Shown here one piece after another: positions 1 through 64,000 of a DNA stretch of 64,000 bases (position 1 is the first letter of the stretch; each line of letters starts with the position of its first letter). A program made the position numbers and the translations under genes. This stretch comes from Phaeacidiphilus oryzae TH49. Its GTDB lineage: Bacteria; Actinomycetota; Actinomycetes; Streptomycetales; Streptomycetaceae. The stretch covers positions 2,488,055 through 2,552,054 of the forward strand of contig NZ_JQMQ01000005.1 of the NCBI RefSeq assembly GCF_000744815.1, in the 5' to 3' direction. The notes under the pieces are model-generated. The model did not search any database and was not told where the DNA came from. It saw only the letters and a list, made by a program, of their open reading frames with translations.

Positions 1-530
1 CGGTGGTCATGGTCAGCGTCTTCGGCACGATGGCGGCGGACGTCCTCCATGTCGTGCTGGGGGTGCCCTACCAGGTGTCGACGCCGTTCTTCGCGGTCGC
101 GCTCGCGGTGGTGCTGGGGCTGTGGCGGTGGACCGAGGGGACGCTGTCGATCCACAGCGTGGTCTCCGGGCGCCGCGAGGTCTGGTACTGGCTCACGGTG
201 CTGTGCACGTTCGCCCTGGGGACGGCGGCGGGGGACCTCACCGCGTACACCCTGGGGCTGGGGTACCTGGCCTCCGCGGTGCTGTTCGCGGTGGTGATCG
301 TGGTTCCGGCCCTCGGGTACGGGGTCTTCCGGCTGAACGCCGTCTTCGCCTTCTGGTTCGCGTATGTGGTGACGCGGCCGCTGGGCGCCTCGCTGGCGGA
401 CTGGATGGCGGTCTCCAAGGCGCGCGGCGGGCTGGCCTTCGGCCTCGGCGCGACGACGGCGGCCTGGACGGTGGCGATCGTCGCCTTCGTCGGCTATCTG
501 GCGATGTCCCGCCGCCGCGAGACCGCGTAG
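1..530 (+). CDS. COG4705-type multi-pass membrane protein (5' end cut by window)
   Basis: The reading frame enters from outside the window and ends at TAG 528-530; about 175 residues are visible. The protein is almost entirely hydrophobic, with about five membrane segments. It contains an internal duplication: two similar blocks, each with an aromatic helix followed by a Thr/Ala-Ala-Asp segment (AAD near residue 12, AAGD near residue 76) and a short Leu-Gly loop. This duplicated pattern is what I associate with COG4705 predicted membrane proteins, whose function is unknown. Family members usually begin a few dozen residues further upstream, so the GTG at base 3 is probably not the true start. 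The gene on the other strand converges on it, with only 12 bases between the two stops. Confidence 0.6.
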   Translation, partial: VVMVSVFGTMAADVLHVVLGVPYQVSTPFFAVALAVVLGLWRWTEGTLSIHSVVSGRREVWYWLTVLCTFALGTAAGDLTAYTLGLGYLASAVLFAVVIVVPALGYGVFRLNAVFAFWFAYVVTRPLGASLADWMAVSKARGGLAFGLGATTAAWTVAIVAFVGYLAMSRRRETA

Positions 531-542
531 CCGCCGGTACCG

Positions 543-1100
543 CTACGGCAGTTCGCGGCGCGGGCGCGGTTCGCGCACCCGCAGTTCGAACCAGACGCCC
601 TTGCCGCGCTGCAGCAGGTCCGCGCCCCAGCGGTCGGAGAGCTGGTCGACCAGGAATAAACCGCGGCCGGCCTCGTCCACCGGTTCCGGCTTGATCAGGC
701 AGGGCAGCGCCCTGGACGGGTCCCGGACCTCCATCCGCAGCCAGCCGAGCCGGCGGGACAGGCTGAGCACCAGGAAGCGTCCGCCGGTGTGCCGGACCGC
801 GTTCGCCACCAGCTCGCCGACGAGCTGCTCGGCGACCTCGCCGTGCGACTTCAGCAGCCCCCAGGACTCCAGCGCCTCCAGGGTGATCCCGCGCGCGGTG
901 GCCGAGGACTCCGGCCGGGCGGCGAGATGGACCTCGCCCACACACGGGCCGTCCCCGTTGAAGACCGCCGGAGGCGCGGTCCGCCAGGCGATCGCCATGC
1001 CCACCGCGACCTCCCTTGCGACCTCCGGCGGGCATACGCCTCCGGCCACTGCGCCGGAGGCCAGGTAACGCTGCTGCTCCGCTTCGCCCCGGCCCGCCAT
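543..1100 (-). CDS. ATP-binding protein of the anti-sigma/serine-kinase HATPase family
   Basis: The protein is a small single-domain GHKL-type ATPase related to the RsbW/SpoIIAB anti-sigma kinases that streptomycetes carry in many copies. The N-box is visible as ELVANAVRHT, followed by a G1-type segment (VRDPS) and a G2-type segment (GRGLFLVDQLSDRW). These are diagnostic of the fold but do not identify a target sigma factor. No phosphorylatable antagonist or sigma gene lies beside it. Two in-frame starts are possible: ATG 1100 (185 residues) and GTG 1160 (205 residues). The residues before the domain are not conserved enough to decide; I chose the ATG because an AGGAG sits directly before it, although the spacing is unusually short. 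A strong hairpin at 1214-1257 separates the gene from the hydratase gene upstream. Confidence 0.7.
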   Translation of the reverse strand: MAGRGEAEQQRYLASGAVAGGVCPPEVAREVAVGMAIAWRTAPPAVFNGDGPCVGEVHLAARPESSATARGITLEALESWGLLKSHGEVAEQLVGELVANAVRHTGGRFLVLSLSRRLGWLRMEVRDPSRALPCLIKPEPVDEAGRGLFLVDQLSDRWGADLLQRGKGVWFELRVREPRPRRELP

Positions 1101-1213
1101 GCTCCTATCATGGCCGGTTTCCGGGGCCCCGGGGGAGCGAAATCCAAAAGGATCACCCACTCACGTGGCATATGCCGTGTGTCTTCACGGCAAGTTGACG
1201 AACCGTTAGGAGA

Positions 1214-1257
1214 GCACGTGCAGCCGCCCGTTCGAGTGCACGGGCGGCTGCACGTGC
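1214..1257. terminator. 17-bp perfect stem-loop
   Basis: Bases 1214-1230 pair perfectly with 1241-1257 around a 10-base loop. The structure follows the stop codon of the enoyl-CoA hydratase gene on the minus strand (1313). There is no T tract, which is usual for strong hairpin terminators in high-GC actinobacteria. It should isolate the hydratase transcript from the ATP-binding gene downstream. Confidence 0.75.
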
Positions 1258-1312
1258 GTGGCGGATCGTCGACGGTCGATCGACGCTCGGTCACGGTTCC
1301 GGCCCCGATGGA

Positions 1313-2104
1313 TCAGCGGAACTTGGCCTTCCCGGGACCCTCCTCGACGAAGGAGCGCATGCCGATCTCACGGTCCTCGGTGGCGAACAGTCCGGCGAAG
1401 TGGTTGCGCTCGATGGCCAGTCCGGTCTCCAGGTCGGCGTCCAGGCCGCGGTCGATGGCCTCCTTGGCCGCGCGGAGGGCGTACGCCGGCCCGGCGGCCA
1501 GGCGCGCCGCGTACGCGTGCGCCGTCCGATAGACCTCCGCCGCCGGGACGACCTGGTCGACCAGGCCGATCCGCAGCGCCTCCTCGGCCTTCACCTGGCG
1601 GCCGGTGTAGATCAGGTCCTTGGCCTTGGAGGGGCCGATCAGCCGGGTCAGCCGCTGGGTGCCGCCGGCGCCCGGGATCAGCCCGAGGAGGATCTCCGGC
1701 TGGCCCAGCCTGGCGTCGTCGGCGGCGATCCGGATGTCCGCGCAGAGCGCCAACTCGCAGCCGCCGCCCAGCGCGTAGCCGGTCACCGCGGCGACCACCG
1801 GCTTGGGGATCCGGGCCACCGCGGTGAACGAGGCCTGGAGCGCCCCGGCGCGCTCGACCATGTCGGTGTACGACATGTCCCGCATCTCCTTGATGTCCGC
1901 CCCCGCGGCGAACACCTTCTCGCCGCCCCAGAGCACCACCGCGCGGATGTCCGGGCGGCCGGTGATCTCCTCGGCGAGGGCCTTCAGCTCGTCCTGGAGG
2001 ACGCTGTTGAGGGCGTTCATCGGGGGGCGGTCGAGGCGGATCGTGCCGATCCCGTCCTCGACGTCGAACTGCAGGAAGCGCTGCTGCGAGCTGTCATCGG
2101 TCAT
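1313..2104 (-). CDS. Enoyl-CoA hydratase/isomerase family protein
   Basis: 263-residue crotonase-fold protein of normal family length. Visible signatures include the oxyanion-hole segment AAGADIKEM, the second oxyanion segment ALGGGCELALCADIRIA and the active-site loop EILLGLIPGAGGTQRL, where the acidic residue expected for hydration lies. It is therefore likely to hydrate 2-enoyl-CoA esters in fatty-acid or amino-acid breakdown; the acyl chain preference cannot be read from sequence. ATG 2104 is chosen because the conserved domain starts about ten residues later. An alternative in-frame start at 2158 would add 18 unlike residues that overlap the hairpin at 2121-2159. No clear ribosome-binding site precedes the ATG. 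Confidence 0.9.
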   Translation of the reverse strand: MTDDSSQQRFLQFDVEDGIGTIRLDRPPMNALNSVLQDELKALAEEITGRPDIRAVVLWGGEKVFAAGADIKEMRDMSYTDMVERAGALQASFTAVARIPKPVVAAVTGYALGGGCELALCADIRIAADDARLGQPEILLGLIPGAGGTQRLTRLIGPSKAKDLIYTGRQVKAEEALRIGLVDQVVPAAEVYRTAHAYAARLAAGPAYALRAAKEAIDRGLDADLETGLAIERNHFAGLFATEDREIGMRSFVEEGPGKAKFR

Positions 2105-2120
2105 GGCTCGCACAGTAACG

Positions 2121-2159
2121 GGTGTGGCCCGGCTCCCCCCAGGAGAGCCGGGCCACACC
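2121..2159. terminator. 15-bp perfect stem-loop after the L,D-transpeptidase gene
   Basis: Bases 2121-2135 pair perfectly with 2145-2159 around a nine-base loop. The structure lies 22 bases past the stop codon of the minus-strand L,D-transpeptidase gene and just ahead of the enoyl-CoA hydratase start. It probably ends the transpeptidase transcript, so the two genes are not one operon. Confidence 0.75.
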
Positions 2160-2180
2160 GGGCTGATGCTACGTCAGTCG

Positions 2181-3386
2181 TCAGCTGCCCGAGGTCCACT
2201 CCGACCAGGACATGTTCCAGCCGTTCCAGCCGTTGTCCGGGGCCACGGTCTTGTCCGGCGAGTGGACGACCTGGACCACGTCGCCGATCAGCGAGCTGTT
2301 GTAGAACCAGGCCGCCGGGGTGGACGGGTCGCCGCCGCCCTGCACGTCGTGGAGGCCGACGCAGCCGTGGCTGGTGTCCTCGCTGCCGAAGACGGAGAGC
2401 GGCCGCCAGTAGTTGCCGTGGATGAAGGTGCCGGACGGGGTCAGCCGCTGGGCGTGCGGGACGTCCGGGATGTTGTAGGCGTTGCCCAGGCCGACCGTCC
2501 TGGAGTCCATGTTGACGGTCCGGTCCTGCTCCATGATGACCATCTTGCCGTTGTACGTGGTGTGCCCGGGGGCGCCGAGGCTGGCCGGCAGGGTGCGGAT
2601 CAGCTTGCCTCCCCGGTAGACCTTCACCGTCTTGGTGTGGTCGTCGGCGACGCTGACCTGGCTGCGGCCGATCGAGAAGGAGACGTCCTTGTACTGCTGG
2701 CCGTAGGTGCCGCTGGAGGTCTTCACCCCGTCCAGCCTCAGGTGGAGGGTGCCCTTGGTGCCGGGCTGCCAGTAGTTCTCCGGACGGAAGTCCAGGCGCT
2801 GGTCGTTGAACCAGTGGCCGACCACCGGGACGCCGTTGGAGGCGGTCACCGTGATCGCCTTGCCGACCTTGCTCTCGTCGTCCACCGGGTACTTGAAGTT
2901 GAGCGAGACCTCGATGCCGACGCCGTAGGTCTGGTTCGGGTTGATGTTGAAGTACGCCACGTTGGTACGGCTCGGCTTCAGCGTGGTGAAGCTGGTGCTG
3001 GTGCTGGCGGCCAGCCCCTTGGCGTCCACCGCCGTGGCCGAGACGGTGTACTTGGTGGCGGTGCGCAGGGTGCCGCTGGGCGTCCAGGAGGCCTTGTCCG
3101 CGGAGAGGGCACCGGGCACCGCGGTGCCGTCCGGCGCGGTCACCGCGACCTTGGTGAACTTCCCGGAGGCGACCGCGAGCTTGACCGCGCCGCTGGTGTC
3201 CACCCCCTTCGCACCCGCCCCCGGCTGCACGGTGATCTTCGCGGCGGACCGCTCAGGAGCCGCGGCGTGCTTGCCCCCCGATGTTGTGCTCGCGCTGCTG
3301 CTCCCGCCGCAGGCGGCGGTGAGCGCGAGCGCCGATCCGACCACTGCGGACAACAGGCCGCGCTTGACGAGCTTCGCCGATATCAA
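2181..3386 (-). CDS. L,D-transpeptidase lipoprotein (YkuD family, Ig-like domains)
   Basis: 401 residues. The N-terminus is a lipoprotein signal: K/R residues, a hydrophobic stretch and a lipobox LTAAC with Cys26 as the lipidation site. Two Ig-like regions follow, then a YkuD catalytic domain with an upstream His-Gly-Asn segment (HGNYW) and the catalytic motif SHGCVGL, Cys342. These enzymes form 3-3 cross-links in peptidoglycan on the outer face of the membrane and are abundant in actinobacteria. I place the start at TTG 3384-3386, because GGGGAGAG lies just upstream and the signal peptide begins there; reading from an upstream codon would put 21 unlikely residues ahead of the signal. The gene is single, with a hairpin at each end of its region. 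Confidence 0.9.
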   Translation of the reverse strand: MISAKLVKRGLLSAVVGSALALTAACGGSSSASTTSGGKHAAAPERSAAKITVQPGAGAKGVDTSGAVKLAVASGKFTKVAVTAPDGTAVPGALSADKASWTPSGTLRTATKYTVSATAVDAKGLAASTSTSFTTLKPSRTNVAYFNINPNQTYGVGIEVSLNFKYPVDDESKVGKAITVTASNGVPVVGHWFNDQRLDFRPENYWQPGTKGTLHLRLDGVKTSSGTYGQQYKDVSFSIGRSQVSVADDHTKTVKVYRGGKLIRTLPASLGAPGHTTYNGKMVIMEQDRTVNMDSRTVGLGNAYNIPDVPHAQRLTPSGTFIHGNYWRPLSVFGSEDTSHGCVGLHDVQGGGDPSTPAAWFYNSSLIGDVVQVVHSPDKTVAPDNGWNGWNMSWSEWTSGS

Positions 3387-3835
3387 CCGTCTCTCCCCTC
3401 CCGGTTCCGGACCCCGCTGCGACGCATCTACTAGAACGCACGGTCGCACCGCGTCAGTTGCGGCTGAGTGCAGGATTCTCGTGCAGACGCCCGCGCTGCC
3501 AGTAGACGCCCGGCCAGAACGGCGGGGGGCGTCCCGCGTAGTGCGGTTGCGCTGCGGTGATAGTGAGAATATCCGGCTTTCCCGGGCATGGGGGCGCCGG
3601 ATAAGCGTGGAGAGGGTTCGGGACCGAGTTGTTACGAATCACGGAAACGGGAGGGCGGCCGGCGAGGCCGGAGGACGGGCGCCGCCCCTCCCGGCCCGGG
3701 TCCGCACCCGCGTCTCCGCCCCCGCTTCCGGCCCGCACGCCACCGCTCGGCGACGGCCCGGGGGTGAGGACACGTCAGCGCGGGAACCACTAGGTCACAG
3801 GCGGGGAACGGGACCCCCGCGGGCGGAGGACACCG
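3387..3835. other. Divergent intergenic region between the L,D-transpeptidase and glgX
   Basis: 449 bases with no convincing gene. It should carry the promoters of both divergent genes. A relatively AT-rich patch lies at 3545-3645, but I could not find a -35/-10 pair with good spacing on either strand. GGAGG at about 3825-3829 is the glgX ribosome-binding site. Confidence 0.5.
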
Positions 3836-6241
3836 ATGACGGCGTGGCAGGGTGCCGAACCCACCGACGGACAGACCCCGGCCGACCGCTCGCCGCGGCC
3901 GTCCAGCCCGCCGCTCCCCCCACCGCACCCCCAGCCACCCGCCCGCCCGCAGCTGCCCACCGGGCAGCCCCGGCTGCACCTGGTGCCCCCGGCGGAGTTC
4001 GACACCGGCCCCGCCCGGCCGCCCGGCCAGCCGCCGGACCCGTACGCCCCCGGCGACCCGCCGTGGCCGGGCAGCTGGCAGCCGCTCGGCGCCCGCTACC
4101 ACCTCGGCCCGGACGGCCGGCCGGGCACCAACTTCGCGCTCTGGGCGGCCGGGGCCGAGGAGGTCGAGCTCTGCCTCTTCGACGAGGAGGGCCGGGAGAC
4201 CCGCTACCCGCTGACCGAGCAGACCTTCCAGACCTGGCATGGGCACATACCCGGGGTGCGCCCGGGCAGCCGCTACGGCTTCCGGGTGCACGGCCGCTGG
4301 GACCCCTGGACGGGGGCCCGCTGGAACCCGGCCAAGCTGCTCCTCGACCCCTACGCCCGGGCGGTGGACGGGGACTTCGCCCTGCCCCCCGAGGTGTACG
4401 GGCACGTCAGGGACTGGCCAGAGCAGGAGGTCGCGGACACCGTCCGGGACGACCGGGACTCGGCCCCGTTCGTCCCCAAGTCGGTGGTGGTCCACGACGA
4501 GGACGACTGGTCGGACGACCGCAGGCCGAAGACCCCGTGGGCCGACACCGTCCTCTACGAGCTGCACGTCCGCGGCTTCACCAAGCGGCACCCGGACATC
4601 CCGCCGGAACTCCGCGGCACGTACGCGGGCCTGGCCCACCCGGCGGCGGTCGAGCACCTGACCCGGCTCGGGGTGACCGCGGTGGAGCTCCTCCCCGTGC
4701 AGCAGTTCGTCAGCGAACCCCACCTCAGCGAGCGGGGGCTGCGGAACTACTGGGGCTACAACACCATCGGCTATTTCGCCCCGCACGCGAGCTACGCGGC
4801 CACCGGCACCCGCGGGCAGCAGGTGACCGAGTTCAAGCGGATGGTCCGCACCCTCCACGCGGCCGGGATCGAGGTGATCCTGGACGTCGTCTACAACCAC
4901 ACCGCGGAGGGCGGCCAGCTCGGCCCGACGCTCTGCTTCCGCGGCGTCGACAACGGCGCCTACTACCGCCTCAACCCCCACGACCGGCGCGGCTACGCGG
5001 ACTACACCGGCTGCGGCAACACCCTGGACGCCCGGCTGCCGCCGGTGCTCCGGCTGATCACCGACTCCCTCCGCTACTGGGTGGCCGAGATGGGGGTGGA
5101 CGGCTTCCGCTTCGACCTGGCGGCGGCGCTGGCCCGCGGGCCGCACGAGGTCGACTTCCTCACCCCCTTCATGGCCTCGGTCTCGCAGGACCCGCTGCTC
5201 AGCCGGGTGAAGCTGATCGCCGAACCGTGGGACATCGGTCCCGGCGGCTACCGGGTGGGCGGCTTCCCGCCGCTCTGGACGGAGTGGAACGACCGGTTCC
5301 GGGACGGGGTGCGGGACTTCTGGCGGGGCGCCCGCCGGGACGTCCGCGAGCTGGGCTACCGGCTCTCCGGCTCCTCCGACCTCTACCAGCTGGGCGGCCG
5401 CCGCCCGTACGCCTCGGTCAACTACATCACCGCCCACGACGGGTTCACGCTGCGCGACCTGGTCTCCTACAACCACAAGCACAACGAGGGGAACGGTGAG
5501 GACAACCGGGACGGGACCGACGACAACCGGTCCTGGAACCACGGCGCCGAGGGCGAGACCCGCAACCCGGCGGTGCGCGGGCTCAGGCGCCGCCAGCTGC
5601 GCAACCTGATGAGCACCCTGCTGCTGGCCACCGGCGTGCCGATGCTGCTGGCCGGCGACGAGATGGGCCGCACCCAGGGCGGCAACAACAACGGCTACTG
5701 CCAGGACAACGAGACCGGCTGGATCGACTGGTCGCTGCGCGAGGACCCGGAGTGGGCTGCGCTGCTCGACCTCACCCGGCGGCTGGTCCGGCTCCGCCGG
5801 AACCATCCGGTGCTGCGCCAGCGGGCCTTCTTCTCCGGCCGGCCCAGCCATCCGGGAGGGCTCCGCGACCTGGCCTGGTTCACCCCCGCCGGGACCGAGA
5901 TGACCGAGGAGGACTGGTTCGCGCCCGGCCGGACCATCGGGATGTTCCTCTCCGGCCGGGACATGAGCGAGCCCGATCCGCTGGGGCGGGAGGTCAGGGA
6001 CCGCTCCTTCCTCCTGCTGCTGCACGCCGCCGCCCACCAGACCCGCTTCACCCTGCCGGACGCCCGCTGGGCGGACGGCTACGAGCTGCTGGTCGACACC
6101 GCGCGGGAGGACCAGGCCGAGCCGCCCGGCGACCGCCATCCGGCGGGCGCCAGGATCGCGCTGGCCGCCCGCTCGGCGCTGCTGCTCTGTTCGCTCCCGG
6201 CGGCCGGGGACGGCGGAGGAGACGACGGCGCGGCGGGTTGA
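3836..6241 (+). CDS. glgX: Glycogen debranching protein GlgX (isoamylase type)
   Basis: 801 residues; GH13 isoamylase-type enzyme that cleaves alpha-1,6 branches of glycogen. After a Pro-rich tail of about 70 residues, unusual in length, come the CBM48-like domain and the catalytic barrel. Active-site residues are visible: nucleophile Asp427 in GFRFDLA, acid/base Glu463 in LIAEPWD and Asp535 in TAHDGFT. The GDEMGRTQGGNNNGYCQDNE segment is typical of GlgX. The start is ATG with GGAGG ten bases upstream. It lies apart from the glgE operon but feeds the same glucan pool. The next gene, an ECF sigma factor, starts 32 bases after its stop, so read-through transcription is possible. Confidence 0.95.
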   Translation: MTAWQGAEPTDGQTPADRSPRPSSPPLPPPHPQPPARPQLPTGQPRLHLVPPAEFDTGPARPPGQPPDPYAPGDPPWPGSWQPLGARYHLGPDGRPGTNFALWAAGAEEVELCLFDEEGRETRYPLTEQTFQTWHGHIPGVRPGSRYGFRVHGRWDPWTGARWNPAKLLLDPYARAVDGDFALPPEVYGHVRDWPEQEVADTVRDDRDSAPFVPKSVVVHDEDDWSDDRRPKTPWADTVLYELHVRGFTKRHPDIPPELRGTYAGLAHPAAVEHLTRLGVTAVELLPVQQFVSEPHLSERGLRNYWGYNTIGYFAPHASYAATGTRGQQVTEFKRMVRTLHAAGIEVILDVVYNHTAEGGQLGPTLCFRGVDNGAYYRLNPHDRRGYADYTGCGNTLDARLPPVLRLITDSLRYWVAEMGVDGFRFDLAAALARGPHEVDFLTPFMASVSQDPLLSRVKLIAEPWDIGPGGYRVGGFPPLWTEWNDRFRDGVRDFWRGARRDVRELGYRLSGSSDLYQLGGRRPYASVNYITAHDGFTLRDLVSYNHKHNEGNGEDNRDGTDDNRSWNHGAEGETRNPAVRGLRRRQLRNLMSTLLLATGVPMLLAGDEMGRTQGGNNNGYCQDNETGWIDWSLREDPEWAALLDLTRRLVRLRRNHPVLRQRAFFSGRPSHPGGLRDLAWFTPAGTEMTEEDWFAPGRTIGMFLSGRDMSEPDPLGREVRDRSFLLLLHAAAHQTRFTLPDARWADGYELLVDTAREDQAEPPGDRHPAGARIALAARSALLLCSLPAAGDGGGDDGAAG

Positions 6242-6273
6242 ACCCGAAGTGACCGAGCGGCGTACTGAGGGGC

Positions 6274-6825
6274 GTGGAACAGTCCGCCGGCAGAGGACCC
6301 AACGGCCAGGCCTTCCTGTGCGCGCTCTACGCGCAGCACGGCCGGGTCCTGCTCGGCTATGTCCGGCGGCGGGTCGGCGGCGACCACCAGCGGGCCGAGG
6401 ACATCGTCCAGGAGACCTTCCTCCGCGCCTGGCAGCACCGCGACTCGCTGGACACCGAGCGGGCCGGGCCGTGGCTGCACACGGTGGCGCACAATCTGAT
6501 CGTCTCCTCGTACCGGCGGGCGAGCGCCCGGCCGACCGAGACCCCGCTGGGCGAGGAGGAGCCGGGCGGAGCACCGGGCCGGCCGGTCGTCGACGGCGAC
6601 GAGCAGCTCGACCGGATGCTGGAGGCCTGGCAGCTGTCCGAGGCGCTGCGCGGGCTGCGGCCCGAGCACCGGGAGGCGCTGATCCACGTGTACTACCTGC
6701 GGCGGACGGTGGCCGAGACCGCCGAGGAGCTCGGCATCCCGCCGGGGACGGTCAAGTCCCGCTGCTACTACGGGCTGCGGGCGCTGCGCAATGTGCTGGA
6801 GGAGAAAGGGGTGACGTCGCGATGA
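6274..6825 (+). CDS. ECF sigma factor (sigma-70 family)
   Basis: 183 residues with the two ECF domains. Region 2 is recognisable by the RAEDIVQETFLRAWQH block (residues 40-55). Region 4 has a helix-turn-helix ending in VAETAEELGIPPGTVKSR. There is no extra C-terminal domain. The start is GTG 6274, preceded by GAGGGG. Its stop overlaps the start of the next gene (ATGA), which encodes its likely anti-sigma factor, so the two are translationally coupled. A product that joins RNA polymerase when released from a membrane anti-sigma factor is the standard model for such pairs. No autoregulated promoter could be recognised in the 32-base gap after glgX. Confidence 0.9.
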   Translation: MEQSAGRGPNGQAFLCALYAQHGRVLLGYVRRRVGGDHQRAEDIVQETFLRAWQHRDSLDTERAGPWLHTVAHNLIVSSYRRASARPTETPLGEEEPGGAPGRPVVDGDEQLDRMLEAWQLSEALRGLRPEHREALIHVYYLRRTVAETAEELGIPPGTVKSRCYYGLRALRNVLEEKGVTSR

Positions 6826-7613
6826 GCACCGGCTACGGCGAGGCGGGCGGCTGCGCGGAGAGTGTCGCGCTCGGCGCGTACCTCCTCGGAGCGCTCTCCC
6901 CGGAGGAGCGGCAGCGGATGGAGCGGCATGTCGCCGGCTGCCCGATCTGCCGTGCCGAGATCGTCCAGCTGGCGCCGCTGCCGGGCCTGCTGAGGCACAC
7001 CCCGTTCGAGGAGCTGCCGGAGGCGGCCTCCGCGGCGGGCGCGCTGCACACCCCGGCCCGGCCGGCCGCGCCGCCACCGGCCGCCGAGCCGGCCGGGCCC
7101 GGACCTGGGCCCGGCACCGTCACCGTCGCCACCCCCGGCCCCGGTCCTGGCCCCAGCCAGCACCGGCGACCGGCCCGGCCCTCGCGCCGGGTCCTGGTCG
7201 GGGCGGGGCTCGCGCTGGCCGGCGCCGCCGCGGGCGCCGGACTCTTCGCGGGCCTCGCCGGCCACGGCTCGAACGGCAGCCCCGGCCAGGCCGGCGGACG
7301 GGTCACCGCGACCCTCACCGGCACCGACCCGAGCACCCACGTCTCCGCGACCGCCGCGCTCTCCCCCGAGGCATGGGGCACCTGGATGAAGCTCACCCTC
7401 AACGGCCTCCCCGCGGGCACCACCTGCCACATGGTGGTCCACTCCCGCGAGGGCGGCACCGAGACGGCGGGGACCTGGGGCTCGGGCTACTCCTCGTCGG
7501 CGACGGTCCCGGCGTCCACGTCCATCAGCCCGTCCGACATCAGCTCCCTGACCGTCCTGGACGCCACCGGCAGGACCCTGGTGACCCTGCCCCAGACGCC
7601 CGCGGGCTCGTAG
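6822..7613 (+). CDS. Membrane anti-sigma factor with zinc-binding ASD
   Basis: 263 residues. The N-terminal cytoplasmic part holds the ZAS signature HVAGCPIC (His-x3-Cys-x2-Cys), which binds zinc and clamps the sigma factor. A Pro/Gly-rich linker follows, with repeated GPGPG blocks at about residues 85-110. One membrane segment lies at about 125-147. The external C-terminal domain of about 115 residues resembles the RskA/RsiW type and ends at the stop. The overlap with the sigma gene (ATGA) argues for stoichiometric synthesis. The signal sensed outside the cell cannot be inferred. Confidence 0.88.
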   Translation: MSTGYGEAGGCAESVALGAYLLGALSPEERQRMERHVAGCPICRAEIVQLAPLPGLLRHTPFEELPEAASAAGALHTPARPAAPPPAAEPAGPGPGPGTVTVATPGPGPGPSQHRRPARPSRRVLVGAGLALAGAAAGAGLFAGLAGHGSNGSPGQAGGRVTATLTGTDPSTHVSATAALSPEAWGTWMKLTLNGLPAGTTCHMVVHSREGGTETAGTWGSGYSSSATVPASTSISPSDISSLTVLDATGRTLVTLPQTPAGS

Positions 7614-7626
7614 CGGGCCGGGCCCG

Positions 7627-7647
7627 CGACCGCGCCGCAGGCGGTCG
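7627..7647. terminator. Small stem-loop between convergent genes
   Basis: Seven base pairs (7627-7633 with 7641-7647) with a seven-base loop lie in the 42-base gap between the anti-sigma gene and the convergent phosphatase gene. It may terminate both transcripts. It is a weak call because the stem is short. Confidence 0.4.
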
Positions 7648-7655
7648 GCGGCCTC

Positions 7656-9296
7656 TCAGCCGTCGCTGCGGCGGCGCTGGAGGACGAAGGTCTCCAGCGG
7701 GGCGATCGCCCCGTCCGGCTGGGCCACCGTGTAGTAGGTGACGTGCAGCCGAGTGGTGTCCCCCGGCCGCACCCCGGGGTCGAGGGTGAACGCGGCGAAG
7801 CCGTAGGAGTGGTCCGCGTCGCGGACGCCGACCCACGGGGCGTCCTCGTAGGTGAAGACCGACGGGCGCTTGCCGTTGGCGCCGACCGGGCCCACCGAGG
7901 TGATCACCTTCGCCTTGGCCGGGGAGAAGAGGGTCTGGTTGCTGGGCGCGTTGGTGCCGCCCCCGCCGAGGACCATGTGGACGGTGCCCTTGCCGGTGTC
8001 CATCACGTCGGTGGCGGTGGAGACCGGGTCGGGGGTGAGGGTCTCGCTGCCCCTGACCACGCCCCGCACCGGCAGCGAGCGCTCGTAGTGGTGCTCGTGG
8101 CCGCAGACCACCAGGTCCACCCCGTACCGGTCGAAGAGCGGGCCCCACTGCTGACGCACCCCCAGGTCCGCGCCGTTGAAGTCGGCGGAGGAGATCACCA
8201 CCTGGTGCATGCAGACGACCACCCAGTCGATCGAGCGGTCGGCCCGGGCCGCCTTCAGGTCGCGCTCCAGCCAGGCGCGCTGGGCGCCGCCGCTGTACCC
8301 GTGGACGTAGGAGTCGCCGGCGTCCTGGAGGGCCACGTCGTCGTTCTGCAGCACCACCACGTGGACCGGGCCGACGGTGAAGGAGTACCAGAGGCCGGCC
8401 AGCTCGGGGGCGGTCGAGCCGTTCCCCGGGAGGGCGAACCGGGCCTGGTAGCCGGCGTAGCCGATCGGGCCGTTGCCCTTCTCGTCCTCGTGGTTGCCGG
8501 CCGCCGGCATCCACGGGCGGAAGCGGGCCGAGCGGGAGTTGTTGGCGTGGAAGGCCTGCCAGGTGCGCAGCCGGTCGGCGTCCAGGTTGGCGTAGCAGAG
8601 GTCGCCGTTGAGGAGGTGGAAGAGCGGGTCCACCTGCTCGATCCCGGCCACGATGTCGGCCGAGGCGGGCGAGCCGATGGCGGTGTCGGTGGCGCTCCAG
8701 CCGCCGCTGCCGTTGGACTTCCAGGTGGTGTTGGGCACCGACTGGTCGCCGAAGCTGGTGAAGGTGAACGGCCGGCGGCCGGTCGGCGCGGTGCGGAAGG
8801 TGCCGGCGTCGGCCCGGCCGCCGTCGTGGAGCGCCGCATAGGTGTAGTAGGTGTCCGGGCTGAGCCCGGTCAGCCGGGCGTGGTGGAGGTGGACCGTGCG
8901 GCCGCTGGCGCCGTCCGTGTAGGTCACCGTCTCGGCGGCGACGGTACGGCCGAACCCGCCCTCCGCGGAGCCGTACCGCACCCTGGGCCGGCGGACCGGG
9001 CCGTCCGTCGACCAGGAGGCGGTCATCTCCCGGGCCGGGTCCTGGCCGAAGGTCAGATGGAGGCCCTCCACCGGCGGGGCGCCGAGCGCCTCCGGCCGGG
9101 TCAGCAGCAGCGGGCTCCGCGGCGCCGCCGCCTGTGCCGGGCCGGCGCCCGCGGCGACCGCCGCGGCCCCGCCGGCCCCCGCGACGAGCAGCCCGCCCGC
9201 CAGCCTCAGCGCGGACCGCCGGTCCGCGACCGACCCGTCCCCCGCGCCCTGCGCGCCCTTCGCGTCCTTCACGTCTTCGTCAGCCACGCCCGTCAC
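7656..9296 (-). CDS. Secreted purple acid phosphatase-like metallophosphoesterase
   Basis: 546 residues. The N-terminus has a twin-arginine signal (DRRSALRLAG followed by a hydrophobic Ala/Gly run), so export is probably folded and Tat-dependent. Residues of about 65-170 form the fibronectin-like domain of purple acid phosphatases. The catalytic domain shows the metal-ligand blocks in order: GDLCYANL, GNHEDE, CMHQ and CGHEHHYERS. The expected role is release of phosphate from extracellular esters. The start is uncertain: GTG 9296 has no clear ribosome-binding site, and a second GTG lies three codons later. No Pho-box could be identified in the 112 bases before the divergent ABC gene. Confidence 0.88.
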   Translation of the reverse strand: MTGVADEDVKDAKGAQGAGDGSVADRRSALRLAGGLLVAGAGGAAAVAAGAGPAQAAAPRSPLLLTRPEALGAPPVEGLHLTFGQDPAREMTASWSTDGPVRRPRVRYGSAEGGFGRTVAAETVTYTDGASGRTVHLHHARLTGLSPDTYYTYAALHDGGRADAGTFRTAPTGRRPFTFTSFGDQSVPNTTWKSNGSGGWSATDTAIGSPASADIVAGIEQVDPLFHLLNGDLCYANLDADRLRTWQAFHANNSRSARFRPWMPAAGNHEDEKGNGPIGYAGYQARFALPGNGSTAPELAGLWYSFTVGPVHVVVLQNDDVALQDAGDSYVHGYSGGAQRAWLERDLKAARADRSIDWVVVCMHQVVISSADFNGADLGVRQQWGPLFDRYGVDLVVCGHEHHYERSLPVRGVVRGSETLTPDPVSTATDVMDTGKGTVHMVLGGGGTNAPSNQTLFSPAKAKVITSVGPVGANGKRPSVFTYEDAPWVGVRDADHSYGFAAFTLDPGVRPGDTTRLHVTYYTVAQPDGAIAPLETFVLQRRRSDG

Positions 9297-9408
9297 GGTA
9301 GGAGCGCCGGTGTGAAGGCGGGTGAACTCCGGACGACGTCCGGTCGAACAGCTCCGCCCCGGGAAATTCTGTGGTGACTGTCAGACCCCGGTCGTACGCT
9401 CACCAACG

Positions 9409-11403
9409 ATGTCCTCTCTTACGCAGACGCCGCCGCCCGCAGGAGAACCGGCCTCAGAGGGGAGGGACGGGGGAGATGCCCAGAGCGAGGAAGGACGACC
9501 GGCCGCCGTAGTCGGCCACGGCCTCACGCCGGAGCAACGCCCGGGCACGGTAAGCGCGTTGCGCAGGCTCGCGCCGTACGCCCGGCCGGCCAGATCCCGG
9601 ATCCTCGGCTCCGGCACCGCCGCGCTCCTCGCCTCGGCCGCCGGACTGGTCGTCCCGCTGGTGCTGAAGCAGCTGATCGACGGGCCGATCGCGCACGCCG
9701 GCCGCGACTCCCTCCACGGGCTGCTGCTGCCCGCCCTGCTGGTGCTGGGCCTCGGGGTGGCGGAGGCCGCGTTGTTCGGCCTCCGCCGGCACCTGACCGC
9801 CCGCGCGCTGCCGCGGGTCGAGGCGACCATGCGGCAGGACCTCTACGCCAAGCTGCAGCGGCTGCCGGTCGCCTTCCACGACAAGTGGCCGTCCGGGCAG
9901 TTGCTCTCCCGGGCGATCAGCGACCTGGCGACGATCCGTCAGTTCCTCGCCTTCGGGCTGATCTTCCTCTTCGTGAACGGCACCACCTTCCTGATCGGGA
10001 TCGCCGTGCTGCTCGCGCTGGCCTGGCCGCTGGGCCTGGTCACCACCGCGTTCGCGATCCCGCTGGTGTGGCTGTCCGCGGTCTTCGAGACCAAGTACCG
10101 GGTGGCCACCCGGCGCTCCCAGGACCAGGTCGGCGATCTGGCCACCCTCACCGAGGAGTCGGTGCTCGGCATCCGCGTCCTGAAGGCCTTCGGCCGGCAC
10201 CGCACGATGGCCCGCCGGTTCCTCGCCCAGGCCGAGCGGCTGCGCCGGACGGAGCTGTGGAAGGTCCGGCTGATCGCCTCCATCTGGTGCGTGATCGTGG
10301 TGCTGCCGGAGACCGCGATCGGCGTCGCGCTGGCGATCGGCGTCGCCCAGGTCGCCCACGGTGCGCTCACCACCGGGACGCTGGTGGCGTACTTCTCCAC
10401 GGTGATGGCGCTGCGCTGGCCGGTGGAGTCGATCGGCTGGCTGATCGCCCAGGCGAACGACGCCGCCTCGGCGGCCACCCGCTACTTCGAGGTGCTGGAC
10501 GAACCCGAGCCGTTCAGCGAGGACGAGGCCTACCAGGAGACCGGCGGCGACGCCTCCACCGCCGGCGCCCGGCGGGGCGTCCTCGCCTTCCACGGCGTCG
10601 GCTTCCGCTACCCCGACGCCCCGCCGGACAGCGCGGACCTGCTGCGCGACGTCGACCTGGAGATCCGCCCCGGCGAGACGATGGCCCTGGTCGGCGCGAC
10701 CGGCTCCGGCAAGACCACGCTCACCTCGCTGATCCCGCGGCTCTACGACCCCACCCGGGGCCGGATCACCGTGCACGGCGCGGACGTCCGAGCGCTGCCG
10801 CCGACCCGGCTGCGCGAGCTGGTCTCGGTGGCCTTCGAGGACCCGGTTCTCTTCTCCGCCAGCGTCCGGGACAACGTCGCGATGGGCGCCGCCGACCCGG
10901 ACGAGAAGGCGGTCCGCAGAGCCCTGCGGATCGCCCAGGCGGACTTCGTGGACGAGCTGCCTGAGGGTCTGGACACCCAGGTCGGCGAGCAGGGGCTGAG
11001 CCTCTCCGGCGGGCAGCGGCAGCGGCTCGCGCTGGCCCGGGCGGTCGTCGGCGCCCCGGAGTTCCTGGTCCTCGACGACCCGTTGTCCGCGCTGGACGTC
11101 CATACCGAGGCGCTGGTCGAGGAGGCGCTGCGGCAGGTGCTGGCCACCACCACGGCGCTGGTGGTCGCCCACCGCCCGTCCACCGTGCAGCTGGCGGACC
11201 GGGTGGCACTGCTGGAGGACGGGCGGATCACCGCGGTCGGCACCCACACCGAGCTGCTGGCCTCCTCGGCGGCCTACCGCACCCTGATCACCACGCCGGA
11301 GTCCGGCCGCCCGTCCTCCCCCGACGCTCCCGACTCCCGCGACGCCCCCGGCTCCTCCGACGCCCCCGACCCCCTCACCTCCCTCGCCGACCAGGAGTCC
11401 TGA
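9409..11403 (+). CDS. ABC exporter half-transporter with degenerate ATPase site (subunit 1)
   Basis: 664 residues from ATG 9409: a six-helix membrane domain (about residues 60-360) and a nucleotide-binding domain. Walker A is GATGSGKTT, the signature is LSGGQRQR and the switch His is in VVAHRPST. The Walker B is [11 protein letters not shown]: Asp557 replaces the catalytic Glu normally found there. Together with the altered signature of the partner gene, this fits a heterodimeric exporter with one non-hydrolysing site, as in TM287/288-type transporters. There is no good ribosome-binding site before the ATG, and an upstream in-frame start at 9322 would add 29 unlike residues. The substrate is unknown; neighbours give no hint. 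It ends three bases before subunit 2. Confidence 0.9.
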
Positions 11404-11406
11404 CCG

Positions 11407-13245
11407 ATGTCGACCGCCGTCGCCACCGCGACCAACAAGGCCTGGGAGGACCAGGACGTCCCCAAGCGGCGCGGCCTCGCCGGGGCTCTGCTTCGCTCAC
11501 TGATCGGCCCGCACCGCCGGGCGGTGACCTGGGCGGTGGTCCTCGTCCTGATCGAGGAGGCCGCCGCGCTCGCCGGTCCGCTGCTGGTCTCGCTGGGCAT
11601 CGACTGGGCGCTGCCCGCGCTGATCCGGCACGGCGACTACCTGCCGCTGATCGCCACCGCCACCGCGTACGTCGCCTGCGGGGTCGGCAGCGGGCTGCTG
11701 AAGATGTCCTTCATGCGGCTCTCCGGCCGGGTCTCCCAGGACGTGATGATCGACCTGCGGGCCCGGATCTTCCGGCACGCCCAGCGGCTCAGCCTGGACT
11801 TCCACGAGCACTACACCTCCGGCCGGCTGATCTCCCGCTCCACCAGCGACCTGGACTCCCTGCAGACCCTGCTGGACATGGGCCTGGACGGCCTGGTCAC
11901 GGTGGTCCTGACGGTCGGTTACACGGCGGTCCTGCTGGTCTTCCTGGACTGGCGGCTCGGCCTGGTCACGCTGGCCTCCTTCCTTCCGCTGTGGTTCGCC
12001 ACCCGCTGGTTCCGCCGCTACACCCGGACCGTCTACCGGCGCAGCCGGGTCGCGGTGGCCCGGGTGATCGTCAAGTACGTGGAGACCATGAACGGCATCC
12101 GCGCCGTCCAGGCCTTCCGCCGCGAGCGGCCGAACGAGAGCGAGTTCAAGGAGCTCAACGAGGCCTACGCCAAGGCCAACTCGGACTCCATGGTGGCCTT
12201 CGCGGTCTACTCGCCGGCCGTCCGGCTGCTGGGCAACCTCACCGTCACCGGCATCCTGGTCTGGGGCGCCGTGCGGGTGGTCCACGGCTCGCTCGAGCTC
12301 GGCACGCTGACCGCGTTCGTGCTGTACATCCGGCGGCTGTACGACCCGCTGGACCATCTGGCGATGTTCCTCAACGCGTACCAGTCGGCCTCCGCCGCGC
12401 TGGAGAAGATCGCGGACCTGCTGGCCGAGGAGCCGACCGTGCCGGAGCCGGAGCGCCCGCTCTCGCTCCCGGCCCGCGCGGAGGGCTCGGCGCCCGGCCG
12501 CGAGCTCCTCTTCACCGACGTCTCCTTCTCCTACGACGCGGGCTCCCGCGAGACCCCCGTACTCCCCCGCTTCGACCTGCGGATCCCGGCCGGCCAGACG
12601 GTCGCGGTGGTGGGCGCGACGGGGGCCGGGAAGTCCACCCTGGCCAAGCTCCTCACCCGGTTCTACGACCCGGTCGAGGGCCGGGTCCTGCTGGACGGCG
12701 TCGACCTCCGCCGCCTGGAGACCGCCGAACTCCGCCGCGGGGTGGTGATGGTGACCCAGGAGTCCTTCCTCTTCTCCGGCACCATCGCGGACAACATCGC
12801 GGTCGGCCGGCCCGGCGCGACCCGCGAGGAGGTCGTCGCGGCGGCCGCGGCGATCGGCGCCCACGAGTTCGTCGAGGCCCTTCCGGAGGGGTACGACACG
12901 GACGTCCGCAAGCGCGGCGGCCGCATCTCGGCGGGCCAGCGCCAGCTGGTCTCCTTCGCCCGGGCGCTGCTCGCCGACCCTGCGGTGCTGGTCCTGGACG
13001 AGGCGACCTCCTCGCTGGACATCCCCGGGGAGCGCGCGGTCCAGTCCGCGATGCGCACGGTGCTGGCCGGCCGCACGGCGGTGATCATCGCCCACCGGCT
13101 CTCCACGGTGGAGATCGCGGACCGGGTGCTGGTGATGGCCGACGGCCGGATCATCGAGGACGGCACCCCGGCCGAGCTGATCTCGGACCGCGGCGGCCGG
13201 TTCGCCCGCCTCCATCGCGCCTGGCGGGAGAGCCTGGTGGCCTGA
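11407..13245 (+). CDS. ABC exporter half-transporter with catalytic ATPase site (subunit 2)
   Basis: 612 residues: membrane domain (about 30-325), then an ATPase domain with Walker [10 protein letters not shown], Walker [12 protein letters not shown] carrying the catalytic Glu532, and the switch His in IIAHRLST. Its signature reads ISAGQRQL instead of LSGGQ, and this is the signature that would face the Walker B of subunit 1 that lacks Glu. The pair therefore has one canonical site and one doubly degenerate site. AGGAG lies within the end of subunit 1, and only three bases separate the genes, so they are cotranscribed and translated together. The role is probably export of a lipid, peptide or drug; sequence alone does not say which. 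Confidence 0.92.
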
Positions 13246-13333
13246 CCGGCCCGGCGGACCGGGCAGCGGCGGCCTCCGGGTGCGGTGTGGGGGGGAGGCC
13301 GCCGGTCGGCACCGTCTTGACCATGCACGTCTA

Positions 13334-13363
13334 CGTACATAGCCTGCGTACACATATATGTAC
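13334..13363. promoter_or_regulatory. Possible operator upstream of gudD
   Basis: An AT-rich island in GC-rich DNA lies 53 bases before the glucarate dehydratase start. It holds two direct CGTACAYA repeats (13334 and 13347) and a perfect ten-base palindrome ACATATATGT (13352-13361). GT-n-AC half-sites of this kind are typical of GntR-family repressors, which often control sugar-acid genes. This is inference; no GntR gene is in the window. Confidence 0.4.
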
Positions 13364-13415
13364 AGCGTGGTCTCCGCCCCTCCGTCCGCGCACCACCCCC
13401 GGAAAGGACCACCCC

Positions 13416-14759
13416 GTGGCCGGCACCGCCAAGCAGCCCACCGTCACCGAGTTCTCCGTCCATCCCGTCGCCGGGCACGACTCGATGCTGCTCAACCTCT
13501 CCGGTGCGCACGGGCCGTACTTCACCCGCAACATCGTGGTCGCCCGGGACTCCGAGGGCCGGACCGGCCTCGGCGAGGTCCCCGGCGGTGAGGCGATCAC
13601 CCGGACCCTGCGGGACGCCGAGCCGCTGATCATCGGCTCCCGCCTGGGCGACTACAAGCAGGTGCTCCGGCGGATCGGCGAGCGCTTCGGCGACCGGGAC
13701 GCCGGCGGCCGCGGCGCCCAGACCTTCGACCTCCGCACCACCGTGCACGCCGTCACCGCCGTCGAGTCCGCGCTGCTCGACCTCCTCGGGCAGCACCTGG
13801 AGGTGCCGGTGGCCGCGCTCCTCGGGGACGGCCAGCAGCGCGAGTCGGTCCGCGTCCTCGGCTACCTCTTCTACGTCGGCGACCCCGACCGGACCGATCT
13901 CCCCTACCTCCGCGAGCCGGCGGCGGCCGACCTCTGGCACCGGATCCGCCGCGAGAGGGCGCTCACCCCCGAGGCGGTGGTCCGTCTCGCCGAGGCCGCC
14001 GAACAGCGCTACGGCTTCCGCGACTTCAAGCTCAAGGGCGGGGTGCTGCCGGGCGCGGAGGAGGTCCGGGCCGTCCGGGCGCTCAAGGAGCGCTTCCCCG
14101 AGGCCCGGATCACCCTCGACCCGAACGGCGCCTGGTCGCTCGCCGAGGCGGTCGAGCTGTGCCGGCCGCTGCTCGGCGTCCTCGCCTACGCCGAGGACCC
14201 CTGCGGCGCCGAGGACGGCTACTCGGGCCGGGAGATCCTCGCCGAGTTCCGGCGGGCGACCGGGCTGCCGACCGCCACCAACATGATCGCCACCGACTGG
14301 CGCCAGCTGACCCACGCGCTGGCCCTGCAGTCCGTCAGCATCCCGCTCGCCGACCCGCACTTCTGGACCATGCAGGGCTCGGTCCGGGTCGCCCAGCTGT
14401 GCAACTCCCTCGGGCTGACCTGGGGTTGCCACTCCAACAACCACTTCGACGTCTCGCTGGCGATGATGGCCCACTGCGGGGCGGCCGTGCCGGGGGCGTA
14501 CAACGCCCTGGACACCCACTGGATCTGGCAGGAGGGCGCTGAGCGCCTGACCACGGCTCCGCCGGAGATCCGCGGCGGCGAGGTCGCCGTCCCCGCGGAC
14601 CGGCCGGGGCTGGGCCTCACCCTCGACGAGGAGCGGCTGGCCGAGGCGGAGGAGCTGTACCACGCGAAGGCGCTGGGCGCGCGGGACGACGCGGCGGCGA
14701 TGCGGTTCCTCGTCCCCGACTGGGAGTTCGACTCCAAGCGGCCCTGCCTGGTCCGCTGA
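13416..14759 (+). CDS. gudD: Glucarate dehydratase
   Basis: 447 residues, enolase superfamily; converts D-glucarate (and L-idarate) to 5-keto-4-deoxyglucarate. The full active site can be placed and its numbering coincides with E. coli GudD as I recall it: Lys207 in FKLKGG, metal ligands Asp235 (LDPNG), Glu260 (AEDPCG) and Asn289 (ATNMIATDW), and catalytic His339 in WGCHSNNH. The start is GTG 13416 with GGAAAGGA upstream. It stands alone: no transporter, kinase or aldolase for sugar acids lies nearby, so it probably works with unlinked genes or under its own regulator (see the operator-like sites upstream). Confidence 0.93.
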
Positions 14760-14817
14760 CGGGCGGCGACCGACGGCACGTCGGCGTCTGCGGCGCCGTA
14801 GTCGGTTGCCCGGGCCG

Positions 14818-14870
14818 TTCCCCGCGCCCCTGACCTGCCCCTCCGGGGCGCGAATCAGGGGCGCGGCGAA
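14818..14870. repeat. Interspersed inverted repeat acting as bidirectional terminator (copy 1)
   Basis: Bases 14818-14833 and 14855-14870 are inverted copies with one mismatch, separated by 21 bases. They lie between convergent gudD and glgP. The arms are the same TTCCCCGCGCCCCT sequence found in the intergenic repeats at 40.7, 50.3 and 51.5 kb. Position and symmetry suggest transcription termination on both strands. Confidence 0.6.
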
Positions 14871-14946
14871 CTGCGCGGCCCGCCGTCCGCGGCCTCGCAG
14901 ACGCGCACGGACGGAGCGTTGCCGCCCGTGACGCGCCCACTATCCG

Positions 14947-17676
14947 CTACCGCAACACCCCCTCCGACATCCCCTCCGTCTCCGGCGGGAACGCCACAAG
15001 ACCCAGCTCCGCCGGCGACGCCAGCGCCGGATGCGAAGGGAGGATCCGGACGGTGTAGCCGAACGGCCCGGTCCGGTTCAGCTCCAGCGGGCCCTCGTAC
15101 AGGCAGCGCCCGTCCAGGTCCGGCCGCTCGGCCGCCGGCTTGAGCGAGACGACCGCGCCGTCCTTGATCCGGTCGGACTCGTCCACCCGCCCGGCGACCA
15201 CCTGCACGTCCACGTCCCCGGGCGTCAGCCCGGCGAGGCTGACCCGCACCCGCAGCGGCAGCGAACTCCCCAGCTCCGGCGAGTCCGAGCCGCCCGCCGA
15301 CTCCACATGGTCGACCCGCACCCCCGGCCAGGCCGCCCGCACCCGCGCCTTCCACGCGGCCAGCTCGCCCGCCCCGGCGTACCGCTCGGCGGCGAGCGCC
15401 CGCTGCGACCGCGCCGCCGGAGCGTACAGCCGGTCGACGTACTCGCGGACCATCCGGCCGGCCAGCACCTTGGGGCCGAGGGTGACCAGGGTGTGCCGGA
15501 CCATCTCGATCCAGCGCCCCGGCAGGCCGTCCGCTCCCCGGTCGTAGAACCGCCTGGCGACCTGGTCCTCGACCAGGTCGTAGAGCGCGGCCGCCTCCAG
15601 GTCGTCCCGCCGCTCGGGGTCGAGGCCGTCCTCGCCGCCCGCGGAGCCGACGTCGATGCCGTTGCCGCCGGCCCCGTCCGGGCCCAGCGCCCCGCCCAGG
15701 CCGGTGCCCTCGGCGGTCGGGATGGCCCAGCCGTTCTGGCCGTCGAACCACTCGTCCCACCAGCCGTCCAGCACCGAGAGGTTGAGGCAGCCGTTGAGCG
15801 CCGCCTTCATCCCCGAGGTGCCGCAGGCCTCCAGCGGGCGGAGGGGGTTGTTCAGCCAGACGTCGCACCCCGGGTAGAGCCGCGAGGCCATGTCCATGTC
15901 GTAGTCGGGGAGGAAGACGATGCGGTGCCGCAGCTCGGGATCGTCGGCGAACCGGACCATCTCCTGGATCAGCCGCTTCCCCCCGTCGTCCGCCGGATGC
16001 GCCTTCCCGGCGACGACGATCTGCACCGGCCGCTCGGGGTGGAGCAGCAGCTTCCGCAGCCGCGCCGGGTCCCGCAGCATCAGCGTCAGCCGCTTGTACG
16101 AGGGGACCCGGCGGGCGAAGCCGATGGTCAGCACCTCCGGGTCGAGCGCCGAGTCGATCCAGCCCAACTCGGCATCCCCGGCCCCCCGCTGGTGCCAGGA
16201 GACGCGGAGCCGCCGGCGGGCCTCCTCGACCAGCTGGGCCCGCAGCCGACCGCGCAGCCGCCAGACGTCCTCGTCGTGGATCCCCTCGATCTCCCGCCAG
16301 CTGCGCTCCCCGCCGACGACCATCGCCTCCTCGGCGCGCTCGGCGCCGATCTCGCGGGCGCCCAGCCGCACCACGGCCGGGTCGATCCAGGTCGGGGCGT
16401 GGACGCCGTTGGTGATGGAGGTGATCGGCACCTCCTCGGGGTCGAACCCGGGCCACAGTCCGCCGAACATCGCCCGGCTGACCTTCCCGTGGAGGGTGCT
16501 GACGCCGTTGGCGCGCTGGGCGAGCCGCAGGCCCATCGCGGCCATGTTGAAGAGCTCGGGGTCGCCGCCCTCCCAGGTCTCCTCGCCGAGGGCGAGCACC
16601 TCCTCCACCGGGACGCCCTCCAGCGCGGCGTCCCCGGAGAAGTGACGCCGCACCAGCTCCCGGTCGAACCGGTCGATGCCGGCCGGGACCGGGGTGTGGG
16701 TGGTGAACACGGTGCCGGCCCGGACCGCTTCCAGCGCGGCCCCGGTCTCCAGACCGCGGTCGGCGACCAGCTCCCGGATCCGCTCCACGCCGAGGAAGCC
16801 GGCGTGCCCCTCGTTGGTGTGGAAGACCTCGGGGGCCGGATGGCCGGTGAGCCTGCAGTACGCGCGGACCGCGCGGACCCCGCCGATGCCGAGGAGCATC
16901 TCCTGGAGCAGCCGGTGGCCGCTGCCGCCGCCGTACAGGCGGTCGGTGACGTCCCGTTCGGTGGCGGCGTTGGAGTCCACGTCGGAGTCGAGCAGCAGCA
17001 GCGGGACCCGCCCGACCTGGGCCCGCCACAGCTGGGCGGTGAGCCGGCTGCCGCCGGGCAGGGCGAGGGAGACCGTGCAGGGGCTGCCGTCCGGCTCCCG
17101 GACCAGGGAGACGGCGAGCTCGTCGGGGTCGAGGACGGGGTAGCGCTCCTGCTGCCAGCCGTCCCGGGAGAGGGACTGCCGGAAGTAGCCGTGCCGGTAG
17201 AGGAGGCCGACCCCGATCACCGGCACGCCGAGGTCGCTGGCGGATTTGAGGTGGTCCCCGGCGAGGATGCCGAGGCCGCCCGAGTACTGCGGCAGGGCCG
17301 CGGTGATCCCGAACTCGGGCGAGAAGTAGGCGATGGCGGACGGGAGCTCGGTGCCCTCCTGCTGGAGTCTGTCCTGCTGGGCGCGCTGGTACCAGCGCTC
17401 GCCGAGGAGGTAGTCCCGGAGGTCGTCGGCGGCGTCCTGGAGGCGCCGGAGGAACCGGCGGTCGGCGGCGAGGGCGAGCAGCCGCTGCGGCGGCACCTCG
17501 CCGAGCAGCCGCACCGGGTCCTCTCCGGTGGCGGACCAGACCTCCGGATCGACCGAGCGGAACAGCTCCCGGGTCTCGGGATGCCAGGACCAGCGCAGGT
17601 TGAGCGCCAACTCACCGAGCGCGTGCAGAGGTTCGGGCAGGACTGTGCGGACCGTGACACGACGGATAGCCTTCAC
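14947..17676 (-). CDS. glgP: Alpha-glucan (glycogen/maltodextrin) phosphorylase, GT35
   Basis: 909 residues. It releases glucose-1-phosphate from alpha-1,4-glucan ends using pyridoxal phosphate. The cofactor-lysine motif EACGTSGMKAALNG is present, and the N-terminal DUF3417-like region (NLRWSWHPETRELF, residues about 22-35) marks the actinobacterial GlgP subtype rather than the E. coli MalP type. A Gly/Asp-rich insertion of about 30 residues lies shortly after the lysine motif. The start is GTG 17676, where the conserved N-terminus begins; another GTG lies seven codons later. The gene is divergent from the glgE operon, across a long intergenic region, as in S. coelicolor (SCO5444/SCO5443). 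Confidence 0.93.
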   Translation of the reverse strand: MKAIRRVTVRTVLPEPLHALGELALNLRWSWHPETRELFRSVDPEVWSATGEDPVRLLGEVPPQRLLALAADRRFLRRLQDAADDLRDYLLGERWYQRAQQDRLQQEGTELPSAIAYFSPEFGITAALPQYSGGLGILAGDHLKSASDLGVPVIGVGLLYRHGYFRQSLSRDGWQQERYPVLDPDELAVSLVREPDGSPCTVSLALPGGSRLTAQLWRAQVGRVPLLLLDSDVDSNAATERDVTDRLYGGGSGHRLLQEMLLGIGGVRAVRAYCRLTGHPAPEVFHTNEGHAGFLGVERIRELVADRGLETGAALEAVRAGTVFTTHTPVPAGIDRFDRELVRRHFSGDAALEGVPVEEVLALGEETWEGGDPELFNMAAMGLRLAQRANGVSTLHGKVSRAMFGGLWPGFDPEEVPITSITNGVHAPTWIDPAVVRLGAREIGAERAEEAMVVGGERSWREIEGIHDEDVWRLRGRLRAQLVEEARRRLRVSWHQRGAGDAELGWIDSALDPEVLTIGFARRVPSYKRLTLMLRDPARLRKLLLHPERPVQIVVAGKAHPADDGGKRLIQEMVRFADDPELRHRIVFLPDYDMDMASRLYPGCDVWLNNPLRPLEACGTSGMKAALNGCLNLSVLDGWWDEWFDGQNGWAIPTAEGTGLGGALGPDGAGGNGIDVGSAGGEDGLDPERRDDLEAAALYDLVEDQVARRFYDRGADGLPGRWIEMVRHTLVTLGPKVLAGRMVREYVDRLYAPAARSQRALAAERYAGAGELAAWKARVRAAWPGVRVDHVESAGGSDSPELGSSLPLRVRVSLAGLTPGDVDVQVVAGRVDESDRIKDGAVVSLKPAAERPDLDGRCLYEGPLELNRTGPFGYTVRILPSHPALASPAELGLVAFPPETEGMSEGVLR

Positions 17677-18240
17677 CCGCCCGAAGATAGCCGTGCCGGG
17701 CGGGGGCGGGTCGAGAGTGCCCCGCCGGACGGGGCCCACACCTACACATCCGGCGGAGCCCGCTACCCGCCCATGGGGTGCGCGGGGGCGTACGCCGGGG
17801 CGCATTGACTCCGGGCACGCGACCCGAGACGGTGGAGGAAACCTGCTGCGCGGGTCACCGCGCGGTGCGAGGATCAGGAACCGCGGGATCTGTCGCACCG
17901 TCGGATCCCCGTACGCCCGTCCGGCCTCGACTGAGCGCAGGACACACCCCGCGTGTCCCCGGACCCGGTCCTCTCGTTTGGCAGTTCGGACGCGCCGAGC
18001 CCGGCCCACCCGCCCGGGGTCGGCCCGGTCCGGCCGCGTCCGCGGGCGGCCGGTCGCCGCCAGGGCATGCCGGGACTCCGGGCGTGCGGGCGTACGGGCG
18101 TGGGAAGGCTCTCGCAGTAGTCGTGGAGGGACCCTTCCGTACCCCCGTCCGACGTACCCGTCCCCCGGCACTTTCCCGTGCGGCCCGACACGCGGGCCGT
18201 GCGGCGGAGTCCGCCGCCGATCCCGGGCAGGAGAGCGGCC

Positions 18241-18387
18241 ATGCAGCGACACCCCCATCAGCGGCCCGCCCATGAGCAGCGCCCGGCGGGCGCCGAGGCC
18301 GGACCGGAGGAGCCGGCCGGCGGGCCGGACGCCCCGACCGGGAGCCGGCCCGTGCCGCCGAAGTCCCCCGTTCGGAGGCTCCGGTGA
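18241..18387 (+). CDS. Possible short upstream reading frame before glgE (48 codons)
   Basis: ATG 18241 is preceded by AGGAGAG with a five-base gap, one of the better ribosome-binding sites in the region. The frame runs 48 codons to TGA 18385-18387 with mostly G or C in third positions. The predicted peptide is Pro/Arg/Gly-rich and resembles nothing I know. Its stop overlaps a GTG that opens the frame leading into glgE. It could be a leader peptide controlling the operon or an accidental open frame in GC-rich DNA. Reading-frame bias is the only positive evidence besides the ribosome-binding site. Confidence 0.3.
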   Translation: MQRHPHQRPAHEQRPAGAEAGPEEPAGGPDAPTGSRPVPPKSPVRRLR

Positions 18388-18625
18388 CGCTCGGTGACGG
18401 TTCGAAGGGCGGAAACGGACGATCGGCGCCAGGGTGTGAGGTAGCTGAAAGACCGGAGCCACCGGACGCGCCGTCGGCCGCACCCAGACCGAAGGCCGCC
18501 GGGGCGTCCGAGGAGCCCGCACGAACGGCGCGATCCGCGCGACCCGTGCGGCGGAAGCCCGCCCAGCCCCGGACCGGGGCCGGCGCGCGCTCCCGAAGCC
18601 AGTCCCCGACCGGGAGTTCAGCGAG

Positions 18626-18661
18626 CGCAGTGACCGCAGTGACCGCAGTGACCGCAGTGTC
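18626..18661. repeat. Nine-base tandem repeat, four copies
   Basis: CGCAGTGAC is repeated three times in tandem from 18626, with a fourth copy altered in its last bases, about 100 bases before the glgE start. Direct repeats in a promoter region can be stacked regulator sites or slippage products. No regulator can be assigned. Confidence 0.6.
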
Positions 18662-18761
18662 CGGAGCACCCGCAGCCGGCCCGTCCGCCACCCGAGCGGC
18701 CAGGGCCGGCCGAGCGGCCTCCGGGAGGCCCGACGACCACGACGACCACGAGAAGACACCC

Positions 18762-20824
18762 ATGATCGGCCGAATCCCCATCCTCGACGTCGCACCGACG
18801 ATCACCGTCGACACGGCGTCAGGTCCCGCGCCCCGCCCGGCGAAGGCGGTGACCGGCGAGCCCTTCGAGGTCTCCGCCACGGTCTTCCGCGAGGGCCATG
18901 ACGCCATCGGCGCGAACGTGGTGCTGCGCGACCCCTCCGGACACTCCGCGCCGTTCACTCCGATGAGGGAGCTGGCGCCGGGCACCGACCGCTGGGGCGC
19001 GACCGTCATCGCCACCGCCGAGGGCGACTGGACGTTCACCGTCGAGGCCTGGTCCGACCCGATCGCGAGCTGGCGGCACGCCGCCGAGATCAAGATCCCG
19101 AACGCGGTCAGCGGAGGCCCGGGCGGAGACGTCGCCGACGCCGAGCTCACCCTCGAAGAGGGCGCGCAATTGCTCGAACGTGCGGCACAGAACGTCCCCA
19201 AGGAGGACGGCCGCCCGCACCTGCTGGCCGCCGCCGCCGGGATGCGGAACCGCTCGGACTCCCTCGCGGCCCGGCTGGACGCCGCCCTGGACCCGCGGGT
19301 CTCCGGGATCCTGGCCCGCCACCCGCTGCGCGAGCTGGTCACCGCGACCGCCCCGAAGCCGCTGCGGGTGGACCGCCCGCGGGCCCTCTTCGGCAGCTGG
19401 TACGAGCTCTTCCCGCGGTCCGAGGGCGCCACCCTGGACCCGCCTCGGAGCGGAACGTTCCGCTCCGCCGCCGAGCGGCTGCCGGCCGTCGCCGCGATGG
19501 GCTTCGACGTGGTCTACCTGCCGCCGATCCACCCGATCGGGCAGTCCTACCGGAAGGGCCCCAACAACACCCTGTCCGCCGGCCCCTCGGACGTCGGCTC
19601 GCCCTGGGCGATCGGCTCCCCCGAGGGCGGGCACGACGCGGTCCACCCGGACCTCGGCACCATCGAGGACTTCGACGCCTTCGTGGCCCGGGCCCGCGGC
19701 CTGCGTCTCGAGGTCGCCCTGGACTTCGCCCTCCAGTGCTCCCCCGACCATCCCTGGGTCGAGAAGCACCCGGAGTGGTTCCGGCACCGCGCCGACGGCT
19801 CGATCGCGTACGCCGAGAACCCGCCCAAGAAGTACCAGGACATCTACCCGCTCGACTTCGACCGGGACATGGACGGCCTGGTCGAGGAGTCGCTGCGGGT
19901 GCTGCGGCACTGGATGGCGCACGGGGTGCGGATCTTCCGGGTGGACAACCCGCACACCAAGCCGGTGGTCTTCTGGGAGCGGGTGCTCGGCGAGATCGCC
20001 AGGACCGACCCGGACGTGGTCTTCCTGGCCGAGGCCTTCACCCGGCCGGCGATGATGCGCACCCTCGCCAAGGTCGGCTTCCACCAGTCGTACACGTACT
20101 TCACCTGGCGCAACGACCGGGAGGAACTCACCGAGTACCTCAGCGAGTTGGCCTATGAGACGGCCGCGTACATGCGGCCGAACCTGTTCGTCAACACGCC
20201 CGACATCCTCCACGCGTATCTTCAGCACGGCGGGCGCCCGGCATTCGCCGTGCGCGCGGTGCTGGCTGCCACGATGGCCCCCTCCTGGGGGGTCTACGCG
20301 GGCTACGAGCTCTTCGAGAACGCGCCGGTGCGCCCGGGTTCGGAGGAGTACCTGGACTCAGAGAAGTACCAGCTGCGCCCGCGCGACTGGGGCGCCTACG
20401 AGGGCCCGGAGGCGGAGGGCCGCACCCTCGCGCCGTTGCTGGCATCACTGAACCGGTTGCGCCGCACGCATCCGGCATTGCAGGAACTGCGCAACATCCG
20501 TTTCCATCACCCCGACAACGGCCAGATCATCGCCTACTCGAAGCGCAGCGAACGCGGCACGTTCCTGGAGACCCCCGCCGACCCGGTCGCCGCGGCGGCC
20601 CCCGCCGGGGACACCGTGCTCGTGGTGGTGAACCTCGACCCGCGGCACACCCAGGAGACCACCTTGACCCTGGACATGCCCGCCCTCGGCCTCGCCGAGG
20701 ACGACCGGCTCACCGCGCGCGACGAGCTGACCGGTGCCGTGTACGACTGGGGCCGGCAGAACTACGTCCGGCTGGACCCCACCCAGCAGTCCGCACACAT
20801 CCTTACGGTTCGGAGGGCCCCTAA

Positions 20825-20828
<4 letters not shown>
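18762..20828 (+). CDS. glgE: Alpha-1,4-glucan:maltose-1-phosphate maltosyltransferase GlgE
   Basis: 688 residues, GH13_3; extends linear alpha-glucan by transferring maltosyl units from alpha-maltose-1-phosphate. N-terminal dimerisation and beta domains precede the barrel. The nucleophile Asp395 ([10 protein letters not shown]) and acid/base Glu424 (FLAEAFTRP) fall within one residue of the S. coelicolor positions as I recall them (394 and 423). This supports ATG 18762, which has GAGAAG upstream. A longer frame from GTG 18384 exists, but its codons use A or T in the third position about a quarter of the time by my count, unlike the conserved part, so I reject it. Its stop overlaps the treS start (GTGA): first gene of the operon. 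Confidence 0.95.
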
Positions 20829-22528
<1,700 letters not shown>

Positions 22529-22666
22529 GCGCCCACACCTCGGGGCCCGGGCGGGGAACAACCGCCGAACGCACCCGCGCGCCGCACACGATCACCCGCC
22601 CGCAACGGAGGAAACTGGACAAACTCCGTAAAACCGGCAACGCCCACACCCCGCGGAAGGGGAGCC

Positions 22667-24228
22667 ATGTCGTCCCACACCGACAACCCCCGCACCACCG
22701 CCACCGCCACCGCGACCCCCGCGCCACGGCCCCCACCGCCCCGGACACCGGGAGCGAGCTGACCCGCCGGCTCGCTCCCGCCCTCCGGGACTGGCTCCCC
22801 GGCCAGCGCTGGTTCGCCGGCAAGGGCGCGCCCGTCACCGCCGTCGTCCCGCTGTCGGCCGGCCGGCTCGGCGCCGGCCTCCAGCACCTGCTGGTCCGCG
22901 TCGAACAACCCGGCCGCGCCCCGGAGACGTACCAACTCCTGGTGGCCACCGGCTCGGAGACCCCGCCGGGGCTGCCCGACCGGGCCGTGATCGGCCGGCT
23001 TTCGGACGGCCGGCTGGTCTACGACGCCCTGCACAACCCCGCGCACGCCGAGCGGCTGCTCGCCCTCCTCCTCGGCCGGAGCCCGCTGCCGGCCGGCCTG
23101 GCCGCCGGGCAGCTGCCCTCCCCGCCGCCCGGAGGGAGCACTCCGCCGCTGCGCGCGGGCGCCCTCGCCCCCCGGGTCAACACGGCCGAGCAGAGCAACA
23201 CCTCGGTCGTCTACGGGGACCGGATGATCGCCAAGCTCTTCCGCCGGGTCACCCCGGGCACCAATCCGGACCTGGAGCTCACCCGCGCGCTGGCCGCGGC
23301 CGGCTCGACCCGGGTGCCGACCCCGCTGGCCTGGCTGGAGACCACCCCGGCCGGCCCGGAGCCGCCGGCCACCCTGGCACTGCTCCAGCAGTTCCTGCGC
23401 GGCGGCCGGGACGGCTGGGAACTGGCCCTCTCCCGGGCGGCCGAACTCGCCCCGCAGAGCCCCACACCGGCCTCCGGCACCGCCCCCACCGGGAACTTCG
23501 CTGCAGAGTCGTTCCTGCTGGGCCGGGCCACCGCCGAGGTCCACCTCACCCTCGCCCGGGTGCTGCCCACCGCCCTCCTCGGCCCCTCGGACGCCGAGCT
23601 GCTGATCGGGGCGATGACGGACCGTCTGAACGAGGCCGCGGAGGCCGTGCCGGCGCTGCGCGAGTACCGCTCGGCGCTCCTCGCCATCTACCGCGACCTG
23701 GAGGACCGGCTCCGCTCCGGGCGCCCGCTGCTGGTCCAGCGGATCCACGGCGACCTCCACCTCGGCCAGTCGATGCGCACCCCGCGCGGCTGGGTGCTGC
23801 TGGACTTCGAGGGCGAGCCGGCCACCCCGCTGGCCGAGCGCCGCCGGCTGCAGCCGGCCGCCCGGGACGTCTCCGCGATGCTCCGCTCCTTCGACTACGC
23901 CGCCGCCCACCGGCTGCTGGGCGAGGAGACCCGCCCCGACCCGGAGGCGGAGCAGCGGGCGGTCCGCTGGTGCGCGCGCAACCGGGAGGCGTACTGCGCG
24001 GGTTACGCGGCGGCGGGCGGACGGGACCCGCGCGCCGACCCCGCACTGCTACGCGCCTTCGAGACCGACAAGGCCGTCTACGAGGTGGTATACGAGGCCC
24101 GCAACCGGCCCGCCTGGCTGCCCATCCCACTGGCCGCCATCCGCAGGCTCACCGCGGCACGCGGAGCCGCCGCGAAAGAGGGTGCCGGCCCCGCCGCCCC
24201 CTACTCGCCGAACGGCCGGCTCGGTTGA
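22667..24228 (+). CDS. mak: Maltokinase (Pep2/Mak), reading frame broken near the N-terminus
   Basis: Makes alpha-maltose-1-phosphate for GlgE from maltose and ATP. The conserved frame carries the N-terminal cap (WLPGQRWFAGKG), the nucleotide region and the catalytic aminoglycoside-phosphotransferase-like motif RIHGDLHLGQ with the metal segment LLDFEGEP. In that frame I find no ATG, GTG or TTG between the treS stop and the conserved domain. The only good start, ATG 22667 with GGAAGGGGAG before it, lies in another frame that hits TGA at 22760. Adding one C in a C-run (best at 22730-22734) joins the two frames into a natural protein of about 520 residues. A sequence error is likelier than a dead gene, because the domain is intact. 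Confidence 0.85.
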
Positions 24229-24238
24229 CCGGCCGTCA

Positions 24239-24258
24239 GGCCGGCCCGCGGGCCGGCC
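24239..24258. repeat. 20-base perfect palindrome between mak and glgB
   Basis: GGCCGGCCCG followed by its exact reverse complement lies ten bases after the maltokinase stop and ahead of glgB. A shorter GGCCG copy precedes it. It may form a very stable stem-loop that trims or stabilises the operon mRNA between these genes. As a terminator it would cut off glgB, so partial read-through would be needed. Confidence 0.55.
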
Positions 24259-24296
24259 GCCCCGCTGTCCCCGCCCCTCCGAGGAGGAACCCCAGG

Positions 24297-27108
24297 TGAC
24301 CCCGCTCGACCCGCCGCCCACTCCCCGTCCGCTGTCCGGACCGCCCTCCGGCCAGGTGCCTCCGACCTTCCGGGCGACCGGTGCCACGGCCGCCTCCGGC
24401 GGCGCCCGGCGACCGCCGGCGACCACCGGTCCGGCGAGCACCGGTCCCGGGGCCGCCGCAACCTCCGGCGAAGAACCGGTTGCGGCCGCCGGCGCGAGCT
24501 CCGGCTCGCCCTCCGAGCGTTCACAACCCACCCGCGGCCAGCGCGCCCCCCGGTCCGCGCGCACCACCCACAGCCCGCGGACCCCCCAGTCCCCCACCGG
24601 GCCCGGCAGCCCGAGCGGCACCGGCACCGGCGACCCGTCCCCCGCAACCGGCGCCGGCGGGCGCAGCGGCCACAGCGGCACCGGCACGAGCAGGGGCGCC
24701 GGCACGAGCACCAGCACCAGCACGATTACCGGCACCGGCGAGCGCGCTCCCGCCCGCCCCCCGCGCGGGCTCCCCCACCCGGCCGACGACGGCTCGGAGC
24801 GGATCGCCTCCACCGACCCGGGCGGCCCCACCGGCGGGAACGGCAGCGGCGGCGGCCCCCGCCCCGGCGGCTCCGGCGGCGGCAGCGGCTCCGGCGGCGG
24901 CCCCGCCCGCCGCTCGCCCCCGAGGCCCCCCTCCCGCCCGCCGAGATCGCCCGGCTCACCTCCGGCCGGCACCACGACCCGCACAGCCTCCTCGGCCTCC
25001 ACCCGGCCGCCGACGGCCTCGTCCTCCGGGTCCTCCGCCCGTTCGCCGAACGGGTCGCGGTCGCCGTCCACGGCACCGACTCGCCGTCCGCCCGCTGGGA
25101 GCTGACCCACCAGCAGGACGGGCTCTTCACCGGCCTGCTGCCGCTGCCGGCCGCCCCCGGCGGCTACCAGCTGCTGGTGACCTACGACGGCACCGAGCAG
25201 GTCCAGCAGGACGGCTACCGCTTCCTCCCCACCCTCGGCGAGACCGACCTCCACCTGATCCGCGAGGGCCGGCACGAGCAGCTCTGGGAGGCCCTCGGCT
25301 CCCACCCGCGCACCCTCGACGGGGTGGCCGGCACCGCCTTCGCGGTCTGGGCCCCGAACGCCGCCGGCGTCCGGGTGGCCGGCGACTTCAACTGCTGGGA
25401 CGGGACCAGCCATCCGATGCGCTCGCTGGGCGCGGCCGGCGTCTGGGAGCTGTTCGTCCCCGGAGTCCACGAGGGCGCCCGCTACAAGTACGAGATCGCC
25501 ACCCGCGACGGCCGGCTGCTGCAGAAGGCCGACCCGATGGCCCAGGCCACCGAGGAGCCGCCGGCCACCGCGTCCGTCGTCCACGCCTCCCGGCACACCT
25601 GGCAGGACGCGGCCTGGATGTCCCGCCGGGGCGCCACCCCGGTCCACGAGGCGCCGTTCTCCGTCTACGAGGTGCACCTCCCATCCTGGCGGCCGGGGCT
25701 GACGTACCGCCAGCTCGCCGACGTCCTCCCGGCGTACGTCCGCGACCTGGGCTTCACCCATGTCGAGCTGATGCCGGTGATGGAGCACCCGTTCGGCGGC
25801 TCCTGGGGCTACCAGGTGAGCAGCTACTACGCGCCCACCTCCCGGCTCGGCTCCCCGGACGACCTCAAGTACCTGATCGACGCCCTCCACCGGCACGGCG
25901 TCGGGGTGATCGTCGACTGGGTCCCGGCGCACTTCCCCAAGGACGACTGGGCGCTGGCCCGCTTCGACGGGGAGCCGCTCTACGAGCCCGGCGACCCGCT
26001 GCGCGCCGAGCACCCGGACTGGGGCACCCTGGAGTTCGACTACGGCCGCACCGAGGTGCGCAACTTCCTGGTGGCCAACGCCGTGTACTGGTGCCAGGAG
26101 TACCACGTGGACGGCCTCCGGGTGGACGCGGTCGCCTCGATGCTCTACCTCGACTACTCCCGCGAGGACGGCGCCTGGTCGCCCAACGAGTACGGCGGGC
26201 GGGAGAACTGGGACGCCGTCGGCTTCCTCCAGGAGATGAACGCCACCGTCTACCGGCGCTGCCCCGGCGTGGTGACCATCGCCGAGGAGTCCACCGCCTG
26301 GGACGGCGTGACCAGGCCGACCGACTCCGGGGGCCTCGGCTTCGGCCTGAAGTGGAACATGGGCTGGATGCACGACTCCCTGGAGTACATGCAGCACGAC
26401 CCGATCCACCGCAAGTGGCACCACAACGAGATGACGTTCTCGATGGTCTACGCCTACTCCGAGAACTACGTGCTGCCCATCTCGCACGACGAGGTGGTGC
26501 ACGGGAAGCGCTCCCTGGTGTCCAAGATGCCCGGCGACTGGTGGCGGCAGCGCGCCAACCTGCGTGCCTACCTGGGCTTCATGTGGAGCCACCCGGGCAA
26601 GCAACTCCTCTTCATGGGCACCGAGTTCGCCCAGGGCGCGGAGTGGGACCACGACCACGGCCCGCAGTGGTGGGTACTGGACGAGGAATGGCCGGCGCAC
26701 GCCGACCACGAGGGCGTGCGCGAGCTCGTCCGCGACCTCAACCGGGTGTACACGGACTCCCCGCAGCTGTGGCAGCTGGACACCCGGCCGGAGGGCTTCG
26801 CCTGGATCGACGGCGGCGCCGCGGACGACAACGTCTTCTCCTTCGTCCGCTACGACGCGGCGGGACGCCCGCTGGTCTGCGTCTCGCATCTGTCGCCCGC
26901 CGTACGGGAGGACTACCGGGTGGGGCTGCCGCCCTCGCCGACCGGCTCCTGGCTGGAGATCCTCAACACCGACGCCGAGGTGTACGGCGGTTCCGGGGTC
27001 GGCAACCCGGAGCCGGTCAAGTCGGAACCGGTGCCGTGGAACGGGCGGGAAGCCAGCGCGGTCCTCAGGCTGCCCCCGCTGAGCACCATCTGGCTCTGCC
27101 CGGCCTGA
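24297..27108 (+). CDS. glgB: 1,4-alpha-glucan branching enzyme GlgB, frame broken in the N-terminal linker
   Basis: Introduces alpha-1,6 branches into the glucan made by GlgE. The enzyme part has the N1 and CBM48 domains (from about base 24950) and a GH13 barrel: nucleophile in [11 protein letters not shown] (base 26125), acid/base in TIAEEST (26284) and HDEVVHGK. In this frame no start codon occurs until GTG 25177, inside the N-terminal domain. GTG 24297, with GAGGAGGAA before it, opens a different frame of about 200 Pro/Gly/Ser/Thr-rich residues with strong GC third-position bias. One added C at about 24901-24911 fuses tail and enzyme into one protein of about 937 residues. Low-complexity N-tails are common in streptomycete GlgB. 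Last gene of the operon. Confidence 0.88.
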
Positions 27109-27158
27109 GCCCCCGGCGCTTGGCGCCGCCATCGAACTGACACATCGTCAACACCCTT

Positions 27159-27207
27159 GCCCCCGGTCGCGGACGACGAAATCCGCAATCGGGGGCGCCT
27201 CATTTTT
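27159..27207 (+). terminator. Stem-loop with T tract ending the glgE-glgB operon
   Basis: GCCCCCG 27159-27165 pairs with 27190-27196, and an inner stem GCGGA/TCCGC (27169-27173 with 27182-27186) pairs inside it. Seven bases later a run of five T (27203-27207) follows. It begins 51 bases after the glgB stop and is the most classical intrinsic terminator in the window. Confidence 0.75.
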
Positions 27208-27445
27208 CGAGATCCGTAGATTCAGCCATCCTGCAAACGATTCTCGCCAAACCGTTGCCCTGGGTGCATGCGATTCGGCAACATTTGGCTGACATTGAGC
27301 AGCACTGCGACGCCTGAACCGTACTGAGAGACACGGTAGACGCACGGCAGCACAGCCGAACCGGGGGAACGAGCACCGCACGCGCACCATCGCACCGCCC
27401 CGCCCGCGACCGCGTTCCGTCCCCCCGGAGAGGCAAGAGGCACCG
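27208..27445. promoter_or_regulatory. AT-richer leader of the permease gene
   Basis: After the glgB terminator about 240 bases remain before the permease start. The stretch 27208-27310 is distinctly less GC-rich than its surroundings, as promoter regions here tend to be. TTGAGC near 27296 could be a -35 element, but the matching -10 is poor. GAGAGG and AAGAGG near 27430-27440 serve the permease start. Confidence 0.35.
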
Positions 27446-28978
27446 ATGAGTCCGACCCGCGCTCGCCAGGCGGCGCAGCAGGCCGAGCGCCCGCACAGCC
27501 GGGCCCTGCGCGCCGACGTCCTCGGCAGCTTCGACACCATCGTGATGGCCGTCGCCGGCAGCGCCCCGGCGTACACCCTGGCCGCGACCACCGCCGTACT
27601 GGTCGGCGCCGCCGGACTGGTCAGCCCGGCCGCCCTGCTCGGCTGCGTGATACCGATGCTGGGGATCGCCTGGGCCTTCAACCACCTCGGCAAGGTGGAC
27701 GTCAACGCGGGCGCCAGCTACTCCTGGGTGGGCCGGGCGCTGCACCCCTCGCTCGGCTTCCTCTCCGGCTGGGCGCTGGTGGTCTCGGCCACCATCTTCA
27801 TGGTGGCCGGCGCCCTGCCGGCCGGCTCGTACACCCTCTCGCTCTTCTCCGCCTCCGCCGCCGAGAACACCTGGGCGGCGACCGGGGTGGGGGCCGTCTG
27901 GTTCGTGCTGATGGCGCTGCTGGTGCTGGTGGGGGTGCGGATCACGGCCCACGCCCAGTGGATCATGACCGGGATCGAGGTGCTGATCCTGGTCGCCTTC
28001 GGCGTCTCCGCGCTGGTGCACGGCGCCGGGCAGCAGCACCCGGCCGCGCTCTTCTCCTGGTCCTGGCTGTGGGGGTTCGGCCACTTCGGCGGGGCGAGCG
28101 GCTTCGCCGCCGCGGCCCTGGTGGCCGCCTTCTACTTCTGGGGCTGGGACGTCACCGCCAACCTCTCCGAGGAGACCAGCAACAGCCGGCGCAACTCCGG
28201 GCTCGGCGGGCTGGTCGGGGTGGTGATGGTGTTCGCCCTCTTCGAGATCGTCACCATCGCCGTCAACCTGATCCTCACCCAGAAGCAGATCCAGGCCGAC
28301 TCGGGCGACCTGCTGACCGTGCTCGGCGACGCGGTCTGGCCGGGCTGGGGCGGCAAGGTGCTGGTCCTCGCGGTGATGCTGTCCACCATCGCCACCCTGG
28401 AGACCACCCTGATCCAGGTCACCCGCTCGCTCTTCGCGATGGGCCGGGACCACACCGTCTCCCCCGCCTTCGGCCGCTCCCACCCGCGCTGGCAGACCCC
28501 GCACATCGCGGTGGCCACCGTCACCGTCGTCTCCCTCGTCCTGTTCATCGCCTCCAACGGCCTCGGCTCGGTGAACACCATCCTCACCGACGCGGTCAGC
28601 GCGATCGGCCTGCAGATCGCGTTCTACTACGGCCTGGCCGGCTTCGCCGTCGTGGTCGCCTACCGCAGACTGCTCTTCAAGTCCTTCTCCAACGCGTTCT
28701 TCATCGGCCTCTGGCCGCTGGTCGGCGCGCTGTTCATGCTGTGGATCCTGGTCGAGTCGCTGACCACGCTCAGCGGAGAGGTGATAGGCATCGGCATGGG
28801 CGCGCTCGCCCTCGGCCTCCTCCCGATGGGCTGGTACTGGGCCAAGGGCAGCGGCTACTACCGTCCGGCGAGGCTGGACGCCGCCAACGCGGCGGCGGTC
28901 GCCGCCGAGTACGGCGAGGAACCGGACCTGGTCGCGGCGGAGACCGGCGGCCACGATGTACTCCCCACCGACCTCTGA
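27446..28978 (+). CDS. APC-superfamily amino-acid permease
   Basis: 510 residues with about twelve hydrophobic segments. The first helix contains the SFDTIVMAVAGSAPAYTL stretch, with the unwound Gly-containing sequence at the substrate site that typifies amino acid-polyamine-organocation transporters. The cytoplasmic N-terminus is basic and the C-terminal tail of about 30 residues is Ala-rich. The expected role is uptake or exchange of an amino acid or amine; the substrate cannot be predicted. ATG 27446 has two AGAGG-like sites upstream. Monocistronic: a terminator precedes it, and the following gene begins 82 bases after its stop. Confidence 0.85.
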   Translation: MSPTRARQAAQQAERPHSRALRADVLGSFDTIVMAVAGSAPAYTLAATTAVLVGAAGLVSPAALLGCVIPMLGIAWAFNHLGKVDVNAGASYSWVGRALHPSLGFLSGWALVVSATIFMVAGALPAGSYTLSLFSASAAENTWAATGVGAVWFVLMALLVLVGVRITAHAQWIMTGIEVLILVAFGVSALVHGAGQQHPAALFSWSWLWGFGHFGGASGFAAAALVAAFYFWGWDVTANLSEETSNSRRNSGLGGLVGVVMVFALFEIVTIAVNLILTQKQIQADSGDLLTVLGDAVWPGWGGKVLVLAVMLSTIATLETTLIQVTRSLFAMGRDHTVSPAFGRSHPRWQTPHIAVATVTVVSLVLFIASNGLGSVNTILTDAVSAIGLQIAFYYGLAGFAVVVAYRRLLFKSFSNAFFIGLWPLVGALFMLWILVESLTTLSGEVIGIGMGALALGLLPMGWYWAKGSGYYRPARLDAANAAAVAAEYGEEPDLVAAETGGHDVLPTDL

Positions 28979-29060
28979 CCCGCCCGACCGGCCGCCCGCC
29001 TCCCGGCGGCCGCGACAGCCGCCCCCACGTCACCCTCACCCCCCACACACCGTCTCGCCC

Positions 29061-30038
29061 ATGCCCAGACGACGCCGGCCCCAGCCATCCCGGTACGACC
29101 CGACCTTCGGCGACCGGGGGCTGGTCGACGCGCGCCAGGACCTGGTCGTCGGCCGCTGGCAGGGGGCCCGCGACCTCCTCGCCGCGACCGGTTCGGACTG
29201 GGACCGGCGCAGCCACCGGGTCCGGCTGCTGGCCGACGTGGCCGCCGGCAACCGGACCGTCGAGACCTGGCAGTCCGGCGAGCCGAAGAACCCGGACGCG
29301 CTGGTCGTCCGCGCGGACACCGAGGTGATGCGGCTCTTCACGGCGCTCGCCCGGCAGCGCGAGGACGGCGCCGAGGGCCCGCGCCCGGACACCTCGGCCG
29401 ACCAGCTGGACCGGGCGCTGCTGGACCGGGCGGCCCGGATCTGCCTCCAGGCGGCGGAGGCCGCCCCCGCCGACCCGATGCCCTGGGTCTCCCTGATGAC
29501 CCTCTCCCGGCTGTACGGCGGCGGCCACCAGCACACCTGGCACTGGTGGCGGGAGCTGACGGCCCGCGACCCGTACCACCGGGAGGGCCACCACCAGGCG
29601 CTGCGGCACCTCTCCGCGCGCTGGCACGGCTCGCACGGCGAGATGTACAACTTCGCCCACGACACGGCGGCCTTCGCGCCGCTGGGCTCGCCGCTGCCGG
29701 CGCTCACCCAGGCCGCCCGCGTCGAGCACTACGTCCACCGCGTCGCCACCGAGGGCCGGGCCGCGATCGGACTCACCTACCACTGGTCCCACGACTCCGC
29801 CCGCCAGGCGCTGCGCACCACCCTGAACCGCTGGATCACCCACCGCGCACCGGTCGAGCACGCCCAGGACGTCGCCGACCTCAACCTCCTCGTCCACGGC
29901 CTGGTGCACGCCGGCATGATCCCCGAGGCCGTGGAGGTCTTCCCCCTCCTCGGCGACCGCCCCACCCGCTACCCCTGGGCCCACACCGGGGACCCGGAGG
30001 CCCTCTTCAACCACTGGCGCACCCAGTTGCTGGCGTGA
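29061..30038 (+). CDS. Conserved hypothetical protein, helical, TPR-like
   Basis: 325 residues, no signal peptide or membrane segment, many Ala/Arg/His/Trp residues in amphipathic helices. I do not recognise a named family. A helix-loop pattern with repeated Trp and His (for example HTWHWWRELTARD, near residue 160) suggests a solenoid such as tetratricopeptide repeats. A homologue upstream of pta is expected in related genomes (I recall SCO5426 in S. coelicolor). ATG 29061 is the likely start, because the 35 residues encoded before it overlap the permease end and are Pro-rich; no clear ribosome-binding site precedes it. Function unknown. Confidence 0.65.
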   Translation: MPRRRRPQPSRYDPTFGDRGLVDARQDLVVGRWQGARDLLAATGSDWDRRSHRVRLLADVAAGNRTVETWQSGEPKNPDALVVRADTEVMRLFTALARQREDGAEGPRPDTSADQLDRALLDRAARICLQAAEAAPADPMPWVSLMTLSRLYGGGHQHTWHWWRELTARDPYHREGHHQALRHLSARWHGSHGEMYNFAHDTAAFAPLGSPLPALTQAARVEHYVHRVATEGRAAIGLTYHWSHDSARQALRTTLNRWITHRAPVEHAQDVADLNLLVHGLVHAGMIPEAVEVFPLLGDRPTRYPWAHTGDPEALFNHWRTQLLA

Positions 30039-30098
30039 CCGTGACCGGTGGGCCCGCGGCGGGAGAACCCGACTCCGAAGGCGGGTCAGACCTCGGCG

Positions 30099-30127
30099 GA
30101 CAGGTAAGACAAATGCGAAGGTATGGT
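30099..30127 (+). promoter_or_regulatory. Possible pta promoter
   Basis: GACAGG (30099-30104) and TATGGT (30122-30127), spaced by 17 bases, lie 80 bases before the pta start in an AT-richer stretch. The -35 is a poor match to TTGACA, so this is a tentative call. Confidence 0.35.
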
Positions 30128-30207
30128 CATAGAGACGCGGCGTGCGCCAGCGAAGCCTCGCGCCGGCATCTCCTCCCCCCGAGAAGCCCAGAATCGGAGC
30201 ACCCCCC

Positions 30208-32423
30208 GTGGCGCGCAGTGTGTACGTGACCGGTATCGCCCGTGGCGACGGCCGCCAGGCCGTGGAACTCGGCGTCATGGAGCTGCTGACCCGCCAGGTC
30301 GACGCGGTCGGCGTGTTCCGCCCGCTGGTCCACGAGGCCCCGGACCCCGCGCAGCCCCCCGGGGACCACGTCCTCGACCTCCTCCGCTCCCGCTACCGGC
30401 TGGAGCCGGCCCGCGCCGCCTACGGCATGACCTACACCGAGGCCGCCAGGATCCAGGTCGAGGAGGGCCTCGAAGAGCTGATCTCGCTCCTCGTCGACCG
30501 CTTCCACGAGGCCGAGCGCGGCTGCGAGGCGCTCCTCGTCCTCGGCACCGACTTCGCCGACACCGGCATCCCGGACGAGCTGGCCTTCAACGCCCGCCTC
30601 GCCAACGAGTTCGGCGCCGGGGTGCTGCCCGTGGTGGGCGGCCACCGCACCCCCGCCGACACGGTCGTCGCCGAGGTCCGCAGCGCCGTCCGCGCCCTCG
30701 ACGACCTGGGCTGCTCGATCCTCGCCGCGATCGCCAACCGGGTGGCCGGACGCGACAAGCAGGAGGTCGGCCGCCGCCTGACCACCCTCGGCGTCCCGCT
30801 CTACGTCCTGCCCGAGGAGCCCGCGCTCTCCGCCCCGACGGTCTCCCAGGTGGTCGCCGCCACCGGCGCCGAAGTGCTGCTCGGCGACGCCTCCGGGCTG
30901 GCCCGGGACGTCCGCCGGTTCGTCTTCGGCGGCGCCATGCTGCCGAACTTCCTCGCCGCCCTCTCCGAGGGCTCGATGGTGATCACCCCCGGCGACCGCG
31001 CCGACCTGCTGATCGGCGCCCTCGCCGCGCACGCCGCCGGCTCCCCGCCGCTCGCCGGGGTGCTGATGACGCTGGGGCAGCATCCGGGCGAGAACGTCAT
31101 GCGGCTCGCCTCCCGGCTGGCCCCCGGGACGCCGGTCGCGGTCGTCCCGGACGGCTCGTTCCCCACCGCCGCCGGGCTCTCCACCCTGGAGGGCCGGCTC
31201 ACCGCCTCCTCCCCGCGCAAGATGGAGACCGCCCTCGGCCTCTTCGAGATGCACGTGGACGGCGCCGAGCTGACCGACCGCATCCAGCTGAGCCGCTCGG
31301 ACCGGGTCACCCCGATGATGTTCGAGCACGAGCTGCTGGAGAAGGCCCGGGGCAACGGGGTCGACCTCAAGGACATCGTGCTGCCGGAGGGCACCGAGGA
31401 GCGGGTGCTCCGCGCCGCCGAGGTGCTCCTCCGCCGCAACGTCTGCCACCTCACCCTCCTCGGCGATCCGGCGGCGATCCGCAAGCGGGCCGCCGACCTC
31501 GGCCTGGAGCTCGGCCTGGACGCCGCCGAGAACACCTCGGCGCACAGCACCGGAGGCGCCTCCGCAGGACCCGCCGCCCGGGCCCGGATCATCGACCCGG
31601 TGGAGTCCCCGCTCCGCGACCGCTTCGCCGAGCTCTACGCCCGGCTCCGCGCCCACAAGGGCGTCACCCTGGAGCTGGCCCACGACGTGGTCTCCGACGT
31701 CAGCTACTTCGGCACCCTGATGGTGGAGGAGGGCCTGGCCGACGGCATGGTCTCCGGAGCGGTGCACTCCACCGCGGCCACCATCCGCCCCGCCTTCGAG
31801 ATCATCAAGACCAGGCCGGGCGCCTCGATCGTCTCCTCGGTCTTCTTCATGTGCCTCTCGGACAAGGTCCTGGCGTACGCGGACTGCGCGGTCAACCCGG
31901 ACCCCGACGCCGAGCAGCTGGCCGACATCGCCGTCCAGTCGGCGGCCACCGCCGCCCAGTTCGGCCTGGACACCCGGGTCGCGATGCTCTCCTACTCCAC
32001 CGGCACCTCGGGCAGCGGCGCGGACGTCGACAAGGTCCGCGCGGCCACCGCCCTGGTCCGCGAGCAGCGCCCGGACCTGCTGGTGGAGGGTCCGATCCAG
32101 TACGACGCGGCGGTCGAGCCGGCGGTCGCCAGGACCAAGCTGCCGGACTCCGCGGTGGCCGGCCGGGCCAATGTGCTGATCTTCCCGGACCTCAACACCG
32201 GCAACAACACCTACAAGGCGGTCCAGCGCTCGGCCGGGGCGATCGCGGTCGGCCCCCTCCTCCAGGGCCTGCGCAAGCCGGTCAACGACCTGTCCCGGGG
32301 CGCGCTGGTGCAGGACATCGTCAACACGGTGGCGATCACCGCCATCCAGGCGCGCGCCGAGAAGCACGCCGACCCGGGGGACGCCCCCGCACCCCCGGCC
32401 CGCCCCCCACCGAGGCGATGTGA
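30208..32423 (+). CDS. pta: Phosphate acetyltransferase Pta (frame lost at the extreme C-terminus)
   Basis: Interconverts acetyl-CoA and acetyl-phosphate. It is the long form: an N-terminal P-loop-like and DRTGG domain (about residues 1-370) and the catalytic PTA_PTB domain, with conserved blocks such as ISYFGTLMVEEGLADGMVSG and LNTGNNTYKAVQRSAGAIA-like sequence near its end. GTG 30208 has GGAG upstream. After residues PGDAPAPPARP the frame as given misses every stop and runs across all of ackA to 33720. One added C in the C-run at about 32405-32410 gives the natural ending PPTEAM and TGA 32421-32423, 44 bases before ackA. The coordinates here assume that repair. Confidence 0.9.
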
Positions 32424-32467
32424 TCCGTCATCAGCACGCCGGCAGCCGCACGAAAGGCACAGCAGAA

Positions 32468-33670
32468 GTGAACGACGCCACCCGGGTCCTGGTCCTCAAC
32501 TCCGGCTCCTCGTCGGTGAAGTACCAGCTGATCGACATGGCCGGCGGGGACCGCCTGGCGACCGGCCTGGTGGAGCGGATCGGGGAGCCCGCGGGGGCCC
32601 TGGTCCACCGGGCCGGGGACGCCCGGCGGACCGTCGAGGAGCGCTACCCCGACCACACCGCCGCCCTGAAGGCGGTGGCCGAGGAGCTCAGGAGGGACGG
32701 CCTCGGCCTGGACTCGCCCGAGCTGGCCGCGATCGGCCACCGGGTGGTGCACGGCGGCACCCGGTTCACCCAGCCGACCCGGATCGACGACGCCGTGCTC
32801 GAGGCGCTGCGCGGGCTGGTCCCGCTGGCCCCGCTGCACAACCCGGCCAACATCACCGGCATCGAGGTCGCCCGCGCGCTGCGCCCGGACCTCCCGCAGA
32901 TCGCCGTCTTCGACACCGCGTTCCACGCCACCATGCCGGAGCACGCCTGGCGGTACGCGATCGACAAGGAGACCGCGGACGCCAACTCGGTCCGCCGCTA
33001 CGGCTTCCACGGCACCTCCCACGAGTACGTCTCGCGGCGCACCGCCGAGCTGCTGGGCCGGGCCCCGGAGTCGGTGAACGTGATCGTCCTCCACCTCGGC
33101 AACGGCGCCTCCGCCTCGGCCGTGCGCGGCGGCGTCTGCGTGGACACCTCGATGGGCCTGACCCCGCTGGAGGGCCTGGTGATGGGCACCCGCTCGGGCG
33201 ACCTGGACCCGGCGGTGATCTTCCACCTCCACCGCGAGGCGGGCCTGGGCGTGGACGAGATCGACGCCCTGCTGAACCGCCGCAGCGGCCTGATCGGCCT
33301 CTGCGGGGCCAACGACATGCGGGAGATCGCCCGCCGAATGGGCGAAGGCGACGCGGACGCCCAGCTCGCCTTCGACATCTACGTCCACCGGCTGAAGAAG
33401 TACGTGGGCTCGTACTTCGCCGTCCTCGGCCGGGTCGACGCGGTCGCCTTCACGGCCGGAGTGGGCGAGAACTCGATCGCCGTCCGCGAGGCGGTGGCCG
33501 GCCGGCTCTCCGTCCTCGGCATCGAGCTGGACTCGGTGCGCAACGGCGTCCGCGGCGACAGCCCCCGCCTGGTCTCCGCCCCCACCTCCCGGGTGGCGGT
33601 GGCCGTGGTGCCCACCGACGAGGAGTACGAGATCGCCCGCCAGGCCTTCGCCCTCCTCCGCCAGGACTGA
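32468..33670 (+). CDS. ackA: Acetate kinase
   Basis: 400 residues, the usual length. Family blocks are complete: N-terminal VLVLNSGSSSVKYQL, the substrate segment IGHRVVHGGTRF, FDTAFHATMPE, RYGFHGTSHEYV, the phosphate loop LHLGNGASASAV and the C-terminal FTAGVGENS. It makes acetate and ATP from acetyl-phosphate and ADP, completing the Pta-AckA route for acetate overflow or assimilation. GTG 32468 has an AAAGG-type site upstream. Another in-frame GTG at 32420 overlaps the pta stop, but its 16 extra residues are unlike the family. Operon pta-ackA. Confidence 0.96.
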   Translation: MNDATRVLVLNSGSSSVKYQLIDMAGGDRLATGLVERIGEPAGALVHRAGDARRTVEERYPDHTAALKAVAEELRRDGLGLDSPELAAIGHRVVHGGTRFTQPTRIDDAVLEALRGLVPLAPLHNPANITGIEVARALRPDLPQIAVFDTAFHATMPEHAWRYAIDKETADANSVRRYGFHGTSHEYVSRRTAELLGRAPESVNVIVLHLGNGASASAVRGGVCVDTSMGLTPLEGLVMGTRSGDLDPAVIFHLHREAGLGVDEIDALLNRRSGLIGLCGANDMREIARRMGEGDADAQLAFDIYVHRLKKYVGSYFAVLGRVDAVAFTAGVGENSIAVREAVAGRLSVLGIELDSVRNGVRGDSPRLVSAPTSRVAVAVVPTDEEYEIARQAFALLRQD

Positions 33671-33717
33671 CCTGTCCACCGGCAGTTGATCGAAAATGCC
33701 GGGCGGAACCGAACACA

Positions 33718-33730
33718 TAGAATGAGCCAT
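33718..33730 (+). promoter_or_regulatory. -10 element positioned for leaderless transcription of pyk
   Basis: TAGAAT (33718-33723) is a good -10 hexamer, and its expected transcription start, about seven bases downstream, coincides with ATG 33731. No ribosome-binding site precedes that ATG. No good -35 is visible; TTGATC at 33686 is too far. Together these suggest a leaderless pyk mRNA, a class known to be common in streptomycetes. Confidence 0.45.
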
Positions 33731-35164
33731 ATGCGCCGAGCAAAGATCGTCTGCACTCTGGGTCCCGCGACGGAGAGCCTCGAACAGCTGAAGAAGCTGA
33801 TCGACGCCGGTATGAACGTCGCCCGTCTGAACATGAGCCACGGCTCGCACGCCGAGCACGAGCAGCGCTACCAGAACGTCCGCGCGGCCGCCGACGCCGT
33901 CGGCCGCCCGGTCGGTGTCCTGGCCGACCTTCAGGGCCCGAAGATCCGCCTCGGGACCTTCGCCGATGGGCCGGTCACGGTGGAGAACGGTGACGAGTTC
34001 ATCATCACCGCCGAGGACGTCCCCGGTGACCAGCACATCTGTTCCACCACCTACAAGGGCCTGCCCGGCGACGTGAAGCCGGGCGACCCGATCCTGATCA
34101 ACGACGGTGTGATCGCCCTGGAGACCGTCCGGGTCGAGGGCCCGCGGGTCTACACCCGGGTCGTCGAGGGCGGCGTCCTCTCCAACAACAAGGGGATCAA
34201 CCTCCCCGGCGCCGCGGTGAACGTCCCGGCGCTGAGCGAGAAGGACATCGAGGACCTCCGCTTCGCCCTGCGGATGGGCGCCGACATGGTCGCCCTCTCC
34301 TTCGTCCGGAACGCGGCGGACGTCGAGGACGTCCACAAGGTGATGGACGAGGAGGGCCGCCGGGTCCCGGTCATCGCCAAGATCGAGAAGCCGCAGGCGG
34401 TGGCGGCGATGGAGGAGATCGTCCTCGCCTTCGACGCGGTGATGGTCGCCCGCGGCGACCTCGCGGTCGAGTACCCGCTGGAGCAGGTGCCGCTGGTCCA
34501 GAAGAAGCTGATCACCCTCTGCCGGCGGAACGCCAAGCCGGTCATCGTCGCCACCCAGATGATGGAGTCGATGATCAGCGCGTCCCGGCCGACCCGCGCC
34601 GAGGCCTCCGACGTCGCCAACGCCATCCTGGACGGCGCCGACGCGGTGATGCTCTCCGCCGAGTCCAGCGTCGGCAAGTTCCCGATCGAGACCGTCGCCA
34701 CGATGAGCCGCATCGTCGAGGCGGCCGAGACGGACCTGCTGGCCAAGGGCCTGCAGCCGCTCAACCCGGGGCGCAAGCCGCGGACCCAGGGCGGGGCGGT
34801 GGCCCGGGCCGCGGCCGAGCTCGGCGACTTCCTGGGCGGGGAGGCGCTGGTCGCCTTCACCACCTCGGGCGACACCGCGCGGCGGCTCTCCCGCTACCGC
34901 TCGCCGATCCCGGTGCTGGCCTTCACCCCGAACGCGGAGACCCGCAACCAGCTGACGCTGAGCTGGGGCGTGGAGGGCTACTGCACTCCGGAGCCGTCCA
35001 ACACCGACGAGATGATCGCGCAGATCGACGAGGCCCTGATCAAGCTCGGCCGGTTCTCCGTCGGCGACACGGTGATCATGACCGCCGGCTCCCCGCCCGG
35101 AGTCCCCGGCAGCACCAACATGGTCCGCGTCCACCACCTCTCGGAGCACCCGAAGGGGGCGTAG
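33731..35164 (+). CDS. pyk: Pyruvate kinase
   Basis: 477 residues, close to the S. coelicolor Pyk2 length as I recall it. It converts phosphoenolpyruvate and ADP to pyruvate and ATP. Visible blocks: N-terminal KIVCTLGPATES, NVARLNMSHGSH (substrate arginine), VIAKIEKPQA (catalytic lysine region), VARGDLAVE and ATQMMESMI. The C-terminal regulatory domain ends with a GSPPGVPGSTN loop. Start: ATG 33731 fits the family N-terminus; ATG 33722 would add three residues. Neither has a ribosome-binding site, see the -10 element above. Transcription ends at the long hairpin 35208-35249. Confidence 0.95.
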   Translation: MRRAKIVCTLGPATESLEQLKKLIDAGMNVARLNMSHGSHAEHEQRYQNVRAAADAVGRPVGVLADLQGPKIRLGTFADGPVTVENGDEFIITAEDVPGDQHICSTTYKGLPGDVKPGDPILINDGVIALETVRVEGPRVYTRVVEGGVLSNNKGINLPGAAVNVPALSEKDIEDLRFALRMGADMVALSFVRNAADVEDVHKVMDEEGRRVPVIAKIEKPQAVAAMEEIVLAFDAVMVARGDLAVEYPLEQVPLVQKKLITLCRRNAKPVIVATQMMESMISASRPTRAEASDVANAILDGADAVMLSAESSVGKFPIETVATMSRIVEAAETDLLAKGLQPLNPGRKPRTQGGAVARAAAELGDFLGGEALVAFTTSGDTARRLSRYRSPIPVLAFTPNAETRNQLTLSWGVEGYCTPEPSNTDEMIAQIDEALIKLGRFSVGDTVIMTAGSPPGVPGSTNMVRVHHLSEHPKGA

Positions 35165-35207
35165 CGTCCGCCGACCGCGCGCCGCGGTCGGCAACGCCGC
35201 GGCAGAA

Positions 35208-35249
35208 CGCGAACGCCGCACCCGGCAGAGGCCGGGTGCGGCGTTCGCG
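35208..35249. terminator. 19-bp perfect stem with AGAG loop between convergent genes
   Basis: Bases 35208-35226 pair perfectly with 35231-35249 around a four-base loop. It lies 43 bases after the pyk stop and 16 bases past the convergent minus-strand gene at 35266. A bidirectional terminator is the clear reading. Confidence 0.85.
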
Positions 35250-35265
35250 TGTGGCGGGCGTCAGC

Positions 35266-36663
35266 TCACAGGTTCGTGGCGTAGCCGTGGATGCCGGGGA
35301 TGGTGAGGTTCCCGCCGGTCTGGCCGGCCTGGTCGATGTCCACATCGTCCAGGGTCAGCTGGAGCTTGGCGTTGAGGTTGCCCACCAGGTTCCACAGCCA
35401 CTCCGGCAGCGTGTCCGGAGTCAGCGTGACCCGCAGGATCGGCGGGAGGGGAATCCCCTCGATCCCCGCGATGGTGCCGGTCAGGCTCTCCACGTACATG
35501 GTGACCGTGCCGCCGCGCATGGTGGAGGTGGAACCCGGCCCGCCGTCGATGTGCTGGCGCTGGGTGCCCTGCTTCACCGACATCTGCAGGTTGTCGATGT
35601 CCACGGCCTCCGCCGTGAACTTCAGCACCCGCTTCGGTCCGCCCGCCGTCTGCACCGTCACCACGCCGTGGAAGACGGCGTTGTGCAGGCGCAGCTGGCT
35701 CGCCTTGAGGTTCCAGGCGTCCGCCGGGAACTCGCCCGGCGTCAGGTCCATCGGCGCCGCGACCTTGCTGGTGTCGCAGACCTTGCTCGCGCCCACCGAG
35801 TCGATGCCCGCCTGGCCGGTGGCCCGGTTGACGGAGCCCGCCGCGGCACCGGCGGTCTTGGTGACCGCGCCGGTGACCCCGGCCACCGCCTTCTCGGCCC
35901 CCGAGACCAGGCCGCCCCCGCTGGACGTGCTGGTCGAGGAGGAGGACGAGGACGGGGAGCTCGCGCTCGACGTGCCGCTGGACGCGCTCGGCGTCGAGGA
36001 CGCGGAGGGCGTGGCGGAGGACGAGGACGAGGAGGACGAGGAGGACGTGGACCCGGAGAACAGGTGCAGCGGGTCCAGCGCCCCCAGCAGCCCGCCGGAG
36101 GACGAGGACGACGAGGAGGCGGAGGACGACGGCGACGACGAGGGAGAGGACGCCGTCGAGTTCGTCGACTGCTTGCTGCTCGTCGGCGCCGACGCCGACG
36201 TGGAGGAGCCGGACGCCGAGGGCGAGGACGAGGCCGACGCGGACGGCGTCCTGCTCTTGTCGGCCGTCGCCGACGAGGACGCCTTGGCGCTCGGCGAGGA
36301 GGAGGAAGAGGACGCAGAGGACGAAGCCGTGGGGCAGGAACCCGTACCGCTGGTGGTGGATCCCGACGGTGTCGAGGTCGCACTCGCCGTCGACGAGGAG
36401 TCGGAGGCCGAGCTGGTCGTCGTCCGCTCGGTGGCGAACGCGGCCCGCGCGGTCAGCGTGGTCCCCATCAGCAGCGCGGTCGGCACCGCGGTCAGCGCGA
36501 GTGCCTTGCCGACCGGCATCTGCAGGCGCAGCAGCACCGGCTTGCGCCGGGCGGCGTGCCGGCCGCCCGCACGGCGCGGCTCGGCCGCGGTGCGGAGGTC
36601 CCCGGCGGTTCCGTCCTCGAGTGCTCCCCCGTCGAATGGGGCTCCGCTCGACTCACTTGCCAT
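35266..36663 (-). CDS. Ser-rich secreted or surface protein, third gene of the DUF6230/DUF6114 operon
   Basis: 465 residues. A basic N-terminus is followed by a hydrophobic segment (about residues 50-70), which may be a signal or anchor. Then come about 200 residues dominated by Ser, Thr, Ala and Pro, including runs of eight or more Ser, and a folded C-terminal domain of about 200 residues starting near VCDTSKVAAPMDL. That domain looks related to the DUF6230 product two genes upstream, with similar Phe-His-x-Val and Leu-x-Ile-Asp patterns. The layout of signal, disordered wall-spanning spacer and globular head suggests a protein displayed through peptidoglycan. ATG 36663 overlaps the preceding gene by 11 bases. 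Function unknown. Confidence 0.75.
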   Translation of the reverse strand: MASESSGAPFDGGALEDGTAGDLRTAAEPRRAGGRHAARRKPVLLRLQMPVGKALALTAVPTALLMGTTLTARAAFATERTTTSSASDSSSTASATSTPSGSTTSGTGSCPTASSSASSSSSSPSAKASSSATADKSRTPSASASSSPSASGSSTSASAPTSSKQSTNSTASSPSSSPSSSASSSSSSSGGLLGALDPLHLFSGSTSSSSSSSSSSATPSASSTPSASSGTSSASSPSSSSSSTSTSSGGGLVSGAEKAVAGVTGAVTKTAGAAAGSVNRATGQAGIDSVGASKVCDTSKVAAPMDLTPGEFPADAWNLKASQLRLHNAVFHGVVTVQTAGGPKRVLKFTAEAVDIDNLQMSVKQGTQRQHIDGGPGSTSTMRGGTVTMYVESLTGTIAGIEGIPLPPILRVTLTPDTLPEWLWNLVGNLNAKLQLTLDDVDIDQAGQTGGNLTIPGIHGYATNL

Positions 36664-37357
36664 GGCGTCCGCCTCCCGTGCGGCCGCGGGTACCGAAGAA
36701 GAACTCCGGCCCGTAGGACTGCTCGTCGCGGTACCGGGGGGCACCGTCCTCGGCCCCGGTGTCCCCGCCGACGACGTCGCCGTCGTCGCGCTGGGGGAGC
36801 AGCCCGGGGGCCTGGGCGGCGGGCTCGGCCGTCTCGGGGGCCCCGGCGGTCGGCTCGGAGCCGGCCGCGCCGCGGCGGCGCCGTCCGGTTCCGGGCGGGG
36901 GTACGGTTCCGGTCCCGCCGGCGCCCTCCGCGGCGGGTTCACCATCCGTCTTCAGCGGCGCCCAGGCGATGGCGAGAGCCCCGCCGATCAGCCCGAGCAG
37001 CAGCCCGAGGAAGAAGCCGCCGAAGTTGGACACCGGAAGCGAGACCAGCGACAGCAGGATCGCGGCGACCCCGCCGAAGATCTTGATCTGCGGCTGGAAC
37101 CACATGCAGATGCCCAGCACGATCAGCAGGATCCCGATGACCAGGGACCCCGCGCCGGCCGTGGTGGAGATCGCGAGGTTGAGTCCGCCCAGCGACAGAT
37201 GGAAGTAGGGGAAGTAGAGGATGGGCAGCGCGGCCAGGATGAGCAGCACGCCTGCCCAGAACGGGCGCACCTTGCGCCACATCCGGAACTTCCGCCGCGT
37301 CCGGGCAAAGCCGCTTTCGATGTCGTCGGGCCGCGCGTGCGCACTTACGCTCGTCAC
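36653..37357 (-). CDS. DUF6114-type membrane protein
   Basis: 234 residues: a basic N-terminus, four hydrophobic segments (about residues 33-130) with a short QPQIKIFGG loop between the second pair, and an acidic, Pro/Gly-rich cytoplasmic-looking tail of about 100 residues. I associate this with DUF6114, found beside DUF6230 genes in streptomycetes; no function is known. GTG 37357 is preceded by GGGAGC. The gene sits between DUF6230 and the Ser-rich protein and overlaps the latter, so the three probably act together at the cell envelope. Confidence 0.75.
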   Translation of the reverse strand: MTSVSAHARPDDIESGFARTRRKFRMWRKVRPFWAGVLLILAALPILYFPYFHLSLGGLNLAISTTAGAGSLVIGILLIVLGICMWFQPQIKIFGGVAAILLSLVSLPVSNFGGFFLGLLLGLIGGALAIAWAPLKTDGEPAAEGAGGTGTVPPPGTGRRRRGAAGSEPTAGAPETAEPAAQAPGLLPQRDDGDVVGGDTGAEDGAPRYRDEQSYGPEFFFGTRGRTGGGRHGK

Positions 37358-37397
37358 GTGGCAGCTCCCATGGGGGTAGGCAGGGCATCGGCGGGCG

Positions 37398-37436
37398 GTG
37401 GGGAGAGGGGGACTGGAGGGATCCGCCTCTCCCCAC
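37398..37436 (-). terminator. Stem-loop between the first and second genes of the surface operon
   Basis: Eleven base pairs (37398-37408 with 37426-37436) with a 17-base loop lie in the 109-base gap after the DUF6230 stop. It may be a partial terminator that makes the first, secreted product more abundant than the two downstream, or an mRNA-stability element. Confidence 0.5.
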
Positions 37437-37466
37437 CCCTGGTCCGATCCGGGGACAGTCCTGGGC

Positions 37467-38081
37467 TCAGAAGCAGTCGTGCTGTCCGGCGGACATGCTC
37501 AGGTGCATGCCGGCGAGCGCGAAGGTACCGGCCGAGGTGGCCCAAGCGGTCTGCTTGACACCGGACAGGTCGGCGGAGTCGGACTCCTGCGCGAAGCTGT
37601 TCGGATCGACCTTGTCCTGAGAGTTGGTCTGACCCTTCGTCATCGCACCGGCGGCGACGCCGATGTTGATGTTGTGGAAGGTCGCCGTGGACGCCTTCAG
37701 GTCAGTCATGTCGATGAACAGATTCTTCGCCGTGACGGGCTGCGACCCGCCTCCGGCCTTGATCTGCATCGTGTAGGTGCCGAGCGGGCCGAGGCTCACC
37801 GGAACCGACTGGCAGAGGTTGTGGATGGTCGCGTCCTTGAAGGACGAGACGGCAACCGGAACCTGCTTGCCGTTCTTGGCCACGTCGACGGTGCCGTACT
37901 GGCCGAAGCCGTCACCGTGCAGCGAATCGGCGGAGACCTTGAAGCTCTGGCCGGCGATGCTGAACGACGCGGCGAGCGCGCCCTGCGCCATGGAGACGCC
38001 GATGGCCGCGGTGGCGGCGACGGACGGCACCATGACGACGGCGAACCGCTTCCAGCGGGTCTTGCCAAACGTCTGGGACAT
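37467..38081 (-). CDS. DUF6230-type secreted/surface protein
   Basis: 204 residues. The N-terminus (KTRWKRFAVVMVPSVAATAA) is a basic segment plus a hydrophobic stretch ending near ALAASF, so it is exported or anchored. The rest is a beta-rich domain with few charged residues and two Cys that could bridge (in NLCQSV and the C-terminal HDCF). This matches DUF6230, a family of unknown function confined, as far as I recall, to streptomycete relatives. ATG 38081 has GGAGG upstream. First gene of an operon with DUF6114 and the Ser-rich protein. Confidence 0.8.
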   Translation of the reverse strand: MSQTFGKTRWKRFAVVMVPSVAATAAIGVSMAQGALAASFSIAGQSFKVSADSLHGDGFGQYGTVDVAKNGKQVPVAVSSFKDATIHNLCQSVPVSLGPLGTYTMQIKAGGGSQPVTAKNLFIDMTDLKASTATFHNINIGVAAGAMTKGQTNSQDKVDPNSFAQESDSADLSGVKQTAWATSAGTFALAGMHLSMSAGQHDCF

Positions 38082-38482
38082 TCTTGTCTGGTCCTCCTTC
38101 TCGGACGTACATCTCCGGCCGTGCCCGGGGCGGGTGCTGGCCTGGGATGGGGAGAAGAGCTACGTCCTCGGGAAGGAGAGCGCCGTCTGCCGAAAGTACC
38201 GATCGGCCCGTCCGCGACTGTGGGACGCGGGCAGGCTCTTCAAGCGCACTGGTAGCACTGGCGATCACCCCCGAGCGACAACCACCGGCCGCGATGGCTG
38301 CGCGGCCGAAGGAGGACAGGCATCACCGTCGAGTGAAGACCCCCCTGCCCTCAAGGAACCGACCGGAGCCGGAACCTGCCCGGTGGGGATTCCGCCGCCG
38401 CCCTCCGGCCGGCTGCCGGATGGGTGGGAAACGGACCGAGCGTGCCCGATCGTGCTCGAAACCTGCCCCGGACACAAGTGGT

Positions 38483-38511
38483 TCATTACCGAGGAGTAAG
38501 CGGTCTGTGAA
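38483..38511 (-). promoter_or_regulatory. Possible promoter for the DUF6230 operon
   Basis: On the minus strand TTCACA (38506-38511), a 17-base gap and TAATGA (38483-38488) make a plausible vegetative-type promoter. Its start would give a leader of almost 400 bases before the DUF6230 gene. The -10 match is weak, so treat this as a candidate. Confidence 0.3.
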
Positions 38512-38668
38512 GCAAGTGGATGCAGATGCACGCAACTTGACCATGATCCGTCACCCTCTGTCGATGACTGCCCGTCAGTTTTCCCATCAAAACCGGACAA
38601 TGCATACGGCCAGGGTCGCTGCTCGCGACCATGGCCGTAACACATCAAGATTTGATAACGCGTCTCGA

Positions 38669-38689
38669 TTGACGACCGAATGTCGTCAA
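38669..38689. promoter_or_regulatory. Palindromic operator candidate TTGACGAC-n5-GTCGTCAA
   Basis: A perfect eight-base inverted repeat with a five-base centre lies in the AT-rich region. A second palindrome, ATCAA-GAT-TTGAT, occurs 13 bases away (38644-38656). Two symmetric sites so close together suggest repressor binding. They lie upstream of the DUF6230 operon and downstream of the thioredoxin-like gene. Confidence 0.45.
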
Positions 38690-38793
38690 ATCGCCCCCCA
38701 CCCCGACCGTCTCGGACGTCCCGAAAACCCCAGGCGCACCATCGGCCCCAGGGGCGGTCGCCCGCCCCTGCGGCAACAGTCCGCGGCACCGGC

Positions 38794-39777
38794 CTAGAAG
38801 AGCACCCGGGCCAGCGCACCGCGGGCCGCGGTCACCCGCGGGTCGTCGCCGCCGACCACCTCGAAGAGCTCCAGCAGGTGCTTCCGGGCGGTGTCCCGGT
38901 CCTCGCCCGCGGTCCGGGCCACGGTCTGCACCAGCCGGTCCAGCGCGTCCTCGACATGCCCGCCGACCATGTCCAGGTCCGCCGCGTCGATCTGGGCCTC
39001 GACGTCCTTGGGGGCGTCGGCCGCGGCCTTCCGCACCGCCTGCGGGTCCTTGCCCGAGACCCGCTGCAGGAGCTCGGCCTGGGCGAGGCCGATCTTCGCC
39101 TCCAGATTGCCCGGGCGGTCGGAGAGGACGTTCCGGTAGGCCTGGATCGCGCCACCGAGGTCGCCCCGGTCCAGCGCCTCCTGGGCGGCGTCCAGCAGCG
39201 GGTCCTCGGGGGCGGCCGGACGGGCCGCCGGGCCGTCCTCGCCGTCCGCCGCGCCCGCCCCGGCGCCGGGCACTCCGGTGATGCCGAAGCGCTGCGCGGC
39301 GACCTGGATCAGCTGGTCGAGCACCTGGCGGACCCGCGGCTCCGGCTCGGCGCCCTGGAAGAGCGGCACCAGCTGCCCGGCGACCACGGCCATCACGGCC
39401 GGGATGCCCTGGATCTGGAACTGCTGGGCCAGCATCGGGTTGGCGTCGACGTCCACCTTGCCGAGGAGGAAGCCGCCGTCGTACTCCTCGGCCAGCCGCT
39501 CCAGCACCGGGCCGAGCTGCTTGCACGGGCCGCACCACTCGGCCCAGAAGTCCAGGACGACCGGAGCCTCCGCGGACCGCTGGACGACCTCGGCCTCGAA
39601 GTTGTCGTCGGTTACATCGAAGATCAGCGGGCCGACGGCCGGGGCCCCGCCCTCGGCCGCCTGGCGGGCCCGCTCGGCGCGGGCCTGTTCGGCCTTCTCG
39701 GCCGCCTCCGCGGCCTGCTTCACCGCTGCGAGGTCTACCGCCCCGCGCAAGGACATGTTCCGTGGCTGCTGCTGCAT
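38794..39777 (-). CDS. Thioredoxin-domain protein with TPR tail (CnoX/YbbN-like)
   Basis: 327 residues, cytoplasmic. A charged coiled N-terminal stretch (KQAAEAAEKAEQARAERAR) leads to a thioredoxin fold with the active site WAEWCGPCKQ and the cis-Pro segment IQGIPAVMA. The C-terminal half is a helical tetratricopeptide region (AIQAYRNVLSDRPGNLEAKIGLAQAEL-like repeats). This is the CnoX/YbbN co-chaperone layout; members with an intact CxxC may also have reductase activity. ATG 39777 has an AAGG-type site; ATG 39756 (MSLRGAVDL) is an alternative start with a conserved look. It is divergent from the TetR gene at 40002. Confidence 0.88.
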   Translation of the reverse strand: MQQQPRNMSLRGAVDLAAVKQAAEAAEKAEQARAERARQAAEGGAPAVGPLIFDVTDDNFEAEVVQRSAEAPVVLDFWAEWCGPCKQLGPVLERLAEEYDGGFLLGKVDVDANPMLAQQFQIQGIPAVMAVVAGQLVPLFQGAEPEPRVRQVLDQLIQVAAQRFGITGVPGAGAGAADGEDGPAARPAAPEDPLLDAAQEALDRGDLGGAIQAYRNVLSDRPGNLEAKIGLAQAELLQRVSGKDPQAVRKAAADAPKDVEAQIDAADLDMVGGHVEDALDRLVQTVARTAGEDRDTARKHLLELFEVVGGDDPRVTAARGALARVLF

Positions 39778-39895
39778 GCCCTTATCTTCCCCCGTCCGCC
39801 CATCGCTGTGTTCTTCGAGGAGGGTCGAGCCGTCCCCCGGCGAGTACGCGGGTCCCCACCCGCGCGGCGTGGCTGCCGCTCTTTTCGCTACGCCA

Positions 39896-39914
39896 CGTAG
39901 CGTATACGCACGTG
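39896..39914. promoter_or_regulatory. Palindrome between divergent thioredoxin-like and tetR genes
   Basis: GCGTATACGC (39900-39909) is a perfect ten-base palindrome flanked by ACGT on both sides (one extra base on the left). It lies in the 224-base divergent region before the TetR gene, where such repressors usually bind their own operator. A TAGCCT -10-like hexamer at 39988-39993, eight bases before ATG 40002, could give a leaderless tetR message. Confidence 0.45.
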
Positions 39915-40001
39915 CGGCCCCGCCGTCCACTCGGACAAGCCCTCGGACCAGTGAACTGCGCCACGTTACGGCGCACCCTTGATCGGATAGCCTGCGGTGC
40001 C

Positions 40002-40610
40002 ATGTCCGATTCGCCCCGGCGCCGAGGCCGCCCGCGCAGTACCGACGCGGATGCGGCGATCCTCGACGCCACCCGGCGGGTGCTCGCCGAGGTCGGCTGG
40101 GACGGGCTCACCATGGCCGAGGTCGCGGCGCGGGCGGGGGTCGCCAAGACCACCCTCTACCGCCGCTGGCCGTCCAAGCACGAGCTGGTGGTGGACGCCG
40201 TGGCGGCGCTCTTCGCCGGGCTGGCGCTGCCCGACCTGGGCTCGCTGCGGGCCGATCTGGAGGAGGTCGTCGCCCGCTTCGCCGCGCTGCTGGCCCGGCC
40301 GGAGGCGCAGGCCTCGCTCTACGCCCTCTTCGCGGAGGGGACGCGGGACGCGACGCTGCGGGCGCGGATCCGGGAGGCGGTCATCGCCCCGATGAAGTCC
40401 CTGGTGCATCAGGGGCGGGCGGCGGCGCAGGAGCGGGGAGAGCTGCCGCCGGACGGGTCGCGGGCGGCGGCCGCGGCGGAGGCGGACCTCATCTACGACG
40501 CGATCGCCGGCACGGTCGAACACCGGGTCCTGGTCACCGGCGAGCCGGCGGACCCGGCGTGGATCCGCCGCTTCACCTCCCTGCTGCTGCTGCCGCTGGG
40601 CGCGGGGTGA
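40002..40610 (+). CDS. TetR-family transcriptional regulator
   Basis: 202 residues. The N-terminal DNA-binding domain is typical: AILDATRRVLAEVGWDGLT, then the helix-turn-helix VAARAGVAKTTLYRRWPSKHELV. The C-terminal ligand domain matches the AcrR/TetR_C_11 style (IYDAIAGTVEHRVLVTGEP near the end), often seen in regulators of efflux or acyl-CoA-related genes. ATG 40002 has no ribosome-binding site. Neighbours: divergent thioredoxin-like gene upstream and convergent icmA downstream. The palindromes at 39896-39914 and in the icmA promoter are both candidate targets; neither is proven. Confidence 0.9.
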   Translation: MSDSPRRRGRPRSTDADAAILDATRRVLAEVGWDGLTMAEVAARAGVAKTTLYRRWPSKHELVVDAVAALFAGLALPDLGSLRADLEEVVARFAALLARPEAQASLYALFAEGTRDATLRARIREAVIAPMKSLVHQGRAAAQERGELPPDGSRAAAAAEADLIYDAIAGTVEHRVLVTGEPADPAWIRRFTSLLLLPLGAG

Positions 40611-40684
40611 CTGCCCACGCGCCCCGAGCGCGGCGCCGCACCCGGCTGGGGGTCCCCTGCTCGAAGAGCTTGGGGGAGGCCACC

Positions 40685-40763
40685 GGGTGGCAACCCGAAC
40701 CCCGCTGCCGAGTGCGGACCGTAAGTTGCGGGCCGCGCAGTTCCCCGCGCCCCTGATTCGCCC
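40685..40763. repeat. Interspersed repeat, copy 2 (core plus right arm)
   Basis: It lies between convergent tetR and icmA. The core motif GGGTGGCAACCCGAACCCCG occupies 40685-40704, and the right arm GCGCAGTTCCCCGCGCCCCT starts at about 40735. Upstream of the core is another element (CTGCTCGAAGAGCTTGGGGG, about 40656-40675) that is itself a hairpin. The left arm seen in copies 3 and 4 is missing. Confidence 0.65.
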
Positions 40764-40795
40764 TTCGGGCTCATGCGGGGCCCGGGGCGGGAGAA

Positions 40796-42490
40796 CTAGA
40801 AGCCCGCAGGCTCCGTGTAGACGCCCCACTCCGCGCGCAGCGCGTCGCAGATCTCGCCCAGCGTCGCCTCCGCGCGGACCGCGGCCAGCATCGGCGGGAT
40901 CATGTTCTCGCCGCCCCGCGCGGCGGCCATCATCGCGTCGAGGCCGGCCCGTACCGCGGACTCGTCCCGCTGGGCCCGCCGCTCCGCCAGCGCGGCGACC
41001 TGGTCCCGCTCGACCTCGTGGCTGACCCGCAGGATCTCCAGCTCCGAACTGACGGAACCGGTGTGGCAGTTGACGCCGACGACTCGCTTCTCGCCCTTCT
41101 CCAGCTTCTGCTGGTACTGGAACGCCGCCTCCGCGATCTCCCCGGTGAACCACCCGTTCTCGATCCCCCGCAGGATCCCGGAGGTCATCGGCCCGATCGG
41201 GTGCTCGACCCCCGCGCCCTCGCCGCCGCCCATCCGGAGGATCTTCTCGAAGATCTCCTCGGCCTCCGCCTCGATCCGGTCCGTCAGCGCCTCGACGTAC
41301 CAGGAACCGCCCAGCGGGTCGGCCGAGTTGGCCACCCCGGTCTCCTCCATCAGCACCTGCTGGGTGCGCAGCGCGATCTCCGCGGCCTGCTCGCTGGGCA
41401 GCGCCAGCGTCTCGTCCAGGGCGTTGGTGTGCAGCGAGTTGGTGCCGCCGAGCACCGCCGCCAGCGCCTCCACCGCGGTCCGCACCACGTTGTTGTAGGG
41501 CTGCTGGGCGGTCAGCGAGACGCCGGCGGTCTGGGTGTGGAAGCGCAGCCACTGCGCCTTCTCGGTCTTCGCGCCGTAGCGGTCGCGCAGCCAGCGGGCC
41601 CAGATCCGGCGCGCGGCACGGAACTTGGCGATCTCCTCGAAGAAGTCGATATGGGCGTCGAAGAAGAAGGAGAGCCCCGGGGCGAAGGCGTCCACGTCGA
41701 GCCCGCGGGAGAGCCCCAGCTCGACGTAGCCGAAGCCGTCGGCCAGGGTGAAGGCGAGCTCCTGCGCGGCCGTCGAGCCGGCCTCGCGGATGTGGTAGCC
41801 GGAGACCGAGAGCGGCTTGTACGCGGGGATCTCGGCCGCGCAGTACTCCATCAGGTCGCCGATCAGCCGCAGATGCGGCTCGGGGCCGAAGAGCCACTCC
41901 TTCTGGGCGATGTACTCCTTGAAGATGTCCGTCTGGAGGGTGCCGTTGAGCACGGCCGGGTCGACGCCCTGCCGCTCGGCGGCCACCAGGTACATGCAGA
42001 AGACCGGGACGGCCGGGCCGGAGATGGTCATCGAGGTGGTGACCTCGCCGAGCGGGATGCCGTCGAAGAGGACGTCCATGTCGGCGGCGGTGTCGATGGC
42101 CACCCCGCAGTGCCCGACCTCGCCGAGGGCGCGCGGGTCGTCGGAGTCCCGGCCCATCAGCGTCGGCATGTCGAAGGCGACAGAGAGCCCGCCGCCGCCG
42201 GCGCCGAGGATCATCCGATAGCGCTCGTTGGTCTGCCGGGCGTTGCCGAAGCCGGCGAACTGCCGGATGGTCCAGGCCCGGCCGCGGTAGCCGGTCGGAT
42301 AGAGGCCGCGGGTGAAGGGGAACTCACCGGGCCAGCCGATCCGCTCGGCGAAACCCGGCGGCTCGTGCCCCGGCTCGGGGCCGTAGACCGGCTCGACCTG
42401 GTCGCCGGAGAGGGTGGTGAAGTCCGCGTCCCTCTTCCGCGCCCGGTCGTACCTCTCCTGCCAGCGCCGCCGTGCTTCTTGGGCTTCCAT
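40796..42490 (-). CDS. icmA: Isobutyryl-CoA mutase large subunit-like protein (acyl-CoA mutase)
   Basis: 564 residues, B12-dependent mutase barrel without its own cobalamin-binding domain, so it needs a separate small subunit (icmB), which is not in the window. The length agrees with the roughly 566 residues of known IcmA. By my alignment, the position of methylmalonyl-CoA mutase Arg207, which binds the substrate carboxylate, is Gln here ([12 protein letters not shown]), the isobutyryl-CoA mutase signature. It interconverts isobutyryl-CoA and n-butyryl-CoA, linking valine breakdown to butyrate and polyketide precursors. ATG 42490 fits the family start; a longer frame begins at 42517. It is expressed from the palindrome-embedded promoter at 42515-42564. 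The mutase chaperone gene meaB lies 8 kb away. Confidence 0.9.
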
Positions 42491-42514
42491 GCCGCACTTC
42501 CCGTCGACATACGT

Positions 42515-42564
42515 CAACTACTCGGACGTCCGACAATTTAGTCGGACGTCCTAGTAGTTGTCGA
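42515..42564 (-). promoter_or_regulatory. icmA promoter embedded in a 46-base palindrome
   Basis: On the minus strand a near-consensus promoter is visible: TCGACA (42559-42564), 18 bases, then TAAATT (42535-42540), about 45 bases before the icmA ATG. The -10 hexamer is exactly the six-base centre of an inverted repeat with 20-base arms (42515-42534 and 42541-42560) that pair at 19 of 20 positions. The inner eleven, GGACGTCCGAC, match perfectly. A repressor dimer or pair of dimers bound here would cover the whole promoter. Confidence 0.8.
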
Positions 42565-42598
42565 CGGTGCCTGGTCAGGGGCCCGGCGGGCGGGCGCC

Positions 42599-42961
42599 TC
42601 AGGCGCTGACGGTCTCCTCCTCGTCGGCCCCGTCCAGGGCCGCCCCGCGGGCCGCCAGCTCGGCGGAGATCTCCCGGACGACGCGGCGCTCGGCGAAGAA
42701 CGAGCAGGTCGGGATGGTGCCCGCGAGCAGCACCAGGATCAGCTTCTTCAGCGGCCACTTGAGCTTCATGCCCAGCGAGAACGCGACCACGACGTAGGCC
42801 ATGTAGGCCCAGCCGTGGATGGTGCCGATGATCATCACGGAGGACGGGGCCACCCCGAAGCCGTACCAGACGATCATCGAGATGCAGAGCAGCACCAGCC
42901 CCACGCCGGTGATGTACGCGAGAGCCCGGTAAGCCTTGAGCAGGGGGGTGGAGTTCTTCAC
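42599..42961 (-). CDS. DUF3817-type small membrane protein
   Basis: 120 residues with three hydrophobic segments (about residues 13-32, 40-63 and 72-92). It has the polar pattern of DUF3817 proteins: YRALAYITGV near the start, GTIHGWAYMAYV in the second helix and TIPTCSFFAERRV at the end. Function unknown. I take GTG 42961 as the start, since the family begins just before YRALAY; the frame is open further upstream. It forms a tight minus-strand group with the MarR gene (about 60 bases away) and a second DUF3817 gene, suggesting a small regulated membrane module. Confidence 0.8.
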   Translation of the reverse strand: MKNSTPLLKAYRALAYITGVGLVLLCISMIVWYGFGVAPSSVMIIGTIHGWAYMAYVVVAFSLGMKLKWPLKKLILVLLAGTIPTCSFFAERRVVREISAELAARGAALDGADEEETVSA

Positions 42962-43024
42962 GGCGTTCGCCTCGCTCGCCTCAACCGATGGTTCAAGAGG
43001 AGAGCGTAACCGCCGCAAAATGGA

Positions 43025-43567
43025 TCACTCGGACCGGCCCGGCGCCGCCGGTGCCCCCTCGCCGTCCGCGAAGTCCCCCGCGGCGATCCGCAGGGGCCGG
43101 AGTATGTCGAAGATCTCCCGGCACTGGTCCGGTCCGTAGCCGTCCAGACCGAAGTCCATCGCCATCAGCTCGCGGCTGGCCGACTCGACCACCCGGCGGC
43201 CCTCCTCGGTGATCGCCGCCAGCACCCCTCGGCCGTCGTCCGGGTTGGGGCGGCGGGTCACCAGGCCGGCCTTCTCCAGCCGGTCCACGGTGTTGGTGAC
43301 GCTGGTCGGGTGCACCATCAGCCGCTCGCCGATCTTCGAAAGCGGCAGCTCGCCCTTCTGACTGAACGTCAGCAGCACCAGCGCCTCGTACCGGGCGAAG
43401 GTCAGGCCGTAGGGCTTGACCACACCGTCCACCTGCGACAGCAGGATCTGCTGGGCGCGCATGATCGAGGTGATCGCGGCCATCGCGGGCACCTCGCCCC
43501 AGCGGTGCTGCCACAGCTCATCGGCGCGGGCGATCGGGTCGAACGGAAGACTCAGCGGCTTCGGCAC
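43025..43567 (-). CDS. MarR-family transcriptional regulator
   Basis: 180 residues with the winged-helix core: the recognition region GERLMVHPTSVTNTVDRLEKAGLV and the wing RRPNPDDGRGVLAAIT. An N-terminal helix (SIMRAQQILLSQVDGVV) and a C-terminal helix form the dimerisation surface. GTG 43567 has AAGGGC upstream. It sits between two DUF3817 genes on the same strand, spaced 16 and 63 bases away, so it is part of their transcript and may control it. Confidence 0.9.
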   Translation of the reverse strand: MPKPLSLPFDPIARADELWQHRWGEVPAMAAITSIMRAQQILLSQVDGVVKPYGLTFARYEALVLLTFSQKGELPLSKIGERLMVHPTSVTNTVDRLEKAGLVTRRPNPDDGRGVLAAITEEGRRVVESASRELMAMDFGLDGYGPDQCREIFDILRPLRIAAGDFADGEGAPAAPGRSE

Positions 43568-43583
43568 GCCCTTACCGTACCGT

Positions 43584-43943
43584 TCAGGCCGCCGAGGGCT
43601 GGTCGCCCTCCCGGCCCGTGGACACCGGGGACTCCCCGGTCTCCGCGGGCCCGCCGGCGAGCTCCTCCCGGGCCAGCGTCCGCTCGGCGAAGAACCCGCC
43701 GGTGGGCAGTACGGAGAGGATGAACAGCCAGGCGGCCCGGCGGAAGGACCAGCGCTGGGTCTTCCAGCCGTCCAGCCAGAAGAGGACGTACAGGATGAAC
43801 AGGATCCCGTGCACCCAGCCCATCACCGGCACGGCGTTGAAGCTGGTGGTGGACTTCAGCACCACGCAGACCAGCAGCAGGATGAAGGAGACCGCCTCGG
43901 GCATGGAGACCAGGCGCAGCCGGTGGACGGAACCGCTCTTCAT
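43584..43943 (-). CDS. DUF3817-type small membrane protein (second copy)
   Basis: 119 residues with three hydrophobic segments and the same polar landmarks as the gene at 42599: LRLVSMPEAVSFILLL, VMGWVHGILFILYVLF and a closing SVLPTGGFFAERTLA. The Pro-Thr-x-x-Phe-Phe-Ala-Glu-Arg end is shared by both copies. ATG 43943 has GAGGTCC upstream. First gene of the DUF3817-MarR-DUF3817 group. The two copies may form a heteromer. Function unknown. Confidence 0.8.
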   Translation of the reverse strand: MKSGSVHRLRLVSMPEAVSFILLLVCVVLKSTTSFNAVPVMGWVHGILFILYVLFWLDGWKTQRWSFRRAAWLFILSVLPTGGFFAERTLAREELAGGPAETGESPVSTGREGDQPSAA

Positions 43944-44078
43944 GGGGACCTCAGGATCGTTCGGGCGACACACGTCCCCCCAGTATCCGCCGAGGGTCCT
44001 GGCAGCCGATCAGCGCCTCCCCCTATCCTCAGGGCTGCCGACCGACCACCGGTCCGACCGTACGGGGGGGCTGCAACG

Positions 44079-44921
44079 ATGGCCTGGAACTGGGACCGCC
44101 GCGCGTGCTCGCGCCGCGGGCACGTCACCTACGCGCCCGACGAGGCGCATCTCGTCCCTCGGCTGCGTGCCGAGACCGCGCACGGCGAGGCCTGGCGCTG
44201 CCTGCGCTGCGGTGACTTCGTCCTCGGCCCGGCGCGGGCCTCCGGCCCGGTGGCCGGGGCCCCCGAGGTGCCGCGCGGCAAGGCGCTGCGGGACCTCTTC
44301 ATCCTGCGGGTGCTCTCGGTGGAGCGGGTGCTGCGGGGGCTCTTCATCGTGCTGGCCGCGGTCGCGGTGTGGAAGTTCAGCAACAGCCAGGACTCCGTCC
44401 GCGAGTTCTTCGACGACAACCTGGCGCTGTTCCGGCCGATCGCCGAGCACTTCCACTACGACCTGGACAACTCGCCGATCGTCGGCAGCATCCAGAAGAC
44501 CTTCCACTACCGGCACTCCACGCTGGTCGCGGTGGCGGGGGCGCTGCTGGCCTACGCGCTGATCGAGATCGTCGAGGGCGTCGGCCTGTGGGCGGCCAAG
44601 CGGTGGGCGGAGTACCTGACGGTGGTGGCCACCGCGGCCTTCCTCCCGCTGGAGGTCTACGAGCTCACCGAGAAGGTCAGCTGGCTGAAGCTGGTCACGC
44701 TGGCCATCAACATCCTGGCGGTCCTCTATATCCTGCTGGCCAAGCGGCTCTTCGGGCTGCGCGGGGGCGTGCGGGCCTTCGAGGCGGAGCGGCGCGGCGA
44801 GTCCCTGCTGGACGCCGAGCCGCCGGTGCGGCCGGAGGCCGGCGCGAGGCCCGCGGTGCCCGCCGCGGCGGAGCCGTCCGGGGCCGCCCCCGGGGCCGCT
44901 TCAAATGTTGTACAAGATTAA
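44079..44921 (+). CDS. DUF2127-type membrane protein with N-terminal zinc-ribbon-like motif
   Basis: 280 residues. The N-terminus carries CSRRGH and CLRCG, a plausible Cys/His zinc site, ahead of four hydrophobic segments (about 85-105, 145-165, 175-195 and 205-230). The membrane part, with ALIEIVEGVGLWAAKRWAEYLT and PLEVYELTEKVS, is typical of DUF2127. The tail is Pro/Ala-rich. Function unknown. ATG 44079 follows a G-run that can act as a ribosome-binding site. Its last codons lie inside the operator-like sequence of the next gene, a MarR regulator starting 24 bases after its stop. Confidence 0.8.
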   Translation: MAWNWDRRACSRRGHVTYAPDEAHLVPRLRAETAHGEAWRCLRCGDFVLGPARASGPVAGAPEVPRGKALRDLFILRVLSVERVLRGLFIVLAAVAVWKFSNSQDSVREFFDDNLALFRPIAEHFHYDLDNSPIVGSIQKTFHYRHSTLVAVAGALLAYALIEIVEGVGLWAAKRWAEYLTVVATAAFLPLEVYELTEKVSWLKLVTLAINILAVLYILLAKRLFGLRGGVRAFEAERRGESLLDAEPPVRPEAGARPAVPAAAEPSGAAPGAASNVVQD

Positions 44922-44940
44922 ACTTTTCTTGGGTATCCTG
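44908..44940 (+). promoter_or_regulatory. Operator/promoter region of the second marR gene
   Basis: An AT-rich island contains the palindrome TTGTACAA (44908-44915), a CAAGA/TCTTG inverted repeat (44913-44917 with 44927-44931) and a -10-like TATCCT (44934-44939). GGAG precedes ATG 44946. MarR proteins usually bind such repeats ahead of their own genes. The site overlaps the stop codon of the DUF2127 gene. Confidence 0.55.
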
Positions 44941-44945
44941 GAGAC

Positions 44946-45443
44946 ATGAAGACCCGCTCGCCCGAAACCGGCGCTCCCTCGGAGACCCCCTGGCTGACCG
45001 AGGAGGAGCAGCAGCTCTGGCGCGCCCACCTAGAGGTGACCAGGCTGCTCGACTACCAGCTGGAGCGCGAACTCCAGCCGCTCGGGCTGGCCCTGAACGA
45101 CTACACGATCCTGGTCGAGCTCTCCGAGTCGCCCGACCACCGGCGGCGGATGACCGACCTGGCCGCCGCCACCCTGCAGTCCAAGAGCCGGCTCTCGCAC
45201 CAGATCACCCGGATGGAGAACGCGGGCCTGGTGGTCCGCGAGGACTGCCCGGGCGACCGGCGCGGACTCTACGCGGTCCTCACCGAGCAGGGCATGGAGA
45301 CGATGCGCCGGGTCGCCCCGCACCATGTGCGGAGCGTCCGCGAGCACTTCATCGACCGCCTCGACGCCGGCCAGATCCGCCAGCTCAGGGACGCCCTCGC
45401 GCCGATCGCCGAGCACCTCAGGCGGCTCCGGGGACGGGGTTGA
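44946..45443 (+). CDS. MarR-family transcriptional regulator
   Basis: 165 residues. The winged helix is complete: LAAATLQSKSRLSHQITRMENAGLV as the recognition region and DCPGDRRGLYAVLT as the wing; long N- and C-terminal helices form the dimer interface. ATG 44946 has GGAG five bases upstream, and an AT-rich operator-like segment precedes it, so autoregulation is likely. Its target may include the DUF2127 membrane protein upstream. It converges with the DUF6493-type gene; a ten-base tandem repeat starts at its stop codon. Confidence 0.9.
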   Translation: MKTRSPETGAPSETPWLTEEEQQLWRAHLEVTRLLDYQLERELQPLGLALNDYTILVELSESPDHRRRMTDLAAATLQSKSRLSHQITRMENAGLVVREDCPGDRRGLYAVLTEQGMETMRRVAPHHVRSVREHFIDRLDAGQIRQLRDALAPIAEHLRRLRGRG

Positions 45444-45488
45444 CCAGGGCTGACCAGGGCTGACCCCGGTTGAGCCCGGTTGACCCCG
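45441..45488. repeat. Ten-base imperfect tandem repeat at a convergent gene end
   Basis: Starting with the TGA stop of the marR gene there are five copies of a ten-base unit, TGACCAGGGC twice, then TGACCCCGGT, TGAGCCCGGT and TGACCCCGTC. Each begins with TGA, so translation past the stop is blocked in one frame after another. Its origin is probably replication slippage. Confidence 0.7.
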
Positions 45489-45504
45489 TCCCGGGAGGCG
45501 CCGG

Positions 45505-48500
45505 TCAGCCCAGGGCGTCCCGCAGGAGGCGGGCGTTCCTGATCGTCAGGCTCGACCCCTTGCGCCCGGCCACCGCGTCCAGCTCGGGGAACCCGCCCGG
45601 CCCGGCCGGGCCGCCAGGGCCGCCCGGTCCGCCCTGCGCCGCCGTCCCGCAGCGCGAGACGCACTCGGCGGCGAGCGCCAGCAGCCCCGCCACGCCCCTG
45701 GCCGGCGTCCCGCGCAGGAGGCCCGGCAGCGCCGCGGCCAGCACCGCCCAGACGGTGCCGTACGCGCCCGTCCCGGCCGCCGCGCGGAGGGAGTCGGCGA
45801 CCCGGTTGGGCTCGGCCCGGCCGGACCGCAGGAGCATGTCCAGCTGCCGGCCGAGCATCCCGGCGTCCAGCCGGCCGCGGGCCGCGAGGACCAGCAGGGC
45901 GTCCACCGTCGGCTCGTCCCCGTGCGGATTCATCGCCGTGCCCTCGGCCAGCGCGCGGTGGACGGCGTACCCGGCGGGGCCGCCGGACTCGGCGACGAAG
46001 GGCAGCACCCTGGTCCGCCGCCGGCCGCCGGCGTAGACGCTCCTGGTGTAGTCCCGGGCCGTCACCTCGTCGTGGTGGTGCGGCAGTTGGGCCCACCAGA
46101 AGGTCATCGGCAGCTCGGACAGGGACCTGCTCGCCCGGGTCGGGCCGACCAGCGCGGCGGCGGCCGGCGGGAACCAGGGGTCGAGGTCGACCCCCGGGCG
46201 GGCCGGGGCCGGCGGGGCGTCCGGCGACTCCGGGCGGTACCAGTCGGCCGGCTCCGAGTCCTGGTGCGGCAGCCCGCCCTCGCGCAGCCAGCGGGCCAGC
46301 CGCCGACCGGCCTCGGAGCTCAGAGCCTCGGCGGCGGCCGCCACCTCCGGGTCCTCGGGGGGCGTCAGCCGCAGCAGCGCCTGGGCCAGGTCGACCGGGG
46401 CCGCCTCGACGCCCAGCCGCTCCAGCTCCGCTGTCCGCTCGACCAGGACGGCGGCGTCCAGCGCGCCCGTGCTGTCGGTCGGCACGGCCAGCAGGAAGGG
46501 CTGCGCGCCGGTCTCGACGAGCTCCATCGCCTCGGTGAGCCGGGCCGCGAGGAGCGTGCCGGCCAGCGAGAACTCCTCCGGCCTGTGCCGCTGGTAGACA
46601 TGGAAGGCGAACTCCCTGGGCGGGTCGCCCCTGAGCGCCGCCGCCACGTCGTAGACGTCGGCGGGACGGCAGTCGCTCCACCCCCGCGACCTGCTGCGCA
46701 TGATCGGCCGGAGCGCCTCGGCCAGGCCGGCCCGGTCCCGGTGGGCGTGCCGGACCAGGCCGTCCAGGGCGCGCTCGAAGGCGGCCACGCTCTGGTCGCC
46801 GGCGGCGACCGCGGCCACCTCCTGCACGACCTCGGCGAGGCTCGCCGCGGGCGCGGGCACCGGTCGGGGCGCGGTATGGCGGGGAGCACCTCGGCGTACT
46901 CCGCCCGGGCCGGCTCGGCGGGGCCGCGGTCGGCGCGGTCGGGGCGGTCGTGGTGGCGGACGGGAAGGCGGTCGTGGTGGCGGACGGGGCCGCGGCGAAG
47001 AGCTCGGCCGCACGGGCCGCCAGCGCCGGGCTGATCGATTCGGCCGCGGCGCGCAGGCCCGGCAGCACCTCCTCCCCCGCCGCCGGCAGGTGCCGGGCCA
47101 CCAGGTCGAGGGCGCGTTCCTGCAGCGCGGCGTCCCCGTGCCGGAAGGCCTCCGCCGCCACGGCGACCGTCTCGGCGGCCCGCCCCGGATCCCGCCGGGC
47201 GGCCTTGTCCAGCGCCGTCAGCTGGGCCCGGACCAGCTTCTTCTCCGGGCGGAGCAGCAGTCGGCGGCCGGCCTCGGCGAAGGCGTCGCCCTCCAGCAGC
47301 CCCGCCTCGTCCAGCCCGGCCAGCACCTGCTGCGCGTGGCCGGCCACCGTCGAGGCCCGGTCGAGCAGCGCGAGGTAGTGGGCGACGCACCGGGCGTTCT
47401 CGGCGGCGGTCGGGGCCAGGGCGTTCAGCAGCGACAGCGCCTCGGCGGTCTTCTGCCGGTCCTCGTCCTCAAGGAGCCCGTCGAGGACGCTCTCGACCAG
47501 CGCGGCCCGTTCGCGGCTCATCGCCGCGTGCTCGGCCGGGCTCAGTGCCAGGGCCTTGAGCACCTGGGCGGCCTCCCGCGGCCAGAGCTTGGCGTTGGTC
47601 CACTCCTTGGCGCTGGTCAGCTGCGAGAAGACGAGGCGGACCAGGGCCTCCCGGTCGATGCCGGCGCCCGCCGAGAGGCGGGTGGCGACCGCCGCCGCCC
47701 GGTACTCTCCCGCGCCCACCGCCGGAGGGGCCGACAGCCACGCCGCCACCTCGCCGAAGGCCTCGGCCGGCAGCAGGCCCGCCCCGTCCACGGCGGCCAG
47801 CACCTCCGCCGCGTACTCGGCCGCCGCCGGGGTGGAGCGGCGGAGCAGCGTCACGTACTCCGGGACGAGGAGCGCCTCCTCGGCCGGCGTGGGCGCCAGG
47901 GCCCGCAGGAAGTCCAGCCGGCCGGGTATCCCCTTGCCGCGCCAGTCGCCGCGGATCCCCTCCAGGCAGTGCCGGGCGAGCGCGGTGCGCTGCTCGGAGA
48001 GCCCGGCGTGCTCCTCGGGGGTCAACGCCAGGGCGCCCAGGACGTCCGCGCAGTCCTCCGGGGGCGGGGCGGCCTCGGTGAACTCGGCGAAGATCCGGCG
48101 GATCAGGGCCGGGCGGTCGACCGCTCCCTCGGCGGCAAGACAGATCAGCGCCCCCACCTCCATCCGCGGCAGCCCGAAGGCCTCCCGGCAGCAGCGGAAG
48201 CCGTGGATGCCGATAGACACCGCCCGGTACTCGACGACCAGTGGGAGCAGCGCGGGGGCGAACTCGTCCTTGCGCAGCCGGTCCAGCAGCTCCTCCCCCG
48301 GGACTCCGGCCAGCAGCCCCTCCGGCAGCGTCTGCGGAAGCCGGCGGTCGGTCAGCCAGGCGGCGACGAAGCCCTCGGTGGTCGGCAGCGGGCAGCCGGT
48401 GGTCCGGATGACGTGCTCGGCCGGCGGGAACCAGAAGGCCATCCGGCCGTCGGCGATCTCGCCGAGCCGCGCGACCAGCCGGGCCCGCCACTCCGGCGGG

Positions 48501-48781
48501 TGGAGCTCCAGGAGCGCCACCGTCCGGTCGTGGGCGGGCAGTCGGGTGTTGTGGGCGGTCAGCCAGTCCGCGACCCCCTCCGGGGTGGTCCGGCAGCCGA
48601 GGTCGGCGAGCCGCTGCGCGGTCAGCCGCGCCTCGTCGTACTCCTCCCGGGCCGCCTCCACGGCCTCCAGGCGGGCCGTCGACTCCGGGGCCAGGTCCGC
48701 CCGTTGGGCCTGGGTCAGGGCGGCCAGGGCGGCCAGCACCCCGTCGGCGTCGCCGGCCTCGGCGAGCTGGAAAAGGTTCAT
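45505..48781 (-). CDS. DUF6493-type large helical protein, apparent double frame break
   Basis: About 1,090 residues once repaired. Residues 1-620 (ATG 48781, MNLFQLAEAGDADGVLAAL) are armadillo/HEAT-like helices with repeated Leu-Ala-Leu-x-Pro-x-E patterns. Residues 625-1090 form the C-terminal part, with RSRGWSDCRPADVYD and MTFWWAQLPHHHDEV. The family is unnamed except as DUF6493 to my knowledge. Between the two halves, in a Pro/Thr/Ala linker, the frame changes twice: adding one C (minus strand) at the run 46920-46923 and one at 46866-46869 restores a continuous protein through AEYAEVLPAIPRP and VPAPAASLAEVV. The start overlaps the SWIM gene by four bases (ATGA), so they form a coupled pair. 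Function unknown. Confidence 0.75.
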
Positions 48782-50160
48782 CGCGCGTCCTTCGTCGAAG
48801 AGTCCTGGATGATCCGCACCGCCAGCACATGCCGGCAGGGGCCGCGGCCGCCCCGGTACCTGGCCCACCACTGGCAGGTGCAGCCGAGCCGCCCGTTCGG
48901 CCGCCCGGCGGCGTCGGCCTCGGGGCGCACCAGGTGGACGCGGTCGCCCGCGCCGACCCGGGCCAGCGGGCCGTCGAACCGCACCGCGCCCGCCGCGACC
49001 AGCTCGCGGGCGGCCCGCAGCCGCGGGTTGAACGCCTCCGGATCGCCTGCGGCCCAAGGCAGTTCGCGCCGGAAGTAGGCCTCCTCGGCCAGGTCGTAGC
49101 CGATCCGGCCGGAGGCGCCGAGCGCGGTCAGGGCGGCGCGGACGCGGTCGGCGGGCAGGCCCGTGCGGCGGGCCAGCTCGGCCGGGCCTGCCGGACGCTC
49201 CCAGTCCGGCAGGGCGGCGAGCAGCTCGGCGTCCTCCTCGGCGGCGCCGGCCGCCAGGTCGTCGAGGACGCCGCCCTCGCCGGAGAACCCGCGGCGGGCG
49301 TCCTGGGAGAGCAGCAGGAAGAAGCGCATCCCGGGCAGGCGGAGCTCCCAGCCGACGGGGGTGGGACCGTCCGCCGGGCCCCCCTCCGGCCCGTCCGCCG
49401 GGGCGTACAGCCGGACGCTCTCCGCCCGGCGCAGCACCGGCCGCAGCAGGGAGAGCCGTTCGGCGCCGGGGAGGCACACCGCGCCGGGCGCCGGGCGGCT
49501 CGCGGGGCGCAGCCCGCCGCCGGCCGGCAGCACCCAGCGGGTCGCGGCGGCGGCCTGGCGGGTGGGCGGGGGCAGCGTCCCCAGCAGGGCGGCGGCCTCG
49601 GCCGCCGGGACCTCGGCGCGCGGCACCAGGCCGGCCGCCAGCACCTGCGCCTCGGCGAACCCGCGCAGCCAGCGGCGCGGCAGCGGGACCCGCTTCTCGA
49701 CGAAGCGGCCGTCGAAGGTGGCGACCTCCAGCGCGTCGGGGCCGACCGTGAGGCGCAGCGGGTCCAGCCCGGCGAGCAGGGCGAGCGCCCGTCGCAGCGG
49801 CGGGTTGACGTCCACGTTGGTGGTGCCGCGGCCGGGCTCGCCGCCGTCCAGGCCGGACGGGAGGACGTCCAGACGGGCGTAGACGCCGCCGCAGCCGGAG
49901 AAGGACTCCAGCCGCAGCAGGCCGCCGCCGGCCGTCACCACCGGGTCGCGGGAGCCGCCCGGCCCGCGGTCGAAGCGGGCCGCCGCCACCTCGGCGAGGG
50001 TCAGCAGGGCCGCCGCGGCCGGGACCGGAGCGGTCAGGAACCCGTCGAAGAAACGCGGATGGCCGGAGCCGCTGGAGGTCTCCAGGGCGATCGTGCGCTC
50101 GGCGCCGGCGCCGCGTAAGGCCGAGGGCCGCAGGTAGGTGTATCCGAATGACTGTTCCAT
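48778..50160 (-). CDS. SWIM zinc-finger protein
   Basis: 460 residues. The C-terminus carries the SWIM signature Cys-x-Cys-x(n)-Cys-x-His (CTCQWWARYRGGRGPCRHVLA region). The rest is an Ala/Leu-rich domain I cannot assign. SWIM fingers are thought to bind DNA or proteins; bacterial members often sit beside ATPase, VWA or helical-repeat genes. ATG 50160 starts the conserved MEQSFGYTYLRPSAL; eleven further residues are possible from 50193. It overlaps the DUF6493-type gene (ATGA), so they should act together. No AAA/MoxR or VWA gene lies alongside here. Confidence 0.82.
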   Translation of the reverse strand: MEQSFGYTYLRPSALRGAGAERTIALETSSGSGHPRFFDGFLTAPVPAAAALLTLAEVAAARFDRGPGGSRDPVVTAGGGLLRLESFSGCGGVYARLDVLPSGLDGGEPGRGTTNVDVNPPLRRALALLAGLDPLRLTVGPDALEVATFDGRFVEKRVPLPRRWLRGFAEAQVLAAGLVPRAEVPAAEAAALLGTLPPPTRQAAAATRWVLPAGGGLRPASRPAPGAVCLPGAERLSLLRPVLRRAESVRLYAPADGPEGGPADGPTPVGWELRLPGMRFFLLLSQDARRGFSGEGGVLDDLAAGAAEEDAELLAALPDWERPAGPAELARRTGLPADRVRAALTALGASGRIGYDLAEEAYFRRELPWAAGDPEAFNPRLRAARELVAAGAVRFDGPLARVGAGDRVHLVRPEADAAGRPNGRLGCTCQWWARYRGGRGPCRHVLAVRIIQDSSTKDAR

Positions 50161-50273
50161 GGTCGGCACGCGCAGCACTGTATGGGGCGGCACCGACAGT
50201 CCGGCCGAAGACGGAGGCTACTGAGCTTCACGGCGCGATGTCGCGGCCCCGGGACGCAGCGCCGCAGGCGCGC

Positions 50274-50421
50274 AGCGGGGGCGCGGGGAACTGCGCGGCC
50301 GGCGCCGCACGCTGCCGCACCCGGCCACGGCGCCTGGGTTGCAACCCGGACTCCGTACCCGGCGGCGGCGCCGTAAGCCGCTGGCCGCGCAGTTCCCCGC
50401 GCCCCTTGCTTGCGCCTGCGG
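50274..50421. repeat. Interspersed inverted repeat, copy 3 (complete)
   Basis: It lies between the SWIM gene start and the meaB stop. The left arm (about 50276-50300, with GGGGCGCGGGGAACTGCGCG) and right arm (about 50383-50406, CGCGCAGTTCCCCGCGCCCC) are inverted copies. Between them is a core with GGGTTGCAACCCGGACTCCG (50336-50355) and GGCGCC-containing flanks. The outer GCAGGCGC/GCGCCTGC bases extend the symmetry to about 35 bases per arm. Confidence 0.75.
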
Positions 50422-50434
50422 CGCTGCGCTCGGC

Positions 50435-51394
50435 TCAGTAACGGCCGGTGAGAGCCGCCAGGAGTTGGTCGGCGGCGGCGTACGGGTCGAGTTCGCCCTC
50501 CACGACGCGGTGGGCGAGGGCGCCCAGCCGCTCGTCGCCGCCGAGGTCGCCGATCCGCTCGCGGAGCGCGGTGACCGCGATGGTCTCCACCTCGCGGGCG
50601 GCCCGGGCGCGGCGGCGCTCGGCGAGCACCCCGTGCTCGTCCATCCAGGCGCGGTGCTTCTCCAGCGCCTCGACCAGCTCGTCCACGCCCTCCTGGCGGG
50701 CGGCGACGGTCTTCACGATCGGCGGGCGCCAGTCCCCGGGCTGCCGGGCCTCGCCGAGGCCGAGCATGTGGTTGAGCTCGCGGGCGGTGGCGTCGGCGCC
50801 GTCCCGGTCCGCCTTGTTGACCACGTAGACGTCGCCGATCTCCAGGATCCCGGCCTTGGCCGCCTGGATCCCGTCGCCCATGCCCGGGGCGAGGAGGACC
50901 ACGCTGGTGTCCGCCTGGCCGGCGATCTCCACCTCGGACTGGCCGACGCCGACCGTCTCCACCAGGACCACGTCGCAGCCGGCCGCGTCCAGCACCCGGA
51001 TCGCCTGCGGGGCGGCCCAGGCCAGGCCGCCGAGGTGGCCGCGGGTGGCCATGGAGCGGATGTAGACCTCGGGGTCGGTGGCGTGCTCCTGCATCCGGAC
51101 GCGGTCGCCGAGGAGGGCTCCGCCGGAGAAGGGCGAGGACGGGTCCACGGCGAGGACGCCGACCCGCTTGCCGCGTTTGCGGTACGCGGTGACCAGGGCG
51201 GAGGTGGAGGTGGACTTCCCCACGCCGGGGGAACCGGTCAGACCGATCACCTGGGCGCGGCCGGTGTGCGGGGCGAGGGCGGCCATGACCTCGCGGAGCT
51301 GGGGCGATGCGCTCTCCACGAGCGAGATCAGCCTGGCCACTGCACGCGGCCGGCCGCTGCGCGCGGCGGCGACGAGTTCTGGAACGTCCACCAT
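50435..51394 (-). CDS. meaB: MeaB/ArgK-type GTPase, acyl-CoA mutase chaperone
   Basis: 319 residues, G3E P-loop GTPase. The G1 motif is GSPGVGKST, the switch region includes DPSSPFSGGALLGDRVRM, the G3 motif is ETVGVGQSE and the G4 base-recognition motif is NKAD. MeaB proteins protect B12-dependent acyl-CoA mutases and gate cofactor loading, so the partner is probably the icmA product or a methylmalonyl-CoA mutase elsewhere. ATG 51394 has AGGAG upstream. It is transcribed in the same direction as the thiolase, with an interspersed repeat in the 246-base gap. Confidence 0.94.
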   Translation of the reverse strand: MVDVPELVAAARSGRPRAVARLISLVESASPQLREVMAALAPHTGRAQVIGLTGSPGVGKSTSTSALVTAYRKRGKRVGVLAVDPSSPFSGGALLGDRVRMQEHATDPEVYIRSMATRGHLGGLAWAAPQAIRVLDAAGCDVVLVETVGVGQSEVEIAGQADTSVVLLAPGMGDGIQAAKAGILEIGDVYVVNKADRDGADATARELNHMLGLGEARQPGDWRPPIVKTVAARQEGVDELVEALEKHRAWMDEHGVLAERRRARAAREVETIAVTALRERIGDLGGDERLGALAHRVVEGELDPYAAADQLLAALTGRY

Positions 51395-51496
51395 CTCTCC
51401 CGGCTCCTCCTGGATCTCTTCGCCCCGGTCCCGCCCTTTCACCGTTTCCCGGGGCTGCCGCCCCGGACCCCGGTAGTAGGCCCGAAGGGCCACTTC

Positions 51497-51627
51497 AGGG
51501 GCGCGGGGAACTGCGCGCCCAGCGGACTACGGTCCGCAGACGGCTACGGCCACCGGGTTGCAACCCGAACTCCGCTGCCGAGTGCGGCAGAGTGCCTGGC
51601 CGGTCGCGCAGTTCCCCGCGCCCCTTG
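51497..51627. repeat. Interspersed inverted repeat, copy 4 (complete)
   Basis: Left arm 51497-51517 and right arm 51605-51626 are inverted copies of AGGGGCGCGGGGAACTGCGCG; the core motif GGGTTGCAACCCGAACTCCG is at 51555-51574. The layout is the same as copy 3. Lying between the thiolase stop and the meaB start, it probably ends thiolase transcription. Confidence 0.75.
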
Positions 51628-51640
51628 AGTCGCTGCGCAA

Positions 51641-52840
51641 CTACGCCCGCGGCACGCGCAGCAGCAGCGCATCGCCCTGGCCGCCGCCTCCGCACAGCGC
51701 GGCAGCGCCCAAGCCGCCGCCCCGCCGCTTCAGCTCCAGCGCCAGGGTCAGCGCCAGTCGCGCGCCGGACATCCCGATCGGGTGACCCAGCGCGATCGCA
51801 CCGCCGTTCACGTTCACCTTTTCCGGGGACACCCCCAGGTCCTTCATCGACTGGACGGCGACCGCCGCGAAGGCCTCGTTGATCTCGATCAGGTCGAGGT
51901 CGTCGACCGACGCCCCCGCCTTCCCCAGCGCGTGCTTGATCGCGTTGGACGGCTGCGACTGCAGCGAGTTGTCCGGACCGGCCACGTTCCCGTGGGCGCC
52001 GATCTCCGCCAGCCACTCCAGGCCCAGCTCCTCGGCCTTGGCCCTGCTCATCACCACGACGGCCGCGGCACCGTCGGAGATCTGCGAGGAGGAGCCCGCG
52101 GTGATAGTCCCGTCCTTGCTGAAGGCGGGCCGCAGCTTGCCCAGGGACTCGGCGGTGGTCTCCGGCCGGATGCCCTCGTCCTGGCTGAAGACCACCGGCT
52201 CGCCCTTGCGCTGCGGGATCTCGACCGGCGCGATCTCGGCCTCGAAGACGCCGTTCTTCTGCGCGGCGGCGGCCCGCTGGTGGGAGAGGGCGGAGAACTC
52301 GTCCTGCTCGGCGCGCTGGAGGCCGAGCCGGGTGTTGTGGTGCTCGGTGGACTCGCCCATGGCGATGCCGTCGAAGGCGTCGGTGAGCCCGTCGTACGCC
52401 ATCGCGTCGAGCATCTCCACCGCCCCGTACTTGAAGCCGCTGCGCGACTTGGGGAGCAGGTGGGGGGCGTTGGTCATGGACTCCTGGCCGCCGGCCACCA
52501 CGATGTCGAACTCGCCGGCCCGGATGAGCTGGTCGGCCAGCGCGATCGCGTCGAGGCCGGAGAGGCACACCTTGTTGATGGTGAGCGCCGGCACGCTCAT
52601 CGGGATGCCGGCCTTCACCGCGGCCTGCCGGGCGGGGATCTGCCCGGCGCCGGCCTGCAGCACCTGGCCCATGATCACGTACTGCACCTGCTCGCCGGCG
52701 ATGCCGGCGCGGTCCAGGGCGGACTTGATGGCGATGGCGCCGAGCTCGGCGCCGGAGAAGCCCTTGAGCGAGCCGAGCAGACGTCCCATCGGCGTGCGGG
52801 CGCCCGCGACGATCACGGAGGTGGTGGCGCTGTCGGTCAT
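51641..52840 (-). CDS. Acetyl-CoA C-acetyltransferase (thiolase)
   Basis: 399 residues. The nucleophilic Cys is in [11 protein letters not shown], the NEAFA motif in [11 protein letters not shown], the His in [14 protein letters not shown] and the second Cys in [12 protein letters not shown]: all four catalytic blocks of biosynthetic or degradative thiolases. It condenses two acetyl-CoA to acetoacetyl-CoA or does the reverse. ATG 52840 has GAAAGGG upstream. Divergent from methylmalonyl-CoA epimerase and followed by meaB; this thiolase-meaB-epimerase set is conserved in streptomycetes and suggests a link to ethylmalonyl-CoA or butyrate metabolism, an inference from context. Confidence 0.94.
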
Positions 52841-53014
52841 GATGGTGGGCCCTTTCGTTCGGACCAACTTGAGGGTTACCGCTCACGGTACTGGTGCGTA
52901 ACGTAGGCGTCACCGGTGGCCCGCCGGGATGTGATCCGCGGCACCCTTCCAACCCGCCTGCGACTGCGGTGGACTTGTTCGCAGGTGAACCTACCCATCC
53001 GGCCGGAGGCCAAC

Positions 53015-53458
53015 GTGCTGACCCGTATCGACCACATCGGCATCGCCTGCTTCGACCTGGACAAGACGGTCGAGTTCTACCGCGCGACCTACGGCTTCGA
53101 GGTCTTCCACACGGAGGTCAACGAGGAGCAGGGGGTCCGCGAGGCGATGCTGCGGATCAACCGCACCGACGACGGCGGTGCCTCCTACCTGCAGCTTCTG
53201 GAGCCGGTCCGGGAGGACTCGGCGGTCGGCAAGTGGCTGGCCAAGAACGGCGAGGGCGTCCACCACATCGCCTTCGGCACCGCCGACGTGGACGGCGACT
53301 CCGAGGCGATCCGCGGCAAGGGCGTCCGCGTCCTGTACGAGGAGCCGAGGCGGGGCTCGATGGACTCCCGGATCACCTTCCTCCACCCCAAGGACTGCCA
53401 CGGCGTGCTCACCGAGCTGGTCACCGCGGCGCCGGGGGCCGCCGAAGACGATCACTGA
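53015..53458 (+). CDS. mce: Methylmalonyl-CoA epimerase
   Basis: 147 residues, vicinal-oxygen-chelate fold, normal length. Metal ligands are visible: His in RIDHIGIAC, His in GVHHIAFGT and Glu in VLTELVT. It interconverts (2R)- and (2S)-methylmalonyl-CoA, joining propionyl-CoA metabolism and polyketide precursor supply to mutase. The start is GTG 53015 with GGAGG six bases upstream; the longer frame from 52916 would add 33 unlike residues. Divergent from the thiolase and followed, after 334 bases, by scy, the same order as in S. coelicolor. Confidence 0.94.
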   Translation: MLTRIDHIGIACFDLDKTVEFYRATYGFEVFHTEVNEEQGVREAMLRINRTDDGGASYLQLLEPVREDSAVGKWLAKNGEGVHHIAFGTADVDGDSEAIRGKGVRVLYEEPRRGSMDSRITFLHPKDCHGVLTELVTAAPGAAEDDH

Positions 53459-53792
53459 GTGAGAAAGGCCGGCTTCCCGCTCCAGATCCGGCCTGGTCCA
53501 TGAGAAAATCCCCCGGTGCCAGGGGCGCGTGACGGCAGCGGCGGGGCGGGCTGGGGCGGGGCGGGAGGCGGACCGCTCGCCCAGGACTCTCCAGGATCTG
53601 TCACCATTCTCCAGTACGGCATGAGTTCGCCCCGGAGCTCACCCGGATGGCGGAGGGTTGTCCTCCGGCGTCCAGGCGGCCGCCGGGGCGTTGCAAGGAC
53701 CGGCTTCTGACGCGCCGCCGACCCACCGTCGGCGGGGGCGCCGAGGAGAGGGCTGGTCGAAGTCGCGACCAGGAGATGGATGGGACCGCGGA
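53459..53792. other. Intergenic region mce-scy
   Basis: 334 bases with no gene. A seven-base-pair hairpin (53466-53472 with 53488-53494) eight bases after the mce stop is a weak terminator candidate. The remainder must include the scy promoter, but I see no convincing -35/-10 pair. The only AGGAG (near 53771) is about 20 bases before the scy GTG, too far to be ideal. Confidence 0.45.
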
Positions 53793-56700
53793 GTGCGGGG
53801 CTACGACCGCTACGAGGTTGATGATCACCTCTCCAAGTTCGAAGCCGAGATCGACCGGTTTCGCACGGAGCGGGACAAGGCTGTCCAACACGCCGAGGAC
53901 CTCGCCTACCAGGTGGAGGTGCTCCGGGCCAAGCTGCACGACGCCCGTCGGCAGCTCGCCCAGCCGCGCGCCTTCGACTCCGTCACCAGCCAGGCCGAGC
54001 ACCTGCTGCGCACCGCGCAGGCCGAGGCCGAGCAGATCCGCGCCGACACCGCCCGGATGCAGGCGGAGGCGCAGCGCCTGGCCGCCGAGACCGCCCAGCG
54101 CAGGTCCCGGCTGGACGCCGAGCTCACCGCCGAGGAGACGCAGCGCCGCCGGCTGATCGAGGACGAGCTGGCCGAGCTGCGCCGGAACGCCGAGCGGCAT
54201 GTCAACGAGAACGTCTCCTGGGCCGAGCAGAACCGGGCCGGCAGCGAGCAGGAGGCCCGGCGGATCCTCGAGGAGTCCCGCGCCGAGGCCGAGCGGCTGG
54301 TGGCGAACGCCCGCGCGCAGGCGCAGGCGGTGCTGGACCGGGAGCGGGCCGAGGCCAGGACCGAGGCCGAGAACATCCGCAAGGACGCCGCCGACGCGCT
54401 GGCCCGCGCGCAGGCCCAGGCCGAGCGGCTGATCAGCGCGGCCACCGCGCAGGCCGAGGAGGCCGGCGCCACCGCCGAGCGCGAGCGCACCGAGCTGCTC
54501 GCCCGGCTGGAGCGGATGCGCAGCGAGCTTCGGGCCGACTCGGAGCGCCAACTCGCCGAGGCGCAGGCCGAGTTGGCCGAGCTGCGAAAGACCGCGGAGA
54601 TCTCCAGGGAGCAGGCCGAGACGGCGCTCCGGGAGGCCGAGCAGCGCCGGGCCGAGGCCGAGGCGGAGGTCGAGCGGCTGCGCGCCGAGGCCGCCGAGGA
54701 GACCGAGCGGCTGCGTACCGAGGCGTCCGAGGACGCCGAGCGGCTGCGCGCCGAGGCGGTCGAGCGGGGCCGCAGCGAGGGCGCCGAGAGCGCCACCATC
54801 CACCTCGCCAAGGCGGCCAGGACCGCCGAGGACATCACCGCCCGGGCCGGCCGCGAGGCCGAGACCACCCGGCAGACCGCCGCCGAGGAGGCCGAGCGGA
54901 TCCGCGCCGAGGCCAAGGCCGAGGCGGAGCGGCTGCGCGCGGAGGCCCAGGAGGCCGTCGAGCAGGCCCAGTCGGTGGCCCTCGACGAGACCAAGGACAT
55001 CCGGAGCCGTACCGAGGAGCTCCAGCAGCAGGCCGCCCGGCTGCGGGACGAGGCCGAGGAGCAGCGCGCCCAGGCCGCCGCCGAGGCGGAGCGCGCCCGC
55101 AGCGAGGCCCGCCGGCAGGCGATGGCGCAGATCGAGGAGGCCGCCCGCAGCGCCGAGGAGCTGCTGGTCAAGGCGAAGGCCGACGCGGACGAGCTGCGCG
55201 CGGGCGCCGCCGAGGAGGTCGAGCGGATCCGGACCGCCGCCCAGGAGCGGGCCGCCGAGGTGCAGGGCCGCGCCGAGGCCGTGCTGAGCCGGGCGCGGGC
55301 CGAGGCGACCCGGCTCACCGACGAGGCGGAGGCGCTCCGGGAGGAGATCAGGACCGAGGCGGAGCGGAAGGCCGCCGCCCTCGCCGAGGAGACCCGCGCC
55401 GAGCGGGAACGCGCCCTGGAGGAGGCCCGTACCGAGGCCGAGGCGGTGCTCGACCGGGCCCGCGGCGAGGCCGACCGGGCCACCGCGGACGCCCGGGCGA
55501 TCGCGGACCGCACCACCGCCGGGGCCAGGGACGAGGCCGAACGCGAGCTGGCCGCCGCCCGGGAGACCGCCCGCGAGCTCAACTCCCATGCCGAGCGCGA
55601 GCTTTCGGACGCCAGGACGGAGGCGGAGCGGCTGCTCGCCGACGCCCGCGGCGAGGCGGAGCGCACCACCTCCGGCGCCCGGGCCGAGGCCGAACGCGAG
55701 CTGGCCGCCGCGGGCGAGGCCGTACGCGAGCTCAACTCCCGTGCGGAGCAGGAGCTCTCGGAGGCCACCGCGCGCTCCGAGCAGCTGGTCGCGGAGGCCC
55801 GGGACGAGGCCGCGCGGCTGCGCGAGGAGGTGCGCGCCGAGACCGACCGGCTGCGCGCCGAGGCCGAGGCCGGGGCCGACCGGCTGCGCGAGGAGTCGCA
55901 GCGGGCCTTCGACGAGGCCGCGGAGGAGCTGCGGCGGCAGCGCGCCGAGGCCGCGGAGAACCAGGCCGCGGCCGAGCTGGCGCGCACCGAGGCCGAGGCG
56001 TTCGCGGCCGAGCTGCGCGAGCGGGCCGCCGCCGAGGTCGCCGAGCAGCGCGCGGCCGCCGAGGCGGACCTGGCCGGGCTGCGCGAGGAGGCCACCCGCG
56101 ACCGCACCGAGGCCGAGGAGCTGCTGACCCGGGCGCGTACCGAGGCCGAGGAGCTGCTCGCCGGGGCCCGCAGCGAGGCCGGCGAGGTGGAGTCGGCGGC
56201 GCTCGCCGAGTCCGAGCGGCTGCTCACGGAGGCCCGGGAGGCGCTGGAGAGCGCCCGCGCCGAGGCCGAGCGGACCACCGCGGAGGCCGGGCAGCAGGCC
56301 GCGGAGAAGCTGGCCGAGTCCGCCCGCAAGGCGGACGAGCTGGTGGCCGTCGCCGAGGAGGAGGCCGCCGCCGTACGGCAGTCGGTGGCCGGGCTGCACG
56401 AGGCCGCCGAGCAGAGCACCGCGCAGCTGCGCGAGGAGGCCGAGCGGGAGGCCGGCGAGACGCGGGAGAGCGCCCGCGCCGAGGCCGAGCGGCTGCGGCG
56501 GTCCGCCGCCGAGGAGGCCGAGAGCGTCCGGCAGGAGGCCGAGGCGCTGCGCGAGGAGGCCAAGTCGGAGGCGTCCCGGGTCCGGATGGAGGCCGCGGAG
56601 ACCGCCGACGAGCTGCTCGCCGAGGCGCGCCGGGAGCGGGCGGCGGCGACCGAGGAGTCCGAGACCCTCCGCGGTGAGGCCGACGCCTACGCGGAGCGGG

Positions 56701-57776
56701 TCCGCTCGGAGGCGGAGGCGGAGGCCGAGCGCCGCCTGACGGAGGCTCAGGAGTCCGCGGAGCGCACCGCTTCGGAGGCCGAGGCGACCGCGCTGTCCAT
56801 GGCGGCGGCGGCCGAGGAGCAGGCCGACGCGATGGTCGCGGCGGCCCGCGGGGAGGCCGACCGGCTGGTCGACGAGGCCCGTACGGAGGGCAACGCGCTG
56901 GTCGAGAAGTCCCGCGCCGAGGCGGACGAGATGCTGGTGGAGGCCCGCCGGGACGCGTCCGCGATCCGGGAGCGCGCGGAGGAGCTGCGCGCCCGCGCCG
57001 ACGCCGAGGTCGAGGAGCTCCACGAGCGGGCCCGCAAGGAGGCCGCAGACCAGATGAAGGCCGCCGGCGAGCGGGTCGACAGACTGATCGCGGAGACCCA
57101 GGACCAGCTGGCCGAGATGGAGCAGCAGGGCCGGGAGGCGCTGGCCGAGTCCGAGCAGAAGGCGGAGGCCGTGGTGGCCGAGGCGGAGGCGCGGGCCGCG
57201 GAGCTCACCGCCCAGGCCGAGACCAGGGCCATGGAGATCTCCTCCGAGGCGTCCTCGGAGGCGAGCAAGGTGCGTCTGGCCGCCGTCAAGCGGGCCGAGA
57301 CGCTGATCAAGGAAGCCGAGCAGCGCCGGACCGAGTCCGAGAGCGAGGCCGAACGCCGCCTCGCCGAGGGCGAGTCGGAGCTGCGGCAGGCTCGCGAGGA
57401 CGCCGAGCGGACCCGGTCGGAGGCGACCGAGGAGGCCCGGCGTATCGTCGAGGAGGCGCGGGCCGAGGCGGAGCGGGCGACCGAGGAGGGCCGCCGGGAG
57501 CTGGACGAACTGATCCGGCGCCGCGGCGACATCAACACCGAGATCGCCCGCGTACAGGATGTGCTGCAGGCTCTGGAGCAGTTCGAGGCACCGTCACCGG
57601 CCGCCTCGGGCAAGGGCGTCGGGTCCTCCGGCAACGGAGGCAACGGGGGCAACGGCAAGCCGGGGCAGCAGCGCGGAGGCGGGAAACCGGGCGCTCCCGC
57701 GGGAGCGTCGGCGGGTGTCACGGCGGGAGCCACCCGTGCGGGTGGCAAACGGTCCGAGACACCACCACCCGATTGA
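53793..57776 (+). CDS. scy: Scy, giant coiled-coil polarity protein
   Basis: 1,327 residues, almost identical in length to S. coelicolor Scy (1,326 as I recall). Scy assembles at hyphal tips, binds DivIVA and FilP and fixes sites of tip growth. The N-terminus (RGYDRYEVDDHLSKFEAEI) looks DivIVA-like. Then about 1,200 residues are continuous coiled coil made of Glu/Ala/Arg-rich repeats such as EAERLRAEA. The C-terminus (DELIRRRGDINTEIARVQDVL) matches the end of FilP, followed by a Gly/Asn-rich tail. GTG 53793 is chosen because conservation begins there; earlier in-frame starts add 45 unlike residues. Its ribosome-binding site is weak. Extremely GC-skewed repeats leave long antisense open frames that are not genes. 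Confidence 0.93.
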   Translation: MRGYDRYEVDDHLSKFEAEIDRFRTERDKAVQHAEDLAYQVEVLRAKLHDARRQLAQPRAFDSVTSQAEHLLRTAQAEAEQIRADTARMQAEAQRLAAETAQRRSRLDAELTAEETQRRRLIEDELAELRRNAERHVNENVSWAEQNRAGSEQEARRILEESRAEAERLVANARAQAQAVLDRERAEARTEAENIRKDAADALARAQAQAERLISAATAQAEEAGATAERERTELLARLERMRSELRADSERQLAEAQAELAELRKTAEISREQAETALREAEQRRAEAEAEVERLRAEAAEETERLRTEASEDAERLRAEAVERGRSEGAESATIHLAKAARTAEDITARAGREAETTRQTAAEEAERIRAEAKAEAERLRAEAQEAVEQAQSVALDETKDIRSRTEELQQQAARLRDEAEEQRAQAAAEAERARSEARRQAMAQIEEAARSAEELLVKAKADADELRAGAAEEVERIRTAAQERAAEVQGRAEAVLSRARAEATRLTDEAEALREEIRTEAERKAAALAEETRAERERALEEARTEAEAVLDRARGEADRATADARAIADRTTAGARDEAERELAAARETARELNSHAERELSDARTEAERLLADARGEAERTTSGARAEAERELAAAGEAVRELNSRAEQELSEATARSEQLVAEARDEAARLREEVRAETDRLRAEAEAGADRLREESQRAFDEAAEELRRQRAEAAENQAAAELARTEAEAFAAELRERAAAEVAEQRAAAEADLAGLREEATRDRTEAEELLTRARTEAEELLAGARSEAGEVESAALAESERLLTEAREALESARAEAERTTAEAGQQAAEKLAESARKADELVAVAEEEAAAVRQSVAGLHEAAEQSTAQLREEAEREAGETRESARAEAERLRRSAAEEAESVRQEAEALREEAKSEASRVRMEAAETADELLAEARRERAAATEESETLRGEADAYAERVRSEAEAEAERRLTEAQESAERTASEAEATALSMAAAAEEQADAMVAAARGEADRLVDEARTEGNALVEKSRAEADEMLVEARRDASAIRERAEELRARADAEVEELHERARKEAADQMKAAGERVDRLIAETQDQLAEMEQQGREALAESEQKAEAVVAEAEARAAELTAQAETRAMEISSEASSEASKVRLAAVKRAETLIKEAEQRRTESESEAERRLAEGESELRQAREDAERTRSEATEEARRIVEEARAEAERATEEGRRELDELIRRRGDINTEIARVQDVLQALEQFEAPSPAASGKGVGSSGNGGNGGNGKPGQQRGGGKPGAPAGASAGVTAGATRAGGKRSETPPPD

Positions 57777-57881
57777 GCGGACATTCTCCACTCTTCATCG
57801 GGATTGGGTCGATGACACTCCGGTTTCGTGCCAGGATTCCCCCTATCACCTCACCGGGCATACGACAGGAACTCCACCCCC

Positions 57882-58829
57882 ATGAGCGACACACACTCTC
57901 CGCACGGCTTCGATGTCGTGCGCCGCGGGTACGAGAAGGCTCAGGTTGACGAGCGCATCGCCAAGCTGGTCGCTGATCGTGACGGGGCGCTGGCACGCAT
58001 CTCCGCATTGGAGAAGCGGATCGAAGAGCTGCATCTGGAGACCCAGAACGCGCAGGCCCAGGTCCAGGACCAGGAGCCCTCGTACGCGGGTCTCGGAGCG
58101 CGCGTCGAGAAGATCCTGAGGCTCGCCGAGGAAGAGGCCAAGGACCTGCGCGACGAGGCGCGGCGCGCGGCCGAGCAGCACCGCGAGCTCGCCGAGGGCG
58201 CCGCCCAGCAGGTGCGCAGCGAGGCCGAGTCCTACGCGAAGGAGCGCAAGGCGAAGTCCGAGGAGGAGGGGCAGCGCATCGTCGACAAGGCGAAGAGCGA
58301 CGCCTCCCAGCTCCGGGCCGAGGCCAACAAGGACGCCGCCGCCAAGCGCGAGGAGGCGGACGCCCTCTTCGAGGAGACCCGGGCCAAGGCCGCGCAGGCC
58401 GCCGCCGACTTCGAGACCAACCTGGCCAAGCGCCGCGAGCAGTCCGAGCGCGACCTGGCCGCGCGCCAGGCGAAGGCGGAGAAGCGCCTCGCCGAGATCG
58501 AGCACCGCGCCGAGCAGCTCCGCCTCGAGGCCGAGAAGATGCGGACCGACGCCGAGCGCCGGGCCCGTCAGACCGTCGAGACCGCGCAGCGCCAGGCCGA
58601 GGACATCGTGGCGGACGCCAACGCCAAGGCCGACCGCATCCGCAGCGAGTCCGAGCGCGAGCTGGCGGCGCTGACCAACCGCCGCGACAGCATCAACGCC
58701 CAGCTGACCAACGTCCGCGAGATGCTGGCCACGCTGACCGGTGCGGCGGTCGCCGCCGCCGGCAGCACCTCGACCGGCGTGGACGACGACGCGCTGGGCC
58801 GGGGGGTTCCCGCGCAGCAGTCCCGCTGA
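57882..58829 (+). CDS. filP: FilP, intermediate-filament-like coiled-coil protein
   Basis: 315 residues. FilP forms a filament network behind the tip and stiffens hyphae; it interacts with Scy and DivIVA. The N-terminus FDVVRRGYEKAQVDERIAKL resembles the membrane/polarity-binding end of DivIVA. The middle is coiled coil with a break near EPSYAGLGARVEKILRLAEE. The end has ALTNRRDSINAQLTNVREML and the tail GVPAQQSR, both strongly conserved in FilP. ATG 57882 has AGGA upstream; the longer frame from 57828 is not conserved. It lies 105 bases after scy, probably with a promoter of its own since scy lacks a clear read-through signal. Confidence 0.95.
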   Translation: MSDTHSPHGFDVVRRGYEKAQVDERIAKLVADRDGALARISALEKRIEELHLETQNAQAQVQDQEPSYAGLGARVEKILRLAEEEAKDLRDEARRAAEQHRELAEGAAQQVRSEAESYAKERKAKSEEEGQRIVDKAKSDASQLRAEANKDAAAKREEADALFEETRAKAAQAAADFETNLAKRREQSERDLAARQAKAEKRLAEIEHRAEQLRLEAEKMRTDAERRARQTVETAQRQAEDIVADANAKADRIRSESERELAALTNRRDSINAQLTNVREMLATLTGAAVAAAGSTSTGVDDDALGRGVPAQQSR

Positions 58830-58842
58830 GGCCTGCCGGCTA

Positions 58843-58906
58843 CGGCGCCGCGCCCGACAACGAGAGCTGGGTGACAACCCGGACTCCGTTGCCGGGCGCG
58901 GCGCCG
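58843..58906. terminator. FilP terminator built from the interspersed-repeat core (copy 5)
   Basis: Bases 58843-58862 pair with 58887-58906 (19 of 20 positions), starting 13 bases after the filP stop. The right arm and loop contain GGGTGACAACCCGGACTCCG (58869-58888), the core of the interspersed repeats at 40.7, 50.3 and 51.6 kb, so the terminator and the repeat family are related. The flanking ACTGCGCG arms are absent here. Confidence 0.75.
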
Positions 58907-59080
58907 TTTCGCGCTCGGGCTCCGGGGCGCCGGGGCCGAGACGGCGGGGCGCCGGGGCCGAGGCGGCGGGGCCGGCGCGGCCGGGAAATCCCGTCGTAAC
59001 GCGTGCCCCCGTACCCTGGGAGGCGAAGCCGCGGCCACCGCTGTCCGCTCAGCACATCCCCGGACAGCGTCAGGAGCTCA

Positions 59081-61015
59081 GTGGCCCGCACCCGTGACCC
59101 CGCCCGCACCGCGCCCGCCTGGCTCGCGCACGCCGTGACCTGGCAGCGCGGCCCCCTGCCGTACCGCACCGCCGCCCGGGCGGCGCTCAGCATCGGCCCC
59201 TCGCTGGCCGTCGGCGTCCTCGCCGGCAGCCCAGGGCTGGGCGTCCTCGCCGCCCTCGGCGCCCTCTTCGTGGTGCTGAACGACCGGATCGGCGCCCACC
59301 GCACGGCCCCCTTCAGGCTCGGCGGCCCCGCGCTCGGCGGCGCCCTCGGCATCCTCTACGGCTCCGCGCTGGCCGCGTACGGCCCGGCGGACTCCCCGCT
59401 GGTGGCCGTGGTCGGCCTCGCACTGGCCGGGCTGGCGGCCGGGGCGCTCGGCGCGGTCGGCCCGGTCGCCTCGGCGGCCGGGACCCAGCTGCTGGTCACC
59501 GCGGTGCTCGGGGCGGCCATGGCGCTGCCCGGTCCGGGCTGGCTGCGGGCCTCCTCCTTCCTGGCCGGCGCGGGCTGGGGGCTGGCGCTGCGGCTGCTGC
59601 CGGCCGTGGCGCTCCCGGGGCGCTCGCTGCTGGGCGCCGAGCGCGCGGCGGTCGCCGCCGCGTACGACACGGTCGCGCGGGCGCTGACCGCCGCCGGCAC
59701 CGACGGCGCGCAGGCCGCCCGGGACCGGATGGCGGCGGCGCTCAACCATGCCCAGGAGTCCGTGGGCGGCCCCCGGCTGCACCTCCACCGGGCCGCCGAG
59801 GAGCGGCTGCGCGCCCAGTTCCGGGCGGTGAACAGCCTGGCCGAGGCGGCCGCCGCGCTGCTCTGGGAGGGGAATCCGGTGCCGGACCGGGCGGTGCTCG
59901 GGGTCCGGCGGCTGGCCGCGGCGGTGCGCAGCGGCGAGCGGGTCGGCCCGGTGCCCGCGCCGGTACGGGCGGACGCGGGGCTGCGGGCGCTGGACAACGC
60001 CCTGCTGAACGCGGCCCTCTCGTTCGCCGACCCGGGGCCGGAGGCGGGCGCCGCCGGCGGCCTGGCCTACCGCCAGGGCTTCCGGGCCGACCTCCGGGAG
60101 GGGCTGCGGCGGGCGCTCGGCCGCTCCGGGCAGGAGTACGGGCTGCGGGTGGCGCTCTGCGTCGCGGCCAGCGCCGCGGTCGCCACGCTGCTCCACCCCG
60201 ACCACTGGTACTGGATGCCGGTGACCGTGGCCTTCCTGGTGAAGCCGGACCTGGGGCCGCTGGTCTCGCGGGTGGCGAGCCGGGCGGCCGGGACGATCGC
60301 CGGTGCGCTGGCCTTCGCCGGGGTGGCGGCCGCGGCTGGCGGCGGGACCTGGGTGCTGCTGGGTCTTGCGGCGGTCTTCGGGACGCTGGTGCCGCTGCTG
60401 TCGGCCCGGCACTTCGCCGCGCAGACCACCGCCGTCACGGTCCTCGTGCTGTCCTTCGTCGGGCTGGCCGGGAACCCCGGTCCTGCGGCCTGGACGCGGG
60501 TGGTGGACACCCTGGCCGCGTGTGCGATCGTGCTGGTCGTCGGGCATCTGCCGATCCACGGCGGGGCGCGGCCGCGGGTCGCCGTACGGGTGGTGGTCGC
60601 GGTGCGGGCGGCCGGGCGCTACCTCGACCACGTGCTGAACCGGCCCGACGAGCGGGAGCAGCGGCTGCTGCTGCGGCGGGCCGCGTACCGGGCGCTGGCC
60701 GAGGCGCGGGCGGCGGTCGAGCTGACCGCGGCCGAGCTGCCGACGCTGGCCCGCGGGGTGCCGGGGTGGGCGCCGGCGATCGGGGCGCTGGAGCGGGTGG
60801 TGGACGCGACGACGGCCTGCGCGGTGCGGCTGGACGCGGGGGCGGCGGGGGTGCCGGAGCGGGCCGTGCGGGAGGCGCTGGTCGCGGACTTCGACGCGCT
60901 GGCGGAGTCGTTCGCGGGCGGCGGGCGGGCGCGGCTGCGCGCGGCGCCGTCCGCGGAGTGCGCGACGCTGTCCGCCGTCGCCGAACACCTCCGCCACGCG
61001 GCGCGGGCGGCCTGA
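59081..61015 (+). CDS. FUSC-family membrane protein
   Basis: 644 residues with two clusters of membrane segments (about residues 25-170 and 365-490) separated by a soluble helical region: the duplicated layout of FUSC / aromatic-acid-exporter-like proteins. Typical sequence is seen in YWMPVTVAFLVKPDLGPLVSR and RAAGTIAGALAFAG of the second cluster. The C-terminal domain is cytoplasmic and Arg/Ala-rich. The role is possibly efflux; the substrate is unknown. GTG 59081 has AGGAG six bases upstream; a stem of eight pairs (59040-59047 with 59061-59068) sits just before that site and could hide it. It ends at a strong hairpin shared with the convergent hydrolase. Confidence 0.85.
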   Translation: MARTRDPARTAPAWLAHAVTWQRGPLPYRTAARAALSIGPSLAVGVLAGSPGLGVLAALGALFVVLNDRIGAHRTAPFRLGGPALGGALGILYGSALAAYGPADSPLVAVVGLALAGLAAGALGAVGPVASAAGTQLLVTAVLGAAMALPGPGWLRASSFLAGAGWGLALRLLPAVALPGRSLLGAERAAVAAAYDTVARALTAAGTDGAQAARDRMAAALNHAQESVGGPRLHLHRAAEERLRAQFRAVNSLAEAAAALLWEGNPVPDRAVLGVRRLAAAVRSGERVGPVPAPVRADAGLRALDNALLNAALSFADPGPEAGAAGGLAYRQGFRADLREGLRRALGRSGQEYGLRVALCVAASAAVATLLHPDHWYWMPVTVAFLVKPDLGPLVSRVASRAAGTIAGALAFAGVAAAAGGGTWVLLGLAAVFGTLVPLLSARHFAAQTTAVTVLVLSFVGLAGNPGPAAWTRVVDTLAACAIVLVVGHLPIHGGARPRVAVRVVVAVRAAGRYLDHVLNRPDEREQRLLLRRAAYRALAEARAAVELTAAELPTLARGVPGWAPAIGALERVVDATTACAVRLDAGAAGVPERAVREALVADFDALAESFAGGGRARLRAAPSAECATLSAVAEHLRHAARAA

Positions 61016-61031
61016 CCCTCCGGCAGGTGGC

Positions 61032-61080
61032 GGAGCGGTCCGAGGGGCGCGGGCAACCGGCGCGCCCCTCGGGCCGCTCC
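61032..61080. terminator. 20-bp stem-loop between convergent genes
   Basis: Bases 61032-61051 pair with 61061-61080 (19 Watson-Crick pairs and one G-T) around a nine-base loop, 16 bases after the FUSC stop and 17 before the end of the convergent hydrolase. A bidirectional terminator. Confidence 0.85.
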
Positions 61081-61097
61081 GTACTTCCGCGGGACGG

Positions 61098-61892
61098 CTA
61101 CGGCAGCTGGCGGAGCCACCCGCGGACGGCGTCGTTGAAGGCTTCCGGGACCTCCAGCGAGGAGAGGTGGCCGGCCCCCGGCAGGATGGTCAGTTCGGAC
61201 GCCGGCAGCGCCTTCGCCATCGCCCGCGCGTCCGCGACCCCGGTGATCGCGTCGTCCTCGCCGACGACCACCAGCGCCGGCACCGTCACCCCCCGCAGGA
61301 CGTCCAGCGAGTCCCCTCGCGCGGCCATCGCCCGCTGCGCCCACGCCACCGATTCCGGCGGCGCCGCCTCGGCGATCCGCCGCACATGGTCGACCAGCTC
61401 CGGCCCGCGGCGTACCGCCTCGGCGCCCAGCAGCGGCTCGGGCAGCTGCTCCTCCACGACGACCCGGACGCTCTTCTCCTCGGTGACGGTCCGCGCGATC
61501 CGCTCCCGGTTCGCCTTGGCCGCCTCGTCGTCCGCGGTGGCCTTGGTGTCGGCCAGGATCAGACCGAGGAGCCGCTCGGGATGCCGGCGGGCGAAGGCCA
61601 TCGCCGTGTAGCCGCCCATGGAGAGCCCGCAGAGCACCGCCCGGTCGATGCCGGCCCGGTCCAGCATCAGCGCCAGGTCGTCCGCGAGGAGGTCGAGCGA
61701 GGGGGCGTCCTCGCCGAGCGGGGTGCCGCCGAAGCCGCGCAGGTCGACGGCGATGACCCGGGCGTCGGTGCCCTCCCGGCCCGGCAGCTCGTCCAACTGG
61801 CTCTGCCACATCGACGAGTTGAGCGGAAAGGCGTGCAGCAGGACGAGCGGCGTGCCGGAGCCGGATTCCCGGACGGAGATGCGGTCGGTCAT
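61098..61892 (-). CDS. Alpha/beta-hydrolase
   Basis: 264 residues with a complete catalytic triad: nucleophile Ser in CGLSMGGYT, Asp in VVGEDDAIT and His in PGAGHLSSLE. The oxyanion segment is LLHAFPLNSSMW. It resembles small-molecule hydrolases and lactonases of the 3-oxoadipate enol-lactonase type, but no pathway gene is near, so the substrate is open. ATG 61892 fits the family start. It is divergent from the ABC transporter; the shared upstream region contains a palindrome at 61954-61967. Confidence 0.88.
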   Translation of the reverse strand: MTDRISVRESGSGTPLVLLHAFPLNSSMWQSQLDELPGREGTDARVIAVDLRGFGGTPLGEDAPSLDLLADDLALMLDRAGIDRAVLCGLSMGGYTAMAFARRHPERLLGLILADTKATADDEAAKANRERIARTVTEEKSVRVVVEEQLPEPLLGAEAVRRGPELVDHVRRIAEAAPPESVAWAQRAMAARGDSLDVLRGVTVPALVVVGEDDAITGVADARAMAKALPASELTILPGAGHLSSLEVPEAFNDAVRGWLRQLP

Positions 61893-61953
61893 GCCACCAC
61901 GTTATCGGGGCCGCCAAGGGCGCGCCGGGACCTCCCCGCCGAGCGTTTTGCCA

Positions 61954-61967
61954 TAAGTTAGCACTTA
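61954..61967. promoter_or_regulatory. Palindrome in the hydrolase/ABC divergent promoter region
   Basis: TAAGT-TAGC-ACTTA is a perfect five-base inverted repeat in a notably AT-rich island, between the hydrolase start (61892) and the ABC gene start (62015). A TTGCCA at 61948-61953 might be a -35 for the ABC gene, but no good -10 follows. The position would let one regulator control both genes. Confidence 0.4.
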
Positions 61968-62014
61968 ATGTGCGGTTTTGACGGAGTGTCATCGGCGGCG
62001 GACGGGAGCGGTGG

Positions 62015-63208
62015 ATGATCGAGCTGGACCGGCTCACCAAGCGCTACGGCGGCAAGCTCGCCGTGGACGCGCTCACCTTCTCCATCCCGCCCGGGGTGGT
62101 CACCGGCTTCCTGGGGCCCAACGGTGCCGGGAAGTCCACCACCATGCGGATGATCCTCGGCCTGGACCACCCCACCAGCGGCCGGGTGACCATCGACGGC
62201 CTGCCGTACGCCGGGCTGCCGCGCCCGCTCACCTCCATCGGCGCGCTGCTGGAGGCCAAGGCGGTGGAGGGCGGGCGCAGCGCCTACCACCACCTGCTGT
62301 GGCTGGCCCGGAGCAACGGGCTCCCGCCGCGCCGGGTGGACGAGGTGCTGGAGCTGGTCGGCCTGCGGGAGGTGGCCAGACGCCGGTCGGGCGGCTTCTC
62401 GCTGGGGATGGGGCAGCGGCTCGGGATCGCGGCGGCGCTGCTGGGCGATCCCCGGATCCTGATGTTCGACGAGCCGGTGAACGGACTGGACCCGGAGGGC
62501 ATCCTCTGGATCCGCAATCTGATGAAGGGGCTGGCGGCGGAGGGCCGCACGGTCTTCGTCTCCAGCCATCTGATGAGCGAGATGGCCCTCACCGCCGACC
62601 ACCTGATCATCATCGGCCGCGGCCGGCTGCTCGCCGACGTGTCGATGCGCGAGTTCATCGACCGCAACGCGCGGAGCGTCGTCCGGGTCCGCACCCCGCA
62701 GCCGGACCGGCTGGCCGGACTCCTCTCCGGGGCGGGGATCCGGGCGGAGGCCGGGCAGCGGGATCAGGCCGCGCTGCTGACCGTCGAGGACGCCGACGAG
62801 CGGGTCTCGGCGCGGATCGGCGACCTCGCCGCCGAGCACGGGGTGCCGCTGCACGAGCTGAGCGTCCAGCGCGCCTCCCTGGAGGAGGCGTTCATGGCGA
62901 TGACCGCCGAGTCGGTGGAGTACCACGCGGGCAGGACGGCCGCGGGCACGGATCTGCTCGGCTCGGCCGATCCGCGGGCGACGCCGACGGGTCTGGGCCC
63001 GGGCGCAGGGCCGGCGGACAGCCAGGAACCGGCGGACAGTTCGGGCGCGGCGGGCGGCTCCGGTGTGGCGGGCGGCCCCGGCGCGGCGGGCGGACCGGCG
63101 CGGGGCGGCAGCTCCGCCGCTTCGCCGCCGGCCGGCTGGGGTGCGGGCTGGGAGCAGGGCCGCCGCGCAGGCCGGCGGCGTTCGGACGAGGACGAGAAGG
63201 ACGGTTGA
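62015..63208 (+). CDS. ABC transporter ATP-binding protein (ABC-2/DrrA-like)
   Basis: 397 residues. Walker A GPNGAGKST, Q-loop region, a signature degenerate to FSLGMGQRLGIA, Walker B LMFDEPVNGLDPEG and switch His in VSSHLMSE. The signature and the region after Walker B (LDPEGILWIRNLM) fit transporters of the antibiotic/lantibiotic-immunity or DrrA type. After about residue 305 comes a tail of about 90 residues rich in Gly/Ala/Ser ending in charged residues, unusual for the family. ATG 62015 has GGGAG upstream. Four bases separate it from the permease gene, so they form one transporter. Confidence 0.92.
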   Translation: MIELDRLTKRYGGKLAVDALTFSIPPGVVTGFLGPNGAGKSTTMRMILGLDHPTSGRVTIDGLPYAGLPRPLTSIGALLEAKAVEGGRSAYHHLLWLARSNGLPPRRVDEVLELVGLREVARRRSGGFSLGMGQRLGIAAALLGDPRILMFDEPVNGLDPEGILWIRNLMKGLAAEGRTVFVSSHLMSEMALTADHLIIIGRGRLLADVSMREFIDRNARSVVRVRTPQPDRLAGLLSGAGIRAEAGQRDQAALLTVEDADERVSARIGDLAAEHGVPLHELSVQRASLEEAFMAMTAESVEYHAGRTAAGTDLLGSADPRATPTGLGPGAGPADSQEPADSSGAAGGSGVAGGPGAAGGPARGGSSAASPPAGWGAGWEQGRRAGRRRSDEDEKDG

Positions 63209-63212
63209 CGCC

Positions 63213-63980
63213 ATGTCAGGTGCCACCTCGGCGGCGCTGGCCGCCGAATGGACCAAGTTCCGCACCGTGCGCGGGCCCCGCTGGACCGCCCTCGCCCTCT
63301 TCGTCGCCACAGTGGGCCTGGGCGCGGTGATCTGCGTCTTCACCGCGAACGACTTCCAGTCGGTGGTCGGCTCCAGCGGCTACTTCGACCCGGTGAGCAC
63401 CGGCTTCGGCGGGCTGATGCTCGGTCAGCTGGCCGCGGTGGTGCTGGGCGTGACGGTGATCGGCGGGGAGTACGCGAGCGGGATGATCCGCGTCTCGCTG
63501 GCCGCCGTGCCGGTACGCGGGAGGCTGCTCTTCGCCAAGGGCGTGGTGCTGGCCGCCGGGGTCTTCGTGATCGGCCTGATCACCGCGTTCGTGACGTTCT
63601 TCCTCGGGCAGGCGCTACTCGGCGAGCACGGCACCACCATCGGCGCGCCCGGCGTGCTCCGCGCGGTGATCGGCTGCGCCCTCTATCTGACGCTGCTCGC
63701 CCTCTTCTCGCTCGGCGCGACGACGATGCTGCGCAGCAGGACGCTGGCGCTGGGCATCCTGGTGCCGTTCTTCTTCATGGTGTCGAGCATCCTGCAGGCG
63801 ATCCCGGGGGTGAAGGCCTTCGCCAAGTACCTTCCGGACAAGGCCGGTCAGCGGATCATGGACGTCCACCAGCCCAGCGACGCGTCCTTCGGACCCTGGA
63901 CGGGGATCCTGATCACGGTGCTCTGGGTGGCCGCGGCCCTGTGCGGAGGCTGGCTGGTACTGCGGCAGCGGGACGCGTGA
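63213..63980 (+). CDS. ABC-2-type transporter permease
   Basis: 255 residues. Six membrane segments; starts with an amphipathic stretch AAEWTKFRTVRGPRWTAL that is characteristic of these permeases, and contains GGEYASGMIRVSLAAVPVRGRLLFAKG, the conserved cytoplasmic loop that contacts the ATPase. ATG 63213 has GAGAAGGA upstream within the end of the ATPase gene. With the preceding protein it forms an exporter or immunity-type transporter of unknown substrate. The stop is at 63980, 20 bases from the window end. Confidence 0.92.
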   Translation: MSGATSAALAAEWTKFRTVRGPRWTALALFVATVGLGAVICVFTANDFQSVVGSSGYFDPVSTGFGGLMLGQLAAVVLGVTVIGGEYASGMIRVSLAAVPVRGRLLFAKGVVLAAGVFVIGLITAFVTFFLGQALLGEHGTTIGAPGVLRAVIGCALYLTLLALFSLGATTMLRSRTLALGILVPFFFMVSSILQAIPGVKAFAKYLPDKAGQRIMDVHQPSDASFGPWTGILITVLWVAAALCGGWLVLRQRDA

Positions 63981-64000
63981 GACGGCTGTGACGGATGGGG

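Follow-up and report, generated by a model that had tools for sequence, protein, structure and literature searches.

The isobutyryl-CoA mutase gene icmA of Phaeacidiphilus oryzae TH49 is preceded by a long inverted repeat that coincides with its predicted promoter, and the question raised by this locus is which regulator, if any, reads that repeat and what else it controls. In the window, i.e., the whole 64-kb stretch of DNA that was analysed, icmA is found on the minus strand at 40796..42490 and encodes a large subunit of 564 residues (Pfam PF01642, 692 bits; NCBIfam TIGR00641, 668 bits). The protein carries IRQFAGF and YIAQKEWLF, which place it among the isobutyryl-CoA mutases; the hallmark is taken to be Phe and Gln at the mutase-domain positions where methylmalonyl-CoA mutase has Tyr and Arg. 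Matches at 82-89% are found in 37 further genomes of the 41 that make up the organism's own family (f1, taken as Streptomycetaceae from named relatives), and SCO5415 is presumably the icmA of Streptomyces (S.) coelicolor. The start codon is most likely the ATG at 42490, like that of the relatives, and the TTG at 42517 merely opens the longest frame. Upstream of icmA and on the same strand are a DUF3817 membrane protein gene (42599..43018, PF12823) and a gene for a MarR-type protein, here called MarR1 (43025..43567). The genes at 40002 and 44946 encode a TetR-type protein and a second MarR protein (MarR2), respectively. Elsewhere in the window, the minus strand at 38259-38351 matches the che1 sRNA family (RF02935).

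The first-pass annotation had described a -10 box at the centre of a single, unusually long operator of 46 bp, and the geometry of this description is correct. Two 20-nt arms (42515-42534 and 42541-42560) pair with a single mismatch around a loop of 6 nt (42535-42540; TAAATT on the minus strand), and the same strand carries TCGACA 18 bp upstream of this loop (42564-42559). The arms can be extended to 23 nt at 91% pairing, the core GGACGTCC is a palindrome in its own right, and the local AT content is raised (46% vs 26%). With a match/mismatch score of 17, the repeat exceeds the top inverted repeat of all 40 dinucleotide-shuffled versions of the window (10 to 14 per shuffle). Three other inverted repeats in the window (35207-35250, 61031-61081 and 1214-1257) score higher, and length alone is therefore no distinguishing mark of the icmA repeat. 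These three are long, GC-rich and terminator-like.

It is the composition of the icmA repeat, rather than its length, that sets it apart. The 46 bases (42515..42560) are composed of two adjoining copies, with one and two mismatches, of the self-palindromic 18-mer TACTNGGACGTCCNAGTA, the centres of which are 20 bp apart; the appearance of one longer palindrome arises because these two self-palindromes stand side by side. Unit 1 (TACTAGGACGTCCGACTA, 42539..42556, minus strand, centre 42547.5) and unit 2 (TTGTCGGACGTCCGAGTA, 42519..42536, minus strand, centre 42527.5) reach scores of 37.1 and 24.4, respectively, with a matrix built from the sites of other families, and are the only places in the 64-kb window that score above 5.

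The predicted -35 box (TCGACA, 42559..42564, minus strand) and -10 box (TAAATT, 42535..42540, minus strand) are both conserved in relatives, which supports the proposed overlap of the repeat with the icmA promoter. By script, 21 of 30 family regions show the two boxes 18 bp apart, and counting locus L055 from its first unit makes it 22. The placement of unit 1 is the same in these relatives (TCGACA-18-TAAATT), i.e., the 18-bp promoter spacer of the family is the operator itself. The central position of the -10 box holds for the window, where it results from the two units that flank the box, but it is not a general feature; in single-unit relatives the -10 box forms the 3' edge of the unit. A start codon 6-7 nt after the -10 box in 13 of the 30 regions suggests a leaderless mRNA. 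In the window the start codon is found 44 nt past the -10 box, and unit 2, which lies at and just downstream of this box, would therefore cover the predicted start site.

The site persists upstream of icmA throughout most of the family, contrary to the absence in relatives that the first-pass annotation had named as grounds for refutation. At least one unit is present in all 30 icmA upstream regions scanned, the window included. Only one clear copy is seen in 22 of these, while a second well-scoring unit at 20-21 bp is found in six (the window and five relatives); the second unit is located at 26 bp in L048, is very weak in L045 and overlaps the first in L052. The conserved element is consequently a palindrome of 18-24 bp, and the single 46-bp operator is not borne out. 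Among the other eight of the 38 family icmA genes, six have, judged by coordinates, the strict site immediately ahead of icmA, one (G003) has a near-site scoring 37.8 and one (G014) has none, which gives a site in 37 of 38. In the exception, G014, MarR1 is found at 69% and about 8 kb from icmA. The same pattern is seen in 80 named loci retrieved through their similarity to MarR1; an icmA start is present in 77 of these, and a site precedes icmA in 76, the exception being L332.

The note of a "specific regulator" could be examined across the class, in a sample of 246 genomes from 104 genera, using the strict motif TANTNGGACRTCCNANTA. (A looser pattern, CGGACGTCCN{3,5}AG, had been dropped as too permissive, with 83 matches against 38 for its reversed control.) The strict motif occurs in 87 genomes and its reversed control in one. 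Orthologs of MarR1 are found in 161 of the 246 genomes, among them all 87 that harbor the motif. The TetR protein occurs in 23 genomes, 21 of them from the own family, and in 22 of the 87 motif genomes, being absent from 65; MarR2 occurs in 117 and 50, respectively, and is absent from 37 motif genomes. These distributions support a specific regulator of icmA. Of the regulators named by the first-pass annotation, i.e., the TetR protein or one of the nearby MarR proteins, they favor the MarR protein at 43025 and speak against the one at 44946, while the TetR protein is left without support; as readers of the motif, TetR and MarR2 were both rejected on co-occurrence.

The same relation is seen when icmA is taken as the starting point. 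The gene is present in 104 genomes, 73 with and 31 without MarR1, and a site precedes icmA in 72 of the 73. This site is strict in 61 (26 from the class-wide locus look-up, 21 from the own family, 13 from family f17, and G058), and of the remaining 12, 11 have near-sites at matrix scores of 22-36 and one, G122, with MarR1 at 48%, has none; L332 and G014 likewise have MarR1 and icmA with no site. Two further genomes (G107 and G166) show a site before icmA and fall outside the 104, the gene being cut. In genomes with icmA and no MarR1, a site was found in none of 30 regions tested (two of them short, with 111 and 183 bases upstream); the best score was -11, and 310 mononucleotide shuffles reached at most -2.1. 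The thirty-first genome, G156, ends inside icmA and was left out. Absence of MarR1 was called at E <= 1e-30 with at most 14 scored candidates per genome. Fisher's test gives p of about 4e-25, a value that ignores shared ancestry and is descriptive only, and the co-occurrence is in part shared ancestry. Five families (f14, f19, f26, f31 and f33) each hold both MarR1 states, and the presence of the site agrees with them, where three of the within-family contrasts (G176, G280 and G078) are genomes only 81-87% complete.

MarR1 has a MarR winged helix-turn-helix domain (PF01047, 57.9 bits against a cut-off of 24.6), and its best match among solved structures is 4b8x (142 residues, E 2.7e-70), which we take to be Sco5413 of S. 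coelicolor. It is present in all 41 family genomes, as a single match in 40 and as two in G028. In most of the 80 named loci it resides beside DUF3817 (a homolog of which is found in 79) and icmA. The closest solved structure, the single copy and this neighborhood together place it among the Sco5413 orthologs, and LxVHxTSxT in its DNA-binding region is invariant among 12 aligned orthologs. Sco5413 is termed "of unknown function" in a title that appears in reference lists. In the part of the NdgR study available, the ChIP-seq target table contains SCO5413 (asterisked) beside ilvBNC, leuB-ilvE and leuCD (PMC4340878), which provides an experimental link to branched-chain amino acids; SCO5415 is absent from the main text in that part (PMC4340878). 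SCO5413 is also given among glucose-responsive regulators in the accessible portion of a transcriptome paper, where the direction is ambiguous (PMC4848846).

The genes that follow the motif point to what MarR1 may control. The site could be located in 85 of the 87 motif genomes (all except G167 and G277), and it precedes icmA in 63, icmF in 14, mmsA-acdH in seven and an acyl-CoA dehydrogenase gene in one. All 85 fit one pathway, that of isobutyryl-CoA and valine. A late check on eight sites fetched without outcome-based choice, i.e., seven of nine unlocated motif genomes and one second site, yielded five before mmsA-acdH, two before icmF and one, the second site, before an acyl-CoA dehydrogenase-like gene, all of which fitted. 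The identity of IcmF as a fused mutase was confirmed by NCBIfam in the two cases tested (bit scores of 1843 and 1825 against a cut-off of 1500), and that of mmsA in two cases (TIGR01722). Some genomes with icmA have a second site, before icmF (L165, L167), mmsA (L103-L105, L166, L168) or an acyl-CoA dehydrogenase gene (L160, L161). Because the motif is found, in the genomes sampled, only where MarR1 is encoded and before genes of isobutyryl-CoA and valine breakdown, it probably outlines the MarR1 regulon.

In five of 20 loci (L149-L152 and L164, out of L149-L168, which were hand-chosen because their sites are second ones or not near icmA), the MarR1 gene and icmF diverge with the motif between them, the arrangement expected under autoregulation. 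The matrix scan found no site above the MarR1 gene in the window. In genomes without the strict motif or unresolved, it covered 24 regions (20 + 4) upstream of MarR1 genes that lie apart from icmA, and near-sites occur in only two; autoregulation of MarR1 is therefore not universal, and in some families the protein may bind other sites or serve other functions. In all six own-family mmsA loci examined (L103-L106, L166 and L168), a cobalamin riboswitch (RF00174) is found directly behind the operator or overlaps it with the riboswitch start; none is found behind the operator in L154 and L155 (family f4). The mmsA-acdH operon of the own family may thus be under putative MarR and B12 control in series. 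In L103, a RamB-like XRE regulator gene (2572-3987; 664.6 bits, cut-off 700) is located directly before the mmsA operator and may therefore encode a second mmsA regulator; L104 likewise has the RamB-like gene next to mmsA.

Weaker copies of the motif were seen near genes of amino acid synthesis. In 19 of 30 family loci scanned, the own genome included, one lies within roughly 150 bp upstream of ilvE, a count for which the shuffle null was obtained on shorter stretches. In the own genome, the copy about 100 bp upstream of ilvE is at G000:C5:2428018-2428035 (among L031, L033 and L041), and a weaker one, with no evident target, is about 90 bp past the 3' end of serA (G000:C5:2436793-2436810). In G004 (L102), both ilvE and leuB have a copy upstream, that of leuB being separated from the gene by a 31-codon ORF. 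A contig binned as Mucilaginibacter (L281) carries MarR1 at 83% together with the operator and is probably mis-binned.

From the above observations, we consider it likely that the palindrome is a tandem operator of the Sco5413-type protein MarR1, encoded two genes upstream, and that it serves repression of icmA, where binding, repression, cooperativity and ligand are all deduced from comparative sequence data. One MarR1 dimer would bind each self-palindromic unit TACTNGGACGTCCNAGTA, and the two dimers that the first-pass annotation had considered fit the two 18-mer units at 20 bp. The dimer on unit 1 would occupy the spacer of the icmA promoter, between its two boxes, and that on unit 2 would cover the edge of the -10 box and the start region; dimers in these positions would keep RNA polymerase off the promoter, i.e., most simply, repression by exclusion. 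A centre spacing of 20 bp corresponds to about two helical turns and would therefore bring the two dimers to the same face of the helix, an arrangement that could make repression cooperative and tighter. The signal would be a small pathway molecule, most likely an acyl-CoA, for example isobutyryl-CoA, that frees the operator of MarR1 and so lifts the repression of icmA; this ligand is suggested by the putative regulon and by MarR proteins that are known to bind acyl-CoAs, an example of which is CouR.

Other readings of the site are conceivable. A regulator encoded elsewhere and co-inherited with MarR1 could recognize the motif, which would be consistent with loci in which MarR1 is not found within about 3 kb of the motif (L157, L158 and L159), with the 74 of 161 MarR1 genomes that lack the strict motif, and with G014, which has MarR1 and icmA and no site. 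Such a regulator would, however, need to occur in each of the 87 motif genomes and to be absent wherever MarR1 is absent, even within families, and in many families MarR1 adjoins the motif, including cases in which icmA has been lost; we regard this alternative as unlikely. That the repressor is the TetR protein or MarR2 is highly improbable in light of the motif genomes that lack them, even though both genes are near icmA, a TetR relative is found within the flanks of 61 of the 80 named loci, and L108 has a MarR2-like gene directly upstream of icmA.

The position of the operator between the -35 and -10 boxes is also that at which MerR-type activators bind, and MarR1 could in principle act from the spacer as an activator or a dual regulator. 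MerR promoters have spacers of 19-20 bp, whereas 18 bp, near the usual optimum, is found here in 21-22 of 30 regions; in addition, MarR1 is a MarR protein by Pfam and unit 2 covers the start region, so that we consider either role quite improbable. The proposed cruciform DNA switch, or an RNA hairpin, would need no protein and would draw on the long inverted repeat in locally AT-richer DNA. Only one clear unit is found in 22 of 30 family regions, the predicted transcript starts inside unit 2 with a 5' RNA that folds about as well as shuffled sequences (z -0.87), and the presence of the motif follows a protein gene, all of which leaves this explanation with next to no likelihood.

The system proposed for MarR1 has partial parallels among regulators, each described here from the part of the source available. 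As here, the operators of SCO3205, a MarR protein of S. coelicolor, are pseudopalindromic, were derived by comparison of upstream regions, and occur twice upstream of the SCO3205 gene, but their consensus TTnAAnnnTCAA shows no resemblance to TACTNGGACGTCCNAGTA (PMC3737563). BkaR, a mycobacterial repressor of branched-chain keto-acid genes, is similarly autoregulated, has palindromic operators, with the motif twice in one promoter region, and acts on branched-chain catabolic targets; in contrast to MarR1, it belongs to the TetR family, controls other genes and recognizes the core GTTA(N)T(N4)A(N)TAAC, which the icmA site does not contain (PMC3920632). The IclR-type NdgR of S. coelicolor targets SCO5413 and leuB-ilvE, and ilvE of the own family carries the weaker form of the present motif, but the icmA site, TACTNGGACGTCCNAGTA, does not match the 15-bp NdgR motif [GT]T[CT]CAC...GGAC (PMC4340878). 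A literature search that covered few subscription journals returned no target or operator of Sco5413 and no description of this operator or of icmA control; the kind of system is ordinary, and what appears new is that an operator and a regulon are assigned to it.

A broader view, which is offered tentatively and which we hold to be somewhat less probable than its opposite, is that Sco5413-type MarR proteins sense isobutyryl-CoA, or a closely related acyl-CoA, throughout the class Actinomycetes. One operator would then serve the mutase that depends on B12 (icmA or icmF) as well as the oxidative route through mmsA-acdH, the own family would add the cobalamin riboswitch behind the mmsA operator, such that acyl-CoA supply and B12 would jointly decide the route, and NdgR would connect the whole to branched-chain amino acid synthesis. 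A MarR protein that has a solved structure and is widespread in the class would gain a predicted operator, regulon and signal. Polyketides and branched fatty acids are built from isobutyryl-CoA and butyryl-CoA, and a switch acting on the interconversion of these two precursors would therefore bear on antibiotic yield.
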